A stretch of DNA of 64,000 nucleotides, from positions 2,247,501-2,311,500 of the forward strand of contig NZ_AP028679.1 of the NCBI RefSeq assembly GCF_037076455.1. The letters are read 5' to 3'. The notes beneath the pieces were generated by a model, which made no database searches, was not told where the DNA came from, and saw only the letters and a program-made list of their open reading frames with translations. This stretch comes from Desulfoferula mesophila. Its GTDB lineage: Bacteria > Desulfobacterota > Desulfarculia > Desulfarculales > Desulfarculaceae. The stretch's first letter is position 1. Every line of letters starts with the position of its first letter. Of the stretch, positions 1 to 64,000 are shown in pieces. The position numbers and the translations under genes are program-made.

Positions 1-107
1 CTCGCCTGTTCGAGATCTACGACGAACAGCGCAAGCAGGTGGAGGAGCTCAAGGCCAAGTACGGCGCGATCATCAGCATCGAGCAGCTCAAGGAGTTCAA
101 CGGCTAG
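1..107 (+). CDS. C-terminal fragment of an unidentified protein
   Basis: An open frame enters from the left edge (first complete codon at position 3) and ends at TAG 105-107, giving 34 residues. The tail is rich in charged residues (Glu, Lys, Gln) and looks helical, ending IEQLKEFNG. A strong terminator follows about 30 bases later, so this is a real gene end. There is too little to name a function. Confidence 0.6.
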   Translation, partial: RLFEIYDEQRKQVEELKAKYGAIISIEQLKEFNG

Positions 108-137
108 GCGACCAGCGCCCTGCTCCTGATTGAACCT

Positions 138-174
138 CAGGCCCCGGCCAATCACGGCCGGGGCCTTTTGTTAC
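138..174 (+). terminator. Rho-independent terminator
   Basis: A 10-bp GC-rich stem (GGCCCCGGCC / GGCCGGGGCC) with a short AATCAC loop is followed by TTTTGTT. It closes the gene entering from the left edge and separates it from the P1-family hydrolase. Confidence 0.85.
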
Positions 175-239
175 TTATGGTTTGGCCGTGTCCTAAAATG
201 AGGCATAATAATCGGACGGCATAACAAGGAGCGCAACGC

Positions 240-1277
240 TTGAACCGACCTGGGCCCCACAACTGCATAACCGACGTAGCCGGCCTCAAGGTGGGCTCTT
301 ACACCGATCGCCAGGCCCTGTGCGGCTGCACGGTTACGCTCTGCCCCGCCGGAGCGGTGGCCGGGGTGGACGTGCGCGGCGCGGCGCCGGGCACCCGGGA
401 GACCGACCTCTTGGACCCGGTGAACCTGGTGGAGCGGGTGCATGCCATCTGCCTCAGCGGAGGCTCGGTGTACGGCCTGGCCTGCGCCGATGGCGTGGTG
501 CGCTGGCTGGGCGGGCAAGGAATCGGCTTCCCCTTGGACGATCAGGGTCACGTGGCCCCCATCGTGCCCGGCGCGGTGCTGTTCGATCTGGGCCGGGGTG
601 CGGAGTTCGTGCCGCCCGTGGGGCCGGACTGGGGCCGCGCCGCCTGCGAAGCCGCGGGCGCGGGCCCCGTCGCCCTGGGCTGCGTGGGCGCGGGCACCGG
701 CGCGGTGGCCGGGGGCATGAAAGGCGGCCTGGGCTCGGCCAGCGAGGCGCTGGAAAGCGGCGTAACCGTGGGAGCCCTGGTGGCGGTCAACTCCCTGGGC
801 TCGCTGTTGGACCCGGCCAGCGGCCGCTTTTGGGAGCTGGGCCTGGAGCTGGAGGGCGAATTCGGGGAGCGGGCCACCCAGGCCAAGGAGCTGCCGCCCT
901 GGCCTCCACAGGCCGAGCCGGCCAAGAACACCACCATCGGCATGGTGGCCACCGACGCCACCCTTAACAAGGCCCAATGCGCCAAGGTGGCCCAAATGGC
1001 CCAGGACGGCTTGGCCCGGGCCATCCGCCCGGCCCATACCATGTTCGACGGCGACACCATTTTCGCCCTGGCCACGGGCGAGCGCTCCCTGCCCTCCTCG
1101 CCCGGGGTTTTCGGGCCGCCGGAGGCCACGGCCGTCACCGAGATAGGACGGGCCGCGGCCGACTGCCTGAGCCGGGCCATCATCCGGGCGGTTCTGGCCG
1201 CCGAGGGCCTGGGCGGCTGGCCCGCCTTTAGCGACCTGTCGCCACGGCAGGCAAATCCCTTCACCCGAAATGGATAG
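240..1277 (+). CDS. P1 family peptidase (DmpA/NylC-type N-terminal nucleophile hydrolase)
   Basis: The 345-residue protein fits the peptidase family S58/P1, whose members (DmpA aminopeptidase, BapA, nylon-oligomer hydrolase NylC) fold as Ntn hydrolases and cleave themselves to expose an N-terminal Ser or Thr. The N-terminal motif ITDVAGLKVG and the later VATDA are family hallmarks. The motif HTMFDGDTIFAL around residues 266-277 predicts autocleavage between Asp272 and Thr273, with Thr273 as nucleophile, as in the NylC branch; this cleavage point is inference by similarity. The start is TTG at 240, preceded by AAGGAG at a good distance. The substrate cannot be predicted: an aminopeptidase, beta-peptidase or amide hydrolase is possible. 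A lipoprotein gene follows after 3 bp. Confidence 0.85.
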   Translation: MNRPGPHNCITDVAGLKVGSYTDRQALCGCTVTLCPAGAVAGVDVRGAAPGTRETDLLDPVNLVERVHAICLSGGSVYGLACADGVVRWLGGQGIGFPLDDQGHVAPIVPGAVLFDLGRGAEFVPPVGPDWGRAACEAAGAGPVALGCVGAGTGAVAGGMKGGLGSASEALESGVTVGALVAVNSLGSLLDPASGRFWELGLELEGEFGERATQAKELPPWPPQAEPAKNTTIGMVATDATLNKAQCAKVAQMAQDGLARAIRPAHTMFDGDTIFALATGERSLPSSPGVFGPPEATAVTEIGRAAADCLSRAIIRAVLAAEGLGGWPAFSDLSPRQANPFTRNG

Positions 1278-1280
1278 GAC

Positions 1281-1676
1281 ATGAAACAGATTCTAATTGC
1301 CTCCCTGCTCATGGGCCTGGCTCTGGGCGTTTTGGCCTGCGCCGGCCCCGACAGCCCGCAGGCGATGCAGGAAAACGACAAGTTGCTTATCTCCGCCGGG
1401 TTCGACGCCATTCCTGCCAACACCCCTGAGCGGATGCAGCATCTCAAATCCATGCCCCAGCATCGCATCCTGCACGTGGTGCGCGACGGCAATGACTATT
1501 ACCTTTGGGCCGACGCGCAATACGATCAGTGCCTGTGGGTGGGAAACTGGGAGGATTACCAGCGCTTCAAGAAGCTGGGCTGGGACATGTATAACCAGGG
1601 CGGCCAGGCACGCGACAACTACCTGGACGGCTGGTCCAACGAGCCGGGGGACTGGGCCATGTGGGGACCTTGGTAG
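1281..1676 (+). CDS. small predicted lipoprotein, function unknown
   Basis: This 131-residue protein starts MKQ with a hydrophobic stretch ending in the lipobox VLAC, so lipidation is expected at Cys20 and the mature protein should be membrane-anchored. The mature part is unusually rich in Trp, Tyr and Asp, and the last 35 residues carry five tryptophans and end in WGPW. No domain is recognised. It lies 3 bp after the P1 hydrolase and is probably cotranscribed with it, but no functional link is evident. A weak GGATAGGA sequence precedes the ATG. Confidence 0.7.
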   Translation: MKQILIASLLMGLALGVLACAGPDSPQAMQENDKLLISAGFDAIPANTPERMQHLKSMPQHRILHVVRDGNDYYLWADAQYDQCLWVGNWEDYQRFKKLGWDMYNQGGQARDNYLDGWSNEPGDWAMWGPW

Positions 1677-1781
1677 GGGGTATTGCGCCTACATACCACC
1701 TTCAAAGGTATTTTCTGGAAAGCCGGGAGCGCGCGAGGTATCATGACTAATCCCTATTAAAATGCTAAGTGAGGATTGGTT

Positions 1782-2102
1782 ATGCAAATACTGGTGATCC
1801 TCTCCAGTCAGGACCCGGAAATCAAATGGAACGCGGTCAGGCTTGGCAACTTCCTTTTGAACCAGAACGAGGAAGTCACCATTTTCTTGAACGGAGGGGC
1901 CGCGGACCTTTATCAGGGCGACAGCCCTACCTTCCCCATCCGGGAGGAAGCCAAGATTTTCGCCCTGAGCGAGGGGGTGCTGGCCGCTTGAGGCAAGTGC
2001 ATGGGCATCCACGGGGTGGATGAAGATCAATTCATAAAGCTCTCCAACATGAAGTTTCTCTACGAACAAATTAAATCAGCCGACAAAATTATCAGCTATT
2101 GA
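1782..2102 (+). CDS. DsrE-like selenoprotein (in-frame UGA read as selenocysteine)
   Basis: Read through one internal TGA (1989-1991), the frame encodes 106 residues that resemble DsrE-family sulfur-handling proteins along their whole length. The N-terminus has the family pattern ILVILSSQDPE..WNA.RL.NF, and the C-terminus has MKFLYEQIKSADKIISY. The TGA falls at residue 70 in the motif U-G-K-C, where cysteine homologues carry C-G-T-C, so selenocysteine would replace the active-site Cys. A hairpin at the expected bacterial SECIS distance follows the TGA. Start ATG 1782 has GTGAGGA just upstream. Stopping at TGA would lose the redox motif and a third of the fold. The likely role is redox or sulfur/selenium transfer; the partner is unknown. 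Sec insertion also needs selA, selB, selC and selD, which are not in this window. Confidence 0.88.
1989..2022 (+). promoter_or_regulatory. bacterial SECIS element following UGA codon
   Basis: A perfect 7-bp stem (CATCCAC 2006-2012 / GTGGATG 2016-2022) with a GGG loop begins 14 nt after the TGA, placing the apical loop about 21 nt downstream. This matches the known spacing and G-containing loop of bacterial SECIS elements bound by SelB. The hairpin lies inside the coding sequence (residues 76-81), as is normal in bacteria. Confidence 0.75.
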
Positions 2103-2162
2103 TGCTGGGCAAAACTACATAACCACCATCGTGGCGGAGGACCGTGCACGCCTTTCTATCGC

Positions 2163-2191
2163 TTGACAATCGTTCAAGCTCCTGCTATCAA
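2163..2191 (+). promoter_or_regulatory. candidate sigma70-type promoter for pyrR
   Basis: TTGACA at 2163-2168 is followed, with 17-bp spacing, by TATCAA at 2186-2191, about 65 bp before the pyrR start. A second TTGACT occurs at 2203. No attenuator-like terminator/antiterminator pair was seen in this leader. Confidence 0.35.
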
Positions 2192-2256
2192 AAAACTTTC
2201 CCGTTGACTGTCCCAACGGCAATAACCGACAACAAGAAGAATCGCGCGTAAACAAC

Positions 2257-2826
2257 ATGCAATCCGCCAGCCTGAATCAGCCGCGTCCCGTGTTCGACAG
2301 CCGGGACATCGCCCGGGGCATCAACGAGATCGCCCAGGGCCTGCTGCGCCGCCACCCCGACCCCGGCGGCCTGGGGCTGGTGGGCATCCACACCGGCGGC
2401 GACCTTTTGTTGCGGCGCATCGAGGCGGCCTTGTCCCAGGCCTCGGGCGCGTCCCTCAACCTGGACAAGGGCCTGGTGGACATCGCCTTTTACCGCGACG
2501 ACTGGACCCGCCTCAGCCAGGTGCCCAAGCTAAACGACACGGTGATCAATTTTTCGGTGGAGGGCCGCCGCCTGGTGTTGATCGATGACGTGATCTTCAC
2601 CGGCCGCACGGTGCGCTCGGCCCTGGAGGCCATATTCTCCCTGGGCCGCCCGGCCTCGGTGGATTTGGCGGTGCTGGTGGATCGCGGCCATCGTGAGCTG
2701 CCCCTGCAGCCCGACTACACCGGCCTGAGCCTCATCACCCAGCGCAGCGAATCGGTGAACGTGTTCCTCTTCCCCGACGCCGGCCAGGACCATGTGCTCC
2801 TGGAGGCGGACAAGTACCGGGAATAG
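2257..2826 (+). CDS. pyrR: PyrR: bifunctional pyrimidine regulator / uracil phosphoribosyltransferase
   Basis: The 189-residue type-I phosphoribosyltransferase has the PRPP-binding loop LVLIDDVIFTGRTVRSA at residues 107-122, and FYRDDWTR and the DRGHRELP segment typical of PyrR. The enzyme makes UMP from uracil and PRPP; in many bacteria PyrR also binds pyr mRNA to control pyrimidine synthesis. No pyr biosynthetic genes and no obvious attenuator are nearby, so the salvage role may dominate here. It stands alone, convergent with recD2 with 13 bp between the ends. Start ATG 2257 is supported by full-length agreement with the family. Confidence 0.92.
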   Translation: MQSASLNQPRPVFDSRDIARGINEIAQGLLRRHPDPGGLGLVGIHTGGDLLLRRIEAALSQASGASLNLDKGLVDIAFYRDDWTRLSQVPKLNDTVINFSVEGRRLVLIDDVIFTGRTVRSALEAIFSLGRPASVDLAVLVDRGHRELPLQPDYTGLSLITQRSESVNVFLFPDAGQDHVLLEADKYRE

Positions 2827-2839
2827 CCGGGCCGCCGAC

Positions 2840-4996
2840 TCAATTCAAATATTTTCTGATCTTGGTATCCAGCGCCGCGTAGCGGTGGATGGGTTGGGCG
2901 TGCTCCACCGCCCGTTTCAGGGCCTTGTGCTGCCCCACGATGACCACCAGTTGCTTGCCCCGGGTCACCGCCGTATAGAGCAGCGGCCGGTTGAGCATGA
3001 TGTAGTGCTCGCCGGCCAGCGCGATGACCACCGCCGGGTACTCGCTGCCCTGGCTCTTGTGCACGGTGATGGCGTAGGCCAGGGTCAGGTCATCCAGGTC
3101 GGCCGGGGCGTAGCTCACCGGCCCATGCTCCATCTCCACCACCAGGCCCTCATCGTCTTCTCGAAGGGCCAGGCCCAGGTCGCCGTTGAACACGTCCAGG
3201 TCGTAATTGTTGCGCACCTGCATGACCCGGTCGCCCGGAGCCAGGCCGGGCCGTCCGGCGGCGCGGGGGTTCAGGGCCTGGCGCAGCAGGGCGTTGAGGT
3301 GGGCGCAGCCCAGATTGCCCTTGTGCATGGGGGCCAAGACCTGAATGTCGCGCTCCGGGTCCAGGCCGAAGCTCCGGGGCAGGCGCTGGGTCACCAGGTC
3401 GCGGATCATCTCCGCCGCCCGGGCCGGGTCTTTTTGTTCGATGAAGAAAAAGTCGCCCTCCCCTTCCCCCTGAGGCAGGCGGGGCATCTGCCCGTGCAGG
3501 ATGCGGTGGGCGTTGGCCACGATAAGCCCGCTCTCATCCTGGCGGAAGATCTCGGTGAGCCGGGCCACCTTGGCCGCGCCGGAGTCCATGATCTGGCGGA
3601 AGAACAGGCCCGGCCCCACCGGGGGCAGTTGGTCCGCGTCGCCCACCAGCAACAGGCGGCTGGTTGGCCCCACCGCGGCGGCCAGATGGGCTCCCAGCCA
3701 GATGTCGATCATGGAGGACTCGTCCACCACTATGAGCCCGTGCTCCAGGGGCTTGTCCGGACCGCGCAAAAAGCGATTCTCCTTGGGGCTGTACTCCAGC
3801 AGGCGGTGCAGGGTAAGGGCCTCCCGGCCCCCGGCCTGGGCCAGGCGCTTGGCCGCCCGGCCGGTGGGCGCGGCCAGGGCGATGCTCAGGCCCATGCGCC
3901 GGGCGATGGTGATGACCGCCTTGACCAGGGTGGTCTTGCCGGTGCCCGGCCCACCGGTGAGCACCCCCAGGCCCGCTTCCAGCAGGTTGGTGAGGGCCGC
4001 GGCCTGACCGGGCGAGGGCTTCACGGCCAGCTGCCCGGCCACCCACTCCACCGCCTTGGCCGCCCGCTCGGGAGTGAGCAAGCCTTCCTGGCGGGCGATG
4101 CGCGCCAGCTCCCGGGCGGCCAGGGTTTCCATGGCGTGCTGGCCGCTGAGGTACACCGCCCGCTGGCCGTCGGCCGTGTCTTCGGCCACGATCTCCTGCT
4201 CGCTGTGCAGCCGGGCAAACGCCGGGCCCAGCAACGCCCGCTCCACCCGAAGCTCGGCGGCGGTGCGCTCCAGCAGCTCCTCGTAGGGCAAATACACGTG
4301 GCCCTCGTCGCGGGCCTTGGTAAGTATCCACAGCAGCCCGGCCTGCAAGCGCTCGGGATGGTCGGCGGCGATGCCCAGGCGGGCGGCGATGGCGTCGGCG
4401 GTGGCGAAGCCGATGCCCCGCACGTCCGAGGCCAAACGATGGGGCTTGTTCTGCACCACCCCCAGGGCACCGGCTCCGTAGCGGCGGTAGATGCGCAGGG
4501 CCGTGGAGCCGGACACGCCGTGGGTCTGCAAAAAGACCATGAGGTCGCGTAGCGCCCCGTGGGCGGCCACCGCCTCGGAGATGACCTGGGCTCGCTTGGG
4601 CCCCACGCCGGGCACCTCGGCCAGGCGGCGCGGCTCTTCCAGGATGATGTCCACCGCCCCGGTTCCCAGGGTATCCACGATGCGCTCGGCCAGCACCGGA
4701 CCCACCCCCTTGATGAGGCCCGAGGCCAGGTAGCGCTGCACCCCCTGGGCGTCGGAGGGCTGCTCCATGCGGCATTCCTCCACCTCGATCTGGGGGCCGA
4801 ACTTGGGGTGGGTGGACTCCTTGCCGCTGATGATGACCTCCTGGCCCTCGGTGAGACCGGGCATGCGCCCCACCAGGGTGGTCAGTCCCAGACGGCCCTC
4901 GATCTCCACCTTGGCCACGGTGTAGCCGTTTTCCGGGTTGGCAAAGGTGATGCGCTTCACCCGGCCCTTGAGCCGCACCTGGCTGGGAGCCTTCAC
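2840..4996 (-). CDS. recD2: RecD2-type ATP-dependent DNA helicase
   Basis: The 718-residue protein begins with an OB-like domain (residues 1-85), then helix-hairpin-helix repeats (GLIKGVGPVLAERI, LAEVPGVGPKRA), then a superfamily 1B helicase core. Walker A GGPGTGKTTLV lies near residues 347-357, Walker B is VVDESSM, and motif VI is in LAYAITVHKSQGSEYPAV near the C-terminus. RecD2 enzymes unwind DNA 5' to 3'. Start GTG 4996 overlaps the stop of addA by 4 bp (GTGA); the open frame extends further upstream, but that part reads through addA and is not credible. The coupling to addA and addB suggests a joint role in double-strand-break processing. Confidence 0.93.
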   Translation of the reverse strand: MKAPSQVRLKGRVKRITFANPENGYTVAKVEIEGRLGLTTLVGRMPGLTEGQEVIISGKESTHPKFGPQIEVEECRMEQPSDAQGVQRYLASGLIKGVGPVLAERIVDTLGTGAVDIILEEPRRLAEVPGVGPKRAQVISEAVAAHGALRDLMVFLQTHGVSGSTALRIYRRYGAGALGVVQNKPHRLASDVRGIGFATADAIAARLGIAADHPERLQAGLLWILTKARDEGHVYLPYEELLERTAAELRVERALLGPAFARLHSEQEIVAEDTADGQRAVYLSGQHAMETLAARELARIARQEGLLTPERAAKAVEWVAGQLAVKPSPGQAAALTNLLEAGLGVLTGGPGTGKTTLVKAVITIARRMGLSIALAAPTGRAAKRLAQAGGREALTLHRLLEYSPKENRFLRGPDKPLEHGLIVVDESSMIDIWLGAHLAAAVGPTSRLLLVGDADQLPPVGPGLFFRQIMDSGAAKVARLTEIFRQDESGLIVANAHRILHGQMPRLPQGEGEGDFFFIEQKDPARAAEMIRDLVTQRLPRSFGLDPERDIQVLAPMHKGNLGCAHLNALLRQALNPRAAGRPGLAPGDRVMQVRNNYDLDVFNGDLGLALREDDEGLVVEMEHGPVSYAPADLDDLTLAYAITVHKSQGSEYPAVVIALAGEHYIMLNRPLLYTAVTRGKQLVVIVGQHKALKRAVEHAQPIHRYAALDTKIRKYLN

Positions 4997-7900
4997 GAGC
5001 CGACCGCCAGACCGCAGAGATCGGCCACCGGGCAGGCGGCGGGGTCGCAGCCCGGGCCCGGCTCCAGGGCGGTGGGATCGGGCTGGGGGCCCAGGCCGGC
5101 GATGCCCCGGGCCGCGGCGCGCACCCGCTGCTCCATGACCGCCAGATCGTCCGGGGTGAAATCGAGCCAGACCAGCTTGGCCCCTTGAGCCGAGAGAAAG
5201 GCCAGGCAGCAGCGGGGCGCGGGGCCCTCGCCGCCTTGGCCGCGATGCAGCGCCAGCGCATATAGGGCCATCTGGTCGCGGTAAGGCGCGGGGTCGGCTT
5301 TGTGCGACACCTTGTAGTCCGCCACCAGCCAGCCGGTCTCCAGGCGGGCGGCCAGGTCGATCTCGCCGATGATCTCCAAGGCCGGGCCGCCGTCGGCTTC
5401 CGGTAGGCGCAGGCAGAAGGGCAGCTCCCGTCCCAATTCCAGCGCCCCGGCCAACTCGGCTGGCAGCCCGGTATCCCACAAACGCGCGGCCAAGGCCAGG
5501 GCCTGGGAAGCCAGGTCCGGGTCGTGCTCCAGGGAGGCCATGGCTGCTTGCAGCCCGGCCGGGCCTTGGCCGAAGTCCGTGACCTCCATGAGCCGGTGCA
5601 CCAGGCTGCCCAGTTCCACCGCCCGGCCCAGGCCGTCTCTAGCAGGGCCGGAGCGTGGCAGGAGCGCGGTGTCCAGGCCCAGGCGTTGGGTGAGCACGTA
5701 GAGCCGGGGGCAGGTCAGATAGTTCTCCAGGCCGCTCACCGACTCGCGCACCAGGCCCAGGGGCGCGGCGGGCCGCTCGATGCGGGCCAGGATGGCGGCG
5801 GCGGCTTCCCGTTCCGGTCCCGCCTCGGGGGGCAGACCCTCCGGCCAGGCGTCGGCCGGGGCCTGGGGACCCTCCGCCCCGGCCAGGGGCAGGGTCGCCG
5901 CGTCAATGGTGCGCGAGGCCGGGTCGGCCGCCGCCAGTTCGCGGCCCCACGGGTCCCAGCCCTTGCTCTGGGTGCCGCCGGGACTGAGCAAGAGCACCAG
6001 GCGATCCTCGGCCCGGGTGCAGGCCACGTAGAACTTGCGCGCCTCCTCGGCCTCGCCCCGGGCCTGGTCCCGCTTGCGCAAGCGTTCTTGCAAGGGAGGT
6101 TTGGCCGAGGCCCCGGTGTCCGGATCGGGCGGGGCCAGGGCCAACTCACCGTGGGGCCCCAGGTCTGGCGGGGCGTTTTGTCCTCCGCCGCGCCCGGCCA
6201 GGTCGGGCAGCACCACCACCGGGAACTCCAGGCCCTTGGCCTGGTGCACGCTCATCAGGCGCACCACCCGGGCCTCCTCGCCCAACAGGGGGGCCTGGGG
6301 GTCTTGGGGGGGCTGGGCCACCAGCCCGGCCAGGCCGCGCGCAAAGGCCTCCGTGCCTCCGGCCAGGACCCCGCCCGGCTGGCGGGCGGTTTCCAAAAGC
6401 TTGCGCAGGTTGGCCGCCTTTTGCTCCCCTGCTCCGGTGCCCAGGAGCACGGGCAGAAGGTCGCTTTCTTCCAGCAACAGGGAGATAAGCTCGGCCGGGT
6501 GCAGCCGCCGGGCCAAGGGGGCCAAACGATCCAGGGTCCGCCGCGCGCCTTGCAGGAGCGCCTGTTGCTCTCGGCCGCACCAGTCCGGCAAGGGAGCGCC
6601 GCCGCGCATCCCGGCCGCCAGACCGGCCCGGCGGGGCGGCGAGGGATGGGCCAAAGCCAGCAGGCTTTCGTCGCTTAGCCCCACCAGGGGCGAGCGCAGC
6701 CAGGCGGCCAGGGCGATCTCGTCGCTGGGGTCCAGCATGGCCCGGAGGGCGTGGGCCACGTCGCTGACCTCCAGGCACTCAAAGAAACCCCTGCCGCGCA
6801 CGGTGTAAAAGTCTATGCCCGCCGCGCGCAGGGCCTCCTCGTAAACTCCCACCTGGGTGAGCTTGCGCAGGAGCACCGCCACCTGGCCGGGATGATAGCG
6901 ACCCTCCTCGAACAGGCGTCGCAAGTAGGCGGCCAAGGCGCGGGCCTCCACCGCGCGCTGGGCGTCGGCGCTGGGCTTGTCCTCGGTGAGCAGGCTCCGG
7001 CAATCCACCAGCTCCACCACTACCTCGTCGGCCTGGCCTGCTTTGCGGCCCGCCGGCTCCTGGCGGTCCTGCTCGGTGAATTCCACGTAGGCCTGGGGGG
7101 CGTGCTCTTGCCCCTCGCCGGGTACGAGCACCTGGGCGAACAGGCGATTGAAGAACTCCACCAGGGCGGGATGGGAGCGCCAGTTTAAGCCCAGTGGCTC
7201 CACCACTCCTTCGCCCTCGGCCAGGCGCGCCGCCAGGTTGGCCAGCTCGGCCACCTCGGCCCCGCGAAAGGCGTAGATGGATTGCTTGCGGTCGCCCACC
7301 ACCAAGAGCGACGGCGGGGCGGCTTCGGGTGCGGGGTCCGGCCGGTGCAGCCCGGCCAGCAGCTCCACCAATTGGTCCTGCACCGGGTTGACGTCCTGGT
7401 ACTCGTCCACCAGCAGGGCCCGCCAGCGCTGGCGGCATTGGGACAGCACCTCGGGGAAGTCGCGCAACAGGTCGCGGGCCAGGGTGAGCAGGGCGTCGAA
7501 ACCCAGAGCGGCCCGCCGGGCCAGCTCGCGGGCCAGGCCTTGTTCCAGCCCGGCGACCAGGGCGAGCAAATCATCCGCCGCTTGGGCCGCCGCCGGGATG
7601 GCCGCCAAGGCAATGAGGGCCTTGGCTCCTTCCGCCAGGGCCTGGCGCAGGTCATTGACCTTGCCCCAGGCGGAGCCCCCCACCATGGCCGCCAGATCGC
7701 GCGCCGTATCCAGACGGGTGGCTTCGTCTAGCAGACGCCTTTGCAACTCAGGCCAAGCGGCAATGAGGTTTTGGGCCTTGGCCACGTACTGGGCCTTGGA
7801 GGCGGCCAACTTGGCGTCCTGGCTGAAGCGGCCCGCCAACTCAGCCACCGCCGCGTTCAAGGCGGAGATCATCTCGCTGGCGCCGGCCAGGTCCGCGGCG

Positions 7901-8412
7901 TGGGCCGCTGCCGTGGCCCGGGCCGCCTGCTCGGGGCTCAGGCCCATGGTGGCCATCTGGCGGTGCAGCCAGATCAGCTTTTCCTGCAACCCGCCCATGC
8001 CGCCCAGGTTGAAGTGTTCCAGCAGGCGGCCCAGCGCGGGGTCGCGCTCCTTGAGGCCTTGGCGCAGCACCTCGGTCGAGGTCTCGCCCAGCAGGCGGCT
8101 GAACTCCTCTTCGTCCAGCACCCGGAACTCGGGGTCCAGGCCCAGCACCAGGCCGTAGTCCCTGAGCAGGGAGGCGCAAAAGCCGTGGATGGTGTTGATG
8201 GGGGCCCAGGCCAGCTTGGCGGCCAGCTCCGGGGAGATTTTTTCGCCGATACGCTGGCGCATTTCCCCGGCCGCTTTTTCGGTGAAGGTGATGGCCACGA
8301 TCTGGCCGGGCTCCAAGCCCTGGTCCAGCAGGCCCTGGTAATGCTCCACCAGGCGATAGGTCTTGCCCGCCCCGGCCCCGGCCACCAGGCATAGTCGCTT
8401 GGGCGCGCTCAC
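4993..8412 (-). CDS. addA: AddA-type helicase-nuclease (UvrD-like helicase plus RecB-family nuclease)
   Basis: The 1139-residue protein is a superfamily 1A helicase with Walker A AGAGAGKT at residues 11-18, motif II LLVDEYQDVNPVQ, and later motifs LNWRSH and MSVHQAKGLEFPVV. The C-terminal RecB-like nuclease domain shows GEIDLAAR, ADYKVSHK and YRDQMALYALAL, which supply the metal-binding Asp/Lys and the Q..LY motif. With AddB it should resect double-strand breaks for recombination. A cysteine in LTCPRLYVL and three at the extreme C-terminus (C-x4-C-x5-C) resemble the Fe-S arrangement of Cas4/AddB nucleases, which is not a feature of classical AddA. The start is GTG 8412, overlapping the addB stop by 4 bp. 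Confidence 0.92.
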   Translation of the reverse strand: MSAPKRLCLVAGAGAGKTYRLVEHYQGLLDQGLEPGQIVAITFTEKAAGEMRQRIGEKISPELAAKLAWAPINTIHGFCASLLRDYGLVLGLDPEFRVLDEEEFSRLLGETSTEVLRQGLKERDPALGRLLEHFNLGGMGGLQEKLIWLHRQMATMGLSPEQAARATAAAHAADLAGASEMISALNAAVAELAGRFSQDAKLAASKAQYVAKAQNLIAAWPELQRRLLDEATRLDTARDLAAMVGGSAWGKVNDLRQALAEGAKALIALAAIPAAAQAADDLLALVAGLEQGLARELARRAALGFDALLTLARDLLRDFPEVLSQCRQRWRALLVDEYQDVNPVQDQLVELLAGLHRPDPAPEAAPPSLLVVGDRKQSIYAFRGAEVAELANLAARLAEGEGVVEPLGLNWRSHPALVEFFNRLFAQVLVPGEGQEHAPQAYVEFTEQDRQEPAGRKAGQADEVVVELVDCRSLLTEDKPSADAQRAVEARALAAYLRRLFEEGRYHPGQVAVLLRKLTQVGVYEEALRAAGIDFYTVRGRGFFECLEVSDVAHALRAMLDPSDEIALAAWLRSPLVGLSDESLLALAHPSPPRRAGLAAGMRGGAPLPDWCGREQQALLQGARRTLDRLAPLARRLHPAELISLLLEESDLLPVLLGTGAGEQKAANLRKLLETARQPGGVLAGGTEAFARGLAGLVAQPPQDPQAPLLGEEARVVRLMSVHQAKGLEFPVVVLPDLAGRGGGQNAPPDLGPHGELALAPPDPDTGASAKPPLQERLRKRDQARGEAEEARKFYVACTRAEDRLVLLLSPGGTQSKGWDPWGRELAAADPASRTIDAATLPLAGAEGPQAPADAWPEGLPPEAGPEREAAAAILARIERPAAPLGLVRESVSGLENYLTCPRLYVLTQRLGLDTALLPRSGPARDGLGRAVELGSLVHRLMEVTDFGQGPAGLQAAMASLEHDPDLASQALALAARLWDTGLPAELAGALELGRELPFCLRLPEADGGPALEIIGEIDLAARLETGWLVADYKVSHKADPAPYRDQMALYALALHRGQGGEGPAPRCCLAFLSAQGAKLVWLDFTPDDLAVMEQRVRAAARGIAGLGPQPDPTALEPGPGCDPAACPVADLCGLAVGS

Positions 8413-11400
8413 GAGGCCTCTCCGTTCAAGGCGGCGGCCGCGTTTACCCGGGCCCGGCACACCCCGCCCATGGCGCAGAAATCGCAGGGGCCCTGCTCGG
8501 GCAATGGCATGAACTGGCCTCCCTCCAGGCGGCCCCACAGCTCGGCCACGGCGTTGAACAGGTTGGGCTCTGCAGAGGCGGCCAGCTCTTGGCGCGTGGC
8601 CCAGTCCAGGGAGAGGAAGGGAGAGCCGGGCGGGAAGTCGCGAGTCGCGGGCTGCTGCTCCATCTTGCGGGTGGGCACCACCCTGGCCATCAGAGCGTCG
8701 TCCGCTTGGCCCCACGACTCGCGGGCCGCGGCCAGGTACACCGGCATCTGAAAGGCGCCGACCCCCAAGGCCTCTTCCTTTAGCGGATCGCTGATCCTGT
8801 TCTTCTGGCCCGCGTGCTTGTAGTCCACCACTCTGAGCGCGCCAGGTCCTTGGTCCAGGCGGTCCAGGCGGCCGGTCAAAAACAAGGGCTCTCCCTGGTC
8901 CAAAGGCACCGCCAAGGGCGGGGCGCTGCTATCTTTGCCGCCGAACGATGCCTCCACCCGCGAGGGGCGCACCCCTCCCATGGCTTCCATCTCCCGCGCC
9001 ACCACCGTGGCCAGGGTGTGGTCCAAAACCCCTTGGCGGGCCTGGCGCACCAGGTCGTGGCCGGCGCGCTCCTGCATGGCCTGGGCCAGGCAGCGGGCCA
9101 GGCGTTGGCGCTGGGCAGCCTCGTCCCAGGACGGGTCGAACTCCTGGGGCGCGAAAAAACGGGCCAGGGTGTCGTGCACCCAGGTGCCCTCCTCCGAGCG
9201 CTCCAAGTCCCACCCCGGCTCGCGCGGTTCGTCCAGGCCCAGGATGCGGGCCAGAAACCACTGCATGGGACAGGCCACGTAGCCCTCCAGGGCGCTGGGG
9301 GAAAGGGTGCGCCGGGCGGGGTCTACCAAAAGGGCCGCCAGAAACTCCTGCGCCGCGTGACCCAGCAGCAGGCCGTCGTAGGGTCCGGCCAAGGGCAGGC
9401 GGGCCTCGGGCGGCAAGGTCTCCAAGCGCTGGCGGTGCTCCTCCACCCTGGCCCGCGCGGCCAGGGAGCGCCAGGCCTGGGCGTTGTCGTCGCTTTGGGC
9501 CAACTCGTGCAAGATGGCCTGGGCCGCGCTCTCCTCAGGTTTGGGACTCAGGCACGGGCGCAGCAGGTCGCGGGACAGGGCGCTCCACAGGCTGCGGGCG
9601 TCGCGGCATTGGGCCAAGGGTGGCACCTCGCCGAATACGCTGCCAGGCGGGGCCTTGAGCTCGTCTTGGCGGCCCAGCCTGTCGGCCAGGCGGGTCAGGA
9701 GCAAGCTGGGATTGCGCGGCGAGCCGTCCAGATCGGCGGCGCAGCAGGAAAGCGTTACGCCTGCGCGGGCCGAACCCAAGAGCAACAGCAGGCGCAACTC
9801 CTGGCCGCCGTATTCTTCCTCCTCGGTGCGCCACACCGGCAGACCGGCCTTCCTTCCCAAGGCCAGGCGCTCCGCGCCGTCCAGCAGGCGAATATCGGCC
9901 GGGCGGGCGGGGAACTCCTCCAGGTTCAGCCCTCCGGCCAGGCAATAGGCCGGGCTGAGCCCTTGGGCGTCCTCCAGGCGCAGAACCCGCACCCCTCCCC
10001 TGGCCCCCAGGCCCGCGCCCGCGTCCTGCTGCTCCAGGGCCTGTTCCAGCAAGGCCAACAAGCGCCCCGGATTCTGCGCCGCGTCCGCGCCAACCTGTTC
10101 GGCCGCCTGGGCCAGGCCGCGCACCGCGCGCTTCATGCCCTCCCAGGCCGCCAGATCCCGCGCCAAGGCCAGGGCCGTCCAGCGTCCCGCGCTCAACCCG
10201 GCGATCATCTCCTGCGTGGGCCGCAAGGCCTCCAAGAGGCTCTCCACCCGGCCGCAATATTCGGCCAGGCCCTGGGGCCGGTCCAGGTCTGCCAGCCAGG
10301 CGGTGAGCCCCCCGCAGGCGGCGGCCAGGTCGCGCGTTTCCTGGGCACTAGCTCCCTGCATCCGTTCCGCCGCGCGCAGCAGCCACTCGCGCACCGGGGT
10401 CTCCTGGGCGTCCACGTACAAAACCTGGGCCAAGCGGCGGGCCGGGTTGGGCGGTTGGGGCACTTGAAGATGGCGTGACAGGGCCGCACTCAGGTAAGGC
10501 GACTTCCAGACCTGGGCCAGCTCCGCCCGAGGGTAGCCTTGTTGCGGCAGGGAAAGCAGCCCCACCACCGCCTGGGCCAGGGGCGTCCCTCCCAGGGGTT
10601 CGCTGCGCCGGAAGGAAAGGGGCAGGCCCAGGCGGGCGGCCACGTCGGAGGCCATCTGGCCGTAGAGGCTCAGATCGGGAAAGACCAGCACGATTTCCTG
10701 GGGCGGCACCCCTTTGTCCACCAGGTCGCGGGCCCGGCCCACCAGGGCCTCCACCTCGGCGTAGCGCCCCGGCGCGCGCACCAGTTGCAGGGCCGCGCCG
10801 TCCGCCTCGGCCGTGCCCTCTCCCAAGGCCAGGCCGGCCAAGGGGCCGCCCTCCCCTGGCAGGTCGGCCCATGCAACCTCAAGGCGGCCCGCCTCAGTCT
10901 CCAGGGATGTGGCCGTGGCCTCCAACAGGCGGAAAACCTCCGACTCGCGGCCCACCGGAGGAGCGAGGGCGAAGCTCACCCGCACGGGCATGACCCGGGA
11001 CAGGGCCCGAACCAGGCGCAGCTCCGAGGGACGCAGCCACAGGGCGTCGCGCACCTCCAGGCTGGACAAGCCCTCCAACACGGGAAAACCGCCGCCTTGC
11101 GCCAGGTGCTCTTCCACGGCGTTTAGTTGGTCGGCTTCATCGGCCAGACCCCTTTGCGCCAACTCCCGGGAGTAGGCCTCCAGCAGGGCGGCCAGGGCTA
11201 GCCGGCGCTCCCCGCCAGGGCCGGTCAGGGCGGCGATGTCCCGGGGTTGGAGGCGGGCGGCCTTGAGCCCTACCAACAACCGCCAGAGGCGGTGGGGAAA
11301 ACGGCGGCCTCGGAAGATACCGGTAAGGGCGGCCGTGCGGCTCCCCAGTTCTGCCAGGAGCTTTTGCACCAACACCGGCCCGGATAGCTCGGCCAGGGGA

Positions 11401-11585
11401 TGGTCCCGGCGAAGCGAGGGGGGAAGTTGTGACCACAGCAAAGGCAGCAGGGCCTTCTTGCCCTGGAAGGTATAGTGACCTCCCCCGCCCAGGAGCAGAC
11501 CGCCTGGCGCCTCGGCGGCGCTGCGGCTCAAGGCCTGGTCCATTGCCTGGCCGGTGGGCCAGACCTGGGCGGAAGGCAAGCTCAC
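8409..11585 (-). CDS. addB: AddB-type ATP-dependent nuclease subunit with Fe-S nuclease domain
   Basis: This 1058-residue partner of AddA has a UvrD-like fold, but its N-terminus (LLLGGGGHYTFQGKK) lacks an intact Walker A, so its helicase half is probably inactive. The C-terminal nuclease domain has ALEGYVACPMQWFLARILGL, TGRLDRLDQ, RVVDYKHAG and FQMPVYLAAA. A final C-x2-C-x5-C cluster (CDFCAMGGVC) together with the earlier Cys in VACP forms the expected 4Fe-4S site. The GTG start at 11585 overlaps the stop of the transglycosylase gene by 4 bp, and its own stop overlaps addA, so translation is probably coupled. Confidence 0.88.
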   Translation of the reverse strand: MSLPSAQVWPTGQAMDQALSRSAAEAPGGLLLGGGGHYTFQGKKALLPLLWSQLPPSLRRDHPLAELSGPVLVQKLLAELGSRTAALTGIFRGRRFPHRLWRLLVGLKAARLQPRDIAALTGPGGERRLALAALLEAYSRELAQRGLADEADQLNAVEEHLAQGGGFPVLEGLSSLEVRDALWLRPSELRLVRALSRVMPVRVSFALAPPVGRESEVFRLLEATATSLETEAGRLEVAWADLPGEGGPLAGLALGEGTAEADGAALQLVRAPGRYAEVEALVGRARDLVDKGVPPQEIVLVFPDLSLYGQMASDVAARLGLPLSFRRSEPLGGTPLAQAVVGLLSLPQQGYPRAELAQVWKSPYLSAALSRHLQVPQPPNPARRLAQVLYVDAQETPVREWLLRAAERMQGASAQETRDLAAACGGLTAWLADLDRPQGLAEYCGRVESLLEALRPTQEMIAGLSAGRWTALALARDLAAWEGMKRAVRGLAQAAEQVGADAAQNPGRLLALLEQALEQQDAGAGLGARGGVRVLRLEDAQGLSPAYCLAGGLNLEEFPARPADIRLLDGAERLALGRKAGLPVWRTEEEEYGGQELRLLLLLGSARAGVTLSCCAADLDGSPRNPSLLLTRLADRLGRQDELKAPPGSVFGEVPPLAQCRDARSLWSALSRDLLRPCLSPKPEESAAQAILHELAQSDDNAQAWRSLAARARVEEHRQRLETLPPEARLPLAGPYDGLLLGHAAQEFLAALLVDPARRTLSPSALEGYVACPMQWFLARILGLDEPREPGWDLERSEEGTWVHDTLARFFAPQEFDPSWDEAAQRQRLARCLAQAMQERAGHDLVRQARQGVLDHTLATVVAREMEAMGGVRPSRVEASFGGKDSSAPPLAVPLDQGEPLFLTGRLDRLDQGPGALRVVDYKHAGQKNRISDPLKEEALGVGAFQMPVYLAAARESWGQADDALMARVVPTRKMEQQPATRDFPPGSPFLSLDWATRQELAASAEPNLFNAVAELWGRLEGGQFMPLPEQGPCDFCAMGGVCRARVNAAAALNGEAS

Positions 11586-12481
11586 CGCAGCTTCTCGGCC
11601 AAGCCCAGCACCGTATTGGCGTAGGGCTTGGAGTTGTTGTAGGTGAGCACAACCTTCAGCTTGGCCTTATAGCTTAGGCCGGGCCGCCAGCCGTGGGCCT
11701 TGAGGTAGTTGGCCACGCTGTGGATGGCGTCTTGCGGATCCAGCAAATCTACCCGGCCGTCGCCGTCGGCGTCCTGGCCCCAGATCAACACCGAGGTGGG
11801 CACGAACTGGGCCATGCCCAGGGCCCCGGCCAGGGAGCCCTGGTAGTCCAGGGGCGAGCGCCCTTCCTTGGCGGCCAGGCGCATCAGGGAGCCCATCTCC
11901 TTGCGGGCCCAGGCGGCGCGCTTGGCGAAGCGTTTTTTGGTCTTGGCGGTCTTGAGCTCGGCCTTTTGCTTGGAGGGCCAATTTTGGGCCACCAGCTTTT
12001 GGGCCTCCGGGGTGTCCAGCACCGCCTGGGAGGCCAGCACGTTGAATACCATGGATTTGCCGGTGTAGATGCCCAGGCGGCTTTCCACGCTGAGGATGGC
12101 CACCACCACCGTGGGGTCCACGCCGCTCTGCTTGCGGGCCTGGGCCAGGGTGGCGGCGTGCTGGGCCATGAAGGCCTTGCCCGCCTTTACGGTCTTGCTT
12201 CCCAGGAATTGGCCGTAGTTGAGCTTGTGCTCCGAGGGGGCCAACAGGATGGCCATAAGGCGGCCTTCGAAGCGCACCCGCTTATCGTCCAGCAGGGCGT
12301 CTACCTGGGCCGTCTTCATGCCCTGGCTGATCATCTCCGCCCTGAGCGGCGCGAAGACCTTTTGGTCCTGGGCCAGGGCGGGGGCCACGCCCGGATAAAA
12401 CATGAAAAGAAAAACCAGGAGCAGGCCGAGGGCCGGTACTTTCCCGGCCGGGTGGCATCTGTTAGTCTTGAATCTCGCCAT
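11582..12481 (-). CDS. lytic murein transglycosylase, MltB/SLT_2 family
   Basis: The 299-residue exported protein has a signal peptide (hydrophobic residues 18-34, likely cut after ALA at 37). The SLT_2 domain includes AILSVESRLGIYTG, where Glu133 is the expected catalytic acid, and the substrate-groove motif GALGMAQFVPTS (219-230). The next segment, DADGDGRVDLLDP, is the EF-hand-like loop seen in MltB. The enzyme cleaves MurNAc-GlcNAc bonds of peptidoglycan with formation of 1,6-anhydroMurNAc. No lipobox is seen, so it may be soluble in the periplasm. ATG 12481 is chosen because it precedes a normal signal peptide. The stop overlaps the addB GTG by 4 bp, an unexpected pairing of cell-wall and DNA-repair genes. 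Confidence 0.88.
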   Translation of the reverse strand: MARFKTNRCHPAGKVPALGLLLVFLFMFYPGVAPALAQDQKVFAPLRAEMISQGMKTAQVDALLDDKRVRFEGRLMAILLAPSEHKLNYGQFLGSKTVKAGKAFMAQHAATLAQARKQSGVDPTVVVAILSVESRLGIYTGKSMVFNVLASQAVLDTPEAQKLVAQNWPSKQKAELKTAKTKKRFAKRAAWARKEMGSLMRLAAKEGRSPLDYQGSLAGALGMAQFVPTSVLIWGQDADGDGRVDLLDPQDAIHSVANYLKAHGWRPGLSYKAKLKVVLTYNNSKPYANTVLGLAEKLR

Positions 12482-12515
12482 GAACAAAGGTGCTTTCCCT
12501 GGCAAAGGTTGTAGC

Positions 12516-13118
12516 GTGGACCGTTGGAATACCTTTTCCGGCTCGGATGGCCGGGAGCATGTGATAACCGACTCTCCCATGCGTCTGCGCTGGGGACCCT
12601 GGCGCACCGGCCGCATCATCCAGGTGCACGTGGGCTCGGCCGCGGGCTATGAAGAATACCGCGAAGAGTGCCTGCAAAACGGCCAGGATCCCTCCGGCCG
12701 CATGCCCCCCCATTTCTCCCTGGACGGAGGCCTGCAAGACACCGCCTTGGGCCTGTTGCGCCACCGGGACGACGCCGCTTCCCAGGAAGAGGTGCTCTAC
12801 CTGGCCTGCCTCTTGGAGGCTCTGGTCAGCGCACCCTCGGCCATCCTGCGCACCGACCTGATACGCCGCGTGTACCAGGAGGTGAACCAACGCTCCCAAA
12901 GCCTGGGCTTTCGTTGGCGGGGCGGCGAGGGCCACTTCATTCCCCCGGTGAACCAGGACGCCGGCGATCCCCACCAGTTCGCCCGCCTGGTGGCCCCCCT
13001 GAGCAACTTGCAGGAGTTTTACGCCGCTCTGCGCGATTACGCCTCCCAACGGTATCGCATCCTGTCCAAGGAATACGTTATCTATTATCCCGCCCGCCAG
13101 CGCGCGACGCTCAGCTAG
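12516..13118 (+). CDS. hypothetical protein, about 200 residues
   Basis: This protein is not recognised. It begins VDRWNTFSG, is soluble, has no signal peptide or membrane segment, and contains TGRIIQVHVGS and a helical central part (EEVLYLACLLEALV). GTG 12516 is preferred because AAGG lies 7 nt upstream; other in-frame starts are 12480 (which would overlap the divergent mltB start), 12561 and 12579. The gene runs divergently from the transglycosylase and its stop codon overlaps that of the convergent amidohydrolase gene. Codon usage and GC content match the neighbours. Confidence 0.6.
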   Translation: MDRWNTFSGSDGREHVITDSPMRLRWGPWRTGRIIQVHVGSAAGYEEYREECLQNGQDPSGRMPPHFSLDGGLQDTALGLLRHRDDAASQEEVLYLACLLEALVSAPSAILRTDLIRRVYQEVNQRSQSLGFRWRGGEGHFIPPVNQDAGDPHQFARLVAPLSNLQEFYAALRDYASQRYRILSKEYVIYYPARQRATLS

Positions 13119-14215
13119 AAATTACGCCACAAGGGCCGGCGCCAAAGCAAGGGATCGCGGCGCGGGTCTTCCGGGGTGCCCAAAAGCCAGGCCCTGGCTC
13201 CCTGGGCGATCTCTCCCAACTCTCCGGCCAGCCCCATGACCCGGGCCGCTCGCCGGGTGGAGGCCAGGAATACCGTGTCCGGGCTCACCCCGGCATCCAG
13301 CCAGGAGGTCATCTCCTGAAACAGCGCCTCGCCGTGGGGCAGGTTGTAGGAACCGGCGTCGCTGCCCATAACCAGGTTCACCCCCAGCTCCTCGCCCAGC
13401 TTTATCTGGGCCGCCTGGCGATCGACTATCTCGGCCAGGGCCGCCAAGGTCGCCGCGTCGTGCCGGCCCTGAGGATCGTCCAGATGGGCCTGGATGGGCG
13501 CCAGGGTGGGGCTCCACCACACCCCCTTGCGAGCCATGGTTTCCAGGGTGTCGCGGCCCAGGAAAAAGCCGTGCTCAATTCCGTCGGCTCCCTGGTCCAG
13601 GGCCTGGCGCACCGCCGTTTCCCCGCTGGCGTGCACCGAAACCGGCAGGCCGGCGGCGTGAGCCTCACCCACCGCGGCGGCTATTTCCTCGTCGGTGAGC
13701 GCCTGGGGATGGCACACCTGGCCGGGGTGCTGGAAATCCAGCAGGCCCGTGGCGAACAGCTTGATTACCGCCGCGCCCCGCCCTATTTGCTCCCGGGCGG
13801 CCAGGGCAAAGGCCTGGGGCCCGCTCAGCCGGGCGGCGATCCAATAGGCCGCCTCGCCCTCGGCCCCCAGGCCCACGCAGGCGTTGCGCAACAGGGGCGG
13901 CCCGCCGTCGTCGTGGGGCGTGGCGCGATGGGGCTTGTGGCCCAGGTCGCGCACCGCAGCTACGCCGGCTTGGCGCCAGGCCTCCATGGCCTCCTCGGGT
14001 CCGGGCCCCAGGTACAGGTGCACGTGGGCGTCCAGGGGAGCGGGCGACAGCCACAGCTCCGGCAACTCGACCCGCTCCGCTCCCTGCTCCAGGGCCTCCT
14101 GGCCCAGGGCCGCCACCCTGCCCTCGCGGACCAGCACCGCGGGGGGGCCTTGATAGGACTCCGCCCCGGCCAGCCCCTTGGCCAGCAGGCAAAGCCCGTC
14201 ATCTATGCGGGCCAA
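13115..14215 (-). CDS. amidohydrolase-superfamily metal-dependent hydrolase
   Basis: The 366-residue enzyme has the binuclear metal-site pattern of imidazolonepropionase/prolidase-like amidohydrolases: HVH at residues 64-66, Lys152 in VIKLFATG (probably carboxylated), His195 in VHASG, His215 in GIEHGFF and Asp286 in GSDAGS. Substrates in this group are cyclic amides or peptides; none can be assigned here. The TTG start at 14215 lies 3 bp after the stop of the flavodoxin gene without a clear ribosome binding site, so translation is probably coupled; the exact start is uncertain by several codons. Its stop overlaps the convergent hypothetical gene. Confidence 0.83.
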   Translation of the reverse strand: MARIDDGLCLLAKGLAGAESYQGPPAVLVREGRVAALGQEALEQGAERVELPELWLSPAPLDAHVHLYLGPGPEEAMEAWRQAGVAAVRDLGHKPHRATPHDDGGPPLLRNACVGLGAEGEAAYWIAARLSGPQAFALAAREQIGRGAAVIKLFATGLLDFQHPGQVCHPQALTDEEIAAAVGEAHAAGLPVSVHASGETAVRQALDQGADGIEHGFFLGRDTLETMARKGVWWSPTLAPIQAHLDDPQGRHDAATLAALAEIVDRQAAQIKLGEELGVNLVMGSDAGSYNLPHGEALFQEMTSWLDAGVSPDTVFLASTRRAARVMGLAGELGEIAQGARAWLLGTPEDPRRDPLLWRRPLWRNF

Positions 14216-14218
14216 GGC

Positions 14219-14701
14219 TTAAACGGCCAGCTTGTTCACCAACTCGGCGAACTGGGCCCCATAGGCGGCGCATTCATCCATGACCCGCTGGTCCGGCTCT
14301 CCGATGGCCAGGGGACCGAAGTGGCCGCCCTTGCGCAGGCCCTGCACCACCATGCCGTGGATCAAAAGGCCGTGCAGCATGGACAGGATGGTCAGCTCGC
14401 CGCCGCCGCCGATGCCCCCGGTGGAGGCGAAGGCGCCGGCCGCCTTGCCCACCAGCTCGCCCTTGCCGAACAGGGGGATGGACTCATCGATAAAGGTTTT
14501 CATGGGGTTGGCCATGGAGCCGAAATAGCAGGGTGCGCCCAGGAGCACGCCGTCGGCCCGGCGCAGGTCTTCCAGGTTGGCCTCGGCCACTTTCTTTAGC
14601 GACACCTCGCAGCCGCCTTGCTCGATGCTGGCCGCCAGGGCCTCGGCCATCTTGCGGGTGTTGCCTCCGTGGGAAAAATAAACGATCAATACCTTGGGCA
14701 T
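14219..14701 (-). CDS. flavodoxin-fold protein (WrbA/flavodoxin-like)
   Basis: The 160-residue protein starts MPKVLIVYFSHGGNTRKMAEA; the phosphate-binding loop SHGGNTRKM (residues 10-18) is the FMN site of flavodoxin-like proteins. GAPCYFGSMANPMKTF and FASTGGIGGGGELT correspond to the other two flavin loops as in WrbA-type NAD(P)H:quinone reductases. It is probably a cytoplasmic FMN-dependent reductase or electron carrier. It is followed after 3 bp by the amidohydrolase gene. Redox partners are not evident. Confidence 0.85.
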   Translation of the reverse strand: MPKVLIVYFSHGGNTRKMAEALAASIEQGGCEVSLKKVAEANLEDLRRADGVLLGAPCYFGSMANPMKTFIDESIPLFGKGELVGKAAGAFASTGGIGGGGELTILSMLHGLLIHGMVVQGLRKGGHFGPLAIGEPDQRVMDECAAYGAQFAELVNKLAV

Positions 14702-14736
14702 GACTGTCCCCTTTATGTTAACCAACGCCGGGCGCC

Positions 14737-15096
14737 TCAGGCGGGATGGTCGCCCTCGGCCCGCCAGGCGGGATGACAAACGCACAGGAACACCAGGTCG
14801 TCCAAGCCGGTGTTCTCGATCCATTGCCGCGAACCGGGCGGCAGGTATACGCACGACTCGGGCCCTACCTCCTGGGCCTGTCCGTCCTGGTGCAGCACTC
14901 CCCTGCCCCGCAGTACATAGTATATCTCCAAAAACTCCAGGCGGTGCGGTGTGGTGGATTGGCCTGGAGGCAGGCAGGCCCGGGCCAGGCTGATTTCACC
15001 GGCCATGGGGTCATTGCTTGGATGTAAGACCTCGGCCAGCAGACAACCGTCCTGGGCCGTGAAGAATCCCAATTGATCGGCCTTTTTGTGCAGCAC
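14737..15096 (-). CDS. cupin-domain protein
   Basis: The 119-residue single cupin barrel has motif 1 around THRLEFLEIYYVLRGRG in the form PH.LE..EIYYVL.G.G, and motif 2 in ESCVYLPPGSRQWIENTG. Only part of the usual metal-binding His/Glu set is present (His and Glu in motif 1; the motif 2 His is replaced by Gln-Trp), so it may bind a small ligand rather than act as a dioxygenase. The GTG start at 15096 is tentative. The gene lies between the bactofilin and flavodoxin genes on the same strand with short gaps and may be cotranscribed. Confidence 0.75.
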   Translation of the reverse strand: MLHKKADQLGFFTAQDGCLLAEVLHPSNDPMAGEISLARACLPPGQSTTPHRLEFLEIYYVLRGRGVLHQDGQAQEVGPESCVYLPPGSRQWIENTGLDDLVFLCVCHPAWRAEGDHPA

Positions 15097-15119
15097 CCCG
15101 AAACCCCGGTTTTAGAAAA

Positions 15120-15422
15120 TCAATTTTCCGTCAAAAGAATTCGATTCGGGCCGCCCGGCAAGGATGGGTTATCGTCATGCGTCGGTTTGTAGAGCATGCC
15201 GTTCTCCACCACCTGAACTTGAGCGTCCACCATGCCTCCGGCCTCTATGGACAGCGAACGGCAACTCAGGCTGCCCTGAATCCAGCCACCGTTTTTCACC
15301 ACCACCCGGTGGGCCACCACGCAGCCCTGCACCCCGCCCTCCACCACCAGGGTGTCTTGGGCATATACATTCCCGCGCACAACGGTACCGGCGGCCAATA
15401 TGGTCAGTTGGTTGGCAGGCAA
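15120..15422 (-). CDS. bactofilin family cytoskeletal protein
   Basis: The 100-residue protein consists almost entirely of the bactofilin beta-helix: repeating hydrophobic/Gly strands with TVVRGNVYAQDTLVVEGGVQG, ...VVKNGGWIQGSL and ...IEAGGMVDAQV. Bactofilins polymerise without nucleotide and often act with peptidoglycan hydrolases or membrane partners in shape control. Start TTG 15422 is supported by GGAG 7 nt upstream. The upstream gene on the same strand, 15 bp away, encodes a one-pass membrane protein that could be a membrane partner; this is inference from adjacency. Confidence 0.85.
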   Translation of the reverse strand: MPANQLTILAAGTVVRGNVYAQDTLVVEGGVQGCVVAHRVVVKNGGWIQGSLSCRSLSIEAGGMVDAQVQVVENGMLYKPTHDDNPSLPGGPNRILLTEN

Positions 15423-15437
15423 ATATCGGCTCCGCGG

Positions 15438-16259
15438 CTATTTTTTTTGTTTCAGCGACTCGGGCGTCTCGCGCACCAAGAGAGCCAACTCTCCTTGTTC
15501 GTTGAATATCAAGAATTCCACGGCCTCGACCTTTTTGTCCACCAGGACAAAGCGGGCCCGAAACCGTTTTTCTTTTTGCACTGAGAAATGGGCGCCTTTT
15601 TTGGGATTCTCCGGCCGGCCTAAGGGGGTGAGCCTGGCGGGCGGCCAGGACTCCACCCAGGGGTCGCCTTTGCGGTCGCTGCGCAGCAGCACGGTGGCGT
15701 AGCCGTTGGCCGTCTGCTTGCCGCCCAGCTTGTTGTCTATTTCAAAGTAGACCAACAGATCGCGCCCCGACCTTTTGAGACTGACCTTGCTCACGTCCAC
15801 CCAGTCCGAACTGGTGGGCCAGGGTTCCACCGCTTCGGCTTCCTGCGGGGTGGAAGCGCCGTTGTCCTTGGCCTTGTCATCTTCCGCATCCTGGGAGGCC
15901 TTGGTAGGAGCCGCCTTTTCGGGAGGGGGCGCCGGCAAAGGCCGCGGAGGCGGGGGGGCGGGACGGGGTGGCGGCGAAATCTCCGGGGGCATTATCCCGG
16001 AAACAAAGGCCCGGTCCTGCAAACTGCGCACGATGGTCTCCAGGTTTTGCGCCGCTAGCCTCAACCGACGATTGTCCTTCACTATCTCGTTGAGCGCCTG
16101 GTCCTGTTGGTAAAGGAAATACCCCCCAACGCCCAGCGCGGAAACCGTCAACACCAAAAGCAATAAAGCCAGGTAGATCAGCCAGGGGCCCAGTCTCATG
16201 GCCCTCACCGGCGCGTTCTCCTCGACCAGGAGTAATTCGGTATTTCGCTTGGCCAACAC
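15438..16259 (-). CDS. single-pass membrane protein with proline-rich linker, function unknown
   Basis: The 273-residue protein has a short cytoplasmic N-terminus, one transmembrane helix (about residues 25-48), a short coiled-coil-like stretch (QALNEIVKDNRRLRLAAQNLETI), a linker almost wholly of Pro, Arg and Ala (about 92-112), and a beta-rich C-terminal domain including WVDVSKVSLKRSGRDLLVYFEIDNK. The domain is presumably extracytoplasmic. I do not recognise a family. GTG 16259 has AAAGG upstream. It sits 15 bp upstream of the bactofilin gene and may be its membrane partner. Confidence 0.7.
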   Translation of the reverse strand: MLAKRNTELLLVEENAPVRAMRLGPWLIYLALLLLVLTVSALGVGGYFLYQQDQALNEIVKDNRRLRLAAQNLETIVRSLQDRAFVSGIMPPEISPPPRPAPPPPRPLPAPPPEKAAPTKASQDAEDDKAKDNGASTPQEAEAVEPWPTSSDWVDVSKVSLKRSGRDLLVYFEIDNKLGGKQTANGYATVLLRSDRKGDPWVESWPPARLTPLGRPENPKKGAHFSVQKEKRFRARFVLVDKKVEAVEFLIFNEQGELALLVRETPESLKQKK

Positions 16260-16643
16260 AATGCCTTTTCCAGAGTTGAGGGCCTTAGGCCCTTATGCCG
16301 AGTTGATAATTATAGTTGGCACGAGGAGCGCCTCTCAAGGATCGGACGCCCGTTTTCGGTTATAAGACCAAATTTTAACCCCGGACCTGCGTGGGGCCAA
16401 TATGGCCTCCGTGCGCTCCCGGACCCGCAAGAAGCATATCCCGCAGGTACTACAGGGTATAATTTTGGTGCCGCTGCCAAACAAATCGCCCGCGCGCCCG
16501 GTGGCAAAATGCATAACTAAAGGTACCCTCGCACGCTATCATAGACAAAATATCATTGCAACACCTTAGAACTACAGCTAAAAAACAGTAACGTCCTTTT
16601 CGTGGCCCATAGACGTCTTTTTGGCTTTATCCGGAAAAAGTGT

Positions 16644-16672
16644 TTGACACATTAAAAGTGGGCATGCTACCT
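16644..16672 (+). promoter_or_regulatory. candidate promoter of the fadNAE operon
   Basis: A perfect TTGACA at 16644-16649 is followed after 17 bp by CTACCT, a weak -10 match. The first operator palindrome begins 10 bp further on, where a bound repressor would block the start of transcription. A weak intrinsic promoter with adjacent operators is typical of a repressed fatty-acid operon. Confidence 0.45.
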
Positions 16673-16681
16673 TTGATCCAC

Positions 16682-16699
16682 TGAATGACAATTCATTCA
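16682..16699. promoter_or_regulatory. operator palindrome 1, TetR-type FadR-like site
   Basis: The 18-bp sequence TGAATGACAATTCATTCA has perfect 7-bp arms (TGAATGA/TCATTCA) around a 4-bp centre. This matches the known Bacillus FadR operator pattern TGAATGA-N4-TCATTCA, bound by a TetR-family repressor that releases DNA on long-chain acyl-CoA. No regulator gene is in the window. Confidence 0.75.
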
Positions 16700-16746
16700 C
16701 TCGTTGACCATGTGAGTCTTGGATTCGAAGGTCGCTCAAGATAACA

Positions 16747-16764
16747 TGAATGATTAATCATTCA
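16747..16764. promoter_or_regulatory. operator palindrome 2, TetR-type FadR-like site
   Basis: The 18-bp sequence TGAATGATTAATCATTCA is a perfect palindrome with the same arms as operator 1. The centres are 65 bp apart, close to six helical turns. It lies 50 bp before the fadN start codon. Confidence 0.75.
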
Positions 16765-16813
16765 CCATTGCATAAGCAGATGCGCGGCGAGCCAGGCTAA
16801 GGAGGTTAGCTTT

Positions 16814-19252
16814 ATGTCCCTGAAAATCAAGAAAGTGGGCGTCATCGGCGCAGGGGTGATGGGTGCCACCATTGCCGCCCACATGGCCAACGTGGGCCTT
16901 TCCACGGTGCTTTTGGACATCGTTCCCCCCAAGATGCCCGATCCCCTGGCCAAGAAAGGGGTTAGCGAAGACTCCCCGGTCTATCGCAACTACTTTGCCC
17001 AAAACGGGCTGCAGGGAGCTTTGAAGTCCAAGCCGGCATCCTTCTATGTGCCTGAAAACGCATCTTTGGTCACCACCGGCAACCTGGAAGACAACCTGGA
17101 TCTGCTCGCCGACTGCGACTGGATCATCGAGGTGGTGGTCGAGCTGCTCAACATCAAAAAGGACCTTCTGGCCCGCATCGAAAAGGTGCGCGCCCCCCAC
17201 GCCGTGGTCACCACCAACACCTCCGGCATTTCCGTGGCCTCCATGAGCGAGGATCTGAGCCCCGAGTTCCAGGAGCACTTCCTGGGCACCCACTTCTTCA
17301 ACCCGCCCCGCTACATGAAGCTCTTCGAGATCATCCCCGGCCCCAAGACCAAGCCCGAGGTGATCGAGGGCATGGCCCAGTTCGCCGAGGAAGTGCTGGG
17401 CAAGGGCGTGGTGTTCGCCAAGGACACCCCCAACTTCGTGGCCAACCGCATCGGCGTGTTCGGCATGTGCTACATGAACCGGCTCCTGGACGAGATGGGC
17501 CTGAGCTTCGAGGAAGCCGACGCCCTGACCGGCACGGTGCTGGGACGCCCCAAGATGGCCTCCTACCGCCTGGCCGACCTGGTGGGCCTGGACACTATGG
17601 GCCACGTGGCGGCCAACGTCTTTGACGGCTGCCCGGACGACGAGCAGCGCGAGGTCTTCCAGCCCCCCGAGTGGTTCAACAAGATGATCTCCAACGGCTG
17701 GTTGGGCAACAAGACCAAGCAGGGCTTTTACAAGCGGGTAAAGACCCCGGAGGGTAAAAAGGACACCCTGGTCCTGGACCGCGAAACCATGGAGTACCGG
17801 CCCAAGAACAAGGTCAAGTTCGCCTCCCTGGAAGCGGCCAAGCAGGCCCCCGGCGGCAAGGGCAAGCTCAAGGCCATGTTCTACGCCAAGGACAAGGCCG
17901 GCGAGTTTACCTTCAAACACATGAGCGCGGGCCTGATCTACGCGGCCAACCGCATTCCCGAAATCGCCGACGACATCGTCAACATCGACAACGCCATGAA
18001 GTGGGGCTTCAACTGGAAAACGGGGCCCTTCGAGACCTGGGACGCCCTGGACCTGGCCAAGGCGGTGGAGGCCATGAAGGCCGGCGGCTTCAGCGTTCCC
18101 GCTTGGGTGGAAGAAATGTTGGCCGCGGGCAACGAGTCCTTCTACAAGAAGGAAAACGGCGAACTGTACTACTACGACCTACCCAGCAAGGGCTACAAGC
18201 TGGTGGAGATGTCTCCGCAGATCATCCTGCTGCCCTCCCTCAAAGAGCGCAACAAGACGGTGATGGAGAACAAGGGCGCTTCGCTCATCGACCTGGGCGA
18301 CGGCGTGCTGTGCCTGGAGTTCCACAGCAAGATGAACTCCCTGGGCCAGGACATCATCACCTTATGCGAAAAAGCGGCCGACATGGTGGAGGAAGAAGGC
18401 TGGGAAGGCCTGGTGGTGGCCAACCACGGGACCAACTTCTCGGTGGGCGCCAACCTCATGCTGGTGCTGTTCACCGCCCAGGAAGAGGAATGGGACGAGC
18501 TTGACTGGATGATCAAGAAGTTCCAGGACGCCTTCATGCGCCTGAAGTACTGCTCCAAGCCGGTGGTGGCCGCCCCCCACCAGATGGCCCTGGGCGGCGG
18601 CTGCGAGATCTGCCTGGCCTCCGACCGGGTGGTGGCCGCGGCCGAGACCTACATCGGCCTGGTCGAGGTCGGCGTGGGGGTCATCCCCGCCGGCGGCGGC
18701 ACCAAGGAACTGTTGCTCAGAAACACCCACGAGCGGGTGTTCAAGATCGCCAGGGGCGGCCTGTATCCCAAGCAGGTCTACCTGCTGCCCTTCGTGGCCC
18801 GGGCCTTTGAGACCATCGCCATGGCCAAGGTGGCCACCAGCGCCCCCGAGGCCTTGAAGATGGGCATCTTCCGGCCCAGCGACAAAGTGGTGGTCAATGC
18901 CGACTACCGCATCAAGAAGGCCAAGGACAACGTCATCGCCATGAATCTGGCCGGCTACACCCCTCCCCGGCCCATCGACAACGTCCGGGTGATGGGGCGC
19001 GACTCCATGGGAGTGTTCAACTACGCCCTGTACAACATGCACAAAGCCGGCTTCGTAACCGACCACGACATCACCGTGGCCATGGAAGTGGCCCGGGTGT
19101 TGACCGGCGGCAACGTGTTGCCCGAGACAGAGGTGAGCGAGCAGTACCTCCTGGACCTGGAGCGCGAGGCCTTCCTCAAGCTGTGCGGCATGCCCCAGAC
19201 CCAGGCGCGCATGGCCCACATGCTCAAGACCGGCAAGCCCCTGCGCAACTGA
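16814..19252 (+). CDS. fadN: 3-hydroxyacyl-CoA dehydrogenase / enoyl-CoA hydratase, FadN type
   Basis: The 812-residue bifunctional beta-oxidation enzyme has the dehydrogenase first and the hydratase second, the order of Bacillus FadN and the reverse of E. coli FadB. The NAD site is GVIGAGVMGATIAA (9-22); GTHFFNPPRYM contains the catalytic His160. The C-terminal crotonase domain (about 490-690) has QMALGGGCEICLASDRVV and GLVEVGVGVIPAGGG with its acidic residue. It hydrates trans-2-enoyl-CoA and oxidises 3-hydroxyacyl-CoA. The ATG is preceded by the strong site AAGGAGG. It is first in the operon with the thiolase and acyl-CoA dehydrogenase, and two FadR-type operators lie upstream. Confidence 0.93.
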   Translation: MSLKIKKVGVIGAGVMGATIAAHMANVGLSTVLLDIVPPKMPDPLAKKGVSEDSPVYRNYFAQNGLQGALKSKPASFYVPENASLVTTGNLEDNLDLLADCDWIIEVVVELLNIKKDLLARIEKVRAPHAVVTTNTSGISVASMSEDLSPEFQEHFLGTHFFNPPRYMKLFEIIPGPKTKPEVIEGMAQFAEEVLGKGVVFAKDTPNFVANRIGVFGMCYMNRLLDEMGLSFEEADALTGTVLGRPKMASYRLADLVGLDTMGHVAANVFDGCPDDEQREVFQPPEWFNKMISNGWLGNKTKQGFYKRVKTPEGKKDTLVLDRETMEYRPKNKVKFASLEAAKQAPGGKGKLKAMFYAKDKAGEFTFKHMSAGLIYAANRIPEIADDIVNIDNAMKWGFNWKTGPFETWDALDLAKAVEAMKAGGFSVPAWVEEMLAAGNESFYKKENGELYYYDLPSKGYKLVEMSPQIILLPSLKERNKTVMENKGASLIDLGDGVLCLEFHSKMNSLGQDIITLCEKAADMVEEEGWEGLVVANHGTNFSVGANLMLVLFTAQEEEWDELDWMIKKFQDAFMRLKYCSKPVVAAPHQMALGGGCEICLASDRVVAAAETYIGLVEVGVGVIPAGGGTKELLLRNTHERVFKIARGGLYPKQVYLLPFVARAFETIAMAKVATSAPEALKMGIFRPSDKVVVNADYRIKKAKDNVIAMNLAGYTPPRPIDNVRVMGRDSMGVFNYALYNMHKAGFVTDHDITVAMEVARVLTGGNVLPETEVSEQYLLDLEREAFLKLCGMPQTQARMAHMLKTGKPLRN

Positions 19253-19280
19253 TAAGGGAAGCAAGGGATCCATGGAAATG

Positions 19281-19352
19281 AACAGGAGAGGGGCAAACAC
19301 AATACAAACACGTCGTGCGGGCGCTATTTTATTGGGCCCCTCTCCTGTTTTT
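19281..19352 (+). terminator. long-loop hairpin with T-tract between fadN and fadA
   Basis: A perfect 14-bp stem (AACAGGAGAGGGGC 19281-19294 / GCCCCTCTCCTGTT 19336-19349) encloses a 41-nt loop and runs into TTTTTA. It may act as a partial terminator reducing transcription of fadA and fadE relative to fadN, or as an mRNA-stabilising 3' end after processing. Confidence 0.65.
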
Positions 19353-19390
19353 ATAATTTTCGCCTCAGTTTTTAAGGTGGGAGGTATCTC

Positions 19391-20578
19391 ATGAAGGAAG
19401 CCGTGATCGTCGCGGCCTGCCGAACCGCGGTGGGGCGCGCCCCCCGGGGCACCCTGCGCCAGACTCGTCCCGAGTACATGGCCAGCACCGTGATAAGCGA
19501 ATTAGTCAAACGCACTCCCGGCCTCGACCCCGTTGAAATAGACGACGTGGTGATGGGCTGCACGTTCCCCGAGGCCGAGCAGGGCCTGAACATCGGCCGC
19601 GTGGCGGCCCAAAAGGCCGGGCTGCCCGACGAGGTTCCCGGCATGACCGTGAACCGTTTCTGCTCCTCGGGCCTCAACGCCATATCCATAGCCTGCGAGC
19701 GCATCATGTGCGGCCAGGCCGAAGTCATGATCGCCGGTGGCGTGGAATCCATGAGCCTGATTCCCATGGGCGGCAACATGATGATGGTCGACCTCGAGAT
19801 GGGCATGGAAAAGCCCTGGGCCTACGAGGGCATGGGCATGACCGCCGAGAACGTGGCCACCGACTTCGGCATCTCCCGCGAGGAACAGGACAAGCTGGGC
19901 GTGCGCTCCAACGAGTTGGCTCTCAAGGCCATCGCCGAAGGCCGCTTCAAGGACGAGATCGTGCCCCTGATGGTGACCAAGCAGCGCAAGAACAAGAAGG
20001 GCCGTTACGAGCTGTATGAAGAGGTCTTCGAGGTGGACGAGGGGCCCCGCCCCGGCACCACCCTGGAAGGCCTGGCCAAGCTGCGGCCCGCCTTTGTCAA
20101 AACCGGCACGGTGACCGCGGGCAACTCGTCGCAGATGAGCGACGGCGCCGCGGTGGTGATGTGCATGTCCAAGGAAAAGGCCGCCGCCCTGGGGCTCACC
20201 CCCATGCTCACCTACCGCTCCTACGCGGTGGCCGGGGTGGACCCGCGCTATATGGGCGTGGGCCCGGTGAAGGCCATACCCAAGGCCCTGGCCCTGGCGG
20301 GCATCACGGTGAAAGACCTGGGCCTCATCGAGCTCAACGAGGCCTTCGGCTCCCAGGCGGCCTATTGCCTGCGCGAGTTGGACCTGCCCTTGGAGATAAC
20401 CAACGTCAACGGCGGGGCCATTGCCCTGGGCCACCCCTTGGGCTGCACCGGCGCCAAGCTGACCACCCAGTTGGCCTATGAGATGGGCCGCCGCGACGAC
20501 GCGCGTTGGGGCCTGGTGTCCATGTGCATCGGCTTCGGCATGGGCGCGGCCGGCATCTTCGAAAAAGAGAACTACTAG
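19391..20578 (+). CDS. fadA: acetyl-CoA C-acyltransferase (thiolase), FadA type
   Basis: The 395-residue thiolase carries the nucleophile Cys91 in [10 protein letters not shown], the [12 protein letters not shown] motif, and [10 protein letters not shown] with His348 and Cys352. It cleaves 3-ketoacyl-CoA to acetyl-CoA and a shortened acyl-CoA, the last step of the beta-oxidation cycle. The length and three catalytic motifs are normal for the family. The ATG at 19391 has GGTGGGAGG upstream. It lies between fadN and fadE; a terminator-like hairpin in the preceding gap may set its expression relative to fadN. Confidence 0.94.
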
Positions 20579-20639
20579 CCGCCCTACCCGGCGCGGCTCG
20601 ACAAGATTTTGTTAGCTTCAGACAAAGGGAGCCCGAATC

Positions 20640-22433
20640 ATGGCTGATAAAGAGATTCCCCAGGGCGGCGGTTTTCTGCTTGGCCCCACCGATCCCGAAA
20701 CCGCCTTCGTGCCCGAGGAGTTTTCCGACGAGCACAAGATGATCCTCACCACCACGGCCGATTTCGTGACCGGCGAAATCGACCCGGTGAGCGATCAGAT
20801 CGAGGAAAAAGACCACGAGCTGATGAAAAAGCTCATGGCCCAGGCCGGCGAGCTGGGCCTGCTGGGCTCCGACGTACCCGAAGATTTCGGAGGTTTGGGC
20901 CTGGACAAGATCTCCACCGCCTGCGTGACCGAAGAGATCGGCAAGTCCGGTTCCTTTGCCGTGGCCCAGGGGGCGCACACCGGCATCGGCACCCTGCCCA
21001 TCGTCTACTACGGCACCAAGGAGCAGAAGGAAAAGTACCTGCCCGACCTGGCCGCGGGCACCAAGATCGCGGCCTACTGCCTCACCGAGGCGGGCGCCGG
21101 CTCCGACGCGGTGGGCGGCTGCCGCACCAAGGCGGTGCTCAGCGAGGACGGCAAGCACTACATCATCAACGGCGAAAAGATGTTCATCACCAACGGTGGT
21201 TGGGCCGAGACCTTCATCGTCTTCGCCAAGATCGACAACACCGACTTCAGCGCCTTCATCGTGGAGCGCGGCATGCCCGGCGTCAGCTCCGGAGCCGAGG
21301 AGCACAAGCTGGGCATCAAGGGCAGCAGCACCACCACGGTGATCCTGGAAGACGCCCAGGTACCGGTGGAGAACCTGCTCTATGAGCGGGGCAAGGGCGC
21401 CACCATCGCCCTGAACGTCTTGAACATCGGCCGCTACAAGCTGGGCTGCGCCGCGGCCGGCGGAGCCAAGGGCGCCTTGGAGACCGCCACCAAGTTCGCC
21501 AAGGAGCGGGTGCAGTTCGGCAAGTCCATCGCCGAGTTCGGGGCCATCCAGGAGAAGCTGGCCCGCATGGCTTCCAAGATATATGCGGCCGAGACCAGCA
21601 TCTACCGCTCGGTGGGCCTCATCGACGCCTCCCTGCACGGCGTGGACCCCAACGATCCCGAGTACGGCGGCAAGGCCAGCGCGGCCATCCGCGAGTACGC
21701 GGTGGAATGCTCCATCGACAAGGTCCTGGGCTCCGAGGTGCTGGACTACGTGGTGGACGAATGCGTGCAGATTCACGGCGGGTACGGCTACGTGAGCGAG
21801 TACCCGGCCGAGCGCTACTACCGCGACGCCCGCATCAACCGCATCTTCGAGGGCACCAACGAGATCAACCGCATGACCATCCCCGGCGAGCTCCTCAAGC
21901 GGGCCATGAAGGGCAAGCTGCCGCTCATGGCCGCCGGCCAGAAGCTCTTGGGCGAGATCATGGAGTACTCCCCCATGATGGTGGAGCTGCCCGATGAGCC
22001 CCTGGCCTACGAGGCCCACGTGGCCGAGATGGCCAAGAAGTCGGTGATCTACGTGGCCGGCCTGGCCGCCCAGACCTTCATGCAAAAGCTCATCCACCAG
22101 CAGGAGCTCTTGCTCAAGATCGCGGACATGATCATCGAGGCCTTTGCCATGGAGAGCTGCGTGATCCGGGCCAAGAAGGCCATCGCCTCCCTGGGCGAGG
22201 ACAAGGCCAAGGTCTACATGGACATGACCCAGGTGTACATGGACGAGGTGATGCCCAGGATGATGGCCTGGGCCAACGAGTGCCTGGCGGCCATGGCCGA
22301 GGGCGACGACCTGCGCACCATGATGGTAGGCGCCCGCAAGCTGCTCAAGTACAACCCGGCCAACGCCATCGCCATCAAGCGGGCCGTGGCGGCCAAGGTG
22401 CTGGACAAGAACGGCTACCCCATCAGCTACTAG
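20640..22433 (+). CDS. fadE: acyl-CoA dehydrogenase, FadE type
   Basis: The 597-residue flavoprotein resembles the Bacillus FadE branch, longer than the usual 380-residue short-chain enzymes because of a C-terminal helical extension (about 420-597). FAD-binding segments YCLTEAGAGSD and FITNGGWAE are present. The catalytic base is Glu404 in RIFEGTNEINR, and QIHGGYGY is intact. It introduces the trans-2 double bond into acyl-CoA, passing electrons to ETF. Start ATG 20640 follows AAAGGGAGC. It is third in the operon fadN-fadA-fadE, the same order as in Bacillus subtilis. A strong terminator follows. Confidence 0.94.
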   Translation: MADKEIPQGGGFLLGPTDPETAFVPEEFSDEHKMILTTTADFVTGEIDPVSDQIEEKDHELMKKLMAQAGELGLLGSDVPEDFGGLGLDKISTACVTEEIGKSGSFAVAQGAHTGIGTLPIVYYGTKEQKEKYLPDLAAGTKIAAYCLTEAGAGSDAVGGCRTKAVLSEDGKHYIINGEKMFITNGGWAETFIVFAKIDNTDFSAFIVERGMPGVSSGAEEHKLGIKGSSTTTVILEDAQVPVENLLYERGKGATIALNVLNIGRYKLGCAAAGGAKGALETATKFAKERVQFGKSIAEFGAIQEKLARMASKIYAAETSIYRSVGLIDASLHGVDPNDPEYGGKASAAIREYAVECSIDKVLGSEVLDYVVDECVQIHGGYGYVSEYPAERYYRDARINRIFEGTNEINRMTIPGELLKRAMKGKLPLMAAGQKLLGEIMEYSPMMVELPDEPLAYEAHVAEMAKKSVIYVAGLAAQTFMQKLIHQQELLLKIADMIIEAFAMESCVIRAKKAIASLGEDKAKVYMDMTQVYMDEVMPRMMAWANECLAAMAEGDDLRTMMVGARKLLKYNPANAIAIKRAVAAKVLDKNGYPISY

Positions 22434-22486
22434 ATAAAACGCCCGACCGGATGCCGGGCTTGGGAAGCATCCTGAATCCTGCCAAA

Positions 22487-22533
22487 GAGGCCCGCCGGGT
22501 TCCCCTCCCTTGCCCGGCGGGCCTCAAATTTTT
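22487..22533 (+). terminator. Rho-independent terminator of the fad operon
   Basis: A perfect 13-bp stem (GAGGCCCGCCGGG / CCCGGCGGGCCTC) is followed by AAATTTTT. It closes fadNAE. Immediately beyond it the base composition drops sharply to the AT-rich AIPR island. Confidence 0.88.
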
Positions 22534-22603
22534 ACTTTCCTATTGAATTTGTTAGTATACTATAAACTTAGCCATCACAGGAAGATATGCGGAAGGATGC
22601 CTT

Positions 22604-22847
22604 ATGTCTCAATTTAGCAAACATATAATTGCCGAAATAGATAGGATCGCTAAACGTGAAAAGCTCAGCAAAAGCGTCGCTTTTTTGTTCTGGTTTGGCG
22701 TAACATTCCTTGGTCTGTCCGAAACAGAAGCCAGAGAAGCAACCTCTGTTGAAGGGTCTAATGACAAAGGTGTTGACTTGTTCTTTGTGGACCAGGAGCA
22801 AGGTATAGTCCATATCGCTCAGGGAAAATATAGCGAAAGCCAAAAGT
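22604..22847 (+). pseudogene. AIPR family protein, fragment 1 of 3 (N-terminus)
   Basis: The first 81 codons of a gene of AIPR type (abortive infection, phage resistance), starting MSQFSKHIIAEIDRIAKREK and reaching GKYSESQK before the IS21 end at 22848. The segment is AT-rich, unlike the GC-rich host DNA, which indicates horizontal acquisition. The frame continues exactly at 25379 once the insertion and one copy of its AAAGT duplication are removed. AAGGA stands upstream of the ATG. Read alone it would stop after SQKL in IS sequence. Confidence 0.8.
22843..22847. repeat. target-site duplication AAAGT, left copy
   Basis: AAAGT directly abuts the left IS21 end and is repeated at 25374-25378 beside the right end, marking a 5-bp duplication. 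Confidence 0.85.
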
Positions 22848-22949
22848 TGTGAATGGCGGAGTAAGTGCGGGACAGTTGGCGGTCTAAAACCGTGACACTT
22901 GTTTTAGAGATATAGTCCTGTTGTTCATGCTGTCAATCATGATCTTGCC

Positions 22950-23726
22950 TTAGTTGGTTTTGGGCTTTGCCTGGGATCGTCTTTTGGCTTGGCGGAGCCG
23001 GTAGCTTTCTCCATTGGCCTCGATGATGTGGCACCTATGGGTCAGTCTGTCCAGCAGTGCACCGGTGAGTCTTTCGGAGCCGAAGACCTCCGTCCATTGC
23101 TGGAAAGGGAGATTGGTGGTGATCATGAGGCTTTGTTGTTCATATGCCCTACCCACCACCTCGAATAGCATTTGAGCGCCTATCTTGGAGAAGGGCACAT
23201 AGCCCAGTTCATCGATGACCAGCAGGTGTAGGCGCTGGAGCTGTTTCTGCAGGCGTTGCAGACGTCTTTCCTCGCGGCATTCCATGAGCTCTGTGACCAG
23301 GGCGGTGGCGCTGTAGAATTTCACCTTGCTTCCCTGGGCGCAGGCCGCAAAGGCCATGGCGCTGGCCAGGTGGGTCTTGCCGGTGCCGGAGTTTCCGATC
23401 AGGAGCACGTTTTCCTTTTTGGCGATGTACTCGCCCCTCATCAGCTCCCTGACCAGCTGCTGATTGATGGAGGGCTGTGCCTTGAAATCAAAGGTGTCCA
23501 TGGTCTTGATCACCGGAAAGGCGGCTTGCTTGATGCGCCTTTCGGCTGCCCGCTTCTCGCGGTCCAGAAGCTCCCGCTCGGTCAGGCGCAGCAGGTAGGT
23601 CATGTAATCGGAGCGGTCTTGGCTGCAGACCTTGGCCATGGCCGCGTATTCCCGGAGAATGGTGGGCAGCTTCAGCTTTTTGAGGTGGTACTCCAAGAGC
23701 ACGGTGGGTTTGTCCTGGTCCTTCAT
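22950..23726 (-). CDS. istB: IS21-family helper ATPase IstB
   Basis: The 258-residue AAA+ protein has Walker A GNSGTGKTHLA and Walker B LLVIDELGYVP. The N-terminal helical region (KLPTILREYAAMA) is typical of IstB, which assembles on DNA and presents the target to the IstA transposase. The ATG overlaps the istA stop by 4 bp (ATGA), the conserved coupling in this family. The gene appears full length. Confidence 0.92.
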   Translation of the reverse strand: MKDQDKPTVLLEYHLKKLKLPTILREYAAMAKVCSQDRSDYMTYLLRLTERELLDREKRAAERRIKQAAFPVIKTMDTFDFKAQPSINQQLVRELMRGEYIAKKENVLLIGNSGTGKTHLASAMAFAACAQGSKVKFYSATALVTELMECREERRLQRLQKQLQRLHLLVIDELGYVPFSKIGAQMLFEVVGRAYEQQSLMITTNLPFQQWTEVFGSERLTGALLDRLTHRCHIIEANGESYRLRQAKRRSQAKPKTN

Positions 23727-25192
23727 GACAGCGCCCCTCCCTGCGCGAGGAGGGAGTCATAGACTGTGATATCGGGCCCGGCCACGCTCACTCGGCCCAG
23801 GTGCTCACGACCGTCCAGCAGGAAGGTGGCCGCGGGCCCTGATGATGGCGGCTCCAGCAGGTGGACAATGGCCTCCGGGGCATAGGCTCCCGCGTACAAT
23901 GCCTGCTCCACCGCCCGCTTCAGTCTGGCCATGGAGTGGTCCTCCAGCAAACGTAGGACCTTTATGTATTTACGGGTGCCCTGGCCAGGCATGTCTTCCC
24001 CGGCCACCAGCCGCCGCCTCAAGACCTCAAAGCACTCAGACAGATCTAGGTCAGCCAGGGGGCGGGCGTGGTCCAGGGAGCCAGGCTTGCGCTCCAGCAA
24101 GGGCAGATAATGCCGGTAGTCGAAAAACACCCCTTCCTTGCCCCAGGATCGGGAGTGGCGGGCCACCACCACGTCATGGTGGCAGAGCACCACCCGATCC
24201 ACATAGCCCTTGGCCACAATTTCATGGTGGGCACAAGCCACCGGCACCGAGTAGTCATTGTCGTCGAAGCGGACCAGGGACAATGAATTGGCCCGGGTAG
24301 GCTGTTTGCGGCAGGCATCGAAGCGGGAGGGAGGCAGGGGGACAAAGGCTGTCTGGTCTTCCTGCAAAACCTCGGCCTTGCTACCGCCCTTGCCACGCAA
24401 ACGGCGCTTCATGTCGTCGCGGCACTGCCTTAAAAGCATGGCATTGAGCTCGGCCAGGTCCTTCACCTGGGGCACTGGCACCAAAAAATTCTGCCGGGCG
24501 TACTTGACCACCCCTTCCACCACGCCCTTCTCGTTTGGACGCCGCACCCGACAAAAATGCTCCCGAAAAAGGTAATGGCTCTGCAGCTTGAGAAAACCAT
24601 CGGTCAGCTTGCGCTCATGAGGCCCTATGATCTTGGAAACCAGGACCTTGCTATTGTCGTAACTGATCCGGTGGGGCACCCCACCGAAAAACTCGAACGC
24701 CCTGGCATGCCCTTCCCAGTAGCTCTCGCTGCACTCCTTGTCGAAGGCCGCCACGAAAAAGGCATCGGAGTACGGCAAGGCCATGATAAAAAGCGCTATC
24801 TTGCGAAGCTCCCCGGAAACCTTGGCCAGGGCATAGCCAAAGTCCACCTGCGCCTCGCCGGGACGATGGACCAGGGGCATGTACACCTCCTGGCTCACGC
24901 GCTTGATTGCGCGCACCGCCTCCTTTACCTGGGTGTACTTGCCCTGATAACCCGCCTCCTTGATGCGGTGATATATGCGCGTGGCCGTGTGCCTTTGCTT
25001 CTTGGGAACCTTTTTGTCCTCTTTTATGATCCGGGCGATCAACTCAAGGTAGGGGCCAAGCTTGGGCTTGGCTCGGGGGGTGCTGAGCCGGTATCCGGGA
25101 GGCTCGGGAAAATTCTGAATCTTTTGCAGGGTATCCCAATGGATGCCCTCTCTACGCATTAACTCGCGCTTGCTCGCCTGGCCATCGCGCAC
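23723..25192 (-). CDS. istA: IS21-family transposase IstA, probably frameshifted near the N-terminus
   Basis: The 489-residue DDE integrase has catalytic Asp in AQVDFGYA, Asp in ISYDNSKV and Glu in NEKGVVEGVVKYAR. As read, it starts at GTG 25192 with RDGQASKRELMRREGIHWDT, lacking about 15 N-terminal residues. Those residues (MDQWARIRLE) are encoded just upstream in another frame, and a one-base deletion (GAGGTG to GAGTG) at about 25192 would explain the break. The HTH region is thus split, and the element may be inactive unless the shortened form works. Confidence 0.85.
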   Translation of the reverse strand: MRDGQASKRELMRREGIHWDTLQKIQNFPEPPGYRLSTPRAKPKLGPYLELIARIIKEDKKVPKKQRHTATRIYHRIKEAGYQGKYTQVKEAVRAIKRVSQEVYMPLVHRPGEAQVDFGYALAKVSGELRKIALFIMALPYSDAFFVAAFDKECSESYWEGHARAFEFFGGVPHRISYDNSKVLVSKIIGPHERKLTDGFLKLQSHYLFREHFCRVRRPNEKGVVEGVVKYARQNFLVPVPQVKDLAELNAMLLRQCRDDMKRRLRGKGGSKAEVLQEDQTAFVPLPPSRFDACRKQPTRANSLSLVRFDDNDYSVPVACAHHEIVAKGYVDRVVLCHHDVVVARHSRSWGKEGVFFDYRHYLPLLERKPGSLDHARPLADLDLSECFEVLRRRLVAGEDMPGQGTRKYIKVLRLLEDHSMARLKRAVEQALYAGAYAPEAIVHLLEPPSSGPAATFLLDGREHLGRVSVAGPDITVYDSLLAQGGALS

Positions 25193-25373
25193 TCAAGTCT
25201 GATCCGGGCCCATTGATCCATGTCCGTGTACACCCCTTCCGCTCCTCCAGAGAGTCCTGGCCTGGAAGCCACCATGGCCTCCATCGCACCAAAACACCTG
25301 AAGAAAACTGAATCAATGTGTCACGGTTTTCAACCGCCACTAAAATCGTCTCGCTTTTGGACCGCCATTTACA

Positions 25374-25378
25374 AAAGT
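25374..25378. repeat. target-site duplication AAAGT, right copy
   Basis: Right copy of the 5-bp direct repeat produced by IS21 insertion; the AIPR frame resumes at 25379. Confidence 0.85.
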
Positions 25379-25792
25379 ATCGTGCCAAAGAAACTGACGT
25401 CACTAAACTAGAGAGTAGCATTAATTGGTTAAATAATCCCGAAGCATTGAGAAGGGATGGCAAATCTGATTTAGCGGAAGCGGCTGAAGAGTTTTTAGAC
25501 GCTGTCAGGGACGGGTACGGTATAAACCTCTGGTATGTTTACACGGGAGAAAAGTCACCAAACGTTGATAAACATATCGCTGTATATAATCAAAACAGAG
25601 AAAATATCGAAAACCGGAGAGTTATCAGACACTAACATATTGGTATCATAGAATCAGAATGGGAGGAAACCCAAGATAAATTCAGGAGAATTTCCGAAGA
25701 AAAGGTGGCTATTGATGATGACTTCCTGGAATTTTCTGGGGATTTTGGAGACGCCGCTATTGCAAATATTCCGGCGAGTGAACTAGTAAGGT
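25379..25792 (+). pseudogene. AIPR family protein, fragment 2 of 3, with an internal TAA
   Basis: This middle portion (138 codons) reads YRAKETDVTKLESSINW onward in frame with fragment 1 and ends SELVRL at the IS3-pair insertion. An in-frame TAA occurs at 25633-25635, between RRVIRH and HIGIIESEWEE; the frame is open again on both sides, so it is a point nonsense mutation on top of the insertions. The DNA remains AT-rich. The sequence DAAIANIPASELVRL is the characteristic lead-in to the AIPR core. Confidence 0.78.
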
Positions 25793-25808
25793 TGTAAACC
25801 TCCCCCGA

Positions 25809-26618
25809 TTAGTGCCAGTCAACAGTAGAAACTTCAGGTGAATTTATAGCGAGGTATTCGGCTGGTGTCAGGTTGCCGAGGGACTCATGAGGGCGTTCCT
25901 CGTTGTACTCCTTGAGCCAGCGATCCGTGATTTCCCGCACCTCGCTTAGACGGGAAAATATGTAAAGGTCCAGCACCTCTTCCCGATAGGTCCGGTTGAA
26001 GCGTTCAATGTATGAATTCTGGGTGGGCTTGCCGGGCTGAGTGAAACCCAAATCGATACTATGCTCCTCGGCCCATTGGGCCATAGCTACACTGACCAGC
26101 TCCGGGCCGTTGTCCAGCCTCAGCCTGGACGGGTAGCCCCGCCAGGCAGCGATACGCTCCAGCACTCGGATTATCCTTTGGGCGGGGAGATTGACGTCCA
26201 CCTCTATGGCCAGGGCCTCTCGATTGAAATCATCCACCACATTAAAGGTCCTGAATCGCTGGCCGCCATACAGGGCATCGCTCATGAAGTCCACCGACCA
26301 GCAGATATTGGCCAGATCCGGCACTGCAAGCGGCTGGGGATCACGAGTAGGCAGGCGCTTCTTACCCTTCCTGCGAAGGTTTAGCTTCAGGGCGCAGTAC
26401 ACTCGGTACACCCGCTTGTGATTCCAGCCATGTCCATCCCGCCGAATTACTTGAAACAGTTTGGCAAAGCCGTATCTGGGATATTTGTCTGCCAGCGAAG
26501 TCAGCGCCTCGATGATCGGACCATCGTCGCGGGGCTTGGGTCGGTAGGCATAAACCGACCGGCTCAGCCTCAGGGCGCGGCAGGCCCGGCGAATGCTCAG
26601 ACCGTGCTCTTTGCACAT
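25809..26618 (-). CDS. IS3-family transposase OrfB (left element)
   Basis: The 269-residue rve-domain integrase begins MCKEHGLSIRRACRALRLSRS and has catalytic Asp in SVDFMSDA, Asp in LRLDNGPEL and Glu in NSYIERFNRTYREE. It is expressed by a -1 frameshift from orfA: the orfB frame is open back through RPAGRRDLAKF to the A-rich stretch GAAAGAAAAAT near the orfA end, giving a fused OrfAB. The stop lies 16 bp from the outer end of the element. Confidence 0.9.
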   Translation of the reverse strand: MCKEHGLSIRRACRALRLSRSVYAYRPKPRDDGPIIEALTSLADKYPRYGFAKLFQVIRRDGHGWNHKRVYRVYCALKLNLRRKGKKRLPTRDPQPLAVPDLANICWSVDFMSDALYGGQRFRTFNVVDDFNREALAIEVDVNLPAQRIIRVLERIAAWRGYPSRLRLDNGPELVSVAMAQWAEEHSIDLGFTQPGKPTQNSYIERFNRTYREEVLDLYIFSRLSEVREITDRWLKEYNEERPHESLGNLTPAEYLAINSPEVSTVDWH

Positions 26619-26650
26619 GAACTTAGCCAGATCGCGCCGACCCGCTGGCC

Positions 26651-26917
26651 TTATATTTTTCTTTCGATGACGTCCTTCAGAGCCCGATTCTCAAGGCTCA
26701 AGTCGGCGTACATCTGCTTTAGACGCCTGTTTTCTTCTTCAAGCTCCTTGAGCCGGACGATGTCCGAGGCCTCCATGCCCCCGTACTTGGACTTCCATTT
26801 GTAGTAGGTGGCGCTGCTGACACCGTATTCCCGGCAGACCTCCTTGGCGGTCCTGCCCCCTTCCACCTCTTTCAGAATTTTGACGATCTGAGTTTCGCTG
26901 AATCTGGTCCTGCGCAT
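26651..26917 (-). CDS. IS3-family OrfA (left element)
   Basis: This 88-residue helix-turn-helix protein starts MRRTRFSETQIVKILKEVEGG and ends in a leucine-zipper-like coiled coil (LKELEEENRRLKQMYADLSLENRALKDV split over the last 35 residues). It binds the terminal repeats and is fused to OrfB by -1 frameshifting. AAGGAGGA is well placed upstream of the ATG. Confidence 0.9.
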   Translation of the reverse strand: MRRTRFSETQIVKILKEVEGGRTAKEVCREYGVSSATYYKWKSKYGGMEASDIVRLKELEEENRRLKQMYADLSLENRALKDVIERKI

Positions 26918-27023
26918 CGTGAAGAGTCCTCCTTGCAGACCTCAGTCTGTGACCTGCTTCCCGAATTCTGGTCCATATCGGATGAGAAAATCGTCATAAT
27001 TCTCATTTGACCAGGAGGACTGG

Positions 27024-27290
27024 ATGAAGCGCAGGAGGTACACCGAGCCCCAGATCGTTTTTGCCCTGCAGCAGGCTGACAGCGGCACCCCGGTGGCGGA
27101 GATCGTGCGCAAGATGGGGGTGAGCGAGGCCACCTTTTACCGCTGGAAGAAAAAATTCGCGGGCATGGGCGTGGCGGAGATCAGGCGCCTGAAGCAGCTT
27201 GAGGAAGAAAACCGTAAGCTCAAGCAGCTGGTGGCTGACTTGAGCCTGGACAAGGCCATGCTGCAGGACGTCATAAAAAGAAAACTATGA
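27024..27290 (+). CDS. IS3-family OrfA (right element)
   Basis: This 88-residue HTH protein starts MKRRRYTEPQIVFALQQADSG with a C-terminal coiled coil. It is clearly related to but distinct from the left-element OrfA, so the two elements are different IS407-group members rather than copies of one. CAGGAGGA precedes the ATG. Its stop overlaps the orfB ATG (ATGA), next to an A-rich tract suitable for frameshifting. Confidence 0.9.
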   Translation: MKRRRYTEPQIVFALQQADSGTPVAEIVRKMGVSEATFYRWKKKFAGMGVAEIRRLKQLEEENRKLKQLVADLSLDKAMLQDVIKRKL

Positions 27291-28243
27291 AGCCTGTCCG
27301 CAAGCGTGCTCTGGCCGGCTATTTGGAGAAGGTATTCAAGGTCAGTGAGCGGCGGGCCTGCCAGGTGCTCAAGTTTGCCCGCTCCAGCCATCGCTACCAG
27401 AGTATTGCGGACAGGCAGGACGAATTGCGCATGCGGCTGAGGGACCTGGCCGCGGTCCGGGTCAGCTATGGCTACCGGCGCCTGCATGTGCTCCTGAGGC
27501 GGGAGGGCTGGCTGGTCAACGCCAAGCGGGTTTATCGCCTTTATACCGAGGAGGGGCTGACCATGCGCCGCAAGCGCCCCCGGCGCCGGGTGAGCGCGAC
27601 CCGCCGGGTGGTCAGCCAGCCAAAGCCCAAGAGGAGCAACGAGAGCTGGTCTATGGACTTTGTGTCCGATCAGCTTTATTCTGGGCATCAGCTCCGGGTG
27701 CTGACGATAGTGGACAACTTTAGTCGTGAGAGCCTTGCTTTGAAGGCTGGTCAGAGCCTACGGGGCGATGATGTAGTGGCAGTGCTCAACCAGCTGGTCG
27801 CTGAACGTGGAGCCCCCAAATCCATCAAAGTGGACAACGGGAGCGAATTCACCTCTAAAGTCCTTGATCAGTGGGCGTACTGGAACAAGGTGGAGCTTGA
27901 TTTCAGCCGCCCAGGCAAGCCCACGGACAACCCATTTATCGAGTCATTCAACGGACGTCTTCGGGAGGAGTGCTTAAACGAAAACTGGTTTGTGTCGGTG
28001 GTGGACGCCCAGGACAAGCTGGACACCTGGCGGCTGGATTACAACCAACATCGGCCACACAGCTCCCTGGGTAACATGACCCCGGAGGCCTATGCCAAGC
28101 AGGTGGGACCTGCCCCCTGCGTGGCCTCCCCCAGGGCTCCATCTCCAAAGAAGCAAACCTGGGAATCTCTCATCTCACCTGGACCCGAAACGGGTAGCAC
28201 CTCATCTGCCAGAAGTCTCTACCTCAAACTGGCCCTATTTTAA
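27287..28243 (+). CDS. IS3-family transposase OrfB (right element)
   Basis: The 318-residue integrase has the DDE residues in SMDFVSDQLY, KVDNGSEF and NPFIESFNGRLREE. An HTH_21 segment (LRDLAAVRVSYGYRRLHVLL) precedes the rve domain. After the normal family end (SLGNMTPEAYAKQ) the frame runs on for about 45 low-complexity residues and stops only 12 bp from the outer inverted repeat, suggesting a lost original stop codon. Confidence 0.9.
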   Translation: MKPVRKRALAGYLEKVFKVSERRACQVLKFARSSHRYQSIADRQDELRMRLRDLAAVRVSYGYRRLHVLLRREGWLVNAKRVYRLYTEEGLTMRRKRPRRRVSATRRVVSQPKPKRSNESWSMDFVSDQLYSGHQLRVLTIVDNFSRESLALKAGQSLRGDDVVAVLNQLVAERGAPKSIKVDNGSEFTSKVLDQWAYWNKVELDFSRPGKPTDNPFIESFNGRLREECLNENWFVSVVDAQDKLDTWRLDYNQHRPHSSLGNMTPEAYAKQVGPAPCVASPRAPSPKKQTWESLISPGPETGSTSSARSLYLKLALF

Positions 28244-28259
28244 GGGAGGGTTACAAGGT

Positions 28260-29308
28260 TATATGAGAAATATGAAGACAGATTATTTGATAGAAATGTT
28301 CGCTTGTTTCTGGGTGCCAGAAAAGGTTCGGTTAATGCGGGTATTTTTGACACACTCTCAGATGAATCACAACATGGCTACTTTTGGGCATACAATAATG
28401 GTATTACAGTCATTTGTGATTCCTTCGAATCAGACGGATCACACATAAATCTGAAAAATTTTAGTATTGTTAATGGCTGTCAGACTACTGTTTCGATTGC
28501 AAGGAGCTTACAAAGCAACGGGGACGTACATGTGTTAACACGTTTTATAGCTGCATCCCCAAGCATAGTAAATGAAATCATTACTTTTAACAACTCCCAA
28601 AATCCTATCAGACCTTGGGATATAGCATCTCAACATATTACCCAGAGAAGGCTAAAGACAGAATTTGCCAATCTTGACAAACCTTACCTGTATGTTACTA
28701 GGAGAGGAGACAAACCAAGGGGAGATTTAAAAAAATTTAAGGATAAAAATAAAATTCGACAGATTAAAATAGAACAGCTTGGGCAATATGCTGCGGCGTT
28801 TAGAGGCCAACCTGTGCTGGCATACAAGCATAAGGCTTTCATTTTTTCCAAGCACCACGATGATATTTTCCCTCCAGATGTAACAGCTCAAGAAATTTTA
28901 ATGCAGTGGATATGTGGTTTAATATGCGACGAAATTGTAAGAGAAACCTTAAAGAAAAAGGATCAGGATGAAGTTCGTATATTAAAGAAAGGAGGCACGC
29001 TTTTTACATTGGCAACATTGTCTAAAATATTGACTCTTCGTAACGGTGCCACTTATATGAAAAAGCTTACCGAGGAGACCATAGTCAGTAGGGGTGCGCG
29101 ACAGAGGTTTAAGAAGTATGCGGACTATGCTATGAATCGTTACGTCGATGCTGTTCTAGACCAAAGCGAATTGGCAGATGATGAACTTCCCACTTTAATT
29201 AGGTCAAAAGAATTTTACGATAAAGTTATTAAACGAATTGAACGTGGCTACAAAAAAGATGCCAGCGCAAAGGCTTGGCTTGATGAAGCCTTGCCAAAAC
29301 TACGCTGA
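28260..29308 (+). pseudogene. AIPR family protein, fragment 3 of 3 (core and C-terminus)
   Basis: This 349-codon segment continues fragment 2 in frame (VR-LYEKYEDRLFDRNVR) after removal of the IS3 pair and one AGGT. It has the AIPR core: LFLGARKGSVNAGI, a second block FWAYNNGITVICD and INLKNFSIVNGCQTT, followed by a helical C-terminus ending AWLDEALPKLR. AIPR proteins belong to abortive-infection phage-defence systems. If translated alone from an internal start (for example ATA/GTG codons near 28300) it could give a 330-residue protein missing the first 220 residues; activity is doubtful. Confidence 0.82.
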
Positions 29309-29416
29309 TCTACTCGTTATCACTTATCAGCAAATATGTCCTGTCAGGCCAGCGGTCGTTGCTGGCATCATCGGAATACACCCTACTTCGGCACGGCCTT
29401 AACCAGTGGAGATCCC

Positions 29417-29818
29417 ATGGTCCGCAAAATAATCCTGACCTTTTGCCTGGCCCTGCTCCTGAGCAGCCTGATGCCCTTGGCCGCCCAGGCCGGCCGCATC
29501 GGCTTCAAGAACAACCACCCCAAGCACTGCTACACCTTCCAGTTTCAAACCTTGAAGTGGAACCCTGACCTGGAGAAATGGGAGCCGGTCGGCGACCCCA
29601 AGCTCTACGATGTACCGCCGGGCAAGACCCGCATCTATGAAGGCTTCGTCGATGCGATCAGCTATATAAATTACGCGGAGAATAAAGATGACAAATGCTG
29701 GGTCCCTTCCGGAACCGGCTTTATCCGCATCTGGCACACCTACCACCCCACGAAACAGGGCACTTTTAACGTGATCGTGGAAGAGAGCGGTCACGTCGAG
29801 GTGAAACAAATCCGCTAG
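29417..29818 (+). CDS. small secreted protein, paralogue A
   Basis: The 133-residue protein has a classical signal peptide (MVRKIILTFCLALLLSSLM...AAQA) and a mature part beginning GRIGFKN. It shares with the next gene two spaced cysteines (HCYTF and DKCW), W..W aromatic spacing, R-IYEGFVD, a stretch I..W and NVI....V.VKQ.R at the C-terminus. The two cysteines could form a disulfide in the periplasm or outside. No family is recognised. ATG 29417 is preferred over an earlier in-frame start because it begins the signal peptide and has GTGGAG upstream. Confidence 0.72.
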   Translation: MVRKIILTFCLALLLSSLMPLAAQAGRIGFKNNHPKHCYTFQFQTLKWNPDLEKWEPVGDPKLYDVPPGKTRIYEGFVDAISYINYAENKDDKCWVPSGTGFIRIWHTYHPTKQGTFNVIVEESGHVEVKQIR

Positions 29819-29884
29819 CAACCAGGGTCAGGAACTTTCCGGCGCCCCTATTTGTTCAAGGCGTGCCCGCCCGAGCCCTGTTGC

Positions 29885-29913
29885 TTGACACAAGTATCAC
29901 CGGCAAGCATTAT
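29885..29913 (+). promoter_or_regulatory. candidate promoter for paralogue B
   Basis: A perfect TTGACA (29885-29890) with 17-bp spacing to CATTAT (29908-29913) lies about 95 bp before the second paralogue, suggesting it can be transcribed independently of paralogue A. Confidence 0.45.
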
Positions 29914-30010
29914 ATGATTCCATAGCTGAGATGAGTCTGCCCCCTCACCTCGCACCATCGCCCCGCGCGACGGTATTCTTCTGCGACCTAACGCTGAGGG
30001 GAAAAACGGC

Positions 30011-30409
30011 ATGTCTCGACAACTAGCTCTGATAACGCTGCTGGCCTTCCTGGCCGCCGCGCTGGTCCCCCTGACCGCGCATGCCGGCCGCATCGGCTTT
30101 AAGAACGAAACCAAGAGCAACTGCTACGTGTTCAAGTGGCAGAGCCTGCTTTGGGCCAAGTCGGAGAGCAAGTGGATACCCGACGGCCCGCCCAAGACCC
30201 GCATGGTAAAACCGCAGGCGACCAGCATCTATGAGGGGCTTGTAGACGGCATAGAGTACGTGGAGGCCCAGAAGTTCAACGACGCCAACTGCTCCGGTTC
30301 CGCGGGGGATTTCCGACGGGTCTGGCAAGCCTCGGCGCCCTCGGCCACGACCACCATGAACGTGATTGCGGACAAGAACAACAACGTGACGGTAAAACAG
30401 TTCCGCTAG
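30011..30409 (+). CDS. small secreted protein, paralogue B
   Basis: The 132-residue tandem paralogue of the gene 200 bp upstream has a signal peptide cleaved near AHA and a mature start GRIGFKN identical to paralogue A. The two cysteines (SNCYVF and ANCSGS) and the ending VTVKQFR are conserved, while the middle has diverged strongly, so the duplication is old or under diversifying pressure. Function unknown. GAGGGG precedes the ATG, and a strong terminator follows the stop. Confidence 0.72.
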   Translation: MSRQLALITLLAFLAAALVPLTAHAGRIGFKNETKSNCYVFKWQSLLWAKSESKWIPDGPPKTRMVKPQATSIYEGLVDGIEYVEAQKFNDANCSGSAGDFRRVWQASAPSATTTMNVIADKNNNVTVKQFR

Positions 30410-30432
30410 CAGGTCAGCGCAAAACAAATCAC

Positions 30433-30473
30433 GAGGCCCGCCGGGTTTTACCACCGGCGGGCCTCATTTTTTT
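30433..30473 (+). terminator. Rho-independent terminator
   Basis: A 12-bp stem (GAGGCCCGCCGG / CCGGCGGGCCTC) with loop GTTTTACCA is followed by seven T. The stem sequence nearly repeats that of the fad operon terminator. Confidence 0.88.
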
Positions 30474-30556
30474 GCTGATTCCCTAAACCATCGGCCAGCA
30501 GGTGGCTCCGCCGTCCCGATTGCGGTTGGCAACGAATAATCTCAACGCCGCAGAGC

Positions 30557-31663
30557 TTAGGCGGATTTCCCCTTTTCCTCGCCCGCCACTTCCACCTTGG
30601 CCTGCAACTGCCCGCCTTGGGGATGATAGCTGACGACCCTTTGCGGGAAGGGAATCTCTATGCCCTCCTGGCGGAAGAGCTTGAGGATCTTGGTGTTGAG
30701 CTCGTGGATCAGCCGCCCCCGGTCGCCGGGGTCGTGAATCCAGGCCAGAAGCTGATAGTTCAGGGCCGAGTCGCCGAACTCGCGGAAGCGCACCCTGGGC
30801 TTGGGGCTGGGCAGAATCTCGCTGAGTTCTTCGCAGGCCTTTAAGAGCGTCGCCTCCACCTGGTCCGGGTCGGAGCCATACCCTACCCCCACCGAGACCC
30901 GCATCCGGTAGCGGGGCACCCGGCCGCTTTCGTTGATGATGGTGGTGGTGCTCATGATGGAGTTGGGCACGGTGATGAGCACGTCGTCGCGGGTGAGGAT
31001 GCGGGTGGAGCGGATGCCGATGTCCACCACCTCGCCGCGCTGGCCGTCGCCCAAGGTGATGTAGTCGCCCAGGCTGAAGGGGTGATCCATGAGCACGCTG
31101 ACCCCGCCGAAGAGGTTGGCCAGGGTATCCTTGGAGGCCAGGGCCAAGGCGGCGGTGGCGATGCCCGCCGAAGCCAGCAGGGGCGTGACGTTGATGTCCC
31201 AGATATGAAAGATCCAGTAGCCGCCGTGGGCCAGCAGCAAGAGCAGGATCAGGTTGTCGATAAGGGGAAGCAGTTGGCGAGAGGAATGCTCCGCGCGGTG
31301 GCGCTCCCGCAGGGCCCGGAAGATGGCACGGCTCATGCGCGCCAGATAGATAGTCCACACGATGACTATGATCGAATAGATAAAATCAATCAGGGTGCCC
31401 CGCCAGGTCTGCTCCTCCAGGTAAATATCCAAGGCCACCAACATGGACAATAACAGCACGGAGCTGCGCATGGGACCATGCAAATGATCCAGGATGTGAT
31501 CGTCGATGATGGTTTTGCTGCGGTGGACTATGCCCTTTAAAACGCGGCCAAACAGGTAGTCCACCACAAAGGCGACGATCAAGGTGACCGCCAACAGGAT
31601 GATGGCCAGGATATAGGGATGCGCCAGAAGCCAATGCCAGGATTGAACCACGGGCTGTAACAT
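30557..31663 (-). CDS. MscS-family mechanosensitive ion channel
   Basis: The 368-residue protein has about four or five transmembrane helices in the first 180 residues, then the pore-lining helix and beta domain characteristic of MscS: LASAGIATAALALASKDTLANLFGG and FSLGDYITLGDGQRGEVVDIGIRST. The C-terminal cytoplasmic alpha/beta domain follows. It would release solutes on osmotic downshock. Compared with E. coli MscS (286 residues) it carries extra N-terminal helices. It is a single gene whose ATG (31663) faces rlpA divergently. Confidence 0.9.
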   Translation of the reverse strand: MLQPVVQSWHWLLAHPYILAIILLAVTLIVAFVVDYLFGRVLKGIVHRSKTIIDDHILDHLHGPMRSSVLLLSMLVALDIYLEEQTWRGTLIDFIYSIIVIVWTIYLARMSRAIFRALRERHRAEHSSRQLLPLIDNLILLLLLAHGGYWIFHIWDINVTPLLASAGIATAALALASKDTLANLFGGVSVLMDHPFSLGDYITLGDGQRGEVVDIGIRSTRILTRDDVLITVPNSIMSTTTIINESGRVPRYRMRVSVGVGYGSDPDQVEATLLKACEELSEILPSPKPRVRFREFGDSALNYQLLAWIHDPGDRGRLIHELNTKILKLFRQEGIEIPFPQRVVSYHPQGGQLQAKVEVAGEEKGKSA

Positions 31664-31825
31664 CCTGATTCCTTTCTAAGGCCAAAAGCCGGCATCATCA
31701 GGGCATGCTGACGATTTCTAAAGTTTAGGAGGGGCCGGCGCCCCCTGTCAACCGCGCCCCTTGAGTATGGGGGCATAACCAGCTATAAACAAGGAACCCT
31801 TTTCCCCGGGAGGATTCCGCTGCCC

Positions 31826-32578
31826 GTGCGCGTTTATCTCGACTCTGCGTTTTTGCTCGTTCTGGGCGCCATAATGCTGCTGGTCGGCGCCTGCGGTCCC
31901 ACGGTGGTGCCCCCTCCCCCGGCGGGCCGCGATTTGCCCAAGGGCAAGCCCTACACCGTTTGGGGCCGCACCTATCAGCCCTTTACCCAGGCCCATGGCT
32001 TTGAGCAGCGTGGCTTGGCCTCCTGGTACGGCCCCAAGTTTCAGGGCAGGCTCACCTCCAGCGGCGAAGTCTATGACATGGAAAAAATGACCGCCGCCCA
32101 CAAGCTGTTGCCCATGAACACCTGGGTGGAGGTGGTAAACCAGGACAACGGCAAAAAGGCGGTGGTCAGGATCAACGACCGGGGCCCCTTTGTGGACGGC
32201 CGCATCATTGACCTTTCCAAGGCCGCGGCCCGCGAGTTGAACGTCATCGGCCCCGGCACCGCGCCGGTGTTCATCAGGGCCCTGGCCAGCCCGCCCTCCA
32301 GCACCACGCCCCCGCCCGCCAACGCGCCAAGCGCCGTGGTCAAACTGGGTCCTTTTACGGTGCAAGTCGGCGCTTTTACAAGCGAAAGCAACGCTTATCG
32401 CCTGGCGGCCACCCTGCGCACCCAATATGAGGACGTCACGGTGGTCAAGTACGACCGGGGCGACATGATTTTCAACCGAGTGCGGGTGGGCAAGCTGGAC
32501 AATTTGGAACAGGCGGAAAAGCTAAAGGCCCGTTTGCGGCAGGAAAACCACAAACAGGCCTTTGTAGTCGCCTGGTAG
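31826..32578 (+). CDS. rlpA: septal ring lytic transglycosylase RlpA family lipoprotein
   Basis: The 250-residue lipoprotein has lipobox LVGAC (Cys24), a proline-rich linker, a double-psi beta-barrel domain (about 60-150; GLASWYGPKFQGRLTSSGE, and INDRGPFVDGRIIDLS with the catalytic Asp region), and a C-terminal SPOR domain (about 170-248; FTVQVGAFTSESNAYRLA) that binds denuded glycan at the division septum. RlpA cleaves naked glycan strands in some species. GTG 31826 has GGGAGGA upstream. The neighbouring MscS and IHF genes are unrelated. Confidence 0.92.
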   Translation: MRVYLDSAFLLVLGAIMLLVGACGPTVVPPPPAGRDLPKGKPYTVWGRTYQPFTQAHGFEQRGLASWYGPKFQGRLTSSGEVYDMEKMTAAHKLLPMNTWVEVVNQDNGKKAVVRINDRGPFVDGRIIDLSKAAARELNVIGPGTAPVFIRALASPPSSTTPPPANAPSAVVKLGPFTVQVGAFTSESNAYRLAATLRTQYEDVTVVKYDRGDMIFNRVRVGKLDNLEQAEKLKARLRQENHKQAFVVAW

Positions 32579-32585
32579 GAAAAAG

Positions 32586-32888
32586 CTAGTCTGACTCCAG
32601 CCCGGCGGCTTCGTTGATCCGGCGGCGGAGTACCCCCGAGGTCTTGAACACCACCACACGGCGGGCCCGGAGTTGCAGATCCGCGCGGGTCTGGGGGTTA
32701 CGGCCTCGGCGCGCCTTTTTGTCCTTGACCATGAACTTGCCGAAGCCGCTTATAAGCAGATCGTCGCCGGTGGCGAGGGTGCCCTTCATCAACTCCAGGG
32801 CCGTCTCCACCACTTCGCGTGAACGATTTTTGGGCAGCTGGGAGGTTTCATATACTTCGTTGATTATGTTTTCCTTGGTCAGCGCCAA
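32586..32888 (-). CDS. ihfA: integration host factor alpha subunit / HU-family DNA-binding protein
   Basis: The 100-residue protein beginning ALTKENIINEVYE is a typical IHF-alpha/HU fold with the DNA-bending arm GRNPQT (residues 61-66 region) and FGKFMVKDKKARRGRNP. The start is set to TTG 32888 because AGGAG lies exactly 7 nt upstream and it gives the canonical MALTK start; the GTG at 32927 would add 13 residues not seen in the family. IHF shapes DNA in recombination and promoter control. The C-terminal tail RRINEAAGLESD is slightly longer than usual. It is convergent with rlpA, 7 bp apart. Confidence 0.88.
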   Translation of the reverse strand: MALTKENIINEVYETSQLPKNRSREVVETALELMKGTLATGDDLLISGFGKFMVKDKKARRGRNPQTRADLQLRARRVVVFKTSGVLRRRINEAAGLESD

Positions 32889-33030
32889 CGCCACTCTCCT
32901 TTTACGGACCTGTAATTCATTTACCACTGTTGCGGCCGACCGGTTCGTCAGAACGCGTTAGGCACTATCTCCAATATTCGTCCTTTTGTCAATACCTTTA
33001 GCGTGGATAGCCTCTGTGGCGGGGCTGCTC

Positions 33031-33059
33031 TTGTAATGTGGCACCGCAGTGTCTATATT
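33031..33059 (+). promoter_or_regulatory. promoter of ssrA
   Basis: TTGTAA (33031-33036) and TATATT (33054-33059) are separated by exactly 17 bp and sit about 20 bp before the mature tmRNA 5' end, the position expected for pre-tmRNA transcription. Confidence 0.65.
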
Positions 33060-33084
33060 TAATACACCTGCAAGATTGTCTTGT

Positions 33085-33442
33085 GGGGGCGACATGGTTT
33101 CGACGGAGGCAGTTGAGGCTTTAAGTTGCATGCCGGGGTCCTGTCGGCCCGTAATCCGGTGGGAAACTAAAGTAATCGCAGATGATTACGCATACGCCGT
33201 AGCCGCGTAAAAAGGCTACCGTCCCCCCAGCCCGTTCCCGCGGGGCTGACGGGGGCGACGATTAGCGGGATAGGGAATGGGCATCGTCCGGCCGGCCCGC
33301 TACCGAAACCATAGGCTAGACTGGCCACCTGGAAGCCCTGTCCGTGGGACTATCCGGGGGTGAGAAAGAATCACGGACTAAGCATGTAGTGGCTTGGGCT
33401 GAAAGCTTTCGGACGGGGGTTCGATTCCCCCCGCCTCCACCA
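33085..33442 (+). ncRNA. ssrA: transfer-messenger RNA (tmRNA)
   Basis: A standard one-piece tmRNA of 358 nt. The 5' GGGGGCG pairs with the 3' CGCCTCC next to the encoded ACCA, forming the alanine-tRNA-like acceptor. The 5' region has the conserved GACATGGTTTCGACGG; the 3' has the T-arm GGGGGTTCGATTCCCCC. The G-U wobble at the third acceptor pair is the identity element for alanyl-tRNA synthetase. Between them lies the tag reading frame, followed by GC-rich pseudoknots. With SmpB (not in this window) it rescues stalled ribosomes. Confidence 0.96.
33178..33210 (+). other. tmRNA tag-peptide reading frame
   Basis: The resume codon GCA starts the tag ADDYAYAVAA and ends at TAA 33208-33210, within the tmRNA. 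The AVAA C-terminus is the usual degron for ClpXP-type proteases. Confidence 0.92.
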
Positions 33443-33459
33443 AAAATCTTTATAAGATC

Positions 33460-33486
33460 AAGGCCGGCGAACAAGCCGGCCTTTTT
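33460..33486 (+). terminator. Rho-independent terminator of ssrA
   Basis: A 9-bp stem AAGGCCGGC / GCCGGCCTT with a short loop is followed by TTTTT, 18 nt after the tmRNA CCA end. Confidence 0.85.
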
Positions 33487-33617
33487 CTTTGCCAGTCGGA
33501 TCCGTTCCGATGCCCCCTCCTCTCCCTTGGAGCGTTGCGATCGCACTTGGGCGGGCCACTTTCGCCCAACTCTCCCAGGATGCTAAGCTCTAGGCAAACA
33601 ATAGCGGGAGGATAGGT

Positions 33618-34073
33618 ATGGCGGCGCTGTGGCAACTAATGGGCCTGGGGTCCCTGGCGGCCCTGGCGGGGGCCTCCTTTGTCATGCAGGCCACGGTGAA
33701 CAGCCAACTCCGCCGGGCCCTGGACTCCGCCTGCTGGGCCTCTTTTGTGAGCTATCTGGGGGGCACCCTGGTCATGCTGGTGGTGATTCTGGTCCTGCGC
33801 GAGCCCCTGCCCGCTTCAGATTCCCTGGCCAAAAGCTCCTGGCTGCACTGGACCGGCGGCCTGTTCGGCGCGGTGTACGTGGTAATCACCATCCTGCTCC
33901 TGCCCCGCCTGGGGGCCGCCACCCTGCTGGCCCTGTTCGTCGCCGGCCAGATGATCGCCTCCCTGGCCTTTGACCATTTCGGGCTTTTCGGCCTGGAGCG
34001 GCAACCAGCCGATTTGCCCCGCCTGGCGGGGGCCTTGCTGTTGGTGCTCGGGGTGGTGCTGATCAGGCGCTAG
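33618..34073 (+). CDS. DMT-type membrane protein, YdcZ/DUF606 family
   Basis: The 151-residue integral membrane protein has about five hydrophobic helices and the family-typical start with QATVNSQLRRALDSACWASFVSYLGGTL (residues 24-51). The GGLFGAVYVVITILLLPRLGA segment is also conserved. These proteins are half-size relatives of drug/metabolite transporters and usually work as pairs; substrate unknown. ATG 33618 has GGGAGGAT upstream. It stands alone between tmRNA and a convergent glycosyltransferase. Confidence 0.82.
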   Translation: MAALWQLMGLGSLAALAGASFVMQATVNSQLRRALDSACWASFVSYLGGTLVMLVVILVLREPLPASDSLAKSSWLHWTGGLFGAVYVVITILLLPRLGAATLLALFVAGQMIASLAFDHFGLFGLERQPADLPRLAGALLLVLGVVLIRR

Positions 34074-34085
34074 GCCGGGGAGCGC

Positions 34086-36761
34086 CTACGGCTGGCGGAG
34101 GCCCACCTGCAACCCTTCCAAGTTATTGGAGGCCTGCCCTGGCGAGGGGCACACTCTGAGCGAGTCGGTTTGCAGCGGAGCGGCGAAGCGGTAGAGGGTT
34201 TTCTCGCCCGTGTAGCCCAAGAGCACCTGGCCGGAAAAGGCCACAGGAGCCGCCTTGACCGCTTCCACCGGAGTCCAAGCTCCAGTGCTGTTTTTTGCCC
34301 TGATCTCGATGCCGGGGGTGGGGGCGCGGTCAAAGCGCGGGTTTTGTATCTCCAGCCAGCCCAGGTTGGCGGCGTGGTCTTCCTTGGCTTGCCACAGCAG
34401 GCAGTTGTCCTGGGCGGACATCCTGCTCTGCCCCGGCACGGGCGCGCCCAAGGCCTGACCCTTTAGCAGGAACACCGCGAAGCGTCCGGCCGGGCGCCGC
34501 TCATGGGCTATGCCTCGAGAGGCCAGTTGGCGCCCCACCATACCGGCCGTCCTCTGCTCCACGATCACGGCCTTGCCGGACCCGGGCCGCAGAACCACTG
34601 GCTGGCTCAGGGGGGGAACGGTGGTGCCGAAATTATTGATGGCCGCATTGCCGCTAACGGTCTTTATGCGCCCGCCGAAACGTCGCAGGATTTTGGCGGC
34701 TATCCAAGCGTCGCCGTAGACCTCGCCTATCCCGTAGCGTTGCACGGTCTCGAAGACTTGTTGCGCGCTATCCTCCCAAGAGGCTCCCACTCTCTTGCCG
34801 GGCCCGAACAGCAGAACCTCTTGCACGCTCCAGGGGTGGTTGCTATTACCCAGATGAGTCAGGCGAAGGTATCTGGCTTTTTGGGGAGGGAAATAGCTTT
34901 CCACTCTGATGTCCCGCGCCTTGAGAACCGGATGGGGGCCGGAGAGGTAGAGCGGCCCCCAATAGCCGCGAGCCTCACGCACCGTGGCGAACTTGCCGTC
35001 CGCCCCGGCCAACTCCACCTTGAGGCCGCGCGGCACCTCGCGGAATTCCGCCGGGACCAGGGCCAGGCCGCCCACCGTTTGCTCGCTCCCCAGGTCCAGG
35101 GTAAGCGAGTCGCCCTCCTTGGCCTTGTCCGGAGTGCTGTAGCCTGTGGTCAGGTCGGCGTCGTTGAGCGCCCCTCCCAGCTCCTTGCCCCGGGTCCTGG
35201 CGCTCCATCCCTCGCGCGGCAACAAGGACTCGGCTCCCCTCGGTTCGCTGAAGGCGTGCGCTACCCGGCCCTGCCATAGCCGGTACCGCAGGCCCAGCAG
35301 TTGCAGGCTGCCGGGCGGCAGATTCAGCAGGCCGGGGTCCAGGGAGGCGTCCACCTCCAAAGCGCTGGTGAGCCAGCGATTGCGCCAATAGTCGGACACC
35401 ACCGGATCACCGTTGCCCAAAAAGTCCAGGCGATAGCAATCCTGGTTGCTGTAGAGGTATCTGAATCCCGCGGCGCTGATTTGGTCCAGTTGGCGCTTCA
35501 TCTTGGCTTCGCGCGAAAAATAAAATCCCTGCTGGATGTCCAGCAGGCGGCTGCCCCAGCGCTGGAAGTGGGCATACTGGCTTACGTGCGCCAGGGCCAG
35601 GACCAGCATGAAGGCCACGGCCAGCCAGGCCCGCTTTCCGGCCAGCCATCGGGCCCCGGCCCCCACCAGGAAAGGCAGGACCAGGTACAGGCTCAACATG
35701 TAACGCTGGTCCGGCGAGTACAGGGTCTTGCCGTAGGCCGAGCCAAGCACCACGGCGAGGTTGAGGGCCAATATGGCCGCCAGCAGAGCGGCGAACCAAC
35801 GGCCGCGGCCGTATCTGAAAAGCAGGTACGCCCCGGCGGCCATCGCCAGGAGCAAGCCGCCGTAGAGCAGCGCGAAGGCCACCCCGTAATGCGGGGGGCC
35901 GCCAACTTGGGGCGTGTTGACCCCCAGCACGATGGGCAGGGCGTTGTCGGCCAGGGCCCGGACGTTGGGCCACACGTAGCGCGCGCCGAACACCCCGCCC
36001 TGGTTGGCGTGCACCATGCCGTGGGTGATGTTGAACCAGATCAAGGGGAAGCCGCCCGCCACCCCGGCCAGGGCGGCCAGGGGCACGCTCCACAGGCGCA
36101 GCTTGCCCTTGCCGGTTGCCAGCAAAAACGCCACGCAGGGCAGGATGACCACCATGCTGGAAAAGTTGGTCCAGATGGCGCAACCGGCGAACAGGCCCCA
36201 CAGGACCAGGCTCCCCCAGGTATAGCGGGGGGCCTGCCCCAGGCGGTGGGTCATGAGAAAAACCAGGCAGGAGAGCAGCAAACCCAGAGGGTAGTGCGCC
36301 TGGGCCTCGCCACTCCAGAAAAGCCAGGTGGTGGGCGGCACCGCTAGATAGGCCAAGCCGGCCAACATGCCCCACACCCCCAGCGTCTTGCGCAGCAGGG
36401 GCTGCAGGCAGGCCATGATGGCCAGGGAGATCAGAGGGCTTAGGACATTGACCGTCAGGGCGCTGGGGCCGAACAGAGCGTACAGCGGCGCGGCCAAGAG
36501 GGCGTCCAGGCCGCCCATCCAATTTTGTCCGAAAAAGAAATATGGGAACTCGCCCTTTAAAACCGCCAAACCCATGAGCCCGGTGGTGGCGTTGTCGCCG
36601 CTAAGCCCGGCGCTGAAAAAGCGCCAAAACCGCATACCCACGGCCAGCGCGTAAATCAAGACGAGCCAGGGGATGTAGCCCTTCGCTTCGCCTGGTTCCG
36701 GCGTTGCCGCGCCGGATGCGGCGGCGGTCGGACTAAGCTTTGGCTGGAGAGTTGCGGCCAT
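34086..36761 (-). CDS. membrane glycosyltransferase (GT39-like, GT-C fold) with C-terminal discoidin-like domain
   Basis: The 891-residue protein has about ten to twelve transmembrane helices in the first 430 residues. The first periplasmic loop carries an acidic residue in LSGDNATTGLMG, as in GT-C enzymes such as ArnT/PMT that use lipid-linked sugars. The C-terminal half is soluble; about residues 535-660 resemble an F5/8 type C carbohydrate-binding domain (GALNDADLTTGYSTPDKAK, then YLRLTHLGNSNHPWSVQEVLLFG). The start ATG 36761 precedes the first helix; an earlier TTG (36833) is possible. It is convergent with the DMT gene. The donor and acceptor are unknown. Confidence 0.75.
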   Translation of the reverse strand: MAATLQPKLSPTAAASGAATPEPGEAKGYIPWLVLIYALAVGMRFWRFFSAGLSGDNATTGLMGLAVLKGEFPYFFFGQNWMGGLDALLAAPLYALFGPSALTVNVLSPLISLAIMACLQPLLRKTLGVWGMLAGLAYLAVPPTTWLFWSGEAQAHYPLGLLLSCLVFLMTHRLGQAPRYTWGSLVLWGLFAGCAIWTNFSSMVVILPCVAFLLATGKGKLRLWSVPLAALAGVAGGFPLIWFNITHGMVHANQGGVFGARYVWPNVRALADNALPIVLGVNTPQVGGPPHYGVAFALLYGGLLLAMAAGAYLLFRYGRGRWFAALLAAILALNLAVVLGSAYGKTLYSPDQRYMLSLYLVLPFLVGAGARWLAGKRAWLAVAFMLVLALAHVSQYAHFQRWGSRLLDIQQGFYFSREAKMKRQLDQISAAGFRYLYSNQDCYRLDFLGNGDPVVSDYWRNRWLTSALEVDASLDPGLLNLPPGSLQLLGLRYRLWQGRVAHAFSEPRGAESLLPREGWSARTRGKELGGALNDADLTTGYSTPDKAKEGDSLTLDLGSEQTVGGLALVPAEFREVPRGLKVELAGADGKFATVREARGYWGPLYLSGPHPVLKARDIRVESYFPPQKARYLRLTHLGNSNHPWSVQEVLLFGPGKRVGASWEDSAQQVFETVQRYGIGEVYGDAWIAAKILRRFGGRIKTVSGNAAINNFGTTVPPLSQPVVLRPGSGKAVIVEQRTAGMVGRQLASRGIAHERRPAGRFAVFLLKGQALGAPVPGQSRMSAQDNCLLWQAKEDHAANLGWLEIQNPRFDRAPTPGIEIRAKNSTGAWTPVEAVKAAPVAFSGQVLLGYTGEKTLYRFAAPLQTDSLRVCPSPGQASNNLEGLQVGLRQP

Positions 36762-36943
36762 GGGTTGGTCCGTGGGTTCCTTTTCAGCTAAGGGCGAGGG
36801 AAAGCTCAGTGGGCAGCCCAAATATCCGGTCAATGGGAGCCCCTTATATTTGCCCCATCAATCCCATGTTGATCAAGGCGTATTTCACAGTTCCCAAGGA
36901 CGGGCCGCCATGGCCGGCCCATTTCATTTATTATTAGCCGCTC

Positions 36944-36985
36944 CCAAAACGCGACACGGCCCGCGCCAAGGCGGGGGCCGTGTTT
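36944..36985 (-). terminator. probable terminator downstream of the CoA-transferase
   Basis: Read on the minus strand, a 9-bp stem ACACGGCCC / GGGCCGTGT with an inner CGCC/GGCG pairing is followed by CGCGTTTTGGG. The T-tract is short, so termination may be partial. Confidence 0.5.
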
Positions 36986-37009
36986 GCGTGGTCCAGGTTT
37001 TTGGGCGAA

Positions 37010-38218
37010 TCAGGCCACTATCTTGTCCTCGCGCAGCTTGGCTATCTGCTCGGCCGAGTAGCCGGCCTCGGTGAGCACCTCGTCGGTGTGCTCGCCCAGC
37101 TCGGGCGCGCGCCGGCGGTAAGAGGCCGGGGTGGCGCTGAAGCTCCAGGGGAAGCCGCTGGTGCGGGCGGGGCCCACCGCTGGGTTTTCCCGCTCCAGGA
37201 CGTAGTCGTTGGCCAGCACCTGCGGGTCTTGCACCACCTCCAGGGGAGCCTGGATGGGGGTGGCTATGCAGGAGTTCTCGGCCAGAATGGCCAGCCACTC
37301 ATCCCTGGTCTTTTGGGCGAACTTCTCATCGAACAGGGCCACCAGCGCCTCGGCGTTTTGCCCGCGGGTCTCCACGCTGTCAAAGAGGGGGTCCTTCTCC
37401 AGCTCCAGCAGGTCCAGGGCCTTCAACACCTTGGGCCAATAGCGCTCCGGCTGCAAATGGGCTATGGCCAGCCACTTGTCGTCAGCGCACCGGTAGTGGT
37501 TGTACATGGGGTTGCCGGCCTTGGCCCTGGTCTCCCGGGGAAACTCCTGGCCCAGGATGGCCGGAGCGGCCATGATCAGCCCCAGGTTGGCGATGACGCT
37601 GCCCATTAGCGAGGTGTCCACCACCTGGCCCTTGCCGGTCTTCTCCCGGGCGTACAGGGCGGCGCAGACTCCCCAGGCGCAAACCAGGCCGCCCATCTCG
37701 TCGCCGATGCCCGGCAACATGTAGGTGGGAGGCGAACCGGCCTCGCCGCCGGCCATCATCAGCCCGGAGCGGCCGATTCCGGTGTAGTCGAACGACAGCG
37801 CCTCGGCGTCCGGGCCCTGGCGGCCCCAGCCCGAGGCCTGGGCGTAGATCAGGCGGGGGTTGCGGGCCAGCAACTCATCCGGCCCGATGCCCATGCGGCG
37901 GGGAGCGTCGATGCTCAGGTTGTTGACGAAAACGTCCACCTGGTCGATGAGCTTGAAAAAAACTTCCAAGCCCTCGGGCTTTTTCATGTCCAACACCATG
38001 GCCCGCTTGTTGCGGTTGCAGTGCTCGAAATAATAGTTTTCGCCCTTGAGACCGGCCATGGCGCCGATTATGCGCATAAAGTAGCGGGCCGGGTCGCCCG
38101 AGGGGGCTTCTATCTTTATTATGTCCGCGCCCAGGTCTCCCAAGCGCATGCCGGCCACCGGCCCCTGCTGGAACATGGACAGTTCCAGTACCTTTACGCC
38201 TTCCAGCGGTCCACTCAT
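37010..38218 (-). CDS. CaiB/BaiF family (class III) CoA-transferase
   Basis: The 402-residue protein starts MSGPLEGVKVLELS and has the family motifs LGADIIKIEAPSGDPAR, NRNKRAMVLDMKKPEG and GKGQVVDTSLM. Asp173 in LPGIGDEMGGL is the expected catalytic residue that forms the acyl-anhydride intermediate. These enzymes move CoA between carboxylates; the substrate here is not identifiable, though aromatic or branched-chain acids are common in anaerobes. A GGAG site lies upstream of ATG 38218. It shares its strand with the alpha/beta hydrolase gene upstream (about 190 bp away). Confidence 0.9.
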   Translation of the reverse strand: MSGPLEGVKVLELSMFQQGPVAGMRLGDLGADIIKIEAPSGDPARYFMRIIGAMAGLKGENYYFEHCNRNKRAMVLDMKKPEGLEVFFKLIDQVDVFVNNLSIDAPRRMGIGPDELLARNPRLIYAQASGWGRQGPDAEALSFDYTGIGRSGLMMAGGEAGSPPTYMLPGIGDEMGGLVCAWGVCAALYAREKTGKGQVVDTSLMGSVIANLGLIMAAPAILGQEFPRETRAKAGNPMYNHYRCADDKWLAIAHLQPERYWPKVLKALDLLELEKDPLFDSVETRGQNAEALVALFDEKFAQKTRDEWLAILAENSCIATPIQAPLEVVQDPQVLANDYVLERENPAVGPARTSGFPWSFSATPASYRRRAPELGEHTDEVLTEAGYSAEQIAKLREDKIVA

Positions 38219-38407
38219 CTGATGTGTTCTCCCGTATTGCTGTCCGCGACAAAGTTGATGGCGCAAGCTCTCGAGCCGTCCGGCCTCGCCGGCCGGGGCA
38301 TCGGCCCGAACTCCTTTCAACCGTTGCATAATTTCTTGGCGGGAATAATACCCCGCGCGGCCTCGCTTATCCAGGCGGCGGGGTGACGGGATGGGCCCTG
38401 AAAAAGG

Positions 38408-39121
38408 CTAGACTGGTTTTACGAACTGCTCCACCCAAGCCAGGCTACTGGTCAGGGCCTGGTGTTGGTCTTCCGGCTTGCTCAGGCGATGATCCGCGCC
38501 GGGCAGCACCAAAAGGCCCTTGGGCTCGGGCAGAATCTGGTGGGCTCGCACGGCCTGCTCCACCGGCACCACCTCGTCCTTTTCGCCGTGCACCAAAAAG
38601 GCCCGGGCGGTGCGGGCCAGCACCGCCTCGATGTCGTGGTAGTAGATGTCGCGCACCATCTCGCGCAGGGTGGGACGCCCCTGGGGGTCATGCACCAGCT
38701 CTTGCAGGGGCTCGAAGTCCCAGGGGGTGGACCAGTGCAGGGAGCACACCGGCGGCTCGATGTCCCCGGCCAGGGCCGCCACGGTGCCGCCGAAGGAGGA
38801 GCCCATGTACACCAGGGGCAAGTCCGGCCCCAGGGCGCGCAGGGCCTTGACCGCCGAGAGAAACTCGTCACGGCGCGAAGTAAGACTGGTGCGGCTCATA
38901 TCGCCGGGGGAGTCGCCGCAACCGGCGTGGTCGAAGCGCAGGGCCAGATAACCCAAGTCGGCCAAGGACGCGGCCAGGCGGGTTAGCTTGGCGCTGTCCT
39001 TGGAGGATTCCAGGCCGTGGGAGATAACGGCCAGGGCGCGGGCTCCGCCCTGGGGGCGGTGCAGGCGTCCGGCCAGCTCCAGCTCGGCATGGGGAACGTT
39101 GAAAACTTCCGCTTGGATCAT
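38408..39121 (-). CDS. alpha/beta hydrolase
   Basis: The 237-residue serine hydrolase has nucleophile Ser109 in GSSFGG, Asp182 in HGEKDEVVP and His211 in GADHRLS, with the oxyanion segment SHGLESSKDS. The pattern resembles YqiA/YuxL-like or dienelactone-type acyl hydrolases that lack a lid; the substrate is unknown. ATG 39121 gives a normal N-terminus; a GTG at 39160 would add 13 residues and neither has a clear ribosome binding site. It lies 58 bp downstream of the flippase-like gene on the same strand. Confidence 0.87.
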   Translation of the reverse strand: MIQAEVFNVPHAELELAGRLHRPQGGARALAVISHGLESSKDSAKLTRLAASLADLGYLALRFDHAGCGDSPGDMSRTSLTSRRDEFLSAVKALRALGPDLPLVYMGSSFGGTVAALAGDIEPPVCSLHWSTPWDFEPLQELVHDPQGRPTLREMVRDIYYHDIEAVLARTARAFLVHGEKDEVVPVEQAVRAHQILPEPKGLLVLPGADHRLSKPEDQHQALTSSLAWVEQFVKPV

Positions 39122-39179
39122 GGGCAGGCCGATCTGTTCGGGTGAGTAAAACGGGTGCACTGACTTATGATAACTTTTT

Positions 39180-40196
39180 TTATCTCGCCTTGTCTTGCAG
39201 CGCCTTGCCGGTGAGGGCTCCCCAGCCCAGGCCCAAGCGCCAAAGATAGTACATGCCCAGCAAAGTGGTGGATACGAAGTGATCCAGCCAGATCACCATG
39301 GCGTAGGAGCCGGCCACGCCGGGGTTGGCCCCCATGAAGGCCAGGGTGGCCGCGGCGGCCAGATGGAAGGTGCCCACAAAAGCCGGGGCCGCCGGAATCA
39401 ACAGGGCCAGGGCCAGCACCACCTCCATGAGCACGCCGGCCATGAAGCCCAAATTGATGCCAAAGGCCAGGATGAACATCCAGGCCCACAGGGCCAGCAC
39501 CCCCCAGGTGCACAGGGAGTACACCCCGATCCACACCAGGTCGCTGGCCCGGGCCACGGCCAGGCCGTCGCAAAAGGCGTCGCAGCCCTCCAGCACCTTG
39601 GCGCTGATGCGCTGGGGCAGCGGTCTCATGAGCCAGGCCATGACCTTGAGGGAAACGGCTCGCTGCCAACGGAAGGCCTGCAAGGCCGCCAGCAGCCCCG
39701 CGAACAACGCCAGCCCCATCCAGCCGGCGGTGTGCAGATTCTTGGCGGTGATGAGGCTGCCCTCCACCTGGCCCACCGGCAGGTCCACGAACAGGAGCAC
39801 TAGAAGCAGCATGAACAGCACGGTGAGCCCGTCGTAGACCCGCTCCAGAACCACGGTGGCCAAGGTGGCCGACTTGCTCACCCCCTCGCTGCGCCCCAGG
39901 ACGATGGCCCGCACCACCTCGCCCAGATGGGCGGGCAGGATGTTGTTGCCCAAAAAGCCGATCATCAGGGAGGAGAACAGGGGCCGGAACTTGACCAGGG
40001 CCACCGGCCGCATGAGGTAGTGCCAGCGTATGGCCCGGAAGCAATAGGAAAGGACGTACACCGCCGTGGCCGGGGCCAGCCACCACAGGTTAAGTTGGTC
40101 AAAGGAAGAGAGCATCTGGCCGGGCGGGGCGGCGCGCAAAAAAAGATAGACCGCGGCTATGCTGACCAGCAGCCCGACCAGGTAGTGCTTCCACAT
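39180..40196 (-). CDS. lysylphosphatidylglycerol synthase / UPF0104-type membrane protein
   Basis: The 338-residue protein has about eight transmembrane helices and conserved AIRWHYLMRP, FLGNNILPAHLGEVVRA and LERVYDGLTV motifs, the signature of the LPG_synthase_TM (flippase-like) family. It sits 9 bp after a DPM1-like glycosyltransferase, a frequent pairing, which suggests a shared role in moving or modifying a lipid-linked sugar. The MprF catalytic domain is absent, so aminoacylation of lipids is not supported. Confidence 0.85.
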   Translation of the reverse strand: MWKHYLVGLLVSIAAVYLFLRAAPPGQMLSSFDQLNLWWLAPATAVYVLSYCFRAIRWHYLMRPVALVKFRPLFSSLMIGFLGNNILPAHLGEVVRAIVLGRSEGVSKSATLATVVLERVYDGLTVLFMLLLVLLFVDLPVGQVEGSLITAKNLHTAGWMGLALFAGLLAALQAFRWQRAVSLKVMAWLMRPLPQRISAKVLEGCDAFCDGLAVARASDLVWIGVYSLCTWGVLALWAWMFILAFGINLGFMAGVLMEVVLALALLIPAAPAFVGTFHLAAAATLAFMGANPGVAGSYAMVIWLDHFVSTTLLGMYYLWRLGLGWGALTGKALQDKAR

Positions 40197-40205
40197 GGAC
40201 CGGCT

Positions 40206-40928
40206 CTAATCCGTGAAGCGGAACTTGACCAGGCACCACAGGGCCACGAAGCCGTCGCGCCAGGTGATCTTCTTGCCCTCGTCAAATTCGCGGCCGGTGT
40301 AGGAGATGGGCACCTCGTAGATGCGGATGCCCTTTTTGAGGATCTTGGCGGTGATCTCCGGCTCGAAGTTGAAACGGTCGCTCTTGATGACGATGCCCTC
40401 CAGGGCCTCGCGCCGGAAAAGCTTGTAGCAGGTCTCCATGTCGCTCAAGGTGGTGTTGAACAGCACGTTGGTGGTCAGGGTGAGGAAGCGGTTACCCAGC
40501 CAGTGGTGGAAGAACATGTTGCGCCGCTCGCCGGTGAAGCGCGAACCGTAGACCACCTCGGCCTTGCCCTTGAGCACCGGGTCCAGGAGCTTGTGGAAGT
40601 CCTGGGGGTCATACTCCAGGTCGGCGTCCTGGATGATGACCAGGTCGCCCTGGGCCTGGGCGAAGCCGGTGCGCAGGGCCGCGCCCTTGCCCATGTTCAC
40701 CGGATGGCGGTAGAGGCGTATGGGGCGGTCGAAGGGCTTGAGGCTCCCGTCCAGGGAGGTTTGGCCCTCCATGGCCTGGGCTATGGCCAGGGAGCCGTCG
40801 GTGGAGCAATCGTCTACCAGGATGAGTTCCTTTTGGATTTCACCCAGGTCCACCGCCTGGACCTGTTTGACGATCTGGTCCAGGAACTTTTCTTCATTAA
40901 AGACCGGCATCACCACCGATAGCAGCAA
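40206..40928 (-). CDS. family 2 glycosyltransferase (dolichyl/polyprenyl-phosphate sugar synthase-like)
   Basis: The 240-residue GT-A enzyme has the nucleotide-binding start SVVMPVFNEEKFL, LVDDCSTDGS, and the DXD-like IIQDADLEYDP. NMGKGAALRTGF and the GSRFTGERRN segment are as in polyprenyl-phosphate mannose/glucose synthases. It lacks C-terminal membrane helices and so should be peripheral. The TTG start at 40928 has GGGAGG six bases upstream. It precedes the flippase-like gene by 9 bp and could supply it or the GT-C enzyme nearby with a lipid-linked sugar. Confidence 0.9.
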   Translation of the reverse strand: MLLSVVMPVFNEEKFLDQIVKQVQAVDLGEIQKELILVDDCSTDGSLAIAQAMEGQTSLDGSLKPFDRPIRLYRHPVNMGKGAALRTGFAQAQGDLVIIQDADLEYDPQDFHKLLDPVLKGKAEVVYGSRFTGERRNMFFHHWLGNRFLTLTTNVLFNTTLSDMETCYKLFRREALEGIVIKSDRFNFEPEITAKILKKGIRIYEVPISYTGREFDEGKKITWRDGFVALWCLVKFRFTD

Positions 40929-41085
40929 GGGAGCCTCCCAATCCGGTAACGGCCTAAGCAGCCGGTAAAAATTATCTTACATATTTATCGCGCCTTAGGC
41001 CCTCATGCAACTCCCTGTCCCGGCTTGTGACCCGCGGAGAGGCCTGCTACAATCCGACCAACCCTTTAATCAAAGGCGACCTTCA

Positions 41086-42078
41086 ATGCCCTCACCCTCT
41101 CCCCAATACAGCCTGGTCCTCCTGGCCGGGCAGCCGATCCCCCACATGAGGGCCGGATTGGCCACCTTGCGGCCCCTGCTCAACGGCGGCGCCTGCGAGG
41201 CCTTGGTGGTGTCCCACCGGGGCGACGAAGAGGAGCTGAGGGTTTTGCGCGATCTAATCAAGGAGCTGGGCCCGGGCGCGCGTCTGCTGCCCCTGCCCCC
41301 CTGTCCGGCGGGCGCGGCCCGCAACCAGGGCGCCGAGCAGGCCCGGGGCGAGGTGCTGTTTTTCAGCCAGGCCGATTGCCTGCTGCCCCCCGATCTGCCG
41401 GCTCGTCTGTCCGAGGCCTTGTCCCCACCGGAGCGTGAAGCGGTGGCGGGCCTGTGCCGGGTGGCCAACCGCGACGATCCCCTGGCCATGCTCATGGGCG
41501 CGGAGCTGGCCTATGAGCGCCAGGACGAAGCGTTGCCCGACGCCCTTTGCGCCGCTTATCGCCGCCGGGATTTTTTGCAGTTCGGCGGTTTCGACCCGGC
41601 CGACGCCTCCGAGGGCCTGGAAAATTACGAGCTGGCCTACCGCCTATTGGCCGAGGACAGGGAATTGTTCTGGGAGCCCGAGTTGCAGGTGAGGCGCCCC
41701 CTGCCCTCCACCTGGGGCGGCTGCCTGGCCCTGGCCTATGGCCTGGGGCGCAACCGCTTCCGCAATCTGCTGCATCGCCGCCGCCTGGGCCTGGGGTCTC
41801 CTGGGGGAGGACGGCGCTTCGCCCAGAGCCTTTTGGTGATGCTGGCGGTGGCCATCCCGGTGGGGCTGGGGGCCCATGATTGGCAAAGGGCCGTCACTCT
41901 GCCCCTCATCTGTCTGCTTTTGTTGTATCCTTTAAATCGAGGCTTTATCAAGAGCGTGGCCCACCAAGAGCCCCACCTGCTCAACCGGGCCCTGCTCTGG
42001 TGCTTGTTGCGCCCTTGGGCCTGGACCCTGGGCATGCTCAAGGCTTCCCTGGACCGCATGGGCGGCACCGCGGGTTGA
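41086..42078 (+). CDS. glycosyltransferase family 2-like protein with C-terminal membrane segments
   Basis: The 330-residue protein has a GT-A-like first half with ACEALVVSHRGDEEE, CPAGAARNQGAEQARGEVLFFSQADCLLP (the A.D position of DXD) and a conserved FGGFDP segment. Two or three hydrophobic helices lie at about 240-305. It probably transfers a sugar to a membrane-linked acceptor; its substrate is unknown. ATG 41086 has AAAGGCGA upstream; an in-frame ATG at 41005 would add an unsupported extension. It is divergent from the DPM1-like gene and close to the TolC-like gene. Confidence 0.75.
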   Translation: MPSPSPQYSLVLLAGQPIPHMRAGLATLRPLLNGGACEALVVSHRGDEEELRVLRDLIKELGPGARLLPLPPCPAGAARNQGAEQARGEVLFFSQADCLLPPDLPARLSEALSPPEREAVAGLCRVANRDDPLAMLMGAELAYERQDEALPDALCAAYRRRDFLQFGGFDPADASEGLENYELAYRLLAEDRELFWEPELQVRRPLPSTWGGCLALAYGLGRNRFRNLLHRRRLGLGSPGGGRRFAQSLLVMLAVAIPVGLGAHDWQRAVTLPLICLLLLYPLNRGFIKSVAHQEPHLLNRALLWCLLRPWAWTLGMLKASLDRMGGTAG

Positions 42079-42131
42079 GCCGGGAATCCAGCGGAATGAA
42101 TCGTTATTTAGGCAAATCGAGGTTGACGCAT

Positions 42132-43612
42132 ATGGCGAGCCTGCAATCTTCAAAGTCAACGGAAGCATATCAGCGTAATTCCCGGCGGGTTGCCGGCACG
42201 TCAAGGGCGCGGCCGCACCGGTGGGCGGTGTTTTGCCAACTGACATGCGGCCTGGCGGCCCTGCTCCTGGCGTTGGGCTGGCTGGGGGCGTCGCCGGCCA
42301 CGGCCGCCGAGACCAAAACGCCGGCCAAGCATGACGAGCTTTCCCTGCAACAGGCCATCAGCATGGCCCTGGATTACTCGCCCAACATCAAGCAGACCCT
42401 GGCGGACATGCAAAAAACCGCCAGCCAGCAGAAGGAAGCTTTCACCTACTTTCTGCCCACCTTGAGCACCCGCTACGCCGCCCAAAACAGCCAGAACCCG
42501 CCCCAATACCACATCATGGGCCAGCCGGTAATCGTGGGGTCGGAAAACGTCTATCAATGGTCCACCGAACTGAACCAGCCCATCTTCACCGGCTTTTATC
42601 TAAGCAGCCAATACGAGCTGGCCAAGCTGGGGGTGGACATCGCCGAATCGAATCTTTTCCTCAGCTACCTGGAAGTCGCCTACCAGGTGAAGCAGGCCTA
42701 CTTCCTATATCTGAGAGCCATCAAAGGCGCGGAGGTGGCCGACCAGACCGTGAAGCAGCTGGAGTCGCAGCTCAAGGTTAGCAACGACTTTTACGATGTG
42801 GGCATCATCCCCATCAACGACGTGCTAAAGACGCGGGTCAGCCTTTCTGACGCCAAGCAGGCCCGCATCAGGGCCTACAACAACCGCGCCCTCACCCGGG
42901 CCCGCCTCAACCGCCTGCTGGGCTTGCCCGTGGACAAGGACACCTGGGTCGAGGACATACTAAAGTCTTACCCCGTAACCACCGATTACCAGCGCTCGCG
43001 TCAGATCGCCCTGGTGGAACGTCCGGAAATCAAATCCCTGGACCTGCAACTGCAGCAGGCGGACCAAAACATCCGTAAGGCCCAGAGCGGCTACTACCCC
43101 ACCGTGGACCTGCAAGCCAGCTACGACTTCACCAGCGACTCTCCCTCCCTGGGCGACAGCGAATATTACGACCCCTCCAATTGGACCGTGGCCACCATGC
43201 TCAATTGGAGCTTCTGGGAATGGGGGCGCACCGGCCACAAGACCAGCCAGTCGCGGGCCGACAAGCGCCGCATTGAAGCGGCCAAGCAGGGCTTGGTGGA
43301 CGAGGTGAGCCTCCAGGTTAAGGAAGCGGTTCTTTACCTGAAGGAATCGATTGCCAGCATCGCCAACACCGAGGTGGCGGTAAAACAGGCCGAAGAAAAC
43401 TACCGGGTCACCTTTGAACGCTACCGGGAGCAGCTCACCACCAACACCGAGTTGCTCGACGCCCAGCTTTTGCTGGCCCGGGCCCGCAACAGTTACAACG
43501 ACTCCCTGGCCACCTTCAACATCGCCGAGGCCGGCCTGCAAAGGGCCATGGGCCGGGGGCTGGGAGGCCTCAACGTAAAACCGCCACCCAAACCCGACCG
43601 CAGTCTTTGGCC

Positions 43613-43616
<4 letters not shown>
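42132..43616 (+). CDS. TolC-family outer membrane efflux protein
   Basis: The 494-residue protein has an N-terminal signal (hydrophobic 40-58, cut near ATAAE) after an unusually long basic n-region. Two TolC repeats follow, each with long helices (LQQAISMALDYSPNIKQTLADMQKT and LLDAQLLLARARNSYNDSLATFN) and beta strands. It would form the outer-membrane channel of a tripartite exporter or type I secretion system; no inner-membrane partner is adjacent except FtsEX. ATG 42132 is chosen for GAGG upstream; ATG 42096 is an alternative. Its stop overlaps ftsE by 4 bp (ATGA), linking it to the division cluster. Confidence 0.85.
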
Positions 43617-44274
<658 letters not shown>

Positions 44275-44278
<4 letters not shown>

Positions 44279-45162
44279 AACGGCGGGGGGTGATCGGGCG
44301 CGCCTGGCGCCAGATGGGCGAGGACCCCTGGTTGCAAGCCGTGGCCATCAGCACCATGGTGGTGGCCCTGGCCATCATGGGCGCCTACCTGGCCCTGTGC
44401 TTCAACCTGAGCCAGGCGGCGGGCCGTCTGCTGACCGGCCCCACCCTGCTGGCCCTGACCAAACCCGGGCTGAGCAAGGAAGAGGGCCGCGCCCTGGCCG
44501 CCCGTCTGGCCGGGCTGCCGGGCGTATCATCGGCCACCTACGTGGACAAGCAGCAGGCCATGGAGCGCTTTCGCCGCCAGCTCGGCCCCCAGAGCGAGCT
44601 GCTGGACGATCTGGAGAGCAACCCCCTGCCCAACGCCGTGGAACTGGTGTTGCCGCCCGATTCAGCCGCTTCCCCGGCTCTGTCCCGGCAGATCAAACAG
44701 GTGGATGGTGTCGGCGAGGTGGTGCGCGGCCGCCCCTGGCTGCGGCGGCTGGACCGGGCCTACGCGGTGGGCGGCGAGCTGGCCTTGGCTCTGGGGATTC
44801 TGCTGTTTTTGGGCGTGGTGCTGGTTTTCAGCAACACGGTTCGCCTGGCGGTGCACGCGCGGCGCTCGGAGCTGGAGATCATGGCCCTGGTGGGAGCCGG
44901 GAGCGGCTACATGCGCGGGCCCTTTTTAGTGGAAGCCATGTTGCAGGGTCTGATCGCCGCGGCCCTGGCCAGCCTGTTGCTCTGGGGCCTGTTCGCCTTT
45001 TTGGCCGCGCCCGGGGCCCTGCCCTGGGGTATCAACCTAGGCCAGATTCTGGCCTTCCCTCCTCTGCTCCCCCCGGTTTTGGCCGGGCTGGCCGTGCTTT
45101 CCGGATTGTTGGGCGGTTTCTTGGGGGTGGGGCGCAGCCTGCACCCGCGTGAGGTGCTGTGA
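44275..45162 (+). CDS. ftsX: cell division protein FtsX
   Basis: The 295-residue membrane protein has one helix near residues 22-45, an extracytoplasmic domain (about 50-155, with VSSATYVDKQQAMERFRRQLG), and three C-terminal helices as in FtsX. The start TTG 44275 overlaps the ftsE stop and has GGAGGAG five bases upstream; an upstream GTG (44269) is too close to that site. It couples FtsE ATP hydrolysis to the periplasmic EnvC-like activator encoded next. Confidence 0.92.
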
Positions 45163-46268
45163 GCCTTTCGCGCCTTCTGGGCTTGTCACTTTTGGCGGCC
45201 GCCCTGTTGCTGTGCCCCCCGATTTCATGGTCTCAAAACGCGGCGGACACGCGCCGGGAAATCAAGGAACGCCTGGTTGACACGCTGCGTCAATATGAAC
45301 AGGCGACGCTGGACACGGCCCGGCTGCAAGGCGAATTGGCGGATATGGAAGAAAACCTCGCCCGCGAGGGGAGCGAGGCCGCCCGCCTGGCCCTGCGTCA
45401 AACGGAAATGAGCGAACGCCTGGCGGGAGCGCGTGCCGAAGAGGTAAACTTGCGCGCACGCATGCAGGTATCGCGGGAACGCTACCGACGGCAACTGCGT
45501 CTGCTGTACCTGGTAGGAGTGGAGAGCGACCTGGGGCTCCTGGCCTCGGATAAGGACTATCGGGCGATGTTGGAGCGCTCCCAAGCCCTCACCTGGCTCT
45601 TGGCCGCCCAGCACCAACGTCTGGACGACTTGCAGAGCGCCCGCCGCGAACTGACTAGAGCCGAGGGCGAGCTGGCCTTGCGGCAAAAACAAATAGACGA
45701 GCTTCGCAGGAGCCTTTTGTCCGCCCGCGAGCGCCAGGAGGAGTTGCGTCAGCGTCGCGCGCAGCTACTGGGCCAGCTCGAGCAACGCCGCCTGGGCCTT
45801 ATCGAGCACATATCCGCCCTGCGCGAGGCCGAGGCCCGCTTGGCCCAGGCTTTTGCCCTCCCCCCGCTGCCATCGGGCCCCCAGGGAGGCCAGGCGCTGG
45901 GGGTGCGCGAGGCCCAGGGAGGGCTGAGCGCCCCGGTTCAGGGCAAGGTGTTGCGACGTGAAAACGACTCCCGTCTACCGGGCATCTTCATCGCGGCGGC
46001 TCCCGGATCCCCGGTGCGCGCCCCCTGGGACGGTTGGGTGGTCTTTGCCGACAACCTGCCCAACTTGGGCAAGGTGGTGGTTATCGATCACGGGGAAAAG
46101 GTGCACACGGTGCTGGGAGGCCTGGGCACCCTGGCGGTCGGCCTGGGACAGCAGATCGGCCAGGGTGAAAGATTGGGAACCCTGGGACCCGGGGGCGCCC
46201 TGTATTTGGAAGTGCGCCTGGAGGCCGAGGCCCAGGATCCGCGCGTCTGGTTGAGGCTGGACTATTGA
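45159..46268 (+). CDS. envC: EnvC-like murein hydrolase activator (coiled coil plus degenerate LytM)
   Basis: The 369-residue protein has a signal peptide (1-25), a long coiled coil (about 30-235) and a C-terminal LytM/M23 domain (about 258-365). The Zn-binding residues are degenerate: where active enzymes have a His-x-His before EVR, this has YLEVR, and the first motif (GIFIAAAPG) lacks His and Asp. This is what activators such as E. coli EnvC show, which stimulate amidases rather than cleave. GTG 45159 overlaps the ftsX stop by 4 bp, consistent with an FtsEX partner. Confidence 0.9.
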   Translation: MSLSRLLGLSLLAAALLLCPPISWSQNAADTRREIKERLVDTLRQYEQATLDTARLQGELADMEENLAREGSEAARLALRQTEMSERLAGARAEEVNLRARMQVSRERYRRQLRLLYLVGVESDLGLLASDKDYRAMLERSQALTWLLAAQHQRLDDLQSARRELTRAEGELALRQKQIDELRRSLLSARERQEELRQRRAQLLGQLEQRRLGLIEHISALREAEARLAQAFALPPLPSGPQGGQALGVREAQGGLSAPVQGKVLRRENDSRLPGIFIAAAPGSPVRAPWDGWVVFADNLPNLGKVVVIDHGEKVHTVLGGLGTLAVGLGQQIGQGERLGTLGPGGALYLEVRLEAEAQDPRVWLRLDY

Positions 46269-46331
46269 CCAGTTAGGTCCCAAGCGCTAGGCTTAGATTT
46301 CATACCTTAAACCATGCCCGGGGAGGCAAAC

Positions 46332-47750
46332 ATGCCCGGCCGCTCACTACGTTACGGCTTGATAACATTGGCCATCTTGGCCGTACTCAGTTTCTACCTG
46401 CCCCAAGGACCGAGCCAGTCGGCCCAAGCGGCCAGCGATGCGGACTACAGCAGCATGCGCCTGTTGACCGAGGTGATGGAGCAGATCCAGAAAAGGTACG
46501 TGGAAAAAAAGACCCCCAACGAACTGCTCACCGAAGCGGTCAAGGGCATGGTCAGCAGCCTGGACCCCCATTCGGACTACATGACCCCCGAGGAGTATAA
46601 AGAGCTTCAGATAGAGACCAAGGGTACCTTCAGCGGGGTGGGCATAGTCATCACCTCCAAGGACGGCATTCTCACCGTGGTCTCGCCCATCGAAGGCACC
46701 CCGGCCTACAAGGCGGGCGTGGAGGCCGGCGATCGCATCATGAAGATCGACGGCAAGCTCACCAAGGGCATGACCCTCATGGACGCGGTCAAGAGCATCC
46801 GCGGGCCCAAGGGCTCCAAGGTGGTGCTTACCATCCTGAGGGAGGGGGCCAACAACCTCCAGGACATCACGGTGGTTCGCGACATGATCCCCATCGAAAG
46901 CGTGCGCGTCTACTTGTTGGAAGACGGCTATGGCCTGATCCGCCTGGCCAACTTCCAGGAGAACACCACCGACGAGTTGATCAAGGGCCTCACCGAGCTG
47001 CAAAACCAAAAGGTGCCCCTCAAGGGACTGATCATAGACCTCAGGACCAACCCCGGCGGTCTGCTCACCGAGGCGGTGAACGTGGCCGACCAGTTCCTGG
47101 ACAGCGGCCTCATCGTCTCCACCAAGGGCCGGACCCGGGACCAGGAAATGGTCTTCAAGGCCACGCCGCACATGACCGCCAACAACTATCCCATCATCGT
47201 CCTGGTGAACCAGGGCTCGGCCAGCGCCAGCGAGATTTTGGCCGGCGCCCTGCAAGACCATCACCGGGCCATGATCCTGGGCACCCAGACCTTTGGCAAG
47301 GGCTCGGTGCAGACCATCCTGCCCCTGGAGGACAAGGGCGCGCTCAAGCTGACCACCGCTCGTTATTACACCCCCAGCGGTCGCTCCATCCAGGCCAAGG
47401 GCATTACCCCGGACCTGGTGGTGCCCTTCAAGCCGCCCGCGCCTTCCACCAAGGCCGCCAAGAAATCCCAGGATTTGCGGGAAAAAGACCTGCAGGGAGC
47501 CATACCCGCCGAGGAGGAGAAGGCTCCGGCCAAGGCGGAAAAGGCCGAGCCCGCCAAGCCGGATGACTCCACCCAGACCAAGCCCGAGCAAACCCAAGGC
47601 AAGGCCAAAACCGACAAGCTGCACTATCCCCAGGATCGCCTGGACAACGACAACCAGATGCTCAGGGCTTTGGATCTTTTGAAGGCCTGGCAGATTTTCT
47701 CGGCTCGTGAGCAAATAAACCAAGGCAAGGTTGCCGGCGCCGCGAAATAG
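46332..47750 (+). CDS. ctpA: S41-family carboxy-terminal processing peptidase
   Basis: The 472-residue periplasmic protease has a signal anchor (residues 8-30), a PDZ domain (about 95-170; GTFSGVGIVITSKDG) and the S41 catalytic domain. The Ser298/Lys323 dyad lies in GSASASE and FGKGSVQT. A low-complexity Lys/Glu/Pro-rich linker (about 375-440) precedes a helical C-terminus. CtpA enzymes trim precursors and degrade peptidoglycan hydrolases. ATG 46332 has GGGGAGG a few bases upstream; ATG 46314 is less well placed. Its position between envC and yibQ is conserved in many proteobacteria. Confidence 0.93.
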   Translation: MPGRSLRYGLITLAILAVLSFYLPQGPSQSAQAASDADYSSMRLLTEVMEQIQKRYVEKKTPNELLTEAVKGMVSSLDPHSDYMTPEEYKELQIETKGTFSGVGIVITSKDGILTVVSPIEGTPAYKAGVEAGDRIMKIDGKLTKGMTLMDAVKSIRGPKGSKVVLTILREGANNLQDITVVRDMIPIESVRVYLLEDGYGLIRLANFQENTTDELIKGLTELQNQKVPLKGLIIDLRTNPGGLLTEAVNVADQFLDSGLIVSTKGRTRDQEMVFKATPHMTANNYPIIVLVNQGSASASEILAGALQDHHRAMILGTQTFGKGSVQTILPLEDKGALKLTTARYYTPSGRSIQAKGITPDLVVPFKPPAPSTKAAKKSQDLREKDLQGAIPAEEEKAPAKAEKAEPAKPDDSTQTKPEQTQGKAKTDKLHYPQDRLDNDNQMLRALDLLKAWQIFSAREQINQGKVAGAAK

Positions 47751-47752
47751 TC

Positions 47753-48742
47753 GTGCCCCGGCGTAAAAAATCTCAAAAAGCCGCCCCGCCGCTCCGCCGG
47801 GTCCTCTGGACCCTGGGGGCGGGCGGGGTGGTGTTCGCCTTTCTGGTGGGTCTGTGGTGGGGTTCGCCCGCGCCCAAGCTCCCTGCCCCCAAACCAAAAG
47901 TCCAAGCCAAGCAATCCGCCCCGGCCCCGGCGGTGAAAGCCCAACCAACCGTCAAGGAGGCCAAGCCCCCGTTGCCCGTTCCGCCGGTCAAGCCGGCCGA
48001 GCCCTCATTGCCTTTGGTGGCCATCATTATCGACGACATGGGCCATTCCCTTGACCCGGCCCGCCGCCTGGCCGCGCTGGGGCTTCCCTTGACCTTTTCC
48101 ATCCTGCCCTATGCGGCCCAGGCCAAGGCCGTGGCCCGCCTGGCCCAAGACAAGGGGCTGGAGGTGATGCTGCACCTTCCCATGGAGCCCAAGGGCTATC
48201 CCGGGCAGAATCCCGGCCAGGGGGTATTGCTGTGCGGCATGTCCCAGGAAAAGTTGCTTGAGGTGTTGCGCGAAGATTTAAAACGGGTGCCCCATGCGGT
48301 GGGGGTGAACAACCACATGGGGTCCAGGTTCAGCCTGCGCCCGGACCTGCTGCGGCCGGTCTTGCTGGAGTTGAAAAGCCGCGGCCTGTTTTATCTAGAC
48401 AGCTTTACCAGCGCCGATTCCCAAGGGCTGGCCAGCGCCCGCGGCCTGGGTCTGCGCACCGGGCGCAGGGACGTTTTCCTGGACCACGAGGCCAGCCGCG
48501 AGGCCATAGACTTCCAGATGCGACGTCTGCTGCAATTGGCCCGGGAGCGAGGCAAAGCGGTGGCCATCGGTCACCCCCGCCCCTTGACCATGCAGGCCCT
48601 GGAAGAGTGGGCCCCCCAACTACGCACCCAGGTCCGTCTGGTTGGGGTTTTAAAAGTTCTGGAGAGCCCCTCACCCCCCGGCCAAGCCCACCAGCCAGGC
48701 CAGAGCCCGCCAACCCAGCAAGGCGTAAAGGCCGGCCAATAG
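47753..48742 (+). CDS. YibQ-type divergent polysaccharide deacetylase family protein
   Basis: The 329-residue protein has one N-terminal membrane helix (about 17-37), a Pro/Lys/Ala-rich linker and a deacetylase-like barrel with AIIIDDMGHS, LPLTFSILPYA, VMLHLPMEP and VGVNNHMGS. It is most like E. coli YibQ, which also follows envC. The GTG start at 47753 is two bases after the ctpA stop. The last 24 codons, a Gln/Pro/Gly-rich tail, overlap the convergent pgpA gene by 72 bp, and may be less essential. Confidence 0.87.
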   Translation: MPRRKKSQKAAPPLRRVLWTLGAGGVVFAFLVGLWWGSPAPKLPAPKPKVQAKQSAPAPAVKAQPTVKEAKPPLPVPPVKPAEPSLPLVAIIIDDMGHSLDPARRLAALGLPLTFSILPYAAQAKAVARLAQDKGLEVMLHLPMEPKGYPGQNPGQGVLLCGMSQEKLLEVLREDLKRVPHAVGVNNHMGSRFSLRPDLLRPVLLELKSRGLFYLDSFTSADSQGLASARGLGLRTGRRDVFLDHEASREAIDFQMRRLLQLARERGKAVAIGHPRPLTMQALEEWAPQLRTQVRLVGVLKVLESPSPPGQAHQPGQSPPTQQGVKAGQ

Positions 48743-49156
48743 ATCGTCGGCCACCACCCCCCAGGCTCCTGGAAGACGCTGCAGGGCGTTGATGCCCAGT
48801 GGCTTGGTGATGTCGAACAGCCGGAACAAGGCCAGGGCGGCCAACAACTCCCACCCCAAAGAACGTATGCCGTACATGGCCACCAGCATGCCCGCGGCCT
48901 CGTCGATCACGATGCTGCCGGGATCGGCATCCTCTCCGAACACCTGTAGGCGTAGCGCCAACCGGCAGAAAAACACCGCCGCCGCACCCAGGCAAAGCGC
49001 CACGCCCACGTAGCTCCAGCCGGACAATACTCCGCCCCCGGCGATCCACAAAGCTCCTATACCTGCGGCCAAAAAAGAGCCATAGGTTCCCTGTGGACCA
49101 GGGAAAAGCCCCACGCCCAAACTTACAATCATCTTTAAAAGCCAGCGGCTTTTCAT
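48671..49156 (-). CDS. pgpA: phosphatidylglycerophosphatase A
   Basis: The 161-residue membrane enzyme has FPGPQGTYGSF, IVIDEAAGML and FRLFDITKPLGINALQRLPG, the motifs of PgpA, which dephosphorylates phosphatidylglycerol phosphate to phosphatidylglycerol. Four hydrophobic segments are visible. ATG 49156 has a normal N-terminus (MKSRWLLKMIVSLG). It is convergent with the yibQ-like gene and overlaps its 3' end by 72 bp, so transcription of one could interfere with the other. Confidence 0.92.
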   Translation of the reverse strand: MKSRWLLKMIVSLGVGLFPGPQGTYGSFLAAGIGALWIAGGGVLSGWSYVGVALCLGAAAVFFCRLALRLQVFGEDADPGSIVIDEAAGMLVAMYGIRSLGWELLAALALFRLFDITKPLGINALQRLPGAWGVVADDLLAGLYALLGWRALAWLVGLAGG

Positions 49157-49196
49157 GTTTACAATTTCACGTTAACCCGCAGACTGTCGCCACACA

Positions 49197-49224
49197 AACC
49201 GGTGGCCAACTCGGGCCACCGGTT
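49197..49224. other. 11-bp inverted repeat upstream of pgpA
   Basis: AACCGGTGGCC / GGCCACCGGTT with a 6-nt loop forms a perfect stem 41 bp upstream of the pgpA ATG. It lacks a T-tract on either strand, so it is more likely a protein site or RNA structure than a terminator. Confidence 0.6.
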
Positions 49225-49241
49225 AATAAACGGTTTATTAA
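49223..49241. promoter_or_regulatory. 19-bp palindrome, candidate operator
   Basis: TTAATAAAC-G-GTTTATTAA is a perfect 9-bp inverted repeat around one central base, AT-rich and adjoining the GC-rich hairpin. Such symmetric AT-rich sites are typical of regulator binding; no known consensus is claimed. Confidence 0.45.
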
Positions 49242-49379
49242 TTATCAAGCGGGTTAGCATCGGGGCAGGCTATCGCAAACGGGATTCAACATCGAACGCT
49301 ATGTCAATAAACACATAACCGCCGCCCAGGAGTCACCCATGCGTTTCATACGGATTCGGCGCAAAGGCAACCTCGAGCG

Positions 49380-49745
49380 TTACTTGGCCGGCACCAAACG
49401 CCAGGCCTTGGAGCGGCCGCGCGGTTTTTCCAGGGTGAAGGAAGCGCCTTCGTCGGCACCGGTCAACTCGCCGAAATCAGTGATGGTAAGACGTCCGGTG
49501 TTGGTGACCTTATATATGACGGCCTGGGCCTTTTCCTTTTTGCGCACCTCTTGCTTGATGTCACCCGCTTCGACCATGGCCTGCTTCAACTGCTGGGCGA
49601 ATTCAATCGCCGTCATGTCGCGGCTGGCGCCCTTGACGCCTTTAGTTTGAAAATTGCCACGTATCTCTTGTTCGGATACGCCGCCTTTGACCATCTTGAG
49701 CAACTTAGCCCGGTCACTTTCATTCCATCGAGAAGTACGCGCCAC
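49380..49745 (-). CDS. small basic protein of unknown function, possible HTH
   Basis: The 121-residue protein begins ARTSRWNESDRAKLLKMVKGGVSEQEIRGNF, which looks like a Myb/homeodomain-type helix-turn-helix, followed by a helical stretch (TAIEFAQQLKQAMVEAG) and a beta-rich C-terminus (ITDFGELTGADEGASFTLEK). A DNA-binding role is possible but unproven. GTG 49745 is chosen because AGGAG lies 7 nt upstream; the ATG two codons earlier is only one base from that site. The gene stands alone in AT-rich surroundings, unlike its neighbours. Confidence 0.6.
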   Translation of the reverse strand: MARTSRWNESDRAKLLKMVKGGVSEQEIRGNFQTKGVKGASRDMTAIEFAQQLKQAMVEAGDIKQEVRKKEKAQAVIYKVTNTGRLTITDFGELTGADEGASFTLEKPRGRSKAWRLVPAK

Positions 49746-50128
49746 GTCCATTCTCCTTTTTTTAAATTTGTAGTTTGTCGAACAACTCTTAGATTGAATG
49801 ATTATATATACAGTCTATTTTCCAGTTTCGTCAAGTTGTAATCTTTGTTCATGTGATGTCTTTATCACGCAATTATTCTGGGGGAATCCATTTTTTTATA
49901 TGCAAGCGTTCATTGGCAACCTATATGATTTTGCGATCAAAGAGTTCACTCGGTTGCGCATTAATTAAGCATTTAATAATGCAAAGCACATATTATCCAT
50001 AAGTTGCCAAGCATGCGACTTTGCTTTAGACTCTCACGACACATTTCTGCAAAAACCAACTCAAACCGCTAATAGCACTGGTTTTATTTGTTTTTGCCGG
50101 GAGTTGCTTTCCCTTAAAGAGGTATGAA
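49746..50128. other. 383-bp AT-rich intergenic region
   Basis: No gene is supported. It holds a minus-strand promoter for the small HTH-like protein and the leader of cbiB. I looked for a cobalamin riboswitch before cbiB and saw no B12-box-like sequence. An imperfect AT-rich inverted repeat lies near 49956-49982. AAAGAGGT precedes the cbiB start. Confidence 0.5.
49805..49834 (-). promoter_or_regulatory. candidate sigma70 promoter for the small HTH-like gene
   Basis: On the minus strand TTGACG (49834-49829) is followed after 18 bp by TATATA (49810-49805), about 60 bp before the GTG start. Confidence 0.5.
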
Positions 50129-51088
50129 ATGGGCCCCGCCTGGATAATCGCCTTGGCCATGATTTTTGACGCCGAGATCGGTGACCCGCCTGCCTGGCCT
50201 CATTTGGTTCGTTACATGGGTCTCGCCATCTCCCGCCTGGAAGGGGTTTTGCGCTCCCCGGCTTCTACCCCTTTTGGGCTGCGTTTGGCCGGCGTGGCTT
50301 TGGTTTTGTTGGTGGTGGGGGGATTCTCCTTTACCACCTGGCTGGCGCTGTACCTGTTAGAGGCCATTACCCCTCTTTTAGCCTGGCTCATGGCCCTGGT
50401 GATGTGCTGGCAGTGCCTTTCCGCCGGTCAATTGTGGCGGGAGGCCAACGTGGTGCTGAGGGCGCTTGAAAGGGACCTGGGTGAGGCCCGAAACCGTCTA
50501 TCCATGATCGTGGGCCGCGAGACCCGAAACCTTGACGAACAGGGAGTGCGCCGGGCGGTGGTGGAGACCGTGGCTGAAAACTTCAACGACGGGGTGGTGG
50601 CCCCCTTGTTTTACATGGCTCTTTTGGGTCCCGTGGGGGCGGTGGCCTACAAGGCGGTGAACACCCTGGACTCCATGGTGGGTTACCGCGATGAGCGCTA
50701 TCTCCATCTGGGCTGGGCCGCGGCCCGCCTGGACGATTTGGCCGGTTGGCTGCCCGCCCGCCTTAGCGCCCTGCTCCTGGCGGCGGCCGCCCCCTTGCTG
50801 GGGCTCGGCGCCTCCGAGGCCTGGCGCATCGCCCGCAGGGACCACGCGGCCCACAAAAGCCCCAACTCGGCCTGGCCCGAGGCGGCCATGGCCGGGGCCC
50901 TGGGCGTGCGCCTGGGAGGCCCCAACCACTATCACGGCGTGTTGGTGGACAAGCCGTGGATCAACCCCGGCGGCGGACCCACCGGGGAAGCCCAGGCCCG
51001 CCAATGCGTGCAGTTGATGCAGCTGGCCAGCGTTTTGGCCGCCGGGGGGGCGGTTTTCCTGGCCTGGGGCCTGGGCTGGTGGCTGTGA
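50129..51088 (+). CDS. cbiB: adenosylcobinamide-phosphate synthase CbiB/CobD
   Basis: The 319-residue membrane enzyme joins aminopropanol phosphate to adenosylcobyric acid in cobamide synthesis. Family motifs are FDAEIGDPPAWPHLVRYMG at the N-terminus, LSMIVGRETRNLDEQGVRRAVVET, AENFNDGVVAPLFY and the NTLDSMVGYRDERY segment. Four or more hydrophobic helices are visible. The ATG is preceded by AAAGAGGT. No other cob/cbi gene is in the window, so it is detached from the main pathway cluster. Confidence 0.94.
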   Translation: MGPAWIIALAMIFDAEIGDPPAWPHLVRYMGLAISRLEGVLRSPASTPFGLRLAGVALVLLVVGGFSFTTWLALYLLEAITPLLAWLMALVMCWQCLSAGQLWREANVVLRALERDLGEARNRLSMIVGRETRNLDEQGVRRAVVETVAENFNDGVVAPLFYMALLGPVGAVAYKAVNTLDSMVGYRDERYLHLGWAAARLDDLAGWLPARLSALLLAAAAPLLGLGASEAWRIARRDHAAHKSPNSAWPEAAMAGALGVRLGGPNHYHGVLVDKPWINPGGGPTGEAQARQCVQLMQLASVLAAGGAVFLAWGLGWWL

Positions 51089-51089
51089 T

Positions 51090-51494
51090 CTAGCCCGCGG
51101 CGCGGCGGGCGGTCAAGGTTATTTCCGGCGGATTAAGGATGGTCTTTTTCACATGGCACATGCCCGCCGCCCTGACCACCGCCTTTTCGTACTTAACGGG
51201 GAACTCCGGAGGCAGGATTATCTCCATCTCGATGGCTTTGTCTTCCTTGCCGTCCTCAGAGGTTATCAGGCGCTCAACCAGGCTGACCCCCTCGGTGGGA
51301 ATATCGCGGGTCCGGCAAAACTCCAGCACGTAAAAAGCGGCACAGGTGGCCAGGGAAGCCAGGAACAGCTCAAAAGGCGATGGGGCGGTCCCCTCACCCC
51401 CGTAGCTGACGGGCTGGTCGGTCTTAACTTCAAAGCCGTCCCAGCGCGCGGTGACCTTTTGATCATCACCCAAGCTGACCTTCATCTCCACCAT
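51090..51494 (-). CDS. OsmC family protein
   Basis: The 134-residue OsmC/Ohr-fold protein has FELFLASLATCAAFYVLEFCRTR, with both conserved cysteines (about 51 and 60), the thiol peroxidase-type pair. The second is placed one turn later than in Ohr, as in the YhfA-like branch. It probably reduces hydroperoxides or moves sulfur; cytoplasmic. Both Cys are coded normally, unlike the Sec-containing OsmC proteins known in some Deltaproteobacteria. Start ATG 51494; it is convergent with cbiB, a single base apart. Confidence 0.88.
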   Translation of the reverse strand: MVEMKVSLGDDQKVTARWDGFEVKTDQPVSYGGEGTAPSPFELFLASLATCAAFYVLEFCRTRDIPTEGVSLVERLITSEDGKEDKAIEMEIILPPEFPVKYEKAVVRAAGMCHVKKTILNPPEITLTARRAAG

Positions 51495-51672
51495 GTATCT
51501 TCTTCCTTTCAGTGCTTGGTCGTCCAGAGGGCGCGCAAGCCGTACAATTATCGTGTTGTCTATAATTGTTAACAGAAAATGGCAGTTTTTAAATATTTGG
51601 GGCCCGAGGCTTTGCCTGGGCGCTCAACGCGTGGTAACTATTAGCCGAATCATGCCTTAGCGGGAGTAAAGC

Positions 51673-52368
51673 GTGACCCAACCCAGGTCATACAGTATGG
51701 GGCAACGCCTGCAGTTCTGGTTGGTTTCGCATATCGCGGCCATGCTGGTGCGCCTGGTCTTCTGCACCTGCCGGGTGAAAATCCTGCGCAACGACCTGGT
51801 GGAAAAGTATTTCAACCAGGGCCGTTCCGGCATCGGCGTAACCTGGCACCGGGGAGCCATTTTTTCCCTGTACTATTTCGGCAGGATACATCCGGCAGTG
51901 ATGATCAGCCGTTCAAAGGACGGCGAATACCTGGCCCGCTATCTCAAAATCATGGGCGGCGTGCCGGTACGGGGCTCCTCCAGCCGGGGCGGCCTGGCCG
52001 CGCTCAAGGAGATGGCCCAATACCTCTTGGAGGGCCCCGCCCGCTACGCCGCCACCGTGGCCGATGGGCCCAGGGGGCCACGCTACGTGGCCAAAAAAGG
52101 GATGATTTCCCTGGCCGCCCGGACCGGCCTGCCCCTTTTGCCCCTGATGTGGTCCGCCAAGCGGGTTTGGGTGCTCAAAAACACTTGGGACCGCACCATG
52201 ATCCCCAAGCCTTTCGCCACGATCTACTTCAGCGCGGGCCGGGAGTTCCGCTACCCGCCGGACATCAAAGGCGAGGCGATGGAGGCGGCCCTGCGGGAGT
52301 TGCAGGACGAGCTCAACCGCGTCAAGGACGAGCTGGACGCCATCTCGGGATACCAGGATCCCGCCTGA
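51673..52368 (+). CDS. DUF374 lysophospholipid acyltransferase family protein
   Basis: The 231-residue protein has IGVTWHRGAIFSLYYFGR (catalytic His in the WH...), ISRSKDGEYLARYLKIMGGVPVRGSSSRGG and VADGPRGPRYVAKKGMISLA, the standard DUF374 motifs. It should transfer an acyl chain to a lipid precursor such as lipid A or phospholipid at the inner membrane; a hydrophobic N-terminal helix anchors it. GTG 51673 has GGGAGTAA upstream. It is followed after 72 bp by a Ski2-like helicase on the same strand. Confidence 0.85.
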   Translation: MTQPRSYSMGQRLQFWLVSHIAAMLVRLVFCTCRVKILRNDLVEKYFNQGRSGIGVTWHRGAIFSLYYFGRIHPAVMISRSKDGEYLARYLKIMGGVPVRGSSSRGGLAALKEMAQYLLEGPARYAATVADGPRGPRYVAKKGMISLAARTGLPLLPLMWSAKRVWVLKNTWDRTMIPKPFATIYFSAGREFRYPPDIKGEAMEAALRELQDELNRVKDELDAISGYQDPA

Positions 52369-52440
52369 GCCGACCAGCGCCGGCTTGGCGTTGCCGTATA
52401 GGTCAGACTGCGCTAGGATGGCATCAGTTGGGAGATATTT

Positions 52441-55164
52441 TTGAGTAAGCGAGCACCTAGGAAAAGACGCAGCCCTTCTCGCGGCGCCCCCCGGCGCCCT
52501 CGCCCCCCTCAGAGCGAAAACAGGCCCTACAACCCGCGGGTGGACCCCAGGCTCCGGCAGGTGTTGGCCGACGTTGGGGTGCCCGAGGACGCGCCCTTTA
52601 AGCCCGACCCCTTCCAGGTGGAAGCGGTGGAGCTTTTGGCTGAGCAGGACGTGGTGGTCAGCGCCCCCACCGGCTCGGGCAAAACCTGGATCGCCGAGCA
52701 GGCCATCGCCCGCACCCTGGCCCAGGGGCAACGGGCCTGGTACGCCAGCCCCCTCAAGGCGTTGTCCAACGCCAAGCTGGCCGAGTTCGGCCAGATCTTC
52801 GGCCCCGAGAACGTGGGCATCCTCACCGGCGACCGCAAGGAAAACCTGGGCGCGCCGCTCATCGTGGGCACCACCGAGATACTGCGCAACCAGCTCTACG
52901 ACGCCATGCACCGGGGCAACGACCTGGACGCCGGGCTGGTGGTGCTGGACGAGGCCCATTTTCTGGGCGACCCGGACCGGGGCGTTGTGTGGGAAGAAGT
53001 CATCATCTACCTGCCGGTCAGGGTGCGTCTGCTGCTGTTGTCGGCCACGGTGGCCAACGCGGCCCAGATATCCCGCTGGCTCAACTTCGTGCGTGACGAA
53101 CCCTGCGCCACGGTGCTGAGCCGGCAAAGGCCGGTGCCCCTGTATCCCCTATTCCTTTCCCCCGATGGCGAGCTGACCCAGCTCAAGACCAAACGGGGCT
53201 TGTCGGCCAAGGTGCGCCACTTCCTGGAGAGCAATGGTAAGCAGGGCTCCCGTTGGCAGGGCAGCCACATCCCCCCGGTGGGCAACGTCCTGCGCTCCCT
53301 GGAGCAGGCGAACCTGCTGCCCGCCATATTTTTCTTGAAGTCGCGTTCCGATTGCGACGCCGCCCTGGACTTCACCGCCTCGGTCAGCCTGGAATACGAC
53401 GCGGAGCGCGCCGAGCGTCTGAACCGCGAAATAGACGCCTGGCTGGAGTGGTACCCCTTCCTGGAGGGTCAGGTCCAGATAGAACAGATCCGCAAGGTGC
53501 AGGTGGCCAGCCACCACGCCGGGCACCTCCCCCTGGGTAAGCTGTTGGTGGAGCGGCTCATGCAAAAGGGCCTGCTCAAGGCCATTTTCAGCACCTCCAC
53601 CGTGGCCGCGGGGGTGAACTTCCCGGCCCGCACCGTGGTCATCACCCAGAGCGACCGCTTCAACGGACGGGAGTTCGTGGAACTGGGGGCCACGGAACTG
53701 TTGCAAATGACCGGGCGGGCGGGGCGGCGGGGCATGGACAACATAGGATTCGCCTGCGTGGTGCCCGGTCCCTTCAACGACGTGGCCCTCACTGCCACCC
53801 TGCTGGACTCTGAGCCCGAACCCATAGAGAGCCAGCTGTCCATCAACTTTTCCATGGTGCTCAACCTGCTATTGTCCCAGCGTCCGGCCGAGGTAAAGCA
53901 GCTCCTGGGCATGTCCCTGGCCACCTTCCAACGATTGGAGCGCACCGAGGGCAAGCCGCGCACCAAGGCCGGCCCCCAAAAGGTGCTCAAGGCCCTGGCC
54001 GCCGCGCTGTCCGGCTCCTTGTGCCCCGGACCCGAGGAGGCGGTGGTGCGTCGCCGCCGGAGGCGTCAGTTGGAGCGGCTGCGGGCTCGCTTGGCCAAGG
54101 AAAGCGAATCCACGGGAAGCGGCTTGTGGGGAGCTCTGACCCGCGGGCGGGTGCTGATGGACATGTACGGCTCGGCCTGGTCGGTGTTGCGCCGAGAAGA
54201 GAGCCCCGAGGGCCGGGGGGTCTTGCTCGTGAGCCTGGAGAGGGAACGACGCCTCAGCAAGGGGCATCCCCGCCTGGAGTTCGTCCCCCTGGAAGAGATC
54301 GCCGGCGTTTTCATGGAAGAGCTCAACCTGCCCCAGACGGGTGGCGGCCGAGCCCTGGCCGAAGCCGTGTTGAAGCAGGCGCCCCGCCGCCCCACGCCGC
54401 TGGGCGCGCCCCAGATCGAGCGCCTGGCCGCCAAGGAAGCCAATGAACTGCGTGAGCGCCTAGGAGAGGTGGTGAGCGAGCAAGAGGCCCTGGTGTGCGC
54501 CTCCTGTCCCTCCCACGAGGACTGTCTGCACAGCAAGAAGACCCTGGGAGGCCTGTTGGACCAAGCCGAGGATCAGTTGGCCGAGGTGGCCGACCAAAGC
54601 CACGCCTTTTGGTATGACTTCGTGCGTCATTTGGAGTTCCTGCGCAGCGAAGGATTCGCCGATCCTCAGGGCCGCCTGACGCCCGACGGGCTGTGGGCCA
54701 GCCAACTGCGCCTGGACCAGCCGGTGCTCATCGCCCAGGCCATCCGCCAACAGGCCCTGCCCCGGCAAGACCCGGTGCTTTTGGCGGCCATTTTGGCCTT
54801 GTTCGTGGATGAGCGCGAGCCTGATTTTTCTCCCCGCCTGGACCGCCGTCTGCGTCTGGCCCTGGCCGGGCTGCGCCAGGCCATTGATCCCATGATCGAG
54901 CGCTTGAGCCAATGGGGCTTTGCCACTCCGGTTTTGCCCTACCGGGCCTCCGCCGCCATCTATGCCTGGTGCCAACTTAAGGATTTCGACCAGGTGGTGG
55001 AGATCTACGGCGGGGCCGAGGGGGATATCGCCCAGCTCATTTACCGCACCGCCGACAATCTGCGCCAACTCATAAGCTTGCAGGAGACCCACCCCCACCT
55101 GGCCGCCACGGCCCGCGACGCGGTGGAACTTCTTCTGCGGCCGCCGGTGGTGGTGCCCACCTAG
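52441..55164 (+). CDS. Ski2/HelY-like superfamily 2 helicase (DEAH)
   Basis: The 907-residue protein has a basic N-terminus, Walker A APTGSGKT (75-82), DEAH box (170-173), and the Ski2-family SHHAGHLPLGKLLVERLMQKGLLKAIFSTSTVAAGVNFPA and MTGRAGRRGMD motifs. The C-terminal helical part includes a C-x2-C-x5-C cluster (VCASCPSHEDC), a likely metal or Fe-S site. Ski2-like helicases unwind RNA or DNA with 3'-5' polarity; the bacterial role is unclear, perhaps RNA turnover or recombination. TTG 52441 has GGAG upstream. Confidence 0.85.
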   Translation: MSKRAPRKRRSPSRGAPRRPRPPQSENRPYNPRVDPRLRQVLADVGVPEDAPFKPDPFQVEAVELLAEQDVVVSAPTGSGKTWIAEQAIARTLAQGQRAWYASPLKALSNAKLAEFGQIFGPENVGILTGDRKENLGAPLIVGTTEILRNQLYDAMHRGNDLDAGLVVLDEAHFLGDPDRGVVWEEVIIYLPVRVRLLLLSATVANAAQISRWLNFVRDEPCATVLSRQRPVPLYPLFLSPDGELTQLKTKRGLSAKVRHFLESNGKQGSRWQGSHIPPVGNVLRSLEQANLLPAIFFLKSRSDCDAALDFTASVSLEYDAERAERLNREIDAWLEWYPFLEGQVQIEQIRKVQVASHHAGHLPLGKLLVERLMQKGLLKAIFSTSTVAAGVNFPARTVVITQSDRFNGREFVELGATELLQMTGRAGRRGMDNIGFACVVPGPFNDVALTATLLDSEPEPIESQLSINFSMVLNLLLSQRPAEVKQLLGMSLATFQRLERTEGKPRTKAGPQKVLKALAAALSGSLCPGPEEAVVRRRRRRQLERLRARLAKESESTGSGLWGALTRGRVLMDMYGSAWSVLRREESPEGRGVLLVSLERERRLSKGHPRLEFVPLEEIAGVFMEELNLPQTGGGRALAEAVLKQAPRRPTPLGAPQIERLAAKEANELRERLGEVVSEQEALVCASCPSHEDCLHSKKTLGGLLDQAEDQLAEVADQSHAFWYDFVRHLEFLRSEGFADPQGRLTPDGLWASQLRLDQPVLIAQAIRQQALPRQDPVLLAAILALFVDEREPDFSPRLDRRLRLALAGLRQAIDPMIERLSQWGFATPVLPYRASAAIYAWCQLKDFDQVVEIYGGAEGDIAQLIYRTADNLRQLISLQETHPHLAATARDAVELLLRPPVVVPT

Positions 55165-55842
55165 ACCGCGCCTGGCCGAGGCGGTGTTGCACATTTCAAT
55201 ACGCGGCGCGCCAGCTTCGTGGCCGGCGTTCCTGCGCCTTCTCCCTCCGGCTCCGCGTGTAGCCCCGCCCCACGATAGCCAAGCCTGGAGCAAAACGATT
55301 TATGAATTAAATTTAAGCCGTTTAACCATGAGACAACTGGTTTTTCCCCTTGGGGGGACAGCCAACCGTCCCGCGCCGCGAAACCCATGCCAGGCTCCCG
55401 CCCTGCCGTTGCAATTTTCAATGCTCACATTGCGGCGCAAATGCCATCGAACGAGGCTTCCCGGCTTTGGAATCGGTTTAGCATGAACAGGCGAGGCTGG
55501 CGTCCCTACCAACTAACCCGCTTATTTTTTAATACCCTCCCCCACTTGACTCGCCAGTCCGCCCACGAATCTGTCTCCCCCGTTGCGGCTTGTGTACAGC
55601 TTGTGCCGGATAAATGCGCATAAGGGTGTCGTTGCATTTTACAACAAAGGTGACGCCGATCTTGTTACTTTTTTCTTTAAGTCTGGCCGCGACCTGTGCT
55701 AATAAAGCTTGAGCGAGTAGCCATCCGCTGCGGGAGCAAGCGGGCTCCTTCCGCAGCCGAGGGTGCAACACAATGTTTTAACGCCTGTTTTTAAATCCCG
55801 CGCCCTTTCGCTTAGGCGATTTGGAGGGGAGGACGCTACCTA
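55165..55842. other. 678-bp intergenic region without a supported gene
   Basis: This is the longest non-coding stretch outside the mobile elements. Reading frames in it are short, lack ribosome binding sites and do not share the neighbours' codon use. It contains a strong hairpin (55727-55757) about 85 bp before the transporter gene, and the ribosome binding site GGAGGGGAGG. No known riboswitch or sRNA family is recognised. Confidence 0.55.
55727..55757 (+). other. strong hairpin in leader of the DASS transporter gene
   Basis: GCTGCGG (55727-55733) pairs with CCGCAGC (55751-55757), and the inner GAGC pairs with GCTC, with asymmetric CCTT bulge. There is no T-tract directly after it. It could be part of a leader RNA structure or an sRNA. 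Confidence 0.5.
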
Positions 55843-57456
55843 ATGTCGCATGATCACGACTCGCATGGCGGCTCCGATGGCAGCATGAAGGGCCGCATTC
55901 TGTGGCTCAGCGTCGGCGTGGCCATTTTTTTATTGATAGGTTTCGCGCTGCCCACCCCTGACAGCGTCGTACAAGTTGTAGAGAAGTACGGCTTCGCCCA
56001 GAAGATGATCTCCTGGCATGTCGCCCACGACCTGCAGGACGCGGCGCACAAGACCATGGTGGTGTTGGGTATCATCCCCATGGCCGTCATCTTTTTCGCC
56101 ACCGAGGCCATCCCCATCGGCCTCACCGGCATCCTCATGCCCCTGTTGGCCTACTTCCTCCACCTGCTGCCCATGAAGTCCATCGGCAAGTCCTTTGCCG
56201 GTGACGCGCCCATGTTCCTTTTGGGGGTGTTGGCCATGGGCGTGGCCGTGGTGGACGTGGGGCTGCACAAGCGCCTGGCGGCCTGGCTCTTGGGTTGGAC
56301 CAAGGGCTTTTATCTGCCGGTGTTCGTGCTGTGCATCTCCATGGCCGTGGTGGGCAGCTTTATCTCGGCCCACGCCATGTGCGCCTTCATGACCCCGGTG
56401 ATGATGGCGGTCTACTATGGCTCGGTGGCGGCCAACAGCAAGGGAGGCCGGGTGCTCCATGAGCCGGCCCTGGCCAAGTTCTTGTTGTTCTCCCTGTGTT
56501 TCGCCCTGAACGTGGGCGGCGTGGGCAGCCCGGCGGCCGGCGGCCGCAACGTCATCATGATGGGCTTCTGGTCCGAGTACAAGGTGCCCATGGACTTCTT
56601 CACCTGGATGACCTACGGCCTGCCCATAGTGCCCATCATGGGCTTCCTGGTGGCCGTGTACATGATCTTCTTGTTCGGGCGCCAGATCAAGACCAAGGAC
56701 CTTACCCCGGGCCTGGCGGCCATCAAGGAAGAGACCCGCAAGATGGGCAAGATGACCTACTCGGAGTACGTCACCTTCGGCATGCTCCTTTTGATTCTTG
56801 CCTTGTGGATCTTCGGCGGTGAGGAAATGGGCCTGGGCGGCCCGGCCCTGCTGGCCCTGTTGATCCCGGTGATCTTCCGCACCACCGAGTGGCGCAAGAT
56901 ACTCAATGGCATCTCCTGGGACGCCTGGTTCATGTACTGCGGCGCGCTCACCCTGGGCGCGTTGCTCAAGGAATCCGGCGCTGCCATGTGGCTGGCCCAG
57001 ACCTTCCTGGAGGCCTTGAGTTCCGTGGGCATGTCCAAGGGCTTCGGCCTGTGGGTGGGCATGAGCGGCCTGTCCGGCCTGATGACCAACTTCATGTCCG
57101 ACGCGGGCACCACCGCCCTTTTGGGCCCCATCGCCATCCCCATGGGTCTGATGACCGGGGTGCAGGGCGAGCCCTGGGCCGTGGGCCTGGCCGTGGCCTT
57201 TGCCACCAGCTTCGCCCACTTCCTCATCGTGGGCACGCCCAACAACGCCATCGTCTATGGCCTGGGCGTATACCCCGACACCGGCGAGCGGGTCATCCAC
57301 CCGGTGGACTTTTTGAAGTACGGCTTCGTGCTTTGGGTGATCTGCATGCTGGTGGTCTGGATCATCGGCTTCCTGGTCATCTACAACCTGGTCGGCTTCC
57401 CGGATTACATTCTGGAAACCGCCACCAAGGCCATGCAGGCCGGCACCGTCAAGTAG
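55843..57456 (+). CDS. DASS/SLC13 family anion symporter
   Basis: The 537-residue protein has about twelve transmembrane helices and two paired motifs characteristic of the divalent anion:sodium symporters: GGVGSPAAGGRNVIMMGF and the later NFMSDAGTTALLGPIAIPMG, where SNT-like motifs bind sodium. The N-terminus is His/Asp-rich (SHDHDSHGGSDGS), soluble and could bind metal. Substrates of the family are sulfate, C4-dicarboxylates or citrate; sulfate would fit a sulfate-reducing host, but this cannot be read from sequence. ATG 55843 has GGAGGGGAGG upstream. Confidence 0.87.
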   Translation: MSHDHDSHGGSDGSMKGRILWLSVGVAIFLLIGFALPTPDSVVQVVEKYGFAQKMISWHVAHDLQDAAHKTMVVLGIIPMAVIFFATEAIPIGLTGILMPLLAYFLHLLPMKSIGKSFAGDAPMFLLGVLAMGVAVVDVGLHKRLAAWLLGWTKGFYLPVFVLCISMAVVGSFISAHAMCAFMTPVMMAVYYGSVAANSKGGRVLHEPALAKFLLFSLCFALNVGGVGSPAAGGRNVIMMGFWSEYKVPMDFFTWMTYGLPIVPIMGFLVAVYMIFLFGRQIKTKDLTPGLAAIKEETRKMGKMTYSEYVTFGMLLLILALWIFGGEEMGLGGPALLALLIPVIFRTTEWRKILNGISWDAWFMYCGALTLGALLKESGAAMWLAQTFLEALSSVGMSKGFGLWVGMSGLSGLMTNFMSDAGTTALLGPIAIPMGLMTGVQGEPWAVGLAVAFATSFAHFLIVGTPNNAIVYGLGVYPDTGERVIHPVDFLKYGFVLWVICMLVVWIIGFLVIYNLVGFPDYILETATKAMQAGTVK

Positions 57457-57566
57457 GTTGCCTAATGAAACTGGGAATGCGACCCTGAAGATGATGGACC
57501 AATCCTCACCGGCCGAACCCGCGCGGGTCGCGGCCGGTGAGGATGAGCCTAAAAAAGAGGGCTGAT

Positions 57567-58124
57567 ATGAAGAGCAAGAGTGTCAAGGAAACCATGGTGC
57601 CGCTGGAGGAATACGCCACCGTAAACCAATCGGCCACCTTGTTCGAGGCGGTACAGGCCCTGGAAAGATCCTGGCAAAAGGGCCGCGCTTCCAAATTCAA
57701 GCACCGCGCGGTGCTGGTCTTGGATGATAAAGGCTATGTGGTGGGCAAGGTATCCCATTGGGACTTGTTGCAGGCCATGGAGCCCAAGTACCGCAAAATC
57801 GCCGACTTCGACCGGCTGACCCACTTCGGGCTCAATCCCGCTTTCATGAAGTCCATGGTGGACAAGGAAATGCTCTGGGACGATCCCTGGGATCTGCTGT
57901 GCGCCCGCGCCTCCAACATCCTGGTTGAAAACGCCATGCGGCCCTTGTCCGAGGACGATTTCATAGACGAGGAGTCCACCCTGGCTCACGCCACCCACAT
58001 TCTGGTCATGGGACGCAAGCTTTCGGTGCTGGTGCGCCGGGGCGACAAGGTGGTGGGCGTGCTCAGAATCGTGGACGTGTGCGACAACATCTGCGAAATG
58101 ATCAAGAGCTGCTCCATAGGCTAG
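57567..58124 (+). CDS. CBS-domain pair protein
   Basis: The 185-residue protein consists of two CBS motifs: VKETMVPLEEYATVNQSATLFEAV with RAVLVLDDKGYVVGKVSHWDLL, and ...ENAMRPLSEDDFIDEESTLAHATHILV with LSVLVRRGDKVVGVLRIVDV. CBS pairs sense adenosine nucleotides and regulate transporters or enzymes. It is 110 bp after the DASS transporter on the same strand, so it may regulate it; this is inference. ATG 57567 has AAAGAGGG upstream. A terminator follows. Confidence 0.86.
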   Translation: MKSKSVKETMVPLEEYATVNQSATLFEAVQALERSWQKGRASKFKHRAVLVLDDKGYVVGKVSHWDLLQAMEPKYRKIADFDRLTHFGLNPAFMKSMVDKEMLWDDPWDLLCARASNILVENAMRPLSEDDFIDEESTLAHATHILVMGRKLSVLVRRGDKVVGVLRIVDVCDNICEMIKSCSIG

Positions 58125-58144
58125 CTCTCGACCGAAAAAAAGCA

Positions 58145-58170
58145 GGGAGGGCCCATGGCCCTCCCTTTCT
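58145..58170 (+). terminator. Rho-independent terminator
   Basis: A perfect 9-bp stem GGGAGGGCC / GGCCCTCCC with loop CAT is followed by TTTCTT, closing the transporter/CBS unit and facing the convergent ftsY end. Confidence 0.8.
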
Positions 58171-58188
58171 TGTTGCCAATAAATCTCG

Positions 58189-59457
58189 TTAGAAAATCGC
58201 TTCGGCGAATCCCTCGGCCTCGAAGGGTCTCAGGTCTTCCATGCCCTCGCCCAGGCCCACGAAACAGATGGGCAGCTTCATCTCCCCGGAGATGGCCACC
58301 ACCACCCCGCCCTTGGCCGTGCCGTCCAGCTTGGTCAAGATGAGGCCGGTGAGCGGCACCACCTGGTTGAACAGCTTGGCCTGTTGCAGGGCGTTCTGCC
58401 CGGTGGTGGCATCCACCACCAGAATCACCTCATGGGGGGCGCCGGGCAGCTTTTTGCCCAGCACCCGGTGGATCTTCTTGAGCTCCTCCATGAGGTTTAC
58501 CTTGGTGTGCAGGCGCCCGGCGGTGTCGATGAGCACCAGGTCGTGCCCCCGGGTGACGGCCGCCTCCACCGCGTCGTAGGCCACGGCCGAGGGGTCGGCC
58601 CCTTCCTGGCCGCCCACGATGTCGCAACCCACCCGCTCGCACCAGATGGTGAGCTGCTCGTTGGCCGCCGCCCGGAAGGTGTCGCCCGCGGCCAAGAGCA
58701 CCGAGCGGCCCTGCCGCTGGAAAAAATTGGCCAGCTTGCCGATGCTGGTGGTCTTGCCCACCCCGTTGACCCCCACCACCATGATCACGTGGGGATTGTT
58801 GTCGCGCTCCGGGGCGGGGGGCACCTCGGAGAGCACCTCGGTGATGCCCTTGGCCAGGGCCTTTTTCAGGGCCTCGGCGTCGTCCAGCTCCTTGCGGGCC
58901 ACTTTGCCCCTGAGCTGCTCGATGAGCTTCAGGCTGGTCTGCACCCCCAGGTCGGCGGTGACCAGCACCTCCTCCAACTCGTCCAGGGTGTCTTCATCGA
59001 TCTTCTTGCCCAGGGTGATGCGGTCGATGGAGCCGCCGATCTTGTCCTTGGTCTTCTTGAGCCGCTGGCCCAGGCGCCCCCACAGGCCGCGCTTGGGCTC
59101 CCCCTCGGGTGGCTCCGGCGCCTCGGTCTCGGCCTTGGGCTCCGCCGGGGCATCCGGTTCGGCCGGCTCCTCGGGCTTTGGCTCCTCTTCCGGCTCGGCC
59201 GGGGCTTCAGGGGCCTGGGGCGCGGCCCCCGCCTCCTGGACCGGTTCGGGCTCATGTGGCGGCTGCTCCTGAGCCTCGCTGGTCTCCGGGAGCTGCTCCG
59301 CGGTGGCTTCAGCCGCTACCGCCTCTGCTTCGCCTTGGGGCGCGGCTGGCGTTTCCGAGGGCTGCTCCTCCGGGGAAGCGGCCTGCTCCTGGGCTTGAGG
59401 TTGTCCCTCCTGCTCCTGGGGCGTCTTTTTCTTTTTGAAGCGCTTAAAAAAAGCCAT
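58189..59457 (-). CDS. ftsY: signal recognition particle receptor FtsY
   Basis: The 422-residue SRP receptor GTPase has an acidic, Glu/Pro/Ala-rich A domain (residues 1-115) and the NG domain: P-loop GVNGVGKTTSIGKLA (about 230-244), AAGDTFRAAANEQL, DTAGRLHTK and TKLDGTAKGG. It docks ribosome-SRP complexes at the membrane for cotranslational insertion. ATG 59457 starts a basic, aromatic N-terminus (AFFKRFKKKK), typical of membrane-binding FtsY. It follows smc, as in many bacteria, but a terminator hairpin lies between. Confidence 0.95.
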   Translation of the reverse strand: MAFFKRFKKKKTPQEQEGQPQAQEQAASPEEQPSETPAAPQGEAEAVAAEATAEQLPETSEAQEQPPHEPEPVQEAGAAPQAPEAPAEPEEEPKPEEPAEPDAPAEPKAETEAPEPPEGEPKRGLWGRLGQRLKKTKDKIGGSIDRITLGKKIDEDTLDELEEVLVTADLGVQTSLKLIEQLRGKVARKELDDAEALKKALAKGITEVLSEVPPAPERDNNPHVIMVVGVNGVGKTTSIGKLANFFQRQGRSVLLAAGDTFRAAANEQLTIWCERVGCDIVGGQEGADPSAVAYDAVEAAVTRGHDLVLIDTAGRLHTKVNLMEELKKIHRVLGKKLPGAPHEVILVVDATTGQNALQQAKLFNQVVPLTGLILTKLDGTAKGGVVVAISGEMKLPICFVGLGEGMEDLRPFEAEGFAEAIF

Positions 59458-59480
59458 GGCTTCCGATCAGGCTGGTGGTG

Positions 59481-59514
59481 AAAAAGCTCCGGGCAGGCCC
59501 CAAGGCCCGCCCGG
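59481..59514 (-). terminator. terminator between smc and ftsY
   Basis: On the minus strand CCGGGCGGGCC / GGCCTGCCCGG (one mismatch) with loop TTGG is followed by AGCTTTTT. It would reduce read-through from smc into ftsY. Confidence 0.72.
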
Positions 59515-59612
59515 CAAATCTAATAAGCCCTGTCCATGGCGTCAAGGGCGTAACGCTTTGTCCATATTCAGCGCTCTAGTATACGCCTGGCGTTGCTTCC
59601 ATAACCGCCGGC

Positions 59613-62600
59613 CTAGGCGGCCAGGGACTCGCCCTGCTCCAGGGAAACCCGGAGCAGCTTGCTCACCCCCTTGTGCTCCATGGTCACCCCGTAGATGGTG
59701 TTGACCAACTCCATGCTGGCGCGGCTATGGGTGATCATGAGGATCTGCGAGCGCCGGGAGAGCTGCTGCAGCAGGTCCAGGAAGCGGCCGTTGTTGGCCT
59801 CGTCCAGGGGCGCGTCCACCTCGTCCAGGATGCAGAAGGGCGCGGGGCGGATGAGGAACAGGGCGAACAGCACCGCCACCGCGCTCATGGCCTTTTCCCC
59901 GCCGCTGAGGGCGTCCAGGTTCTTGAGCTTCTTGCCGGGCAGCTCCACCATCAAGTGCAGGCCCGCGTCCAGGGGGTCGGTGCCATCTTCCAGGGCCAGC
60001 TCGGCCTTGCCGCCGCCGAACAACACCTTGAACACCCCGTCCAGGCGCTGGTTGACCAGCTCCAGGGTCTCCAGGAAGCGCCCGCGCGTGGTCTTGTTGA
60101 TCTTGCGGATGGCCGCGCGCAGGTCCTCCAGCGAGGCCTCCAGGTCGGCCTTTTGGGTGGTGAGGAACTCGTGGCGCTCGGCCAGGGCGGCGTGTTCGCT
60201 GATAGCCTCCAGGTTCACCGGGCCCAGGTTGTTCAGACGCTTGCGCAGCTTTTCCAGTTTGCGCTTGCCGCCCTCCAGATCAAAGGCCCCCTCGGGCAGG
60301 TGCTCCTGGTAATGGGCGGCCATCTCCACCCGGCAGCGCTCCATGACCTGCTCGGCCACCTGCTCCCGCTTGAGCTCCAGTTCGCGCAGCTTCCAGGCCA
60401 GCTCCTGCCCCGCGCTCTCGGCCTGCTTCAACTCGACCCGGGCCCGCTTGAGCTCGCCTTCCAACTGGGCGGTGCGGCCCTGGGCGTGGCCCAGCACCTC
60501 CTGGGCCCGCTTCAGGCCGGTTTCCTGGCGGTCCAGTTCGGAATACAGCCCGCCCAGTCCCTCCTGCTCGTGGCCCCGGCGCTCCTCGCAGCTCTTGAGC
60601 TGCGCCTGGGCCTGTTCCAGTTCCCTCCCCAGGGCCAGAACCCGGGCGCTGGCCCGGTCCATCTCCTGTTGCAGGCGCTGGGCTTCGCGCTGGGCCTGCT
60701 GGGTCTGGCTGCCCAGGCTGGCGGCGGCCAGCTTGGCCTCGCCTTCCAGGTGGCGAGCCTCTTCCAGGGCCTGGCGGGCCTCCTGCAGCATGGCCCGGGC
60801 CTGCTCCAGCTCCGCCTCCAACTCCTGGTCGCGGCCCTGCAACTGGCCGCCCTGTTCATCCAGGGTGGCCATCTCCCGGCTCAGGTGCTCGAACTCGCTC
60901 TCGGTCTCTTCGTTTTCAAAGTCCAGGGCCTGCAAGCGGCGCTGGGCTCCCTGGCTTTCCTGCTCGGCCCGGGCCAGGTCGCGCTCCCGCTGGGCCAGCT
61001 CCTGCTGGCGGAGCTGCTGCTCTTCACCGAGCATATCGCGCTCCTGCTCGGCCTGGGCCATGGCCGCCTCGGCGGCGCGGCGCTTGGCCGCGGCGGCCTG
61101 CTCGGCCTCCTGGGCCTGGGCCAGCTGCGCCCGCTTGCCTTGCAACTCGTTGCGCCGGGCCAGAATGGAGGCGTCGCCGCCCTGCCCCTGGCCCACGGTG
61201 CCCAGGCCGGGCCGGTCCAGGCGCTGGCCGCCGGGGCTGACCACCACCTGGCCGGGGGCCAGGGAGCGCCCGGAGTTCCAGGCGGCTTCCAGGTCCGGGC
61301 ACCAGCCCGCCCCGGCCAGCAGGTGGGCCAGGGACTCGTAGCCTGCCTGGGGCCGCGCCACTCCGGACAGGGCCTGCGCGCCGGAGGGGGTCTCACAGCC
61401 TTGCGAGGCCAAGTCGTCCAGGGCCACCACCCTAAGACGTCCCAGGCCCTTTTCCCCGCTCCAGGCGGCCAGCGCCAGGGCCTCCCGGCCGCTCTGCACG
61501 ATCACCGCCTGCAGGTCCGGCCCCAGCACGCCCTCCACCAGGTCTTCGCGCCCCGGCTCCACGTTTAGCTTCTCGGCCACCACCCCCTTGAGGGCCACGG
61601 GCAATTCGCCCGCCTGGTGGGCCTTGAGCAGCTTGCGCACCCCGGCCCCGGCCCACTGGTGGGATTCCAGGCTGAGCGCCAAGGCGCTCACCGAGGCGTC
61701 CAGCTGGTGGCGACGACGGGTGGCCTCGGTCTCCTCCCGGCGCAGGGCGCTGAGTTCCTCGCCCAGTTCCTTGAGCCGGGCCCGGGCCTGGGCCAGACCC
61801 TGGGCGGCCTCCTCCTGGGCCATGCGCAGGCTCTCCACCTCGCCGCGCACCTGCTCCAGGTTTTGGCCGGACTCTAGCTCCTGTTCCATCATCTGGCGGC
61901 GCTGCTCCTGCTGTTGCAGACGGCGGCGCTCCAGGTCCTGGCGGCGGCGCTCCAGATCGCCCTGGCGGTTCTTGATCTGGCTGAGGCGGCTCATGGCGTC
62001 CACCAGCTCGGCCTTGGCCAGGTCCACCGCTTCCTCGGAGGCGTTCAAGGCCTCCTGGCAGCGGGCCACCTCCTGGGAGGCCTCGCCCACGGCCAGGTCG
62101 CTCTGGCGGCTGCGGCCCTCGGCCTCGGCCAACACGCGCCGGGCCCGGTTCAGCTCGTTCTGGTTGGTGACCAGGCCGGCCTTGAGCTCCACCCGCTCCT
62201 CTTCCAAACGCTGGGATTGGCGCTTGAGGTTCTCGGCCTCGCGGCCCAGGAGGATCAGCTCGTTTTCCGCCTTTTGGATGGCCCCCTGGGCCTCCAGGCG
62301 GCGCGCCCCGGAGTCGCGGATCTCCTCCTCGGCCTCCAGCAGCTCCAGCCGGGCGGTTTCCAGGTCGGTCTCCAGGGCAGCCAGGCGCTGGTTGGCCAGC
62401 TCCAGGCTGGTGCCCGCCGCGTCGGCCTCGGCCCGCACCTGGGAGATTTCCTGGTTGTAGTGGCGATATTCAAAGCTGGAGACATTGAGATCCAGCGCAC
62501 GGATCTCTTCGCGCAGGGTCTTGTGCACCTGGGCTTTTTTGGCCTGGCGTTTGAGACGCTCCATCTGGGTGGAGACCTCGGCCAGGATGTCCTGCAAGCG

Positions 62601-63176
62601 GGCCAGGTTGTCCCTAGTGCCCTCCATCTTGCGCAGGCTGACCTTCTTCTGGTTTTTGAAGCGGGTGATGCCCGCCGCTTCCTCCACCCACAGGCGGCGC
62701 TCAATGGGCTTGGCCTCGATAAAGGCGGCCACCCGGCCCTGCTCGATGATGGCGTAGGCCCGGTTGCCCAGGCCGGTGTCCATGAGCACCTGCTGTATGT
62801 CCTTGAGACGGCAGGGCATCTTGTTAATGCGGTACTCGCTGTCGCCGTTGCGGTACAAACGGCGGGTGACCATGATCTCGCTCAGCCCAGCGTAGGGTTC
62901 GGCGGTGACGCTGCCGTCGTTTTCAAACACCACGTTGACTTCGGCCAGGCCCGCGGGCTTGCGGCCGTCGGCCCCGTTGAAGATCACGTCTTCCATGCTT
63001 TGGCCGCGCAACTGGCGGGCGGATTGCTCGCCCAAGGCCCAGCGCACGGCGTCCACCACGTTGGACTTGCCGCATCCATTGGGACCCACCACCGCGCACA
63101 GACCTTCGGGAAAGTCCATGATGGTGCGGTCGGCAAAGGACTTGAAGCCAATGATGTCCAAACGGCGAACCTTCAT
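59613..63176 (-). CDS. smc: chromosome segregation protein SMC
   Basis: The 1187-residue protein has the full SMC architecture: Walker A GPNGCGKSN (31-39), a long coiled coil, a hinge about residues 510-650 (GVVAEKLNVEPGREDLVEGVLG), a second coiled coil, and the C-terminal ATPase half with signature LSGGEKAMSAVAVLF and Walker B FCILDEVDAPLDEANN. It organises and segregates chromosomes with ScpA and ScpB, not in this window. ATG 63176 has GGGGT upstream; GTG two codons earlier is less likely. It precedes ftsY on the same strand. Confidence 0.95.
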   Translation of the reverse strand: MKVRRLDIIGFKSFADRTIMDFPEGLCAVVGPNGCGKSNVVDAVRWALGEQSARQLRGQSMEDVIFNGADGRKPAGLAEVNVVFENDGSVTAEPYAGLSEIMVTRRLYRNGDSEYRINKMPCRLKDIQQVLMDTGLGNRAYAIIEQGRVAAFIEAKPIERRLWVEEAAGITRFKNQKKVSLRKMEGTRDNLARLQDILAEVSTQMERLKRQAKKAQVHKTLREEIRALDLNVSSFEYRHYNQEISQVRAEADAAGTSLELANQRLAALETDLETARLELLEAEEEIRDSGARRLEAQGAIQKAENELILLGREAENLKRQSQRLEEERVELKAGLVTNQNELNRARRVLAEAEGRSRQSDLAVGEASQEVARCQEALNASEEAVDLAKAELVDAMSRLSQIKNRQGDLERRRQDLERRRLQQQEQRRQMMEQELESGQNLEQVRGEVESLRMAQEEAAQGLAQARARLKELGEELSALRREETEATRRRHQLDASVSALALSLESHQWAGAGVRKLLKAHQAGELPVALKGVVAEKLNVEPGREDLVEGVLGPDLQAVIVQSGREALALAAWSGEKGLGRLRVVALDDLASQGCETPSGAQALSGVARPQAGYESLAHLLAGAGWCPDLEAAWNSGRSLAPGQVVVSPGGQRLDRPGLGTVGQGQGGDASILARRNELQGKRAQLAQAQEAEQAAAAKRRAAEAAMAQAEQERDMLGEEQQLRQQELAQRERDLARAEQESQGAQRRLQALDFENEETESEFEHLSREMATLDEQGGQLQGRDQELEAELEQARAMLQEARQALEEARHLEGEAKLAAASLGSQTQQAQREAQRLQQEMDRASARVLALGRELEQAQAQLKSCEERRGHEQEGLGGLYSELDRQETGLKRAQEVLGHAQGRTAQLEGELKRARVELKQAESAGQELAWKLRELELKREQVAEQVMERCRVEMAAHYQEHLPEGAFDLEGGKRKLEKLRKRLNNLGPVNLEAISEHAALAERHEFLTTQKADLEASLEDLRAAIRKINKTTRGRFLETLELVNQRLDGVFKVLFGGGKAELALEDGTDPLDAGLHLMVELPGKKLKNLDALSGGEKAMSAVAVLFALFLIRPAPFCILDEVDAPLDEANNGRFLDLLQQLSRRSQILMITHSRASMELVNTIYGVTMEHKGVSKLLRVSLEQGESLAA

Positions 63177-63226
63177 GGTCACCCCAAGCTAGTGTTCACT
63201 CGAAATTAACAAAAACAGGGCCTCTA

Positions 63227-63259
63227 GTCAACCCACTCCACAATATTGAGTGGGTTGAC
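63227..63259. repeat. 11-bp perfect inverted repeat upstream of smc
   Basis: GTCAACCCACT (63227-63237) and AGTGGGTTGAC (63249-63259) form a perfect repeat with an 11-nt spacer, 50 bp upstream of smc. On the minus strand it lies downstream of the partial gene at the right edge and is followed after about 15 nt by GTTTTT, so it may be its terminator or a regulator site. Confidence 0.55.
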
Positions 63260-63331
63260 CAAAGTGTTACAACAAGATGTAGGGGTAAGAGATTTTTCGG
63301 AAATCAGCCCGGGTGCACTAGGAGGTCCGGA

Positions 63332-64000
63332 TCATTTTTTCGCCTTGGCCGAATGGGCCAGCAGGATTCCCGCCATGGCCGCCGCCAGGGGGCCGCGCAT
63401 CTGGCCCCGGGGCAGCCAAACCTGCTCGTCGCCCAGCACCCGCACCTGGCCGATTTCGCCCTGATCGTTCAGGAATTTGTACACCTTGGGAGGCGAGCCG
63501 CCCATCTCCTCCACCGAGGTGGTGGCCTTGGCGTGGATGCGTATGGTCACCGCCTCCTGGTCGCTCAGGGCGCCGGCCGCGTTGGGGTCCCGGTTGGCGT
63601 CGCGCCATTTGGAAGGCAACCGGTAGACGGACATGAGCCAGGTCTTGCCTCCCGCGGGCGGGGTCAGGATGCAGGCCAGGGCGTTGCGGCCGGTGGGCTG
63701 CAAGATAAAGGCGTCAGCGCCTGGATTGCTGAGGTTCAAATCCATGCCGCCGGCCTCGTTGCCCAGGGCGCAGCGGCAGCGCCAATCGCCCTGCGGGCCG
63801 CTGAAGATGAAACTGACCGCCTGGTTCATGACCAAGCCCCGCATGCCCACAAATTTCCAGTCGGATTGCACCGGCTTTTCGGCCTGGATGCCGTGGGCCC
63901 GGTAATCGCCGAACACGATGTCGCCCTTCCAGTTAAAGCCGTCCGGCCGCTGCACCTGCAAGGAGCCGCCCGGCTCCACATAGGCGGGCGTAGAGCCCGT
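63332..64000 (-). CDS. partial protein of unknown function (C-terminal part)
   Basis: The frame is open through the right edge and ends at TGA 63332. The visible 222 residues have no membrane helix in the middle, a beta-rich composition (KGDIVFGDYRAHGIQ, WKFVGMRGLVMNQAVSFIF), and a C-terminal part with VRVLGDEQVWLPRGQMRGPL. The stretch beyond the GTG at 63979 (TGSTPAY) would suit the mature start of a lipoprotein, but the N-terminus is outside the window. No family is recognised. Confidence 0.6.
   Translation of the reverse strand, partial: TGSTPAYVEPGGSLQVQRPDGFNWKGDIVFGDYRAHGIQAEKPVQSDWKFVGMRGLVMNQAVSFIFSGPQGDWRCRCALGNEAGGMDLNLSNPGADAFILQPTGRNALACILTPPAGGKTWLMSVYRLPSKWRDANRDPNAAGALSDQEAVTIRIHAKATTSVEEMGGSPPKVYKFLNDQGEIGQVRVLGDEQVWLPRGQMRGPLAAAMAGILLAHSAKAKK

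Follow-up and report, generated by a model that had tools for sequence, protein, structure and literature searches.

A predicted stand-alone DsrE-like selenoprotein of Desulfoferula mesophila: a conserved chalcogen position and a variable second cysteine

DsrE-Like Selenoproteins and Related Systems

Selenoproteins resembling DsrE, carrying a UxxC motif and assigned to PF02635, were described from the Sargasso Sea in 2005 (PMC1088965), followed by a DsrE-like selenoprotein in Desulfovibrio vulgaris in 2006 (PMC1794560) and by the DsrE 1 and DsrE 2 selenoproteins in GOS in 2008 (PMC2398784). They are still listed in a 2022 review (PMC9312934), and a review from 2026 counts them among the bioinformatically identified families, with functions largely uncharacterised (PMC13188914). 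The initial annotation of the locus treated here had referred to such proteins from environmental and deltaproteobacterial surveys, and the three earlier reports bear this out (PMC1088965, PMC1794560, PMC2398784). Since the family was already published between 2005 and 2008, the novelty of the present gene is lower. Among related cysteine proteins, Cys78 of DsrE and Cys78 of TusD are the persulfide-carrying residues from which sulfur is passed on (PMC3397948), and YedF (TIGR03527) has a DsrE-like domain with a CGxC motif and a genomic link to selenium (PMC5322559).

The gene described below lies in the window, a stretch of 64,000 nucleotides of Desulfoferula mesophila (NZ_AP028679.1, positions 2,247,501 to 2,311,500). 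Going by their description, the published DsrE-like selenoproteins agree with its product in PF02635 membership, Sec as the first residue of UxxC, a bacterial SECIS and a deltaproteobacterial host; the difference is that two distant Sec-DsrE paralogues occur in this genome. Members lacking the second cysteine are the one feature that adds to the published accounts, as far as these describe the family. Regarding YedF, its C-terminal DsrE-like domain resembles the window protein; however, it also has a N-terminal SirA-like domain, whereas the window protein is a single 106-residue domain. The TIGR03527 model gave no match to the window protein and only a weak, sub-threshold one to its paralogue.

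The Gene and Its Reading Frame

The DsrE-like selenoprotein gene occupies positions 1782–2102 of the forward strand and consists of 106 codons, counting one TGA as Sec, plus the terminal stop, as indicated by the frame, the Pfam match, homology across the readthrough and purifying selection. It starts with an ATG at 1782, its coding part extends over 1782–2099 and it finishes with an ordinary TGA stop at 2100–2102. The putative Sec codon, TGA at 1989–1991, corresponds to residue 70 in the motif U-G-K-C. At the aligned position, the Sec relatives examined likewise have TGA, and the natural Cys homologues have a Cys codon. The second residue of the motif, Cys73, is encoded by TGC at 1998–2000 and is lost in a related sub-group. 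Upstream, a probable ribosome-binding site, judged from its sequence, GAGGA, is placed at 1771–1775, 6 nt before the ATG, and weak promoter-like hexamers (TGGAAA-17-TATCAT) are found at 1716–1744, of which 0.4 would be expected by chance. The Pfam DsrE match (PF02635) spans the in-frame TGA, covering residues 2–105 with 28.7 bits against a gathering cut-off of 22.7. An annotation taking every TGA as a stop would shorten such genes.

Selenocysteine Machinery and SECIS Hairpin

The genome is a complete, single contig of 4.48 Mb, and the whole Sec apparatus whose absence would speak against a Sec reading was found in it: a tRNA-Sec gene (selC) with the anticodon TCA, SelA (612 bits), a full-length SelB (393 bits) and SelD (377 bits), the last itself having an in-frame TGA in the context G-U-A-A-K. 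When selA was searched in 80 genomes with a DsrE family member, it was present in 79, including all the TGA-bearing ones, and the sole exception, G288, carries the Cys form.

Just downstream of the TGA, a candidate SECIS hairpin on the forward strand (2006–2022) is formed by the stem strands CATCCAC (2006–2012) and GTGGATG (2016–2022) enclosing a GGG loop (2013–2015), exactly the seven-bp stem and loop at the correct distance that had been described earlier; it is recognised by covariation and constant spacing. Taken from the window sequence alone, this stem is weak and would lack significance, being strong only by comparison. In a 71-nt fold it is not the minimum structure; when the codons of the same peptide are replaced by synonymous ones, about 20% of the recoded sequences have a stem of this length or longer, and about 5% fold at least as stably. 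Across 22 relatives, 98.7% of the cells pair, with two-sided changes at five of the seven pairs, and the covariation score of 0.358 was reached by none of 500 shuffles, slid structures scoring 0.03–0.08. In the window gene the distance from the TGA to the start of the loop is 21 nt, and most of the Sec members, in either Sec clade, have their apical loop at this spacing; the loop length is 3 in the window's clade and often 6 in that of the paralogue. Cys members are mostly without the stem, with a mean of 3.3 pairs versus 7.0 in Sec members. L042, a Cys member inside the window's clade, keeps a degenerate stem, which would fit a fairly recent change from Sec to Cys.

Conservation of the TGA and Family Tree

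In a survey of the phylum, covering 395 genomes, a family member was found in 83. At E <= 1e-30 there were 73 matches; a hand count of the table put those with an in-frame TGA at about 61, and the 12 sense-codon members at this threshold, each inspected, all have Cys at the aligned site. The expectation that Cys homologues would show C-G-x-C where the window gene has U-G-K-C was borne out. Six named relatives, with identities of 68–87%, all share the TGA at this codon. The closest relatives with names are MAGs that bear the labels Deltaproteobacteria, Desulfarculaceae and Desulfovibrionales, the Desulfovibrionales orthologues being about 70% identical to the window protein. The differences by codon position indicate purifying selection upstream as well as downstream of the TGA, and dN/dS (NG86), where computable, is well under 0.3 on both sides.

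The gene is also found in damaged form. In a same-genus relative, G196 (L052/L086), the gene is a decayed, truncated remnant, in which the Sec codon is replaced by CGA (Arg) and the SECIS-like stem is intact; loss of the gene is under way in a close relative. As only this remnant is left in G196, and as G053 and G395 have no match, the gene is dispensable. The G257 copy has a frameshift. In the same family, the Sec-DsrE gene of G118 (L038) has a TAG, likewise in frame, at the conserved Trp16; pyrrolysine was considered for this codon and rejected, and the TAG is probably decay or an error, because that genome has no PylS above the cut-off.

A second TGA-containing DsrE gene is present in the Desulfoferula mesophila genome at G000:C1:245000-245308 on the reverse strand (L010 and L069). 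It encodes a U-G-V-C motif, its product is 32% identical to the window protein, and it has a SECIS-like hairpin of its own with a 6-nt loop.

In the family tree there are two well-separated Sec clades, the window gene being placed in one and its own paralogue L010 in the other. With the Sec/Cys site masked, the tree needs three Sec/Cys changes, and a single Sec clade is rejected (p-AU 0.017). Sec has probably been gained or lost more than once, as read from a tree of only 105 columns. A further feature of the alignment concerns the second cysteine, as 11 of 58 members have Sec without it, all in the window's wider clade: the U-G-K-L relatives L045, L047, L048, L049 and L109, the U-G-K-S relatives L041, L092 and L116, and L044, L046 and L107, which have no Cys at all besides the Sec. 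The U-G-K-L and U-G-K-S sub-groups conserve Sec, and the SECIS is kept in nearly all of them, and every member of the window's own sub-group keeps Cys73. The chalcogen, Sec or Cys, is conserved at the site in every intact member, and the second Cys is not. Since the latter is lost in a related sub-group, the conserved element is the single chalcogen.

Decoding of the In-Frame TGA

It is very probable, going by the comparative sequence data, that the window gene encodes a stand-alone selenoprotein of the DsrE/YchN fold in which the TGA at 1989–1991 is Sec, inserted under the direction of the SECIS just downstream and placed where C-G-x-C homologues have their first Cys. The initial annotation had proposed a DsrE-family selenoprotein, and the DsrE match across the TGA, the Sec machinery, the conserved TGA and the covarying SECIS all agree with it. 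Some points weigh against it: the stem is unexceptional in the window sequence by itself, some relatives do without an intact gene, and beyond the genus no neighbour is conserved. A truncated pseudogene, where a Cys codon (TGC or TGT) would have become TGA by an ordinary nonsense mutation or through a sequencing error, could draw on the decayed copies of relatives (the truncated G196 remnant with CGA, the G257 frameshift and the G118 TAG at Trp16); however, the TGA is common to dozens of independently assembled genomes across genera, and the genome has the machinery to decode it as Sec. When truncation was examined directly, homologues were found to keep the region downstream of the TGA under purifying selection, which, together with the covarying SECIS, reduces the chance of a pseudogene to a negligible level. 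The decoding of the TGA as another residue, such as Trp, by a change of code or by leaky readthrough, is scarcely less improbable, as nothing beyond the open frame speaks for it, whereas homologues show Cys and never Trp at this codon, the same gene ends at a TGA used as a stop, and a tRNA-Sec with anticodon TCA and a SECIS are present. With this codon read as Sec, the DsrE-like selenoproteins, whose functions are uncharacterised, gain a fully supported member.

Predicted Fold and Possible Mode of Action

The window protein has, in its predicted model, the DsrE/YchN fold. AlphaFold2 with the family alignment gave a pLDDT of 98, and the model matched YchN (Z 16.3), a DsrE/DsrF-like protein of Sulfolobus (S. 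solfataricus) (16.0), TusD (14.5) and DsrE (14.3), unrelated folds scoring at most 7. In this model, Sec70 is placed at the end of a strand (66–70), where a helix (71–76) begins. A phmmer search of the PDB with the single window protein returned chance matches only, the family profile being needed; with the profile, E. coli YchN (1JX7) was the only significant match (E 1.3e-06), over the full length, the CxxC of YchN falling on the Sec motif. YchN, the best match by fold, differs in being 11 residues longer, in having Cys rather than Sec and in sharing only 21% identity; a literature search for YchN together with DsrE found no paper. DsrE of DsrEFH and TusD of TusBCD likewise share the predicted fold, but their identity to the window protein is 13–15%, and its gene is without adjoining DsrF/DsrH/TusBC or DsrC genes.

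Based on these likenesses, a mode of action can be proposed. Sec70 would act as a nucleophile, accepting sulfane sulfur as Se-S(-) and passing it to an acceptor thiol, where selenium might allow faster attack and release, or confer protection from over-oxidation. Cys73, in those members that have it, would probably resolve the intermediate as a selenenylsulfide, being optional and not essential to the family. By analogy, there is about an even chance that Sec70 works like the Cys of DsrE and TusD, as a sulfane-sulfur carrier. The terms “catalytic” for the Sec and “sulfur relay” for the protein, both used in the initial annotation, may hold to the extent that position and homology to DsrE/TusD suggest them.

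The published classification is different, as the Sec would be a redox centre of the thiol-disulfide type, forming a U-x-x-C selenenylsulfide, and not a sulfur carrier. The UxxC motif is that of thioredoxin-like selenoproteins, the DsrE-like UxxC proteins are filed among thiol-dependent redox selenoproteins in the Sargasso Sea report (PMC1088965, its Table 3), and the window's own sub-group retains Cys73 throughout. Nevertheless, Sec is conserved in the U-G-K-L and U-G-K-S proteins that have no partner Cys, three members having no other Cys whatsoever; studied members of the family use a single Cys as the persulfide carrier (PMC3397948); and the predicted fold is that of DsrE, not of thioredoxin. 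The redox centre keeps a substantial likelihood, somewhat below even. As the chalcogen alone is conserved, the sulfane-sulfur carrier would be favoured over an obligatory U-x-x-C switch. A broader proposal, also by analogy and more tentative, is that the Sec-DsrE proteins are selenium-based carriers of sulfane sulfur, or of selenide, in which Sec alone would form the Se-S(-) analogue of a persulfide. If so, the Sec-only sub-group (U-G-K-L, with some members lacking any Cys) would be a selenoprotein class relaying sulfur rather than performing thiol-disulfide redox reactions. The conserved chalcogen with a variable second Cys is a testable lead on function.

Genomic Surroundings

The neighbours of the window gene are a S58 peptidase, a small lipoprotein-like ORF, a phosphoribosyltransferase and a helicase-like ORF. 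Partner genes for DsrF/DsrH (TusC/TusB) or DsrC were not seen beside it, and none is conserved in relatives. Synteny extends over the genus only, and beyond it there is no conserved neighbour that would point to a donor or an acceptor of sulfur.

The Sec-DsrE gene lies about 3–4 kb from selA in two congeneric species (G213:C55 and G391:C1); this is not so in G277, a third species of their genus. Among distant relatives, L079 (Sec form) and L080 (Cys form) have an ArsR-type regulator and a small winged-helix protein followed by the DsrE gene, and in L082 an ArsR-like ORF alone precedes it; a chalcogen- or metal-responsive operon is possible for these three, which are too few cases to build on. 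The lipoprotein-like ORF upstream of the selenoprotein gene, at 1281–1676 on the forward strand, encodes 131 aa without a Pfam or NCBIfam match, and it is kept beside the gene in the same-genus relatives L025, L026 and L027.
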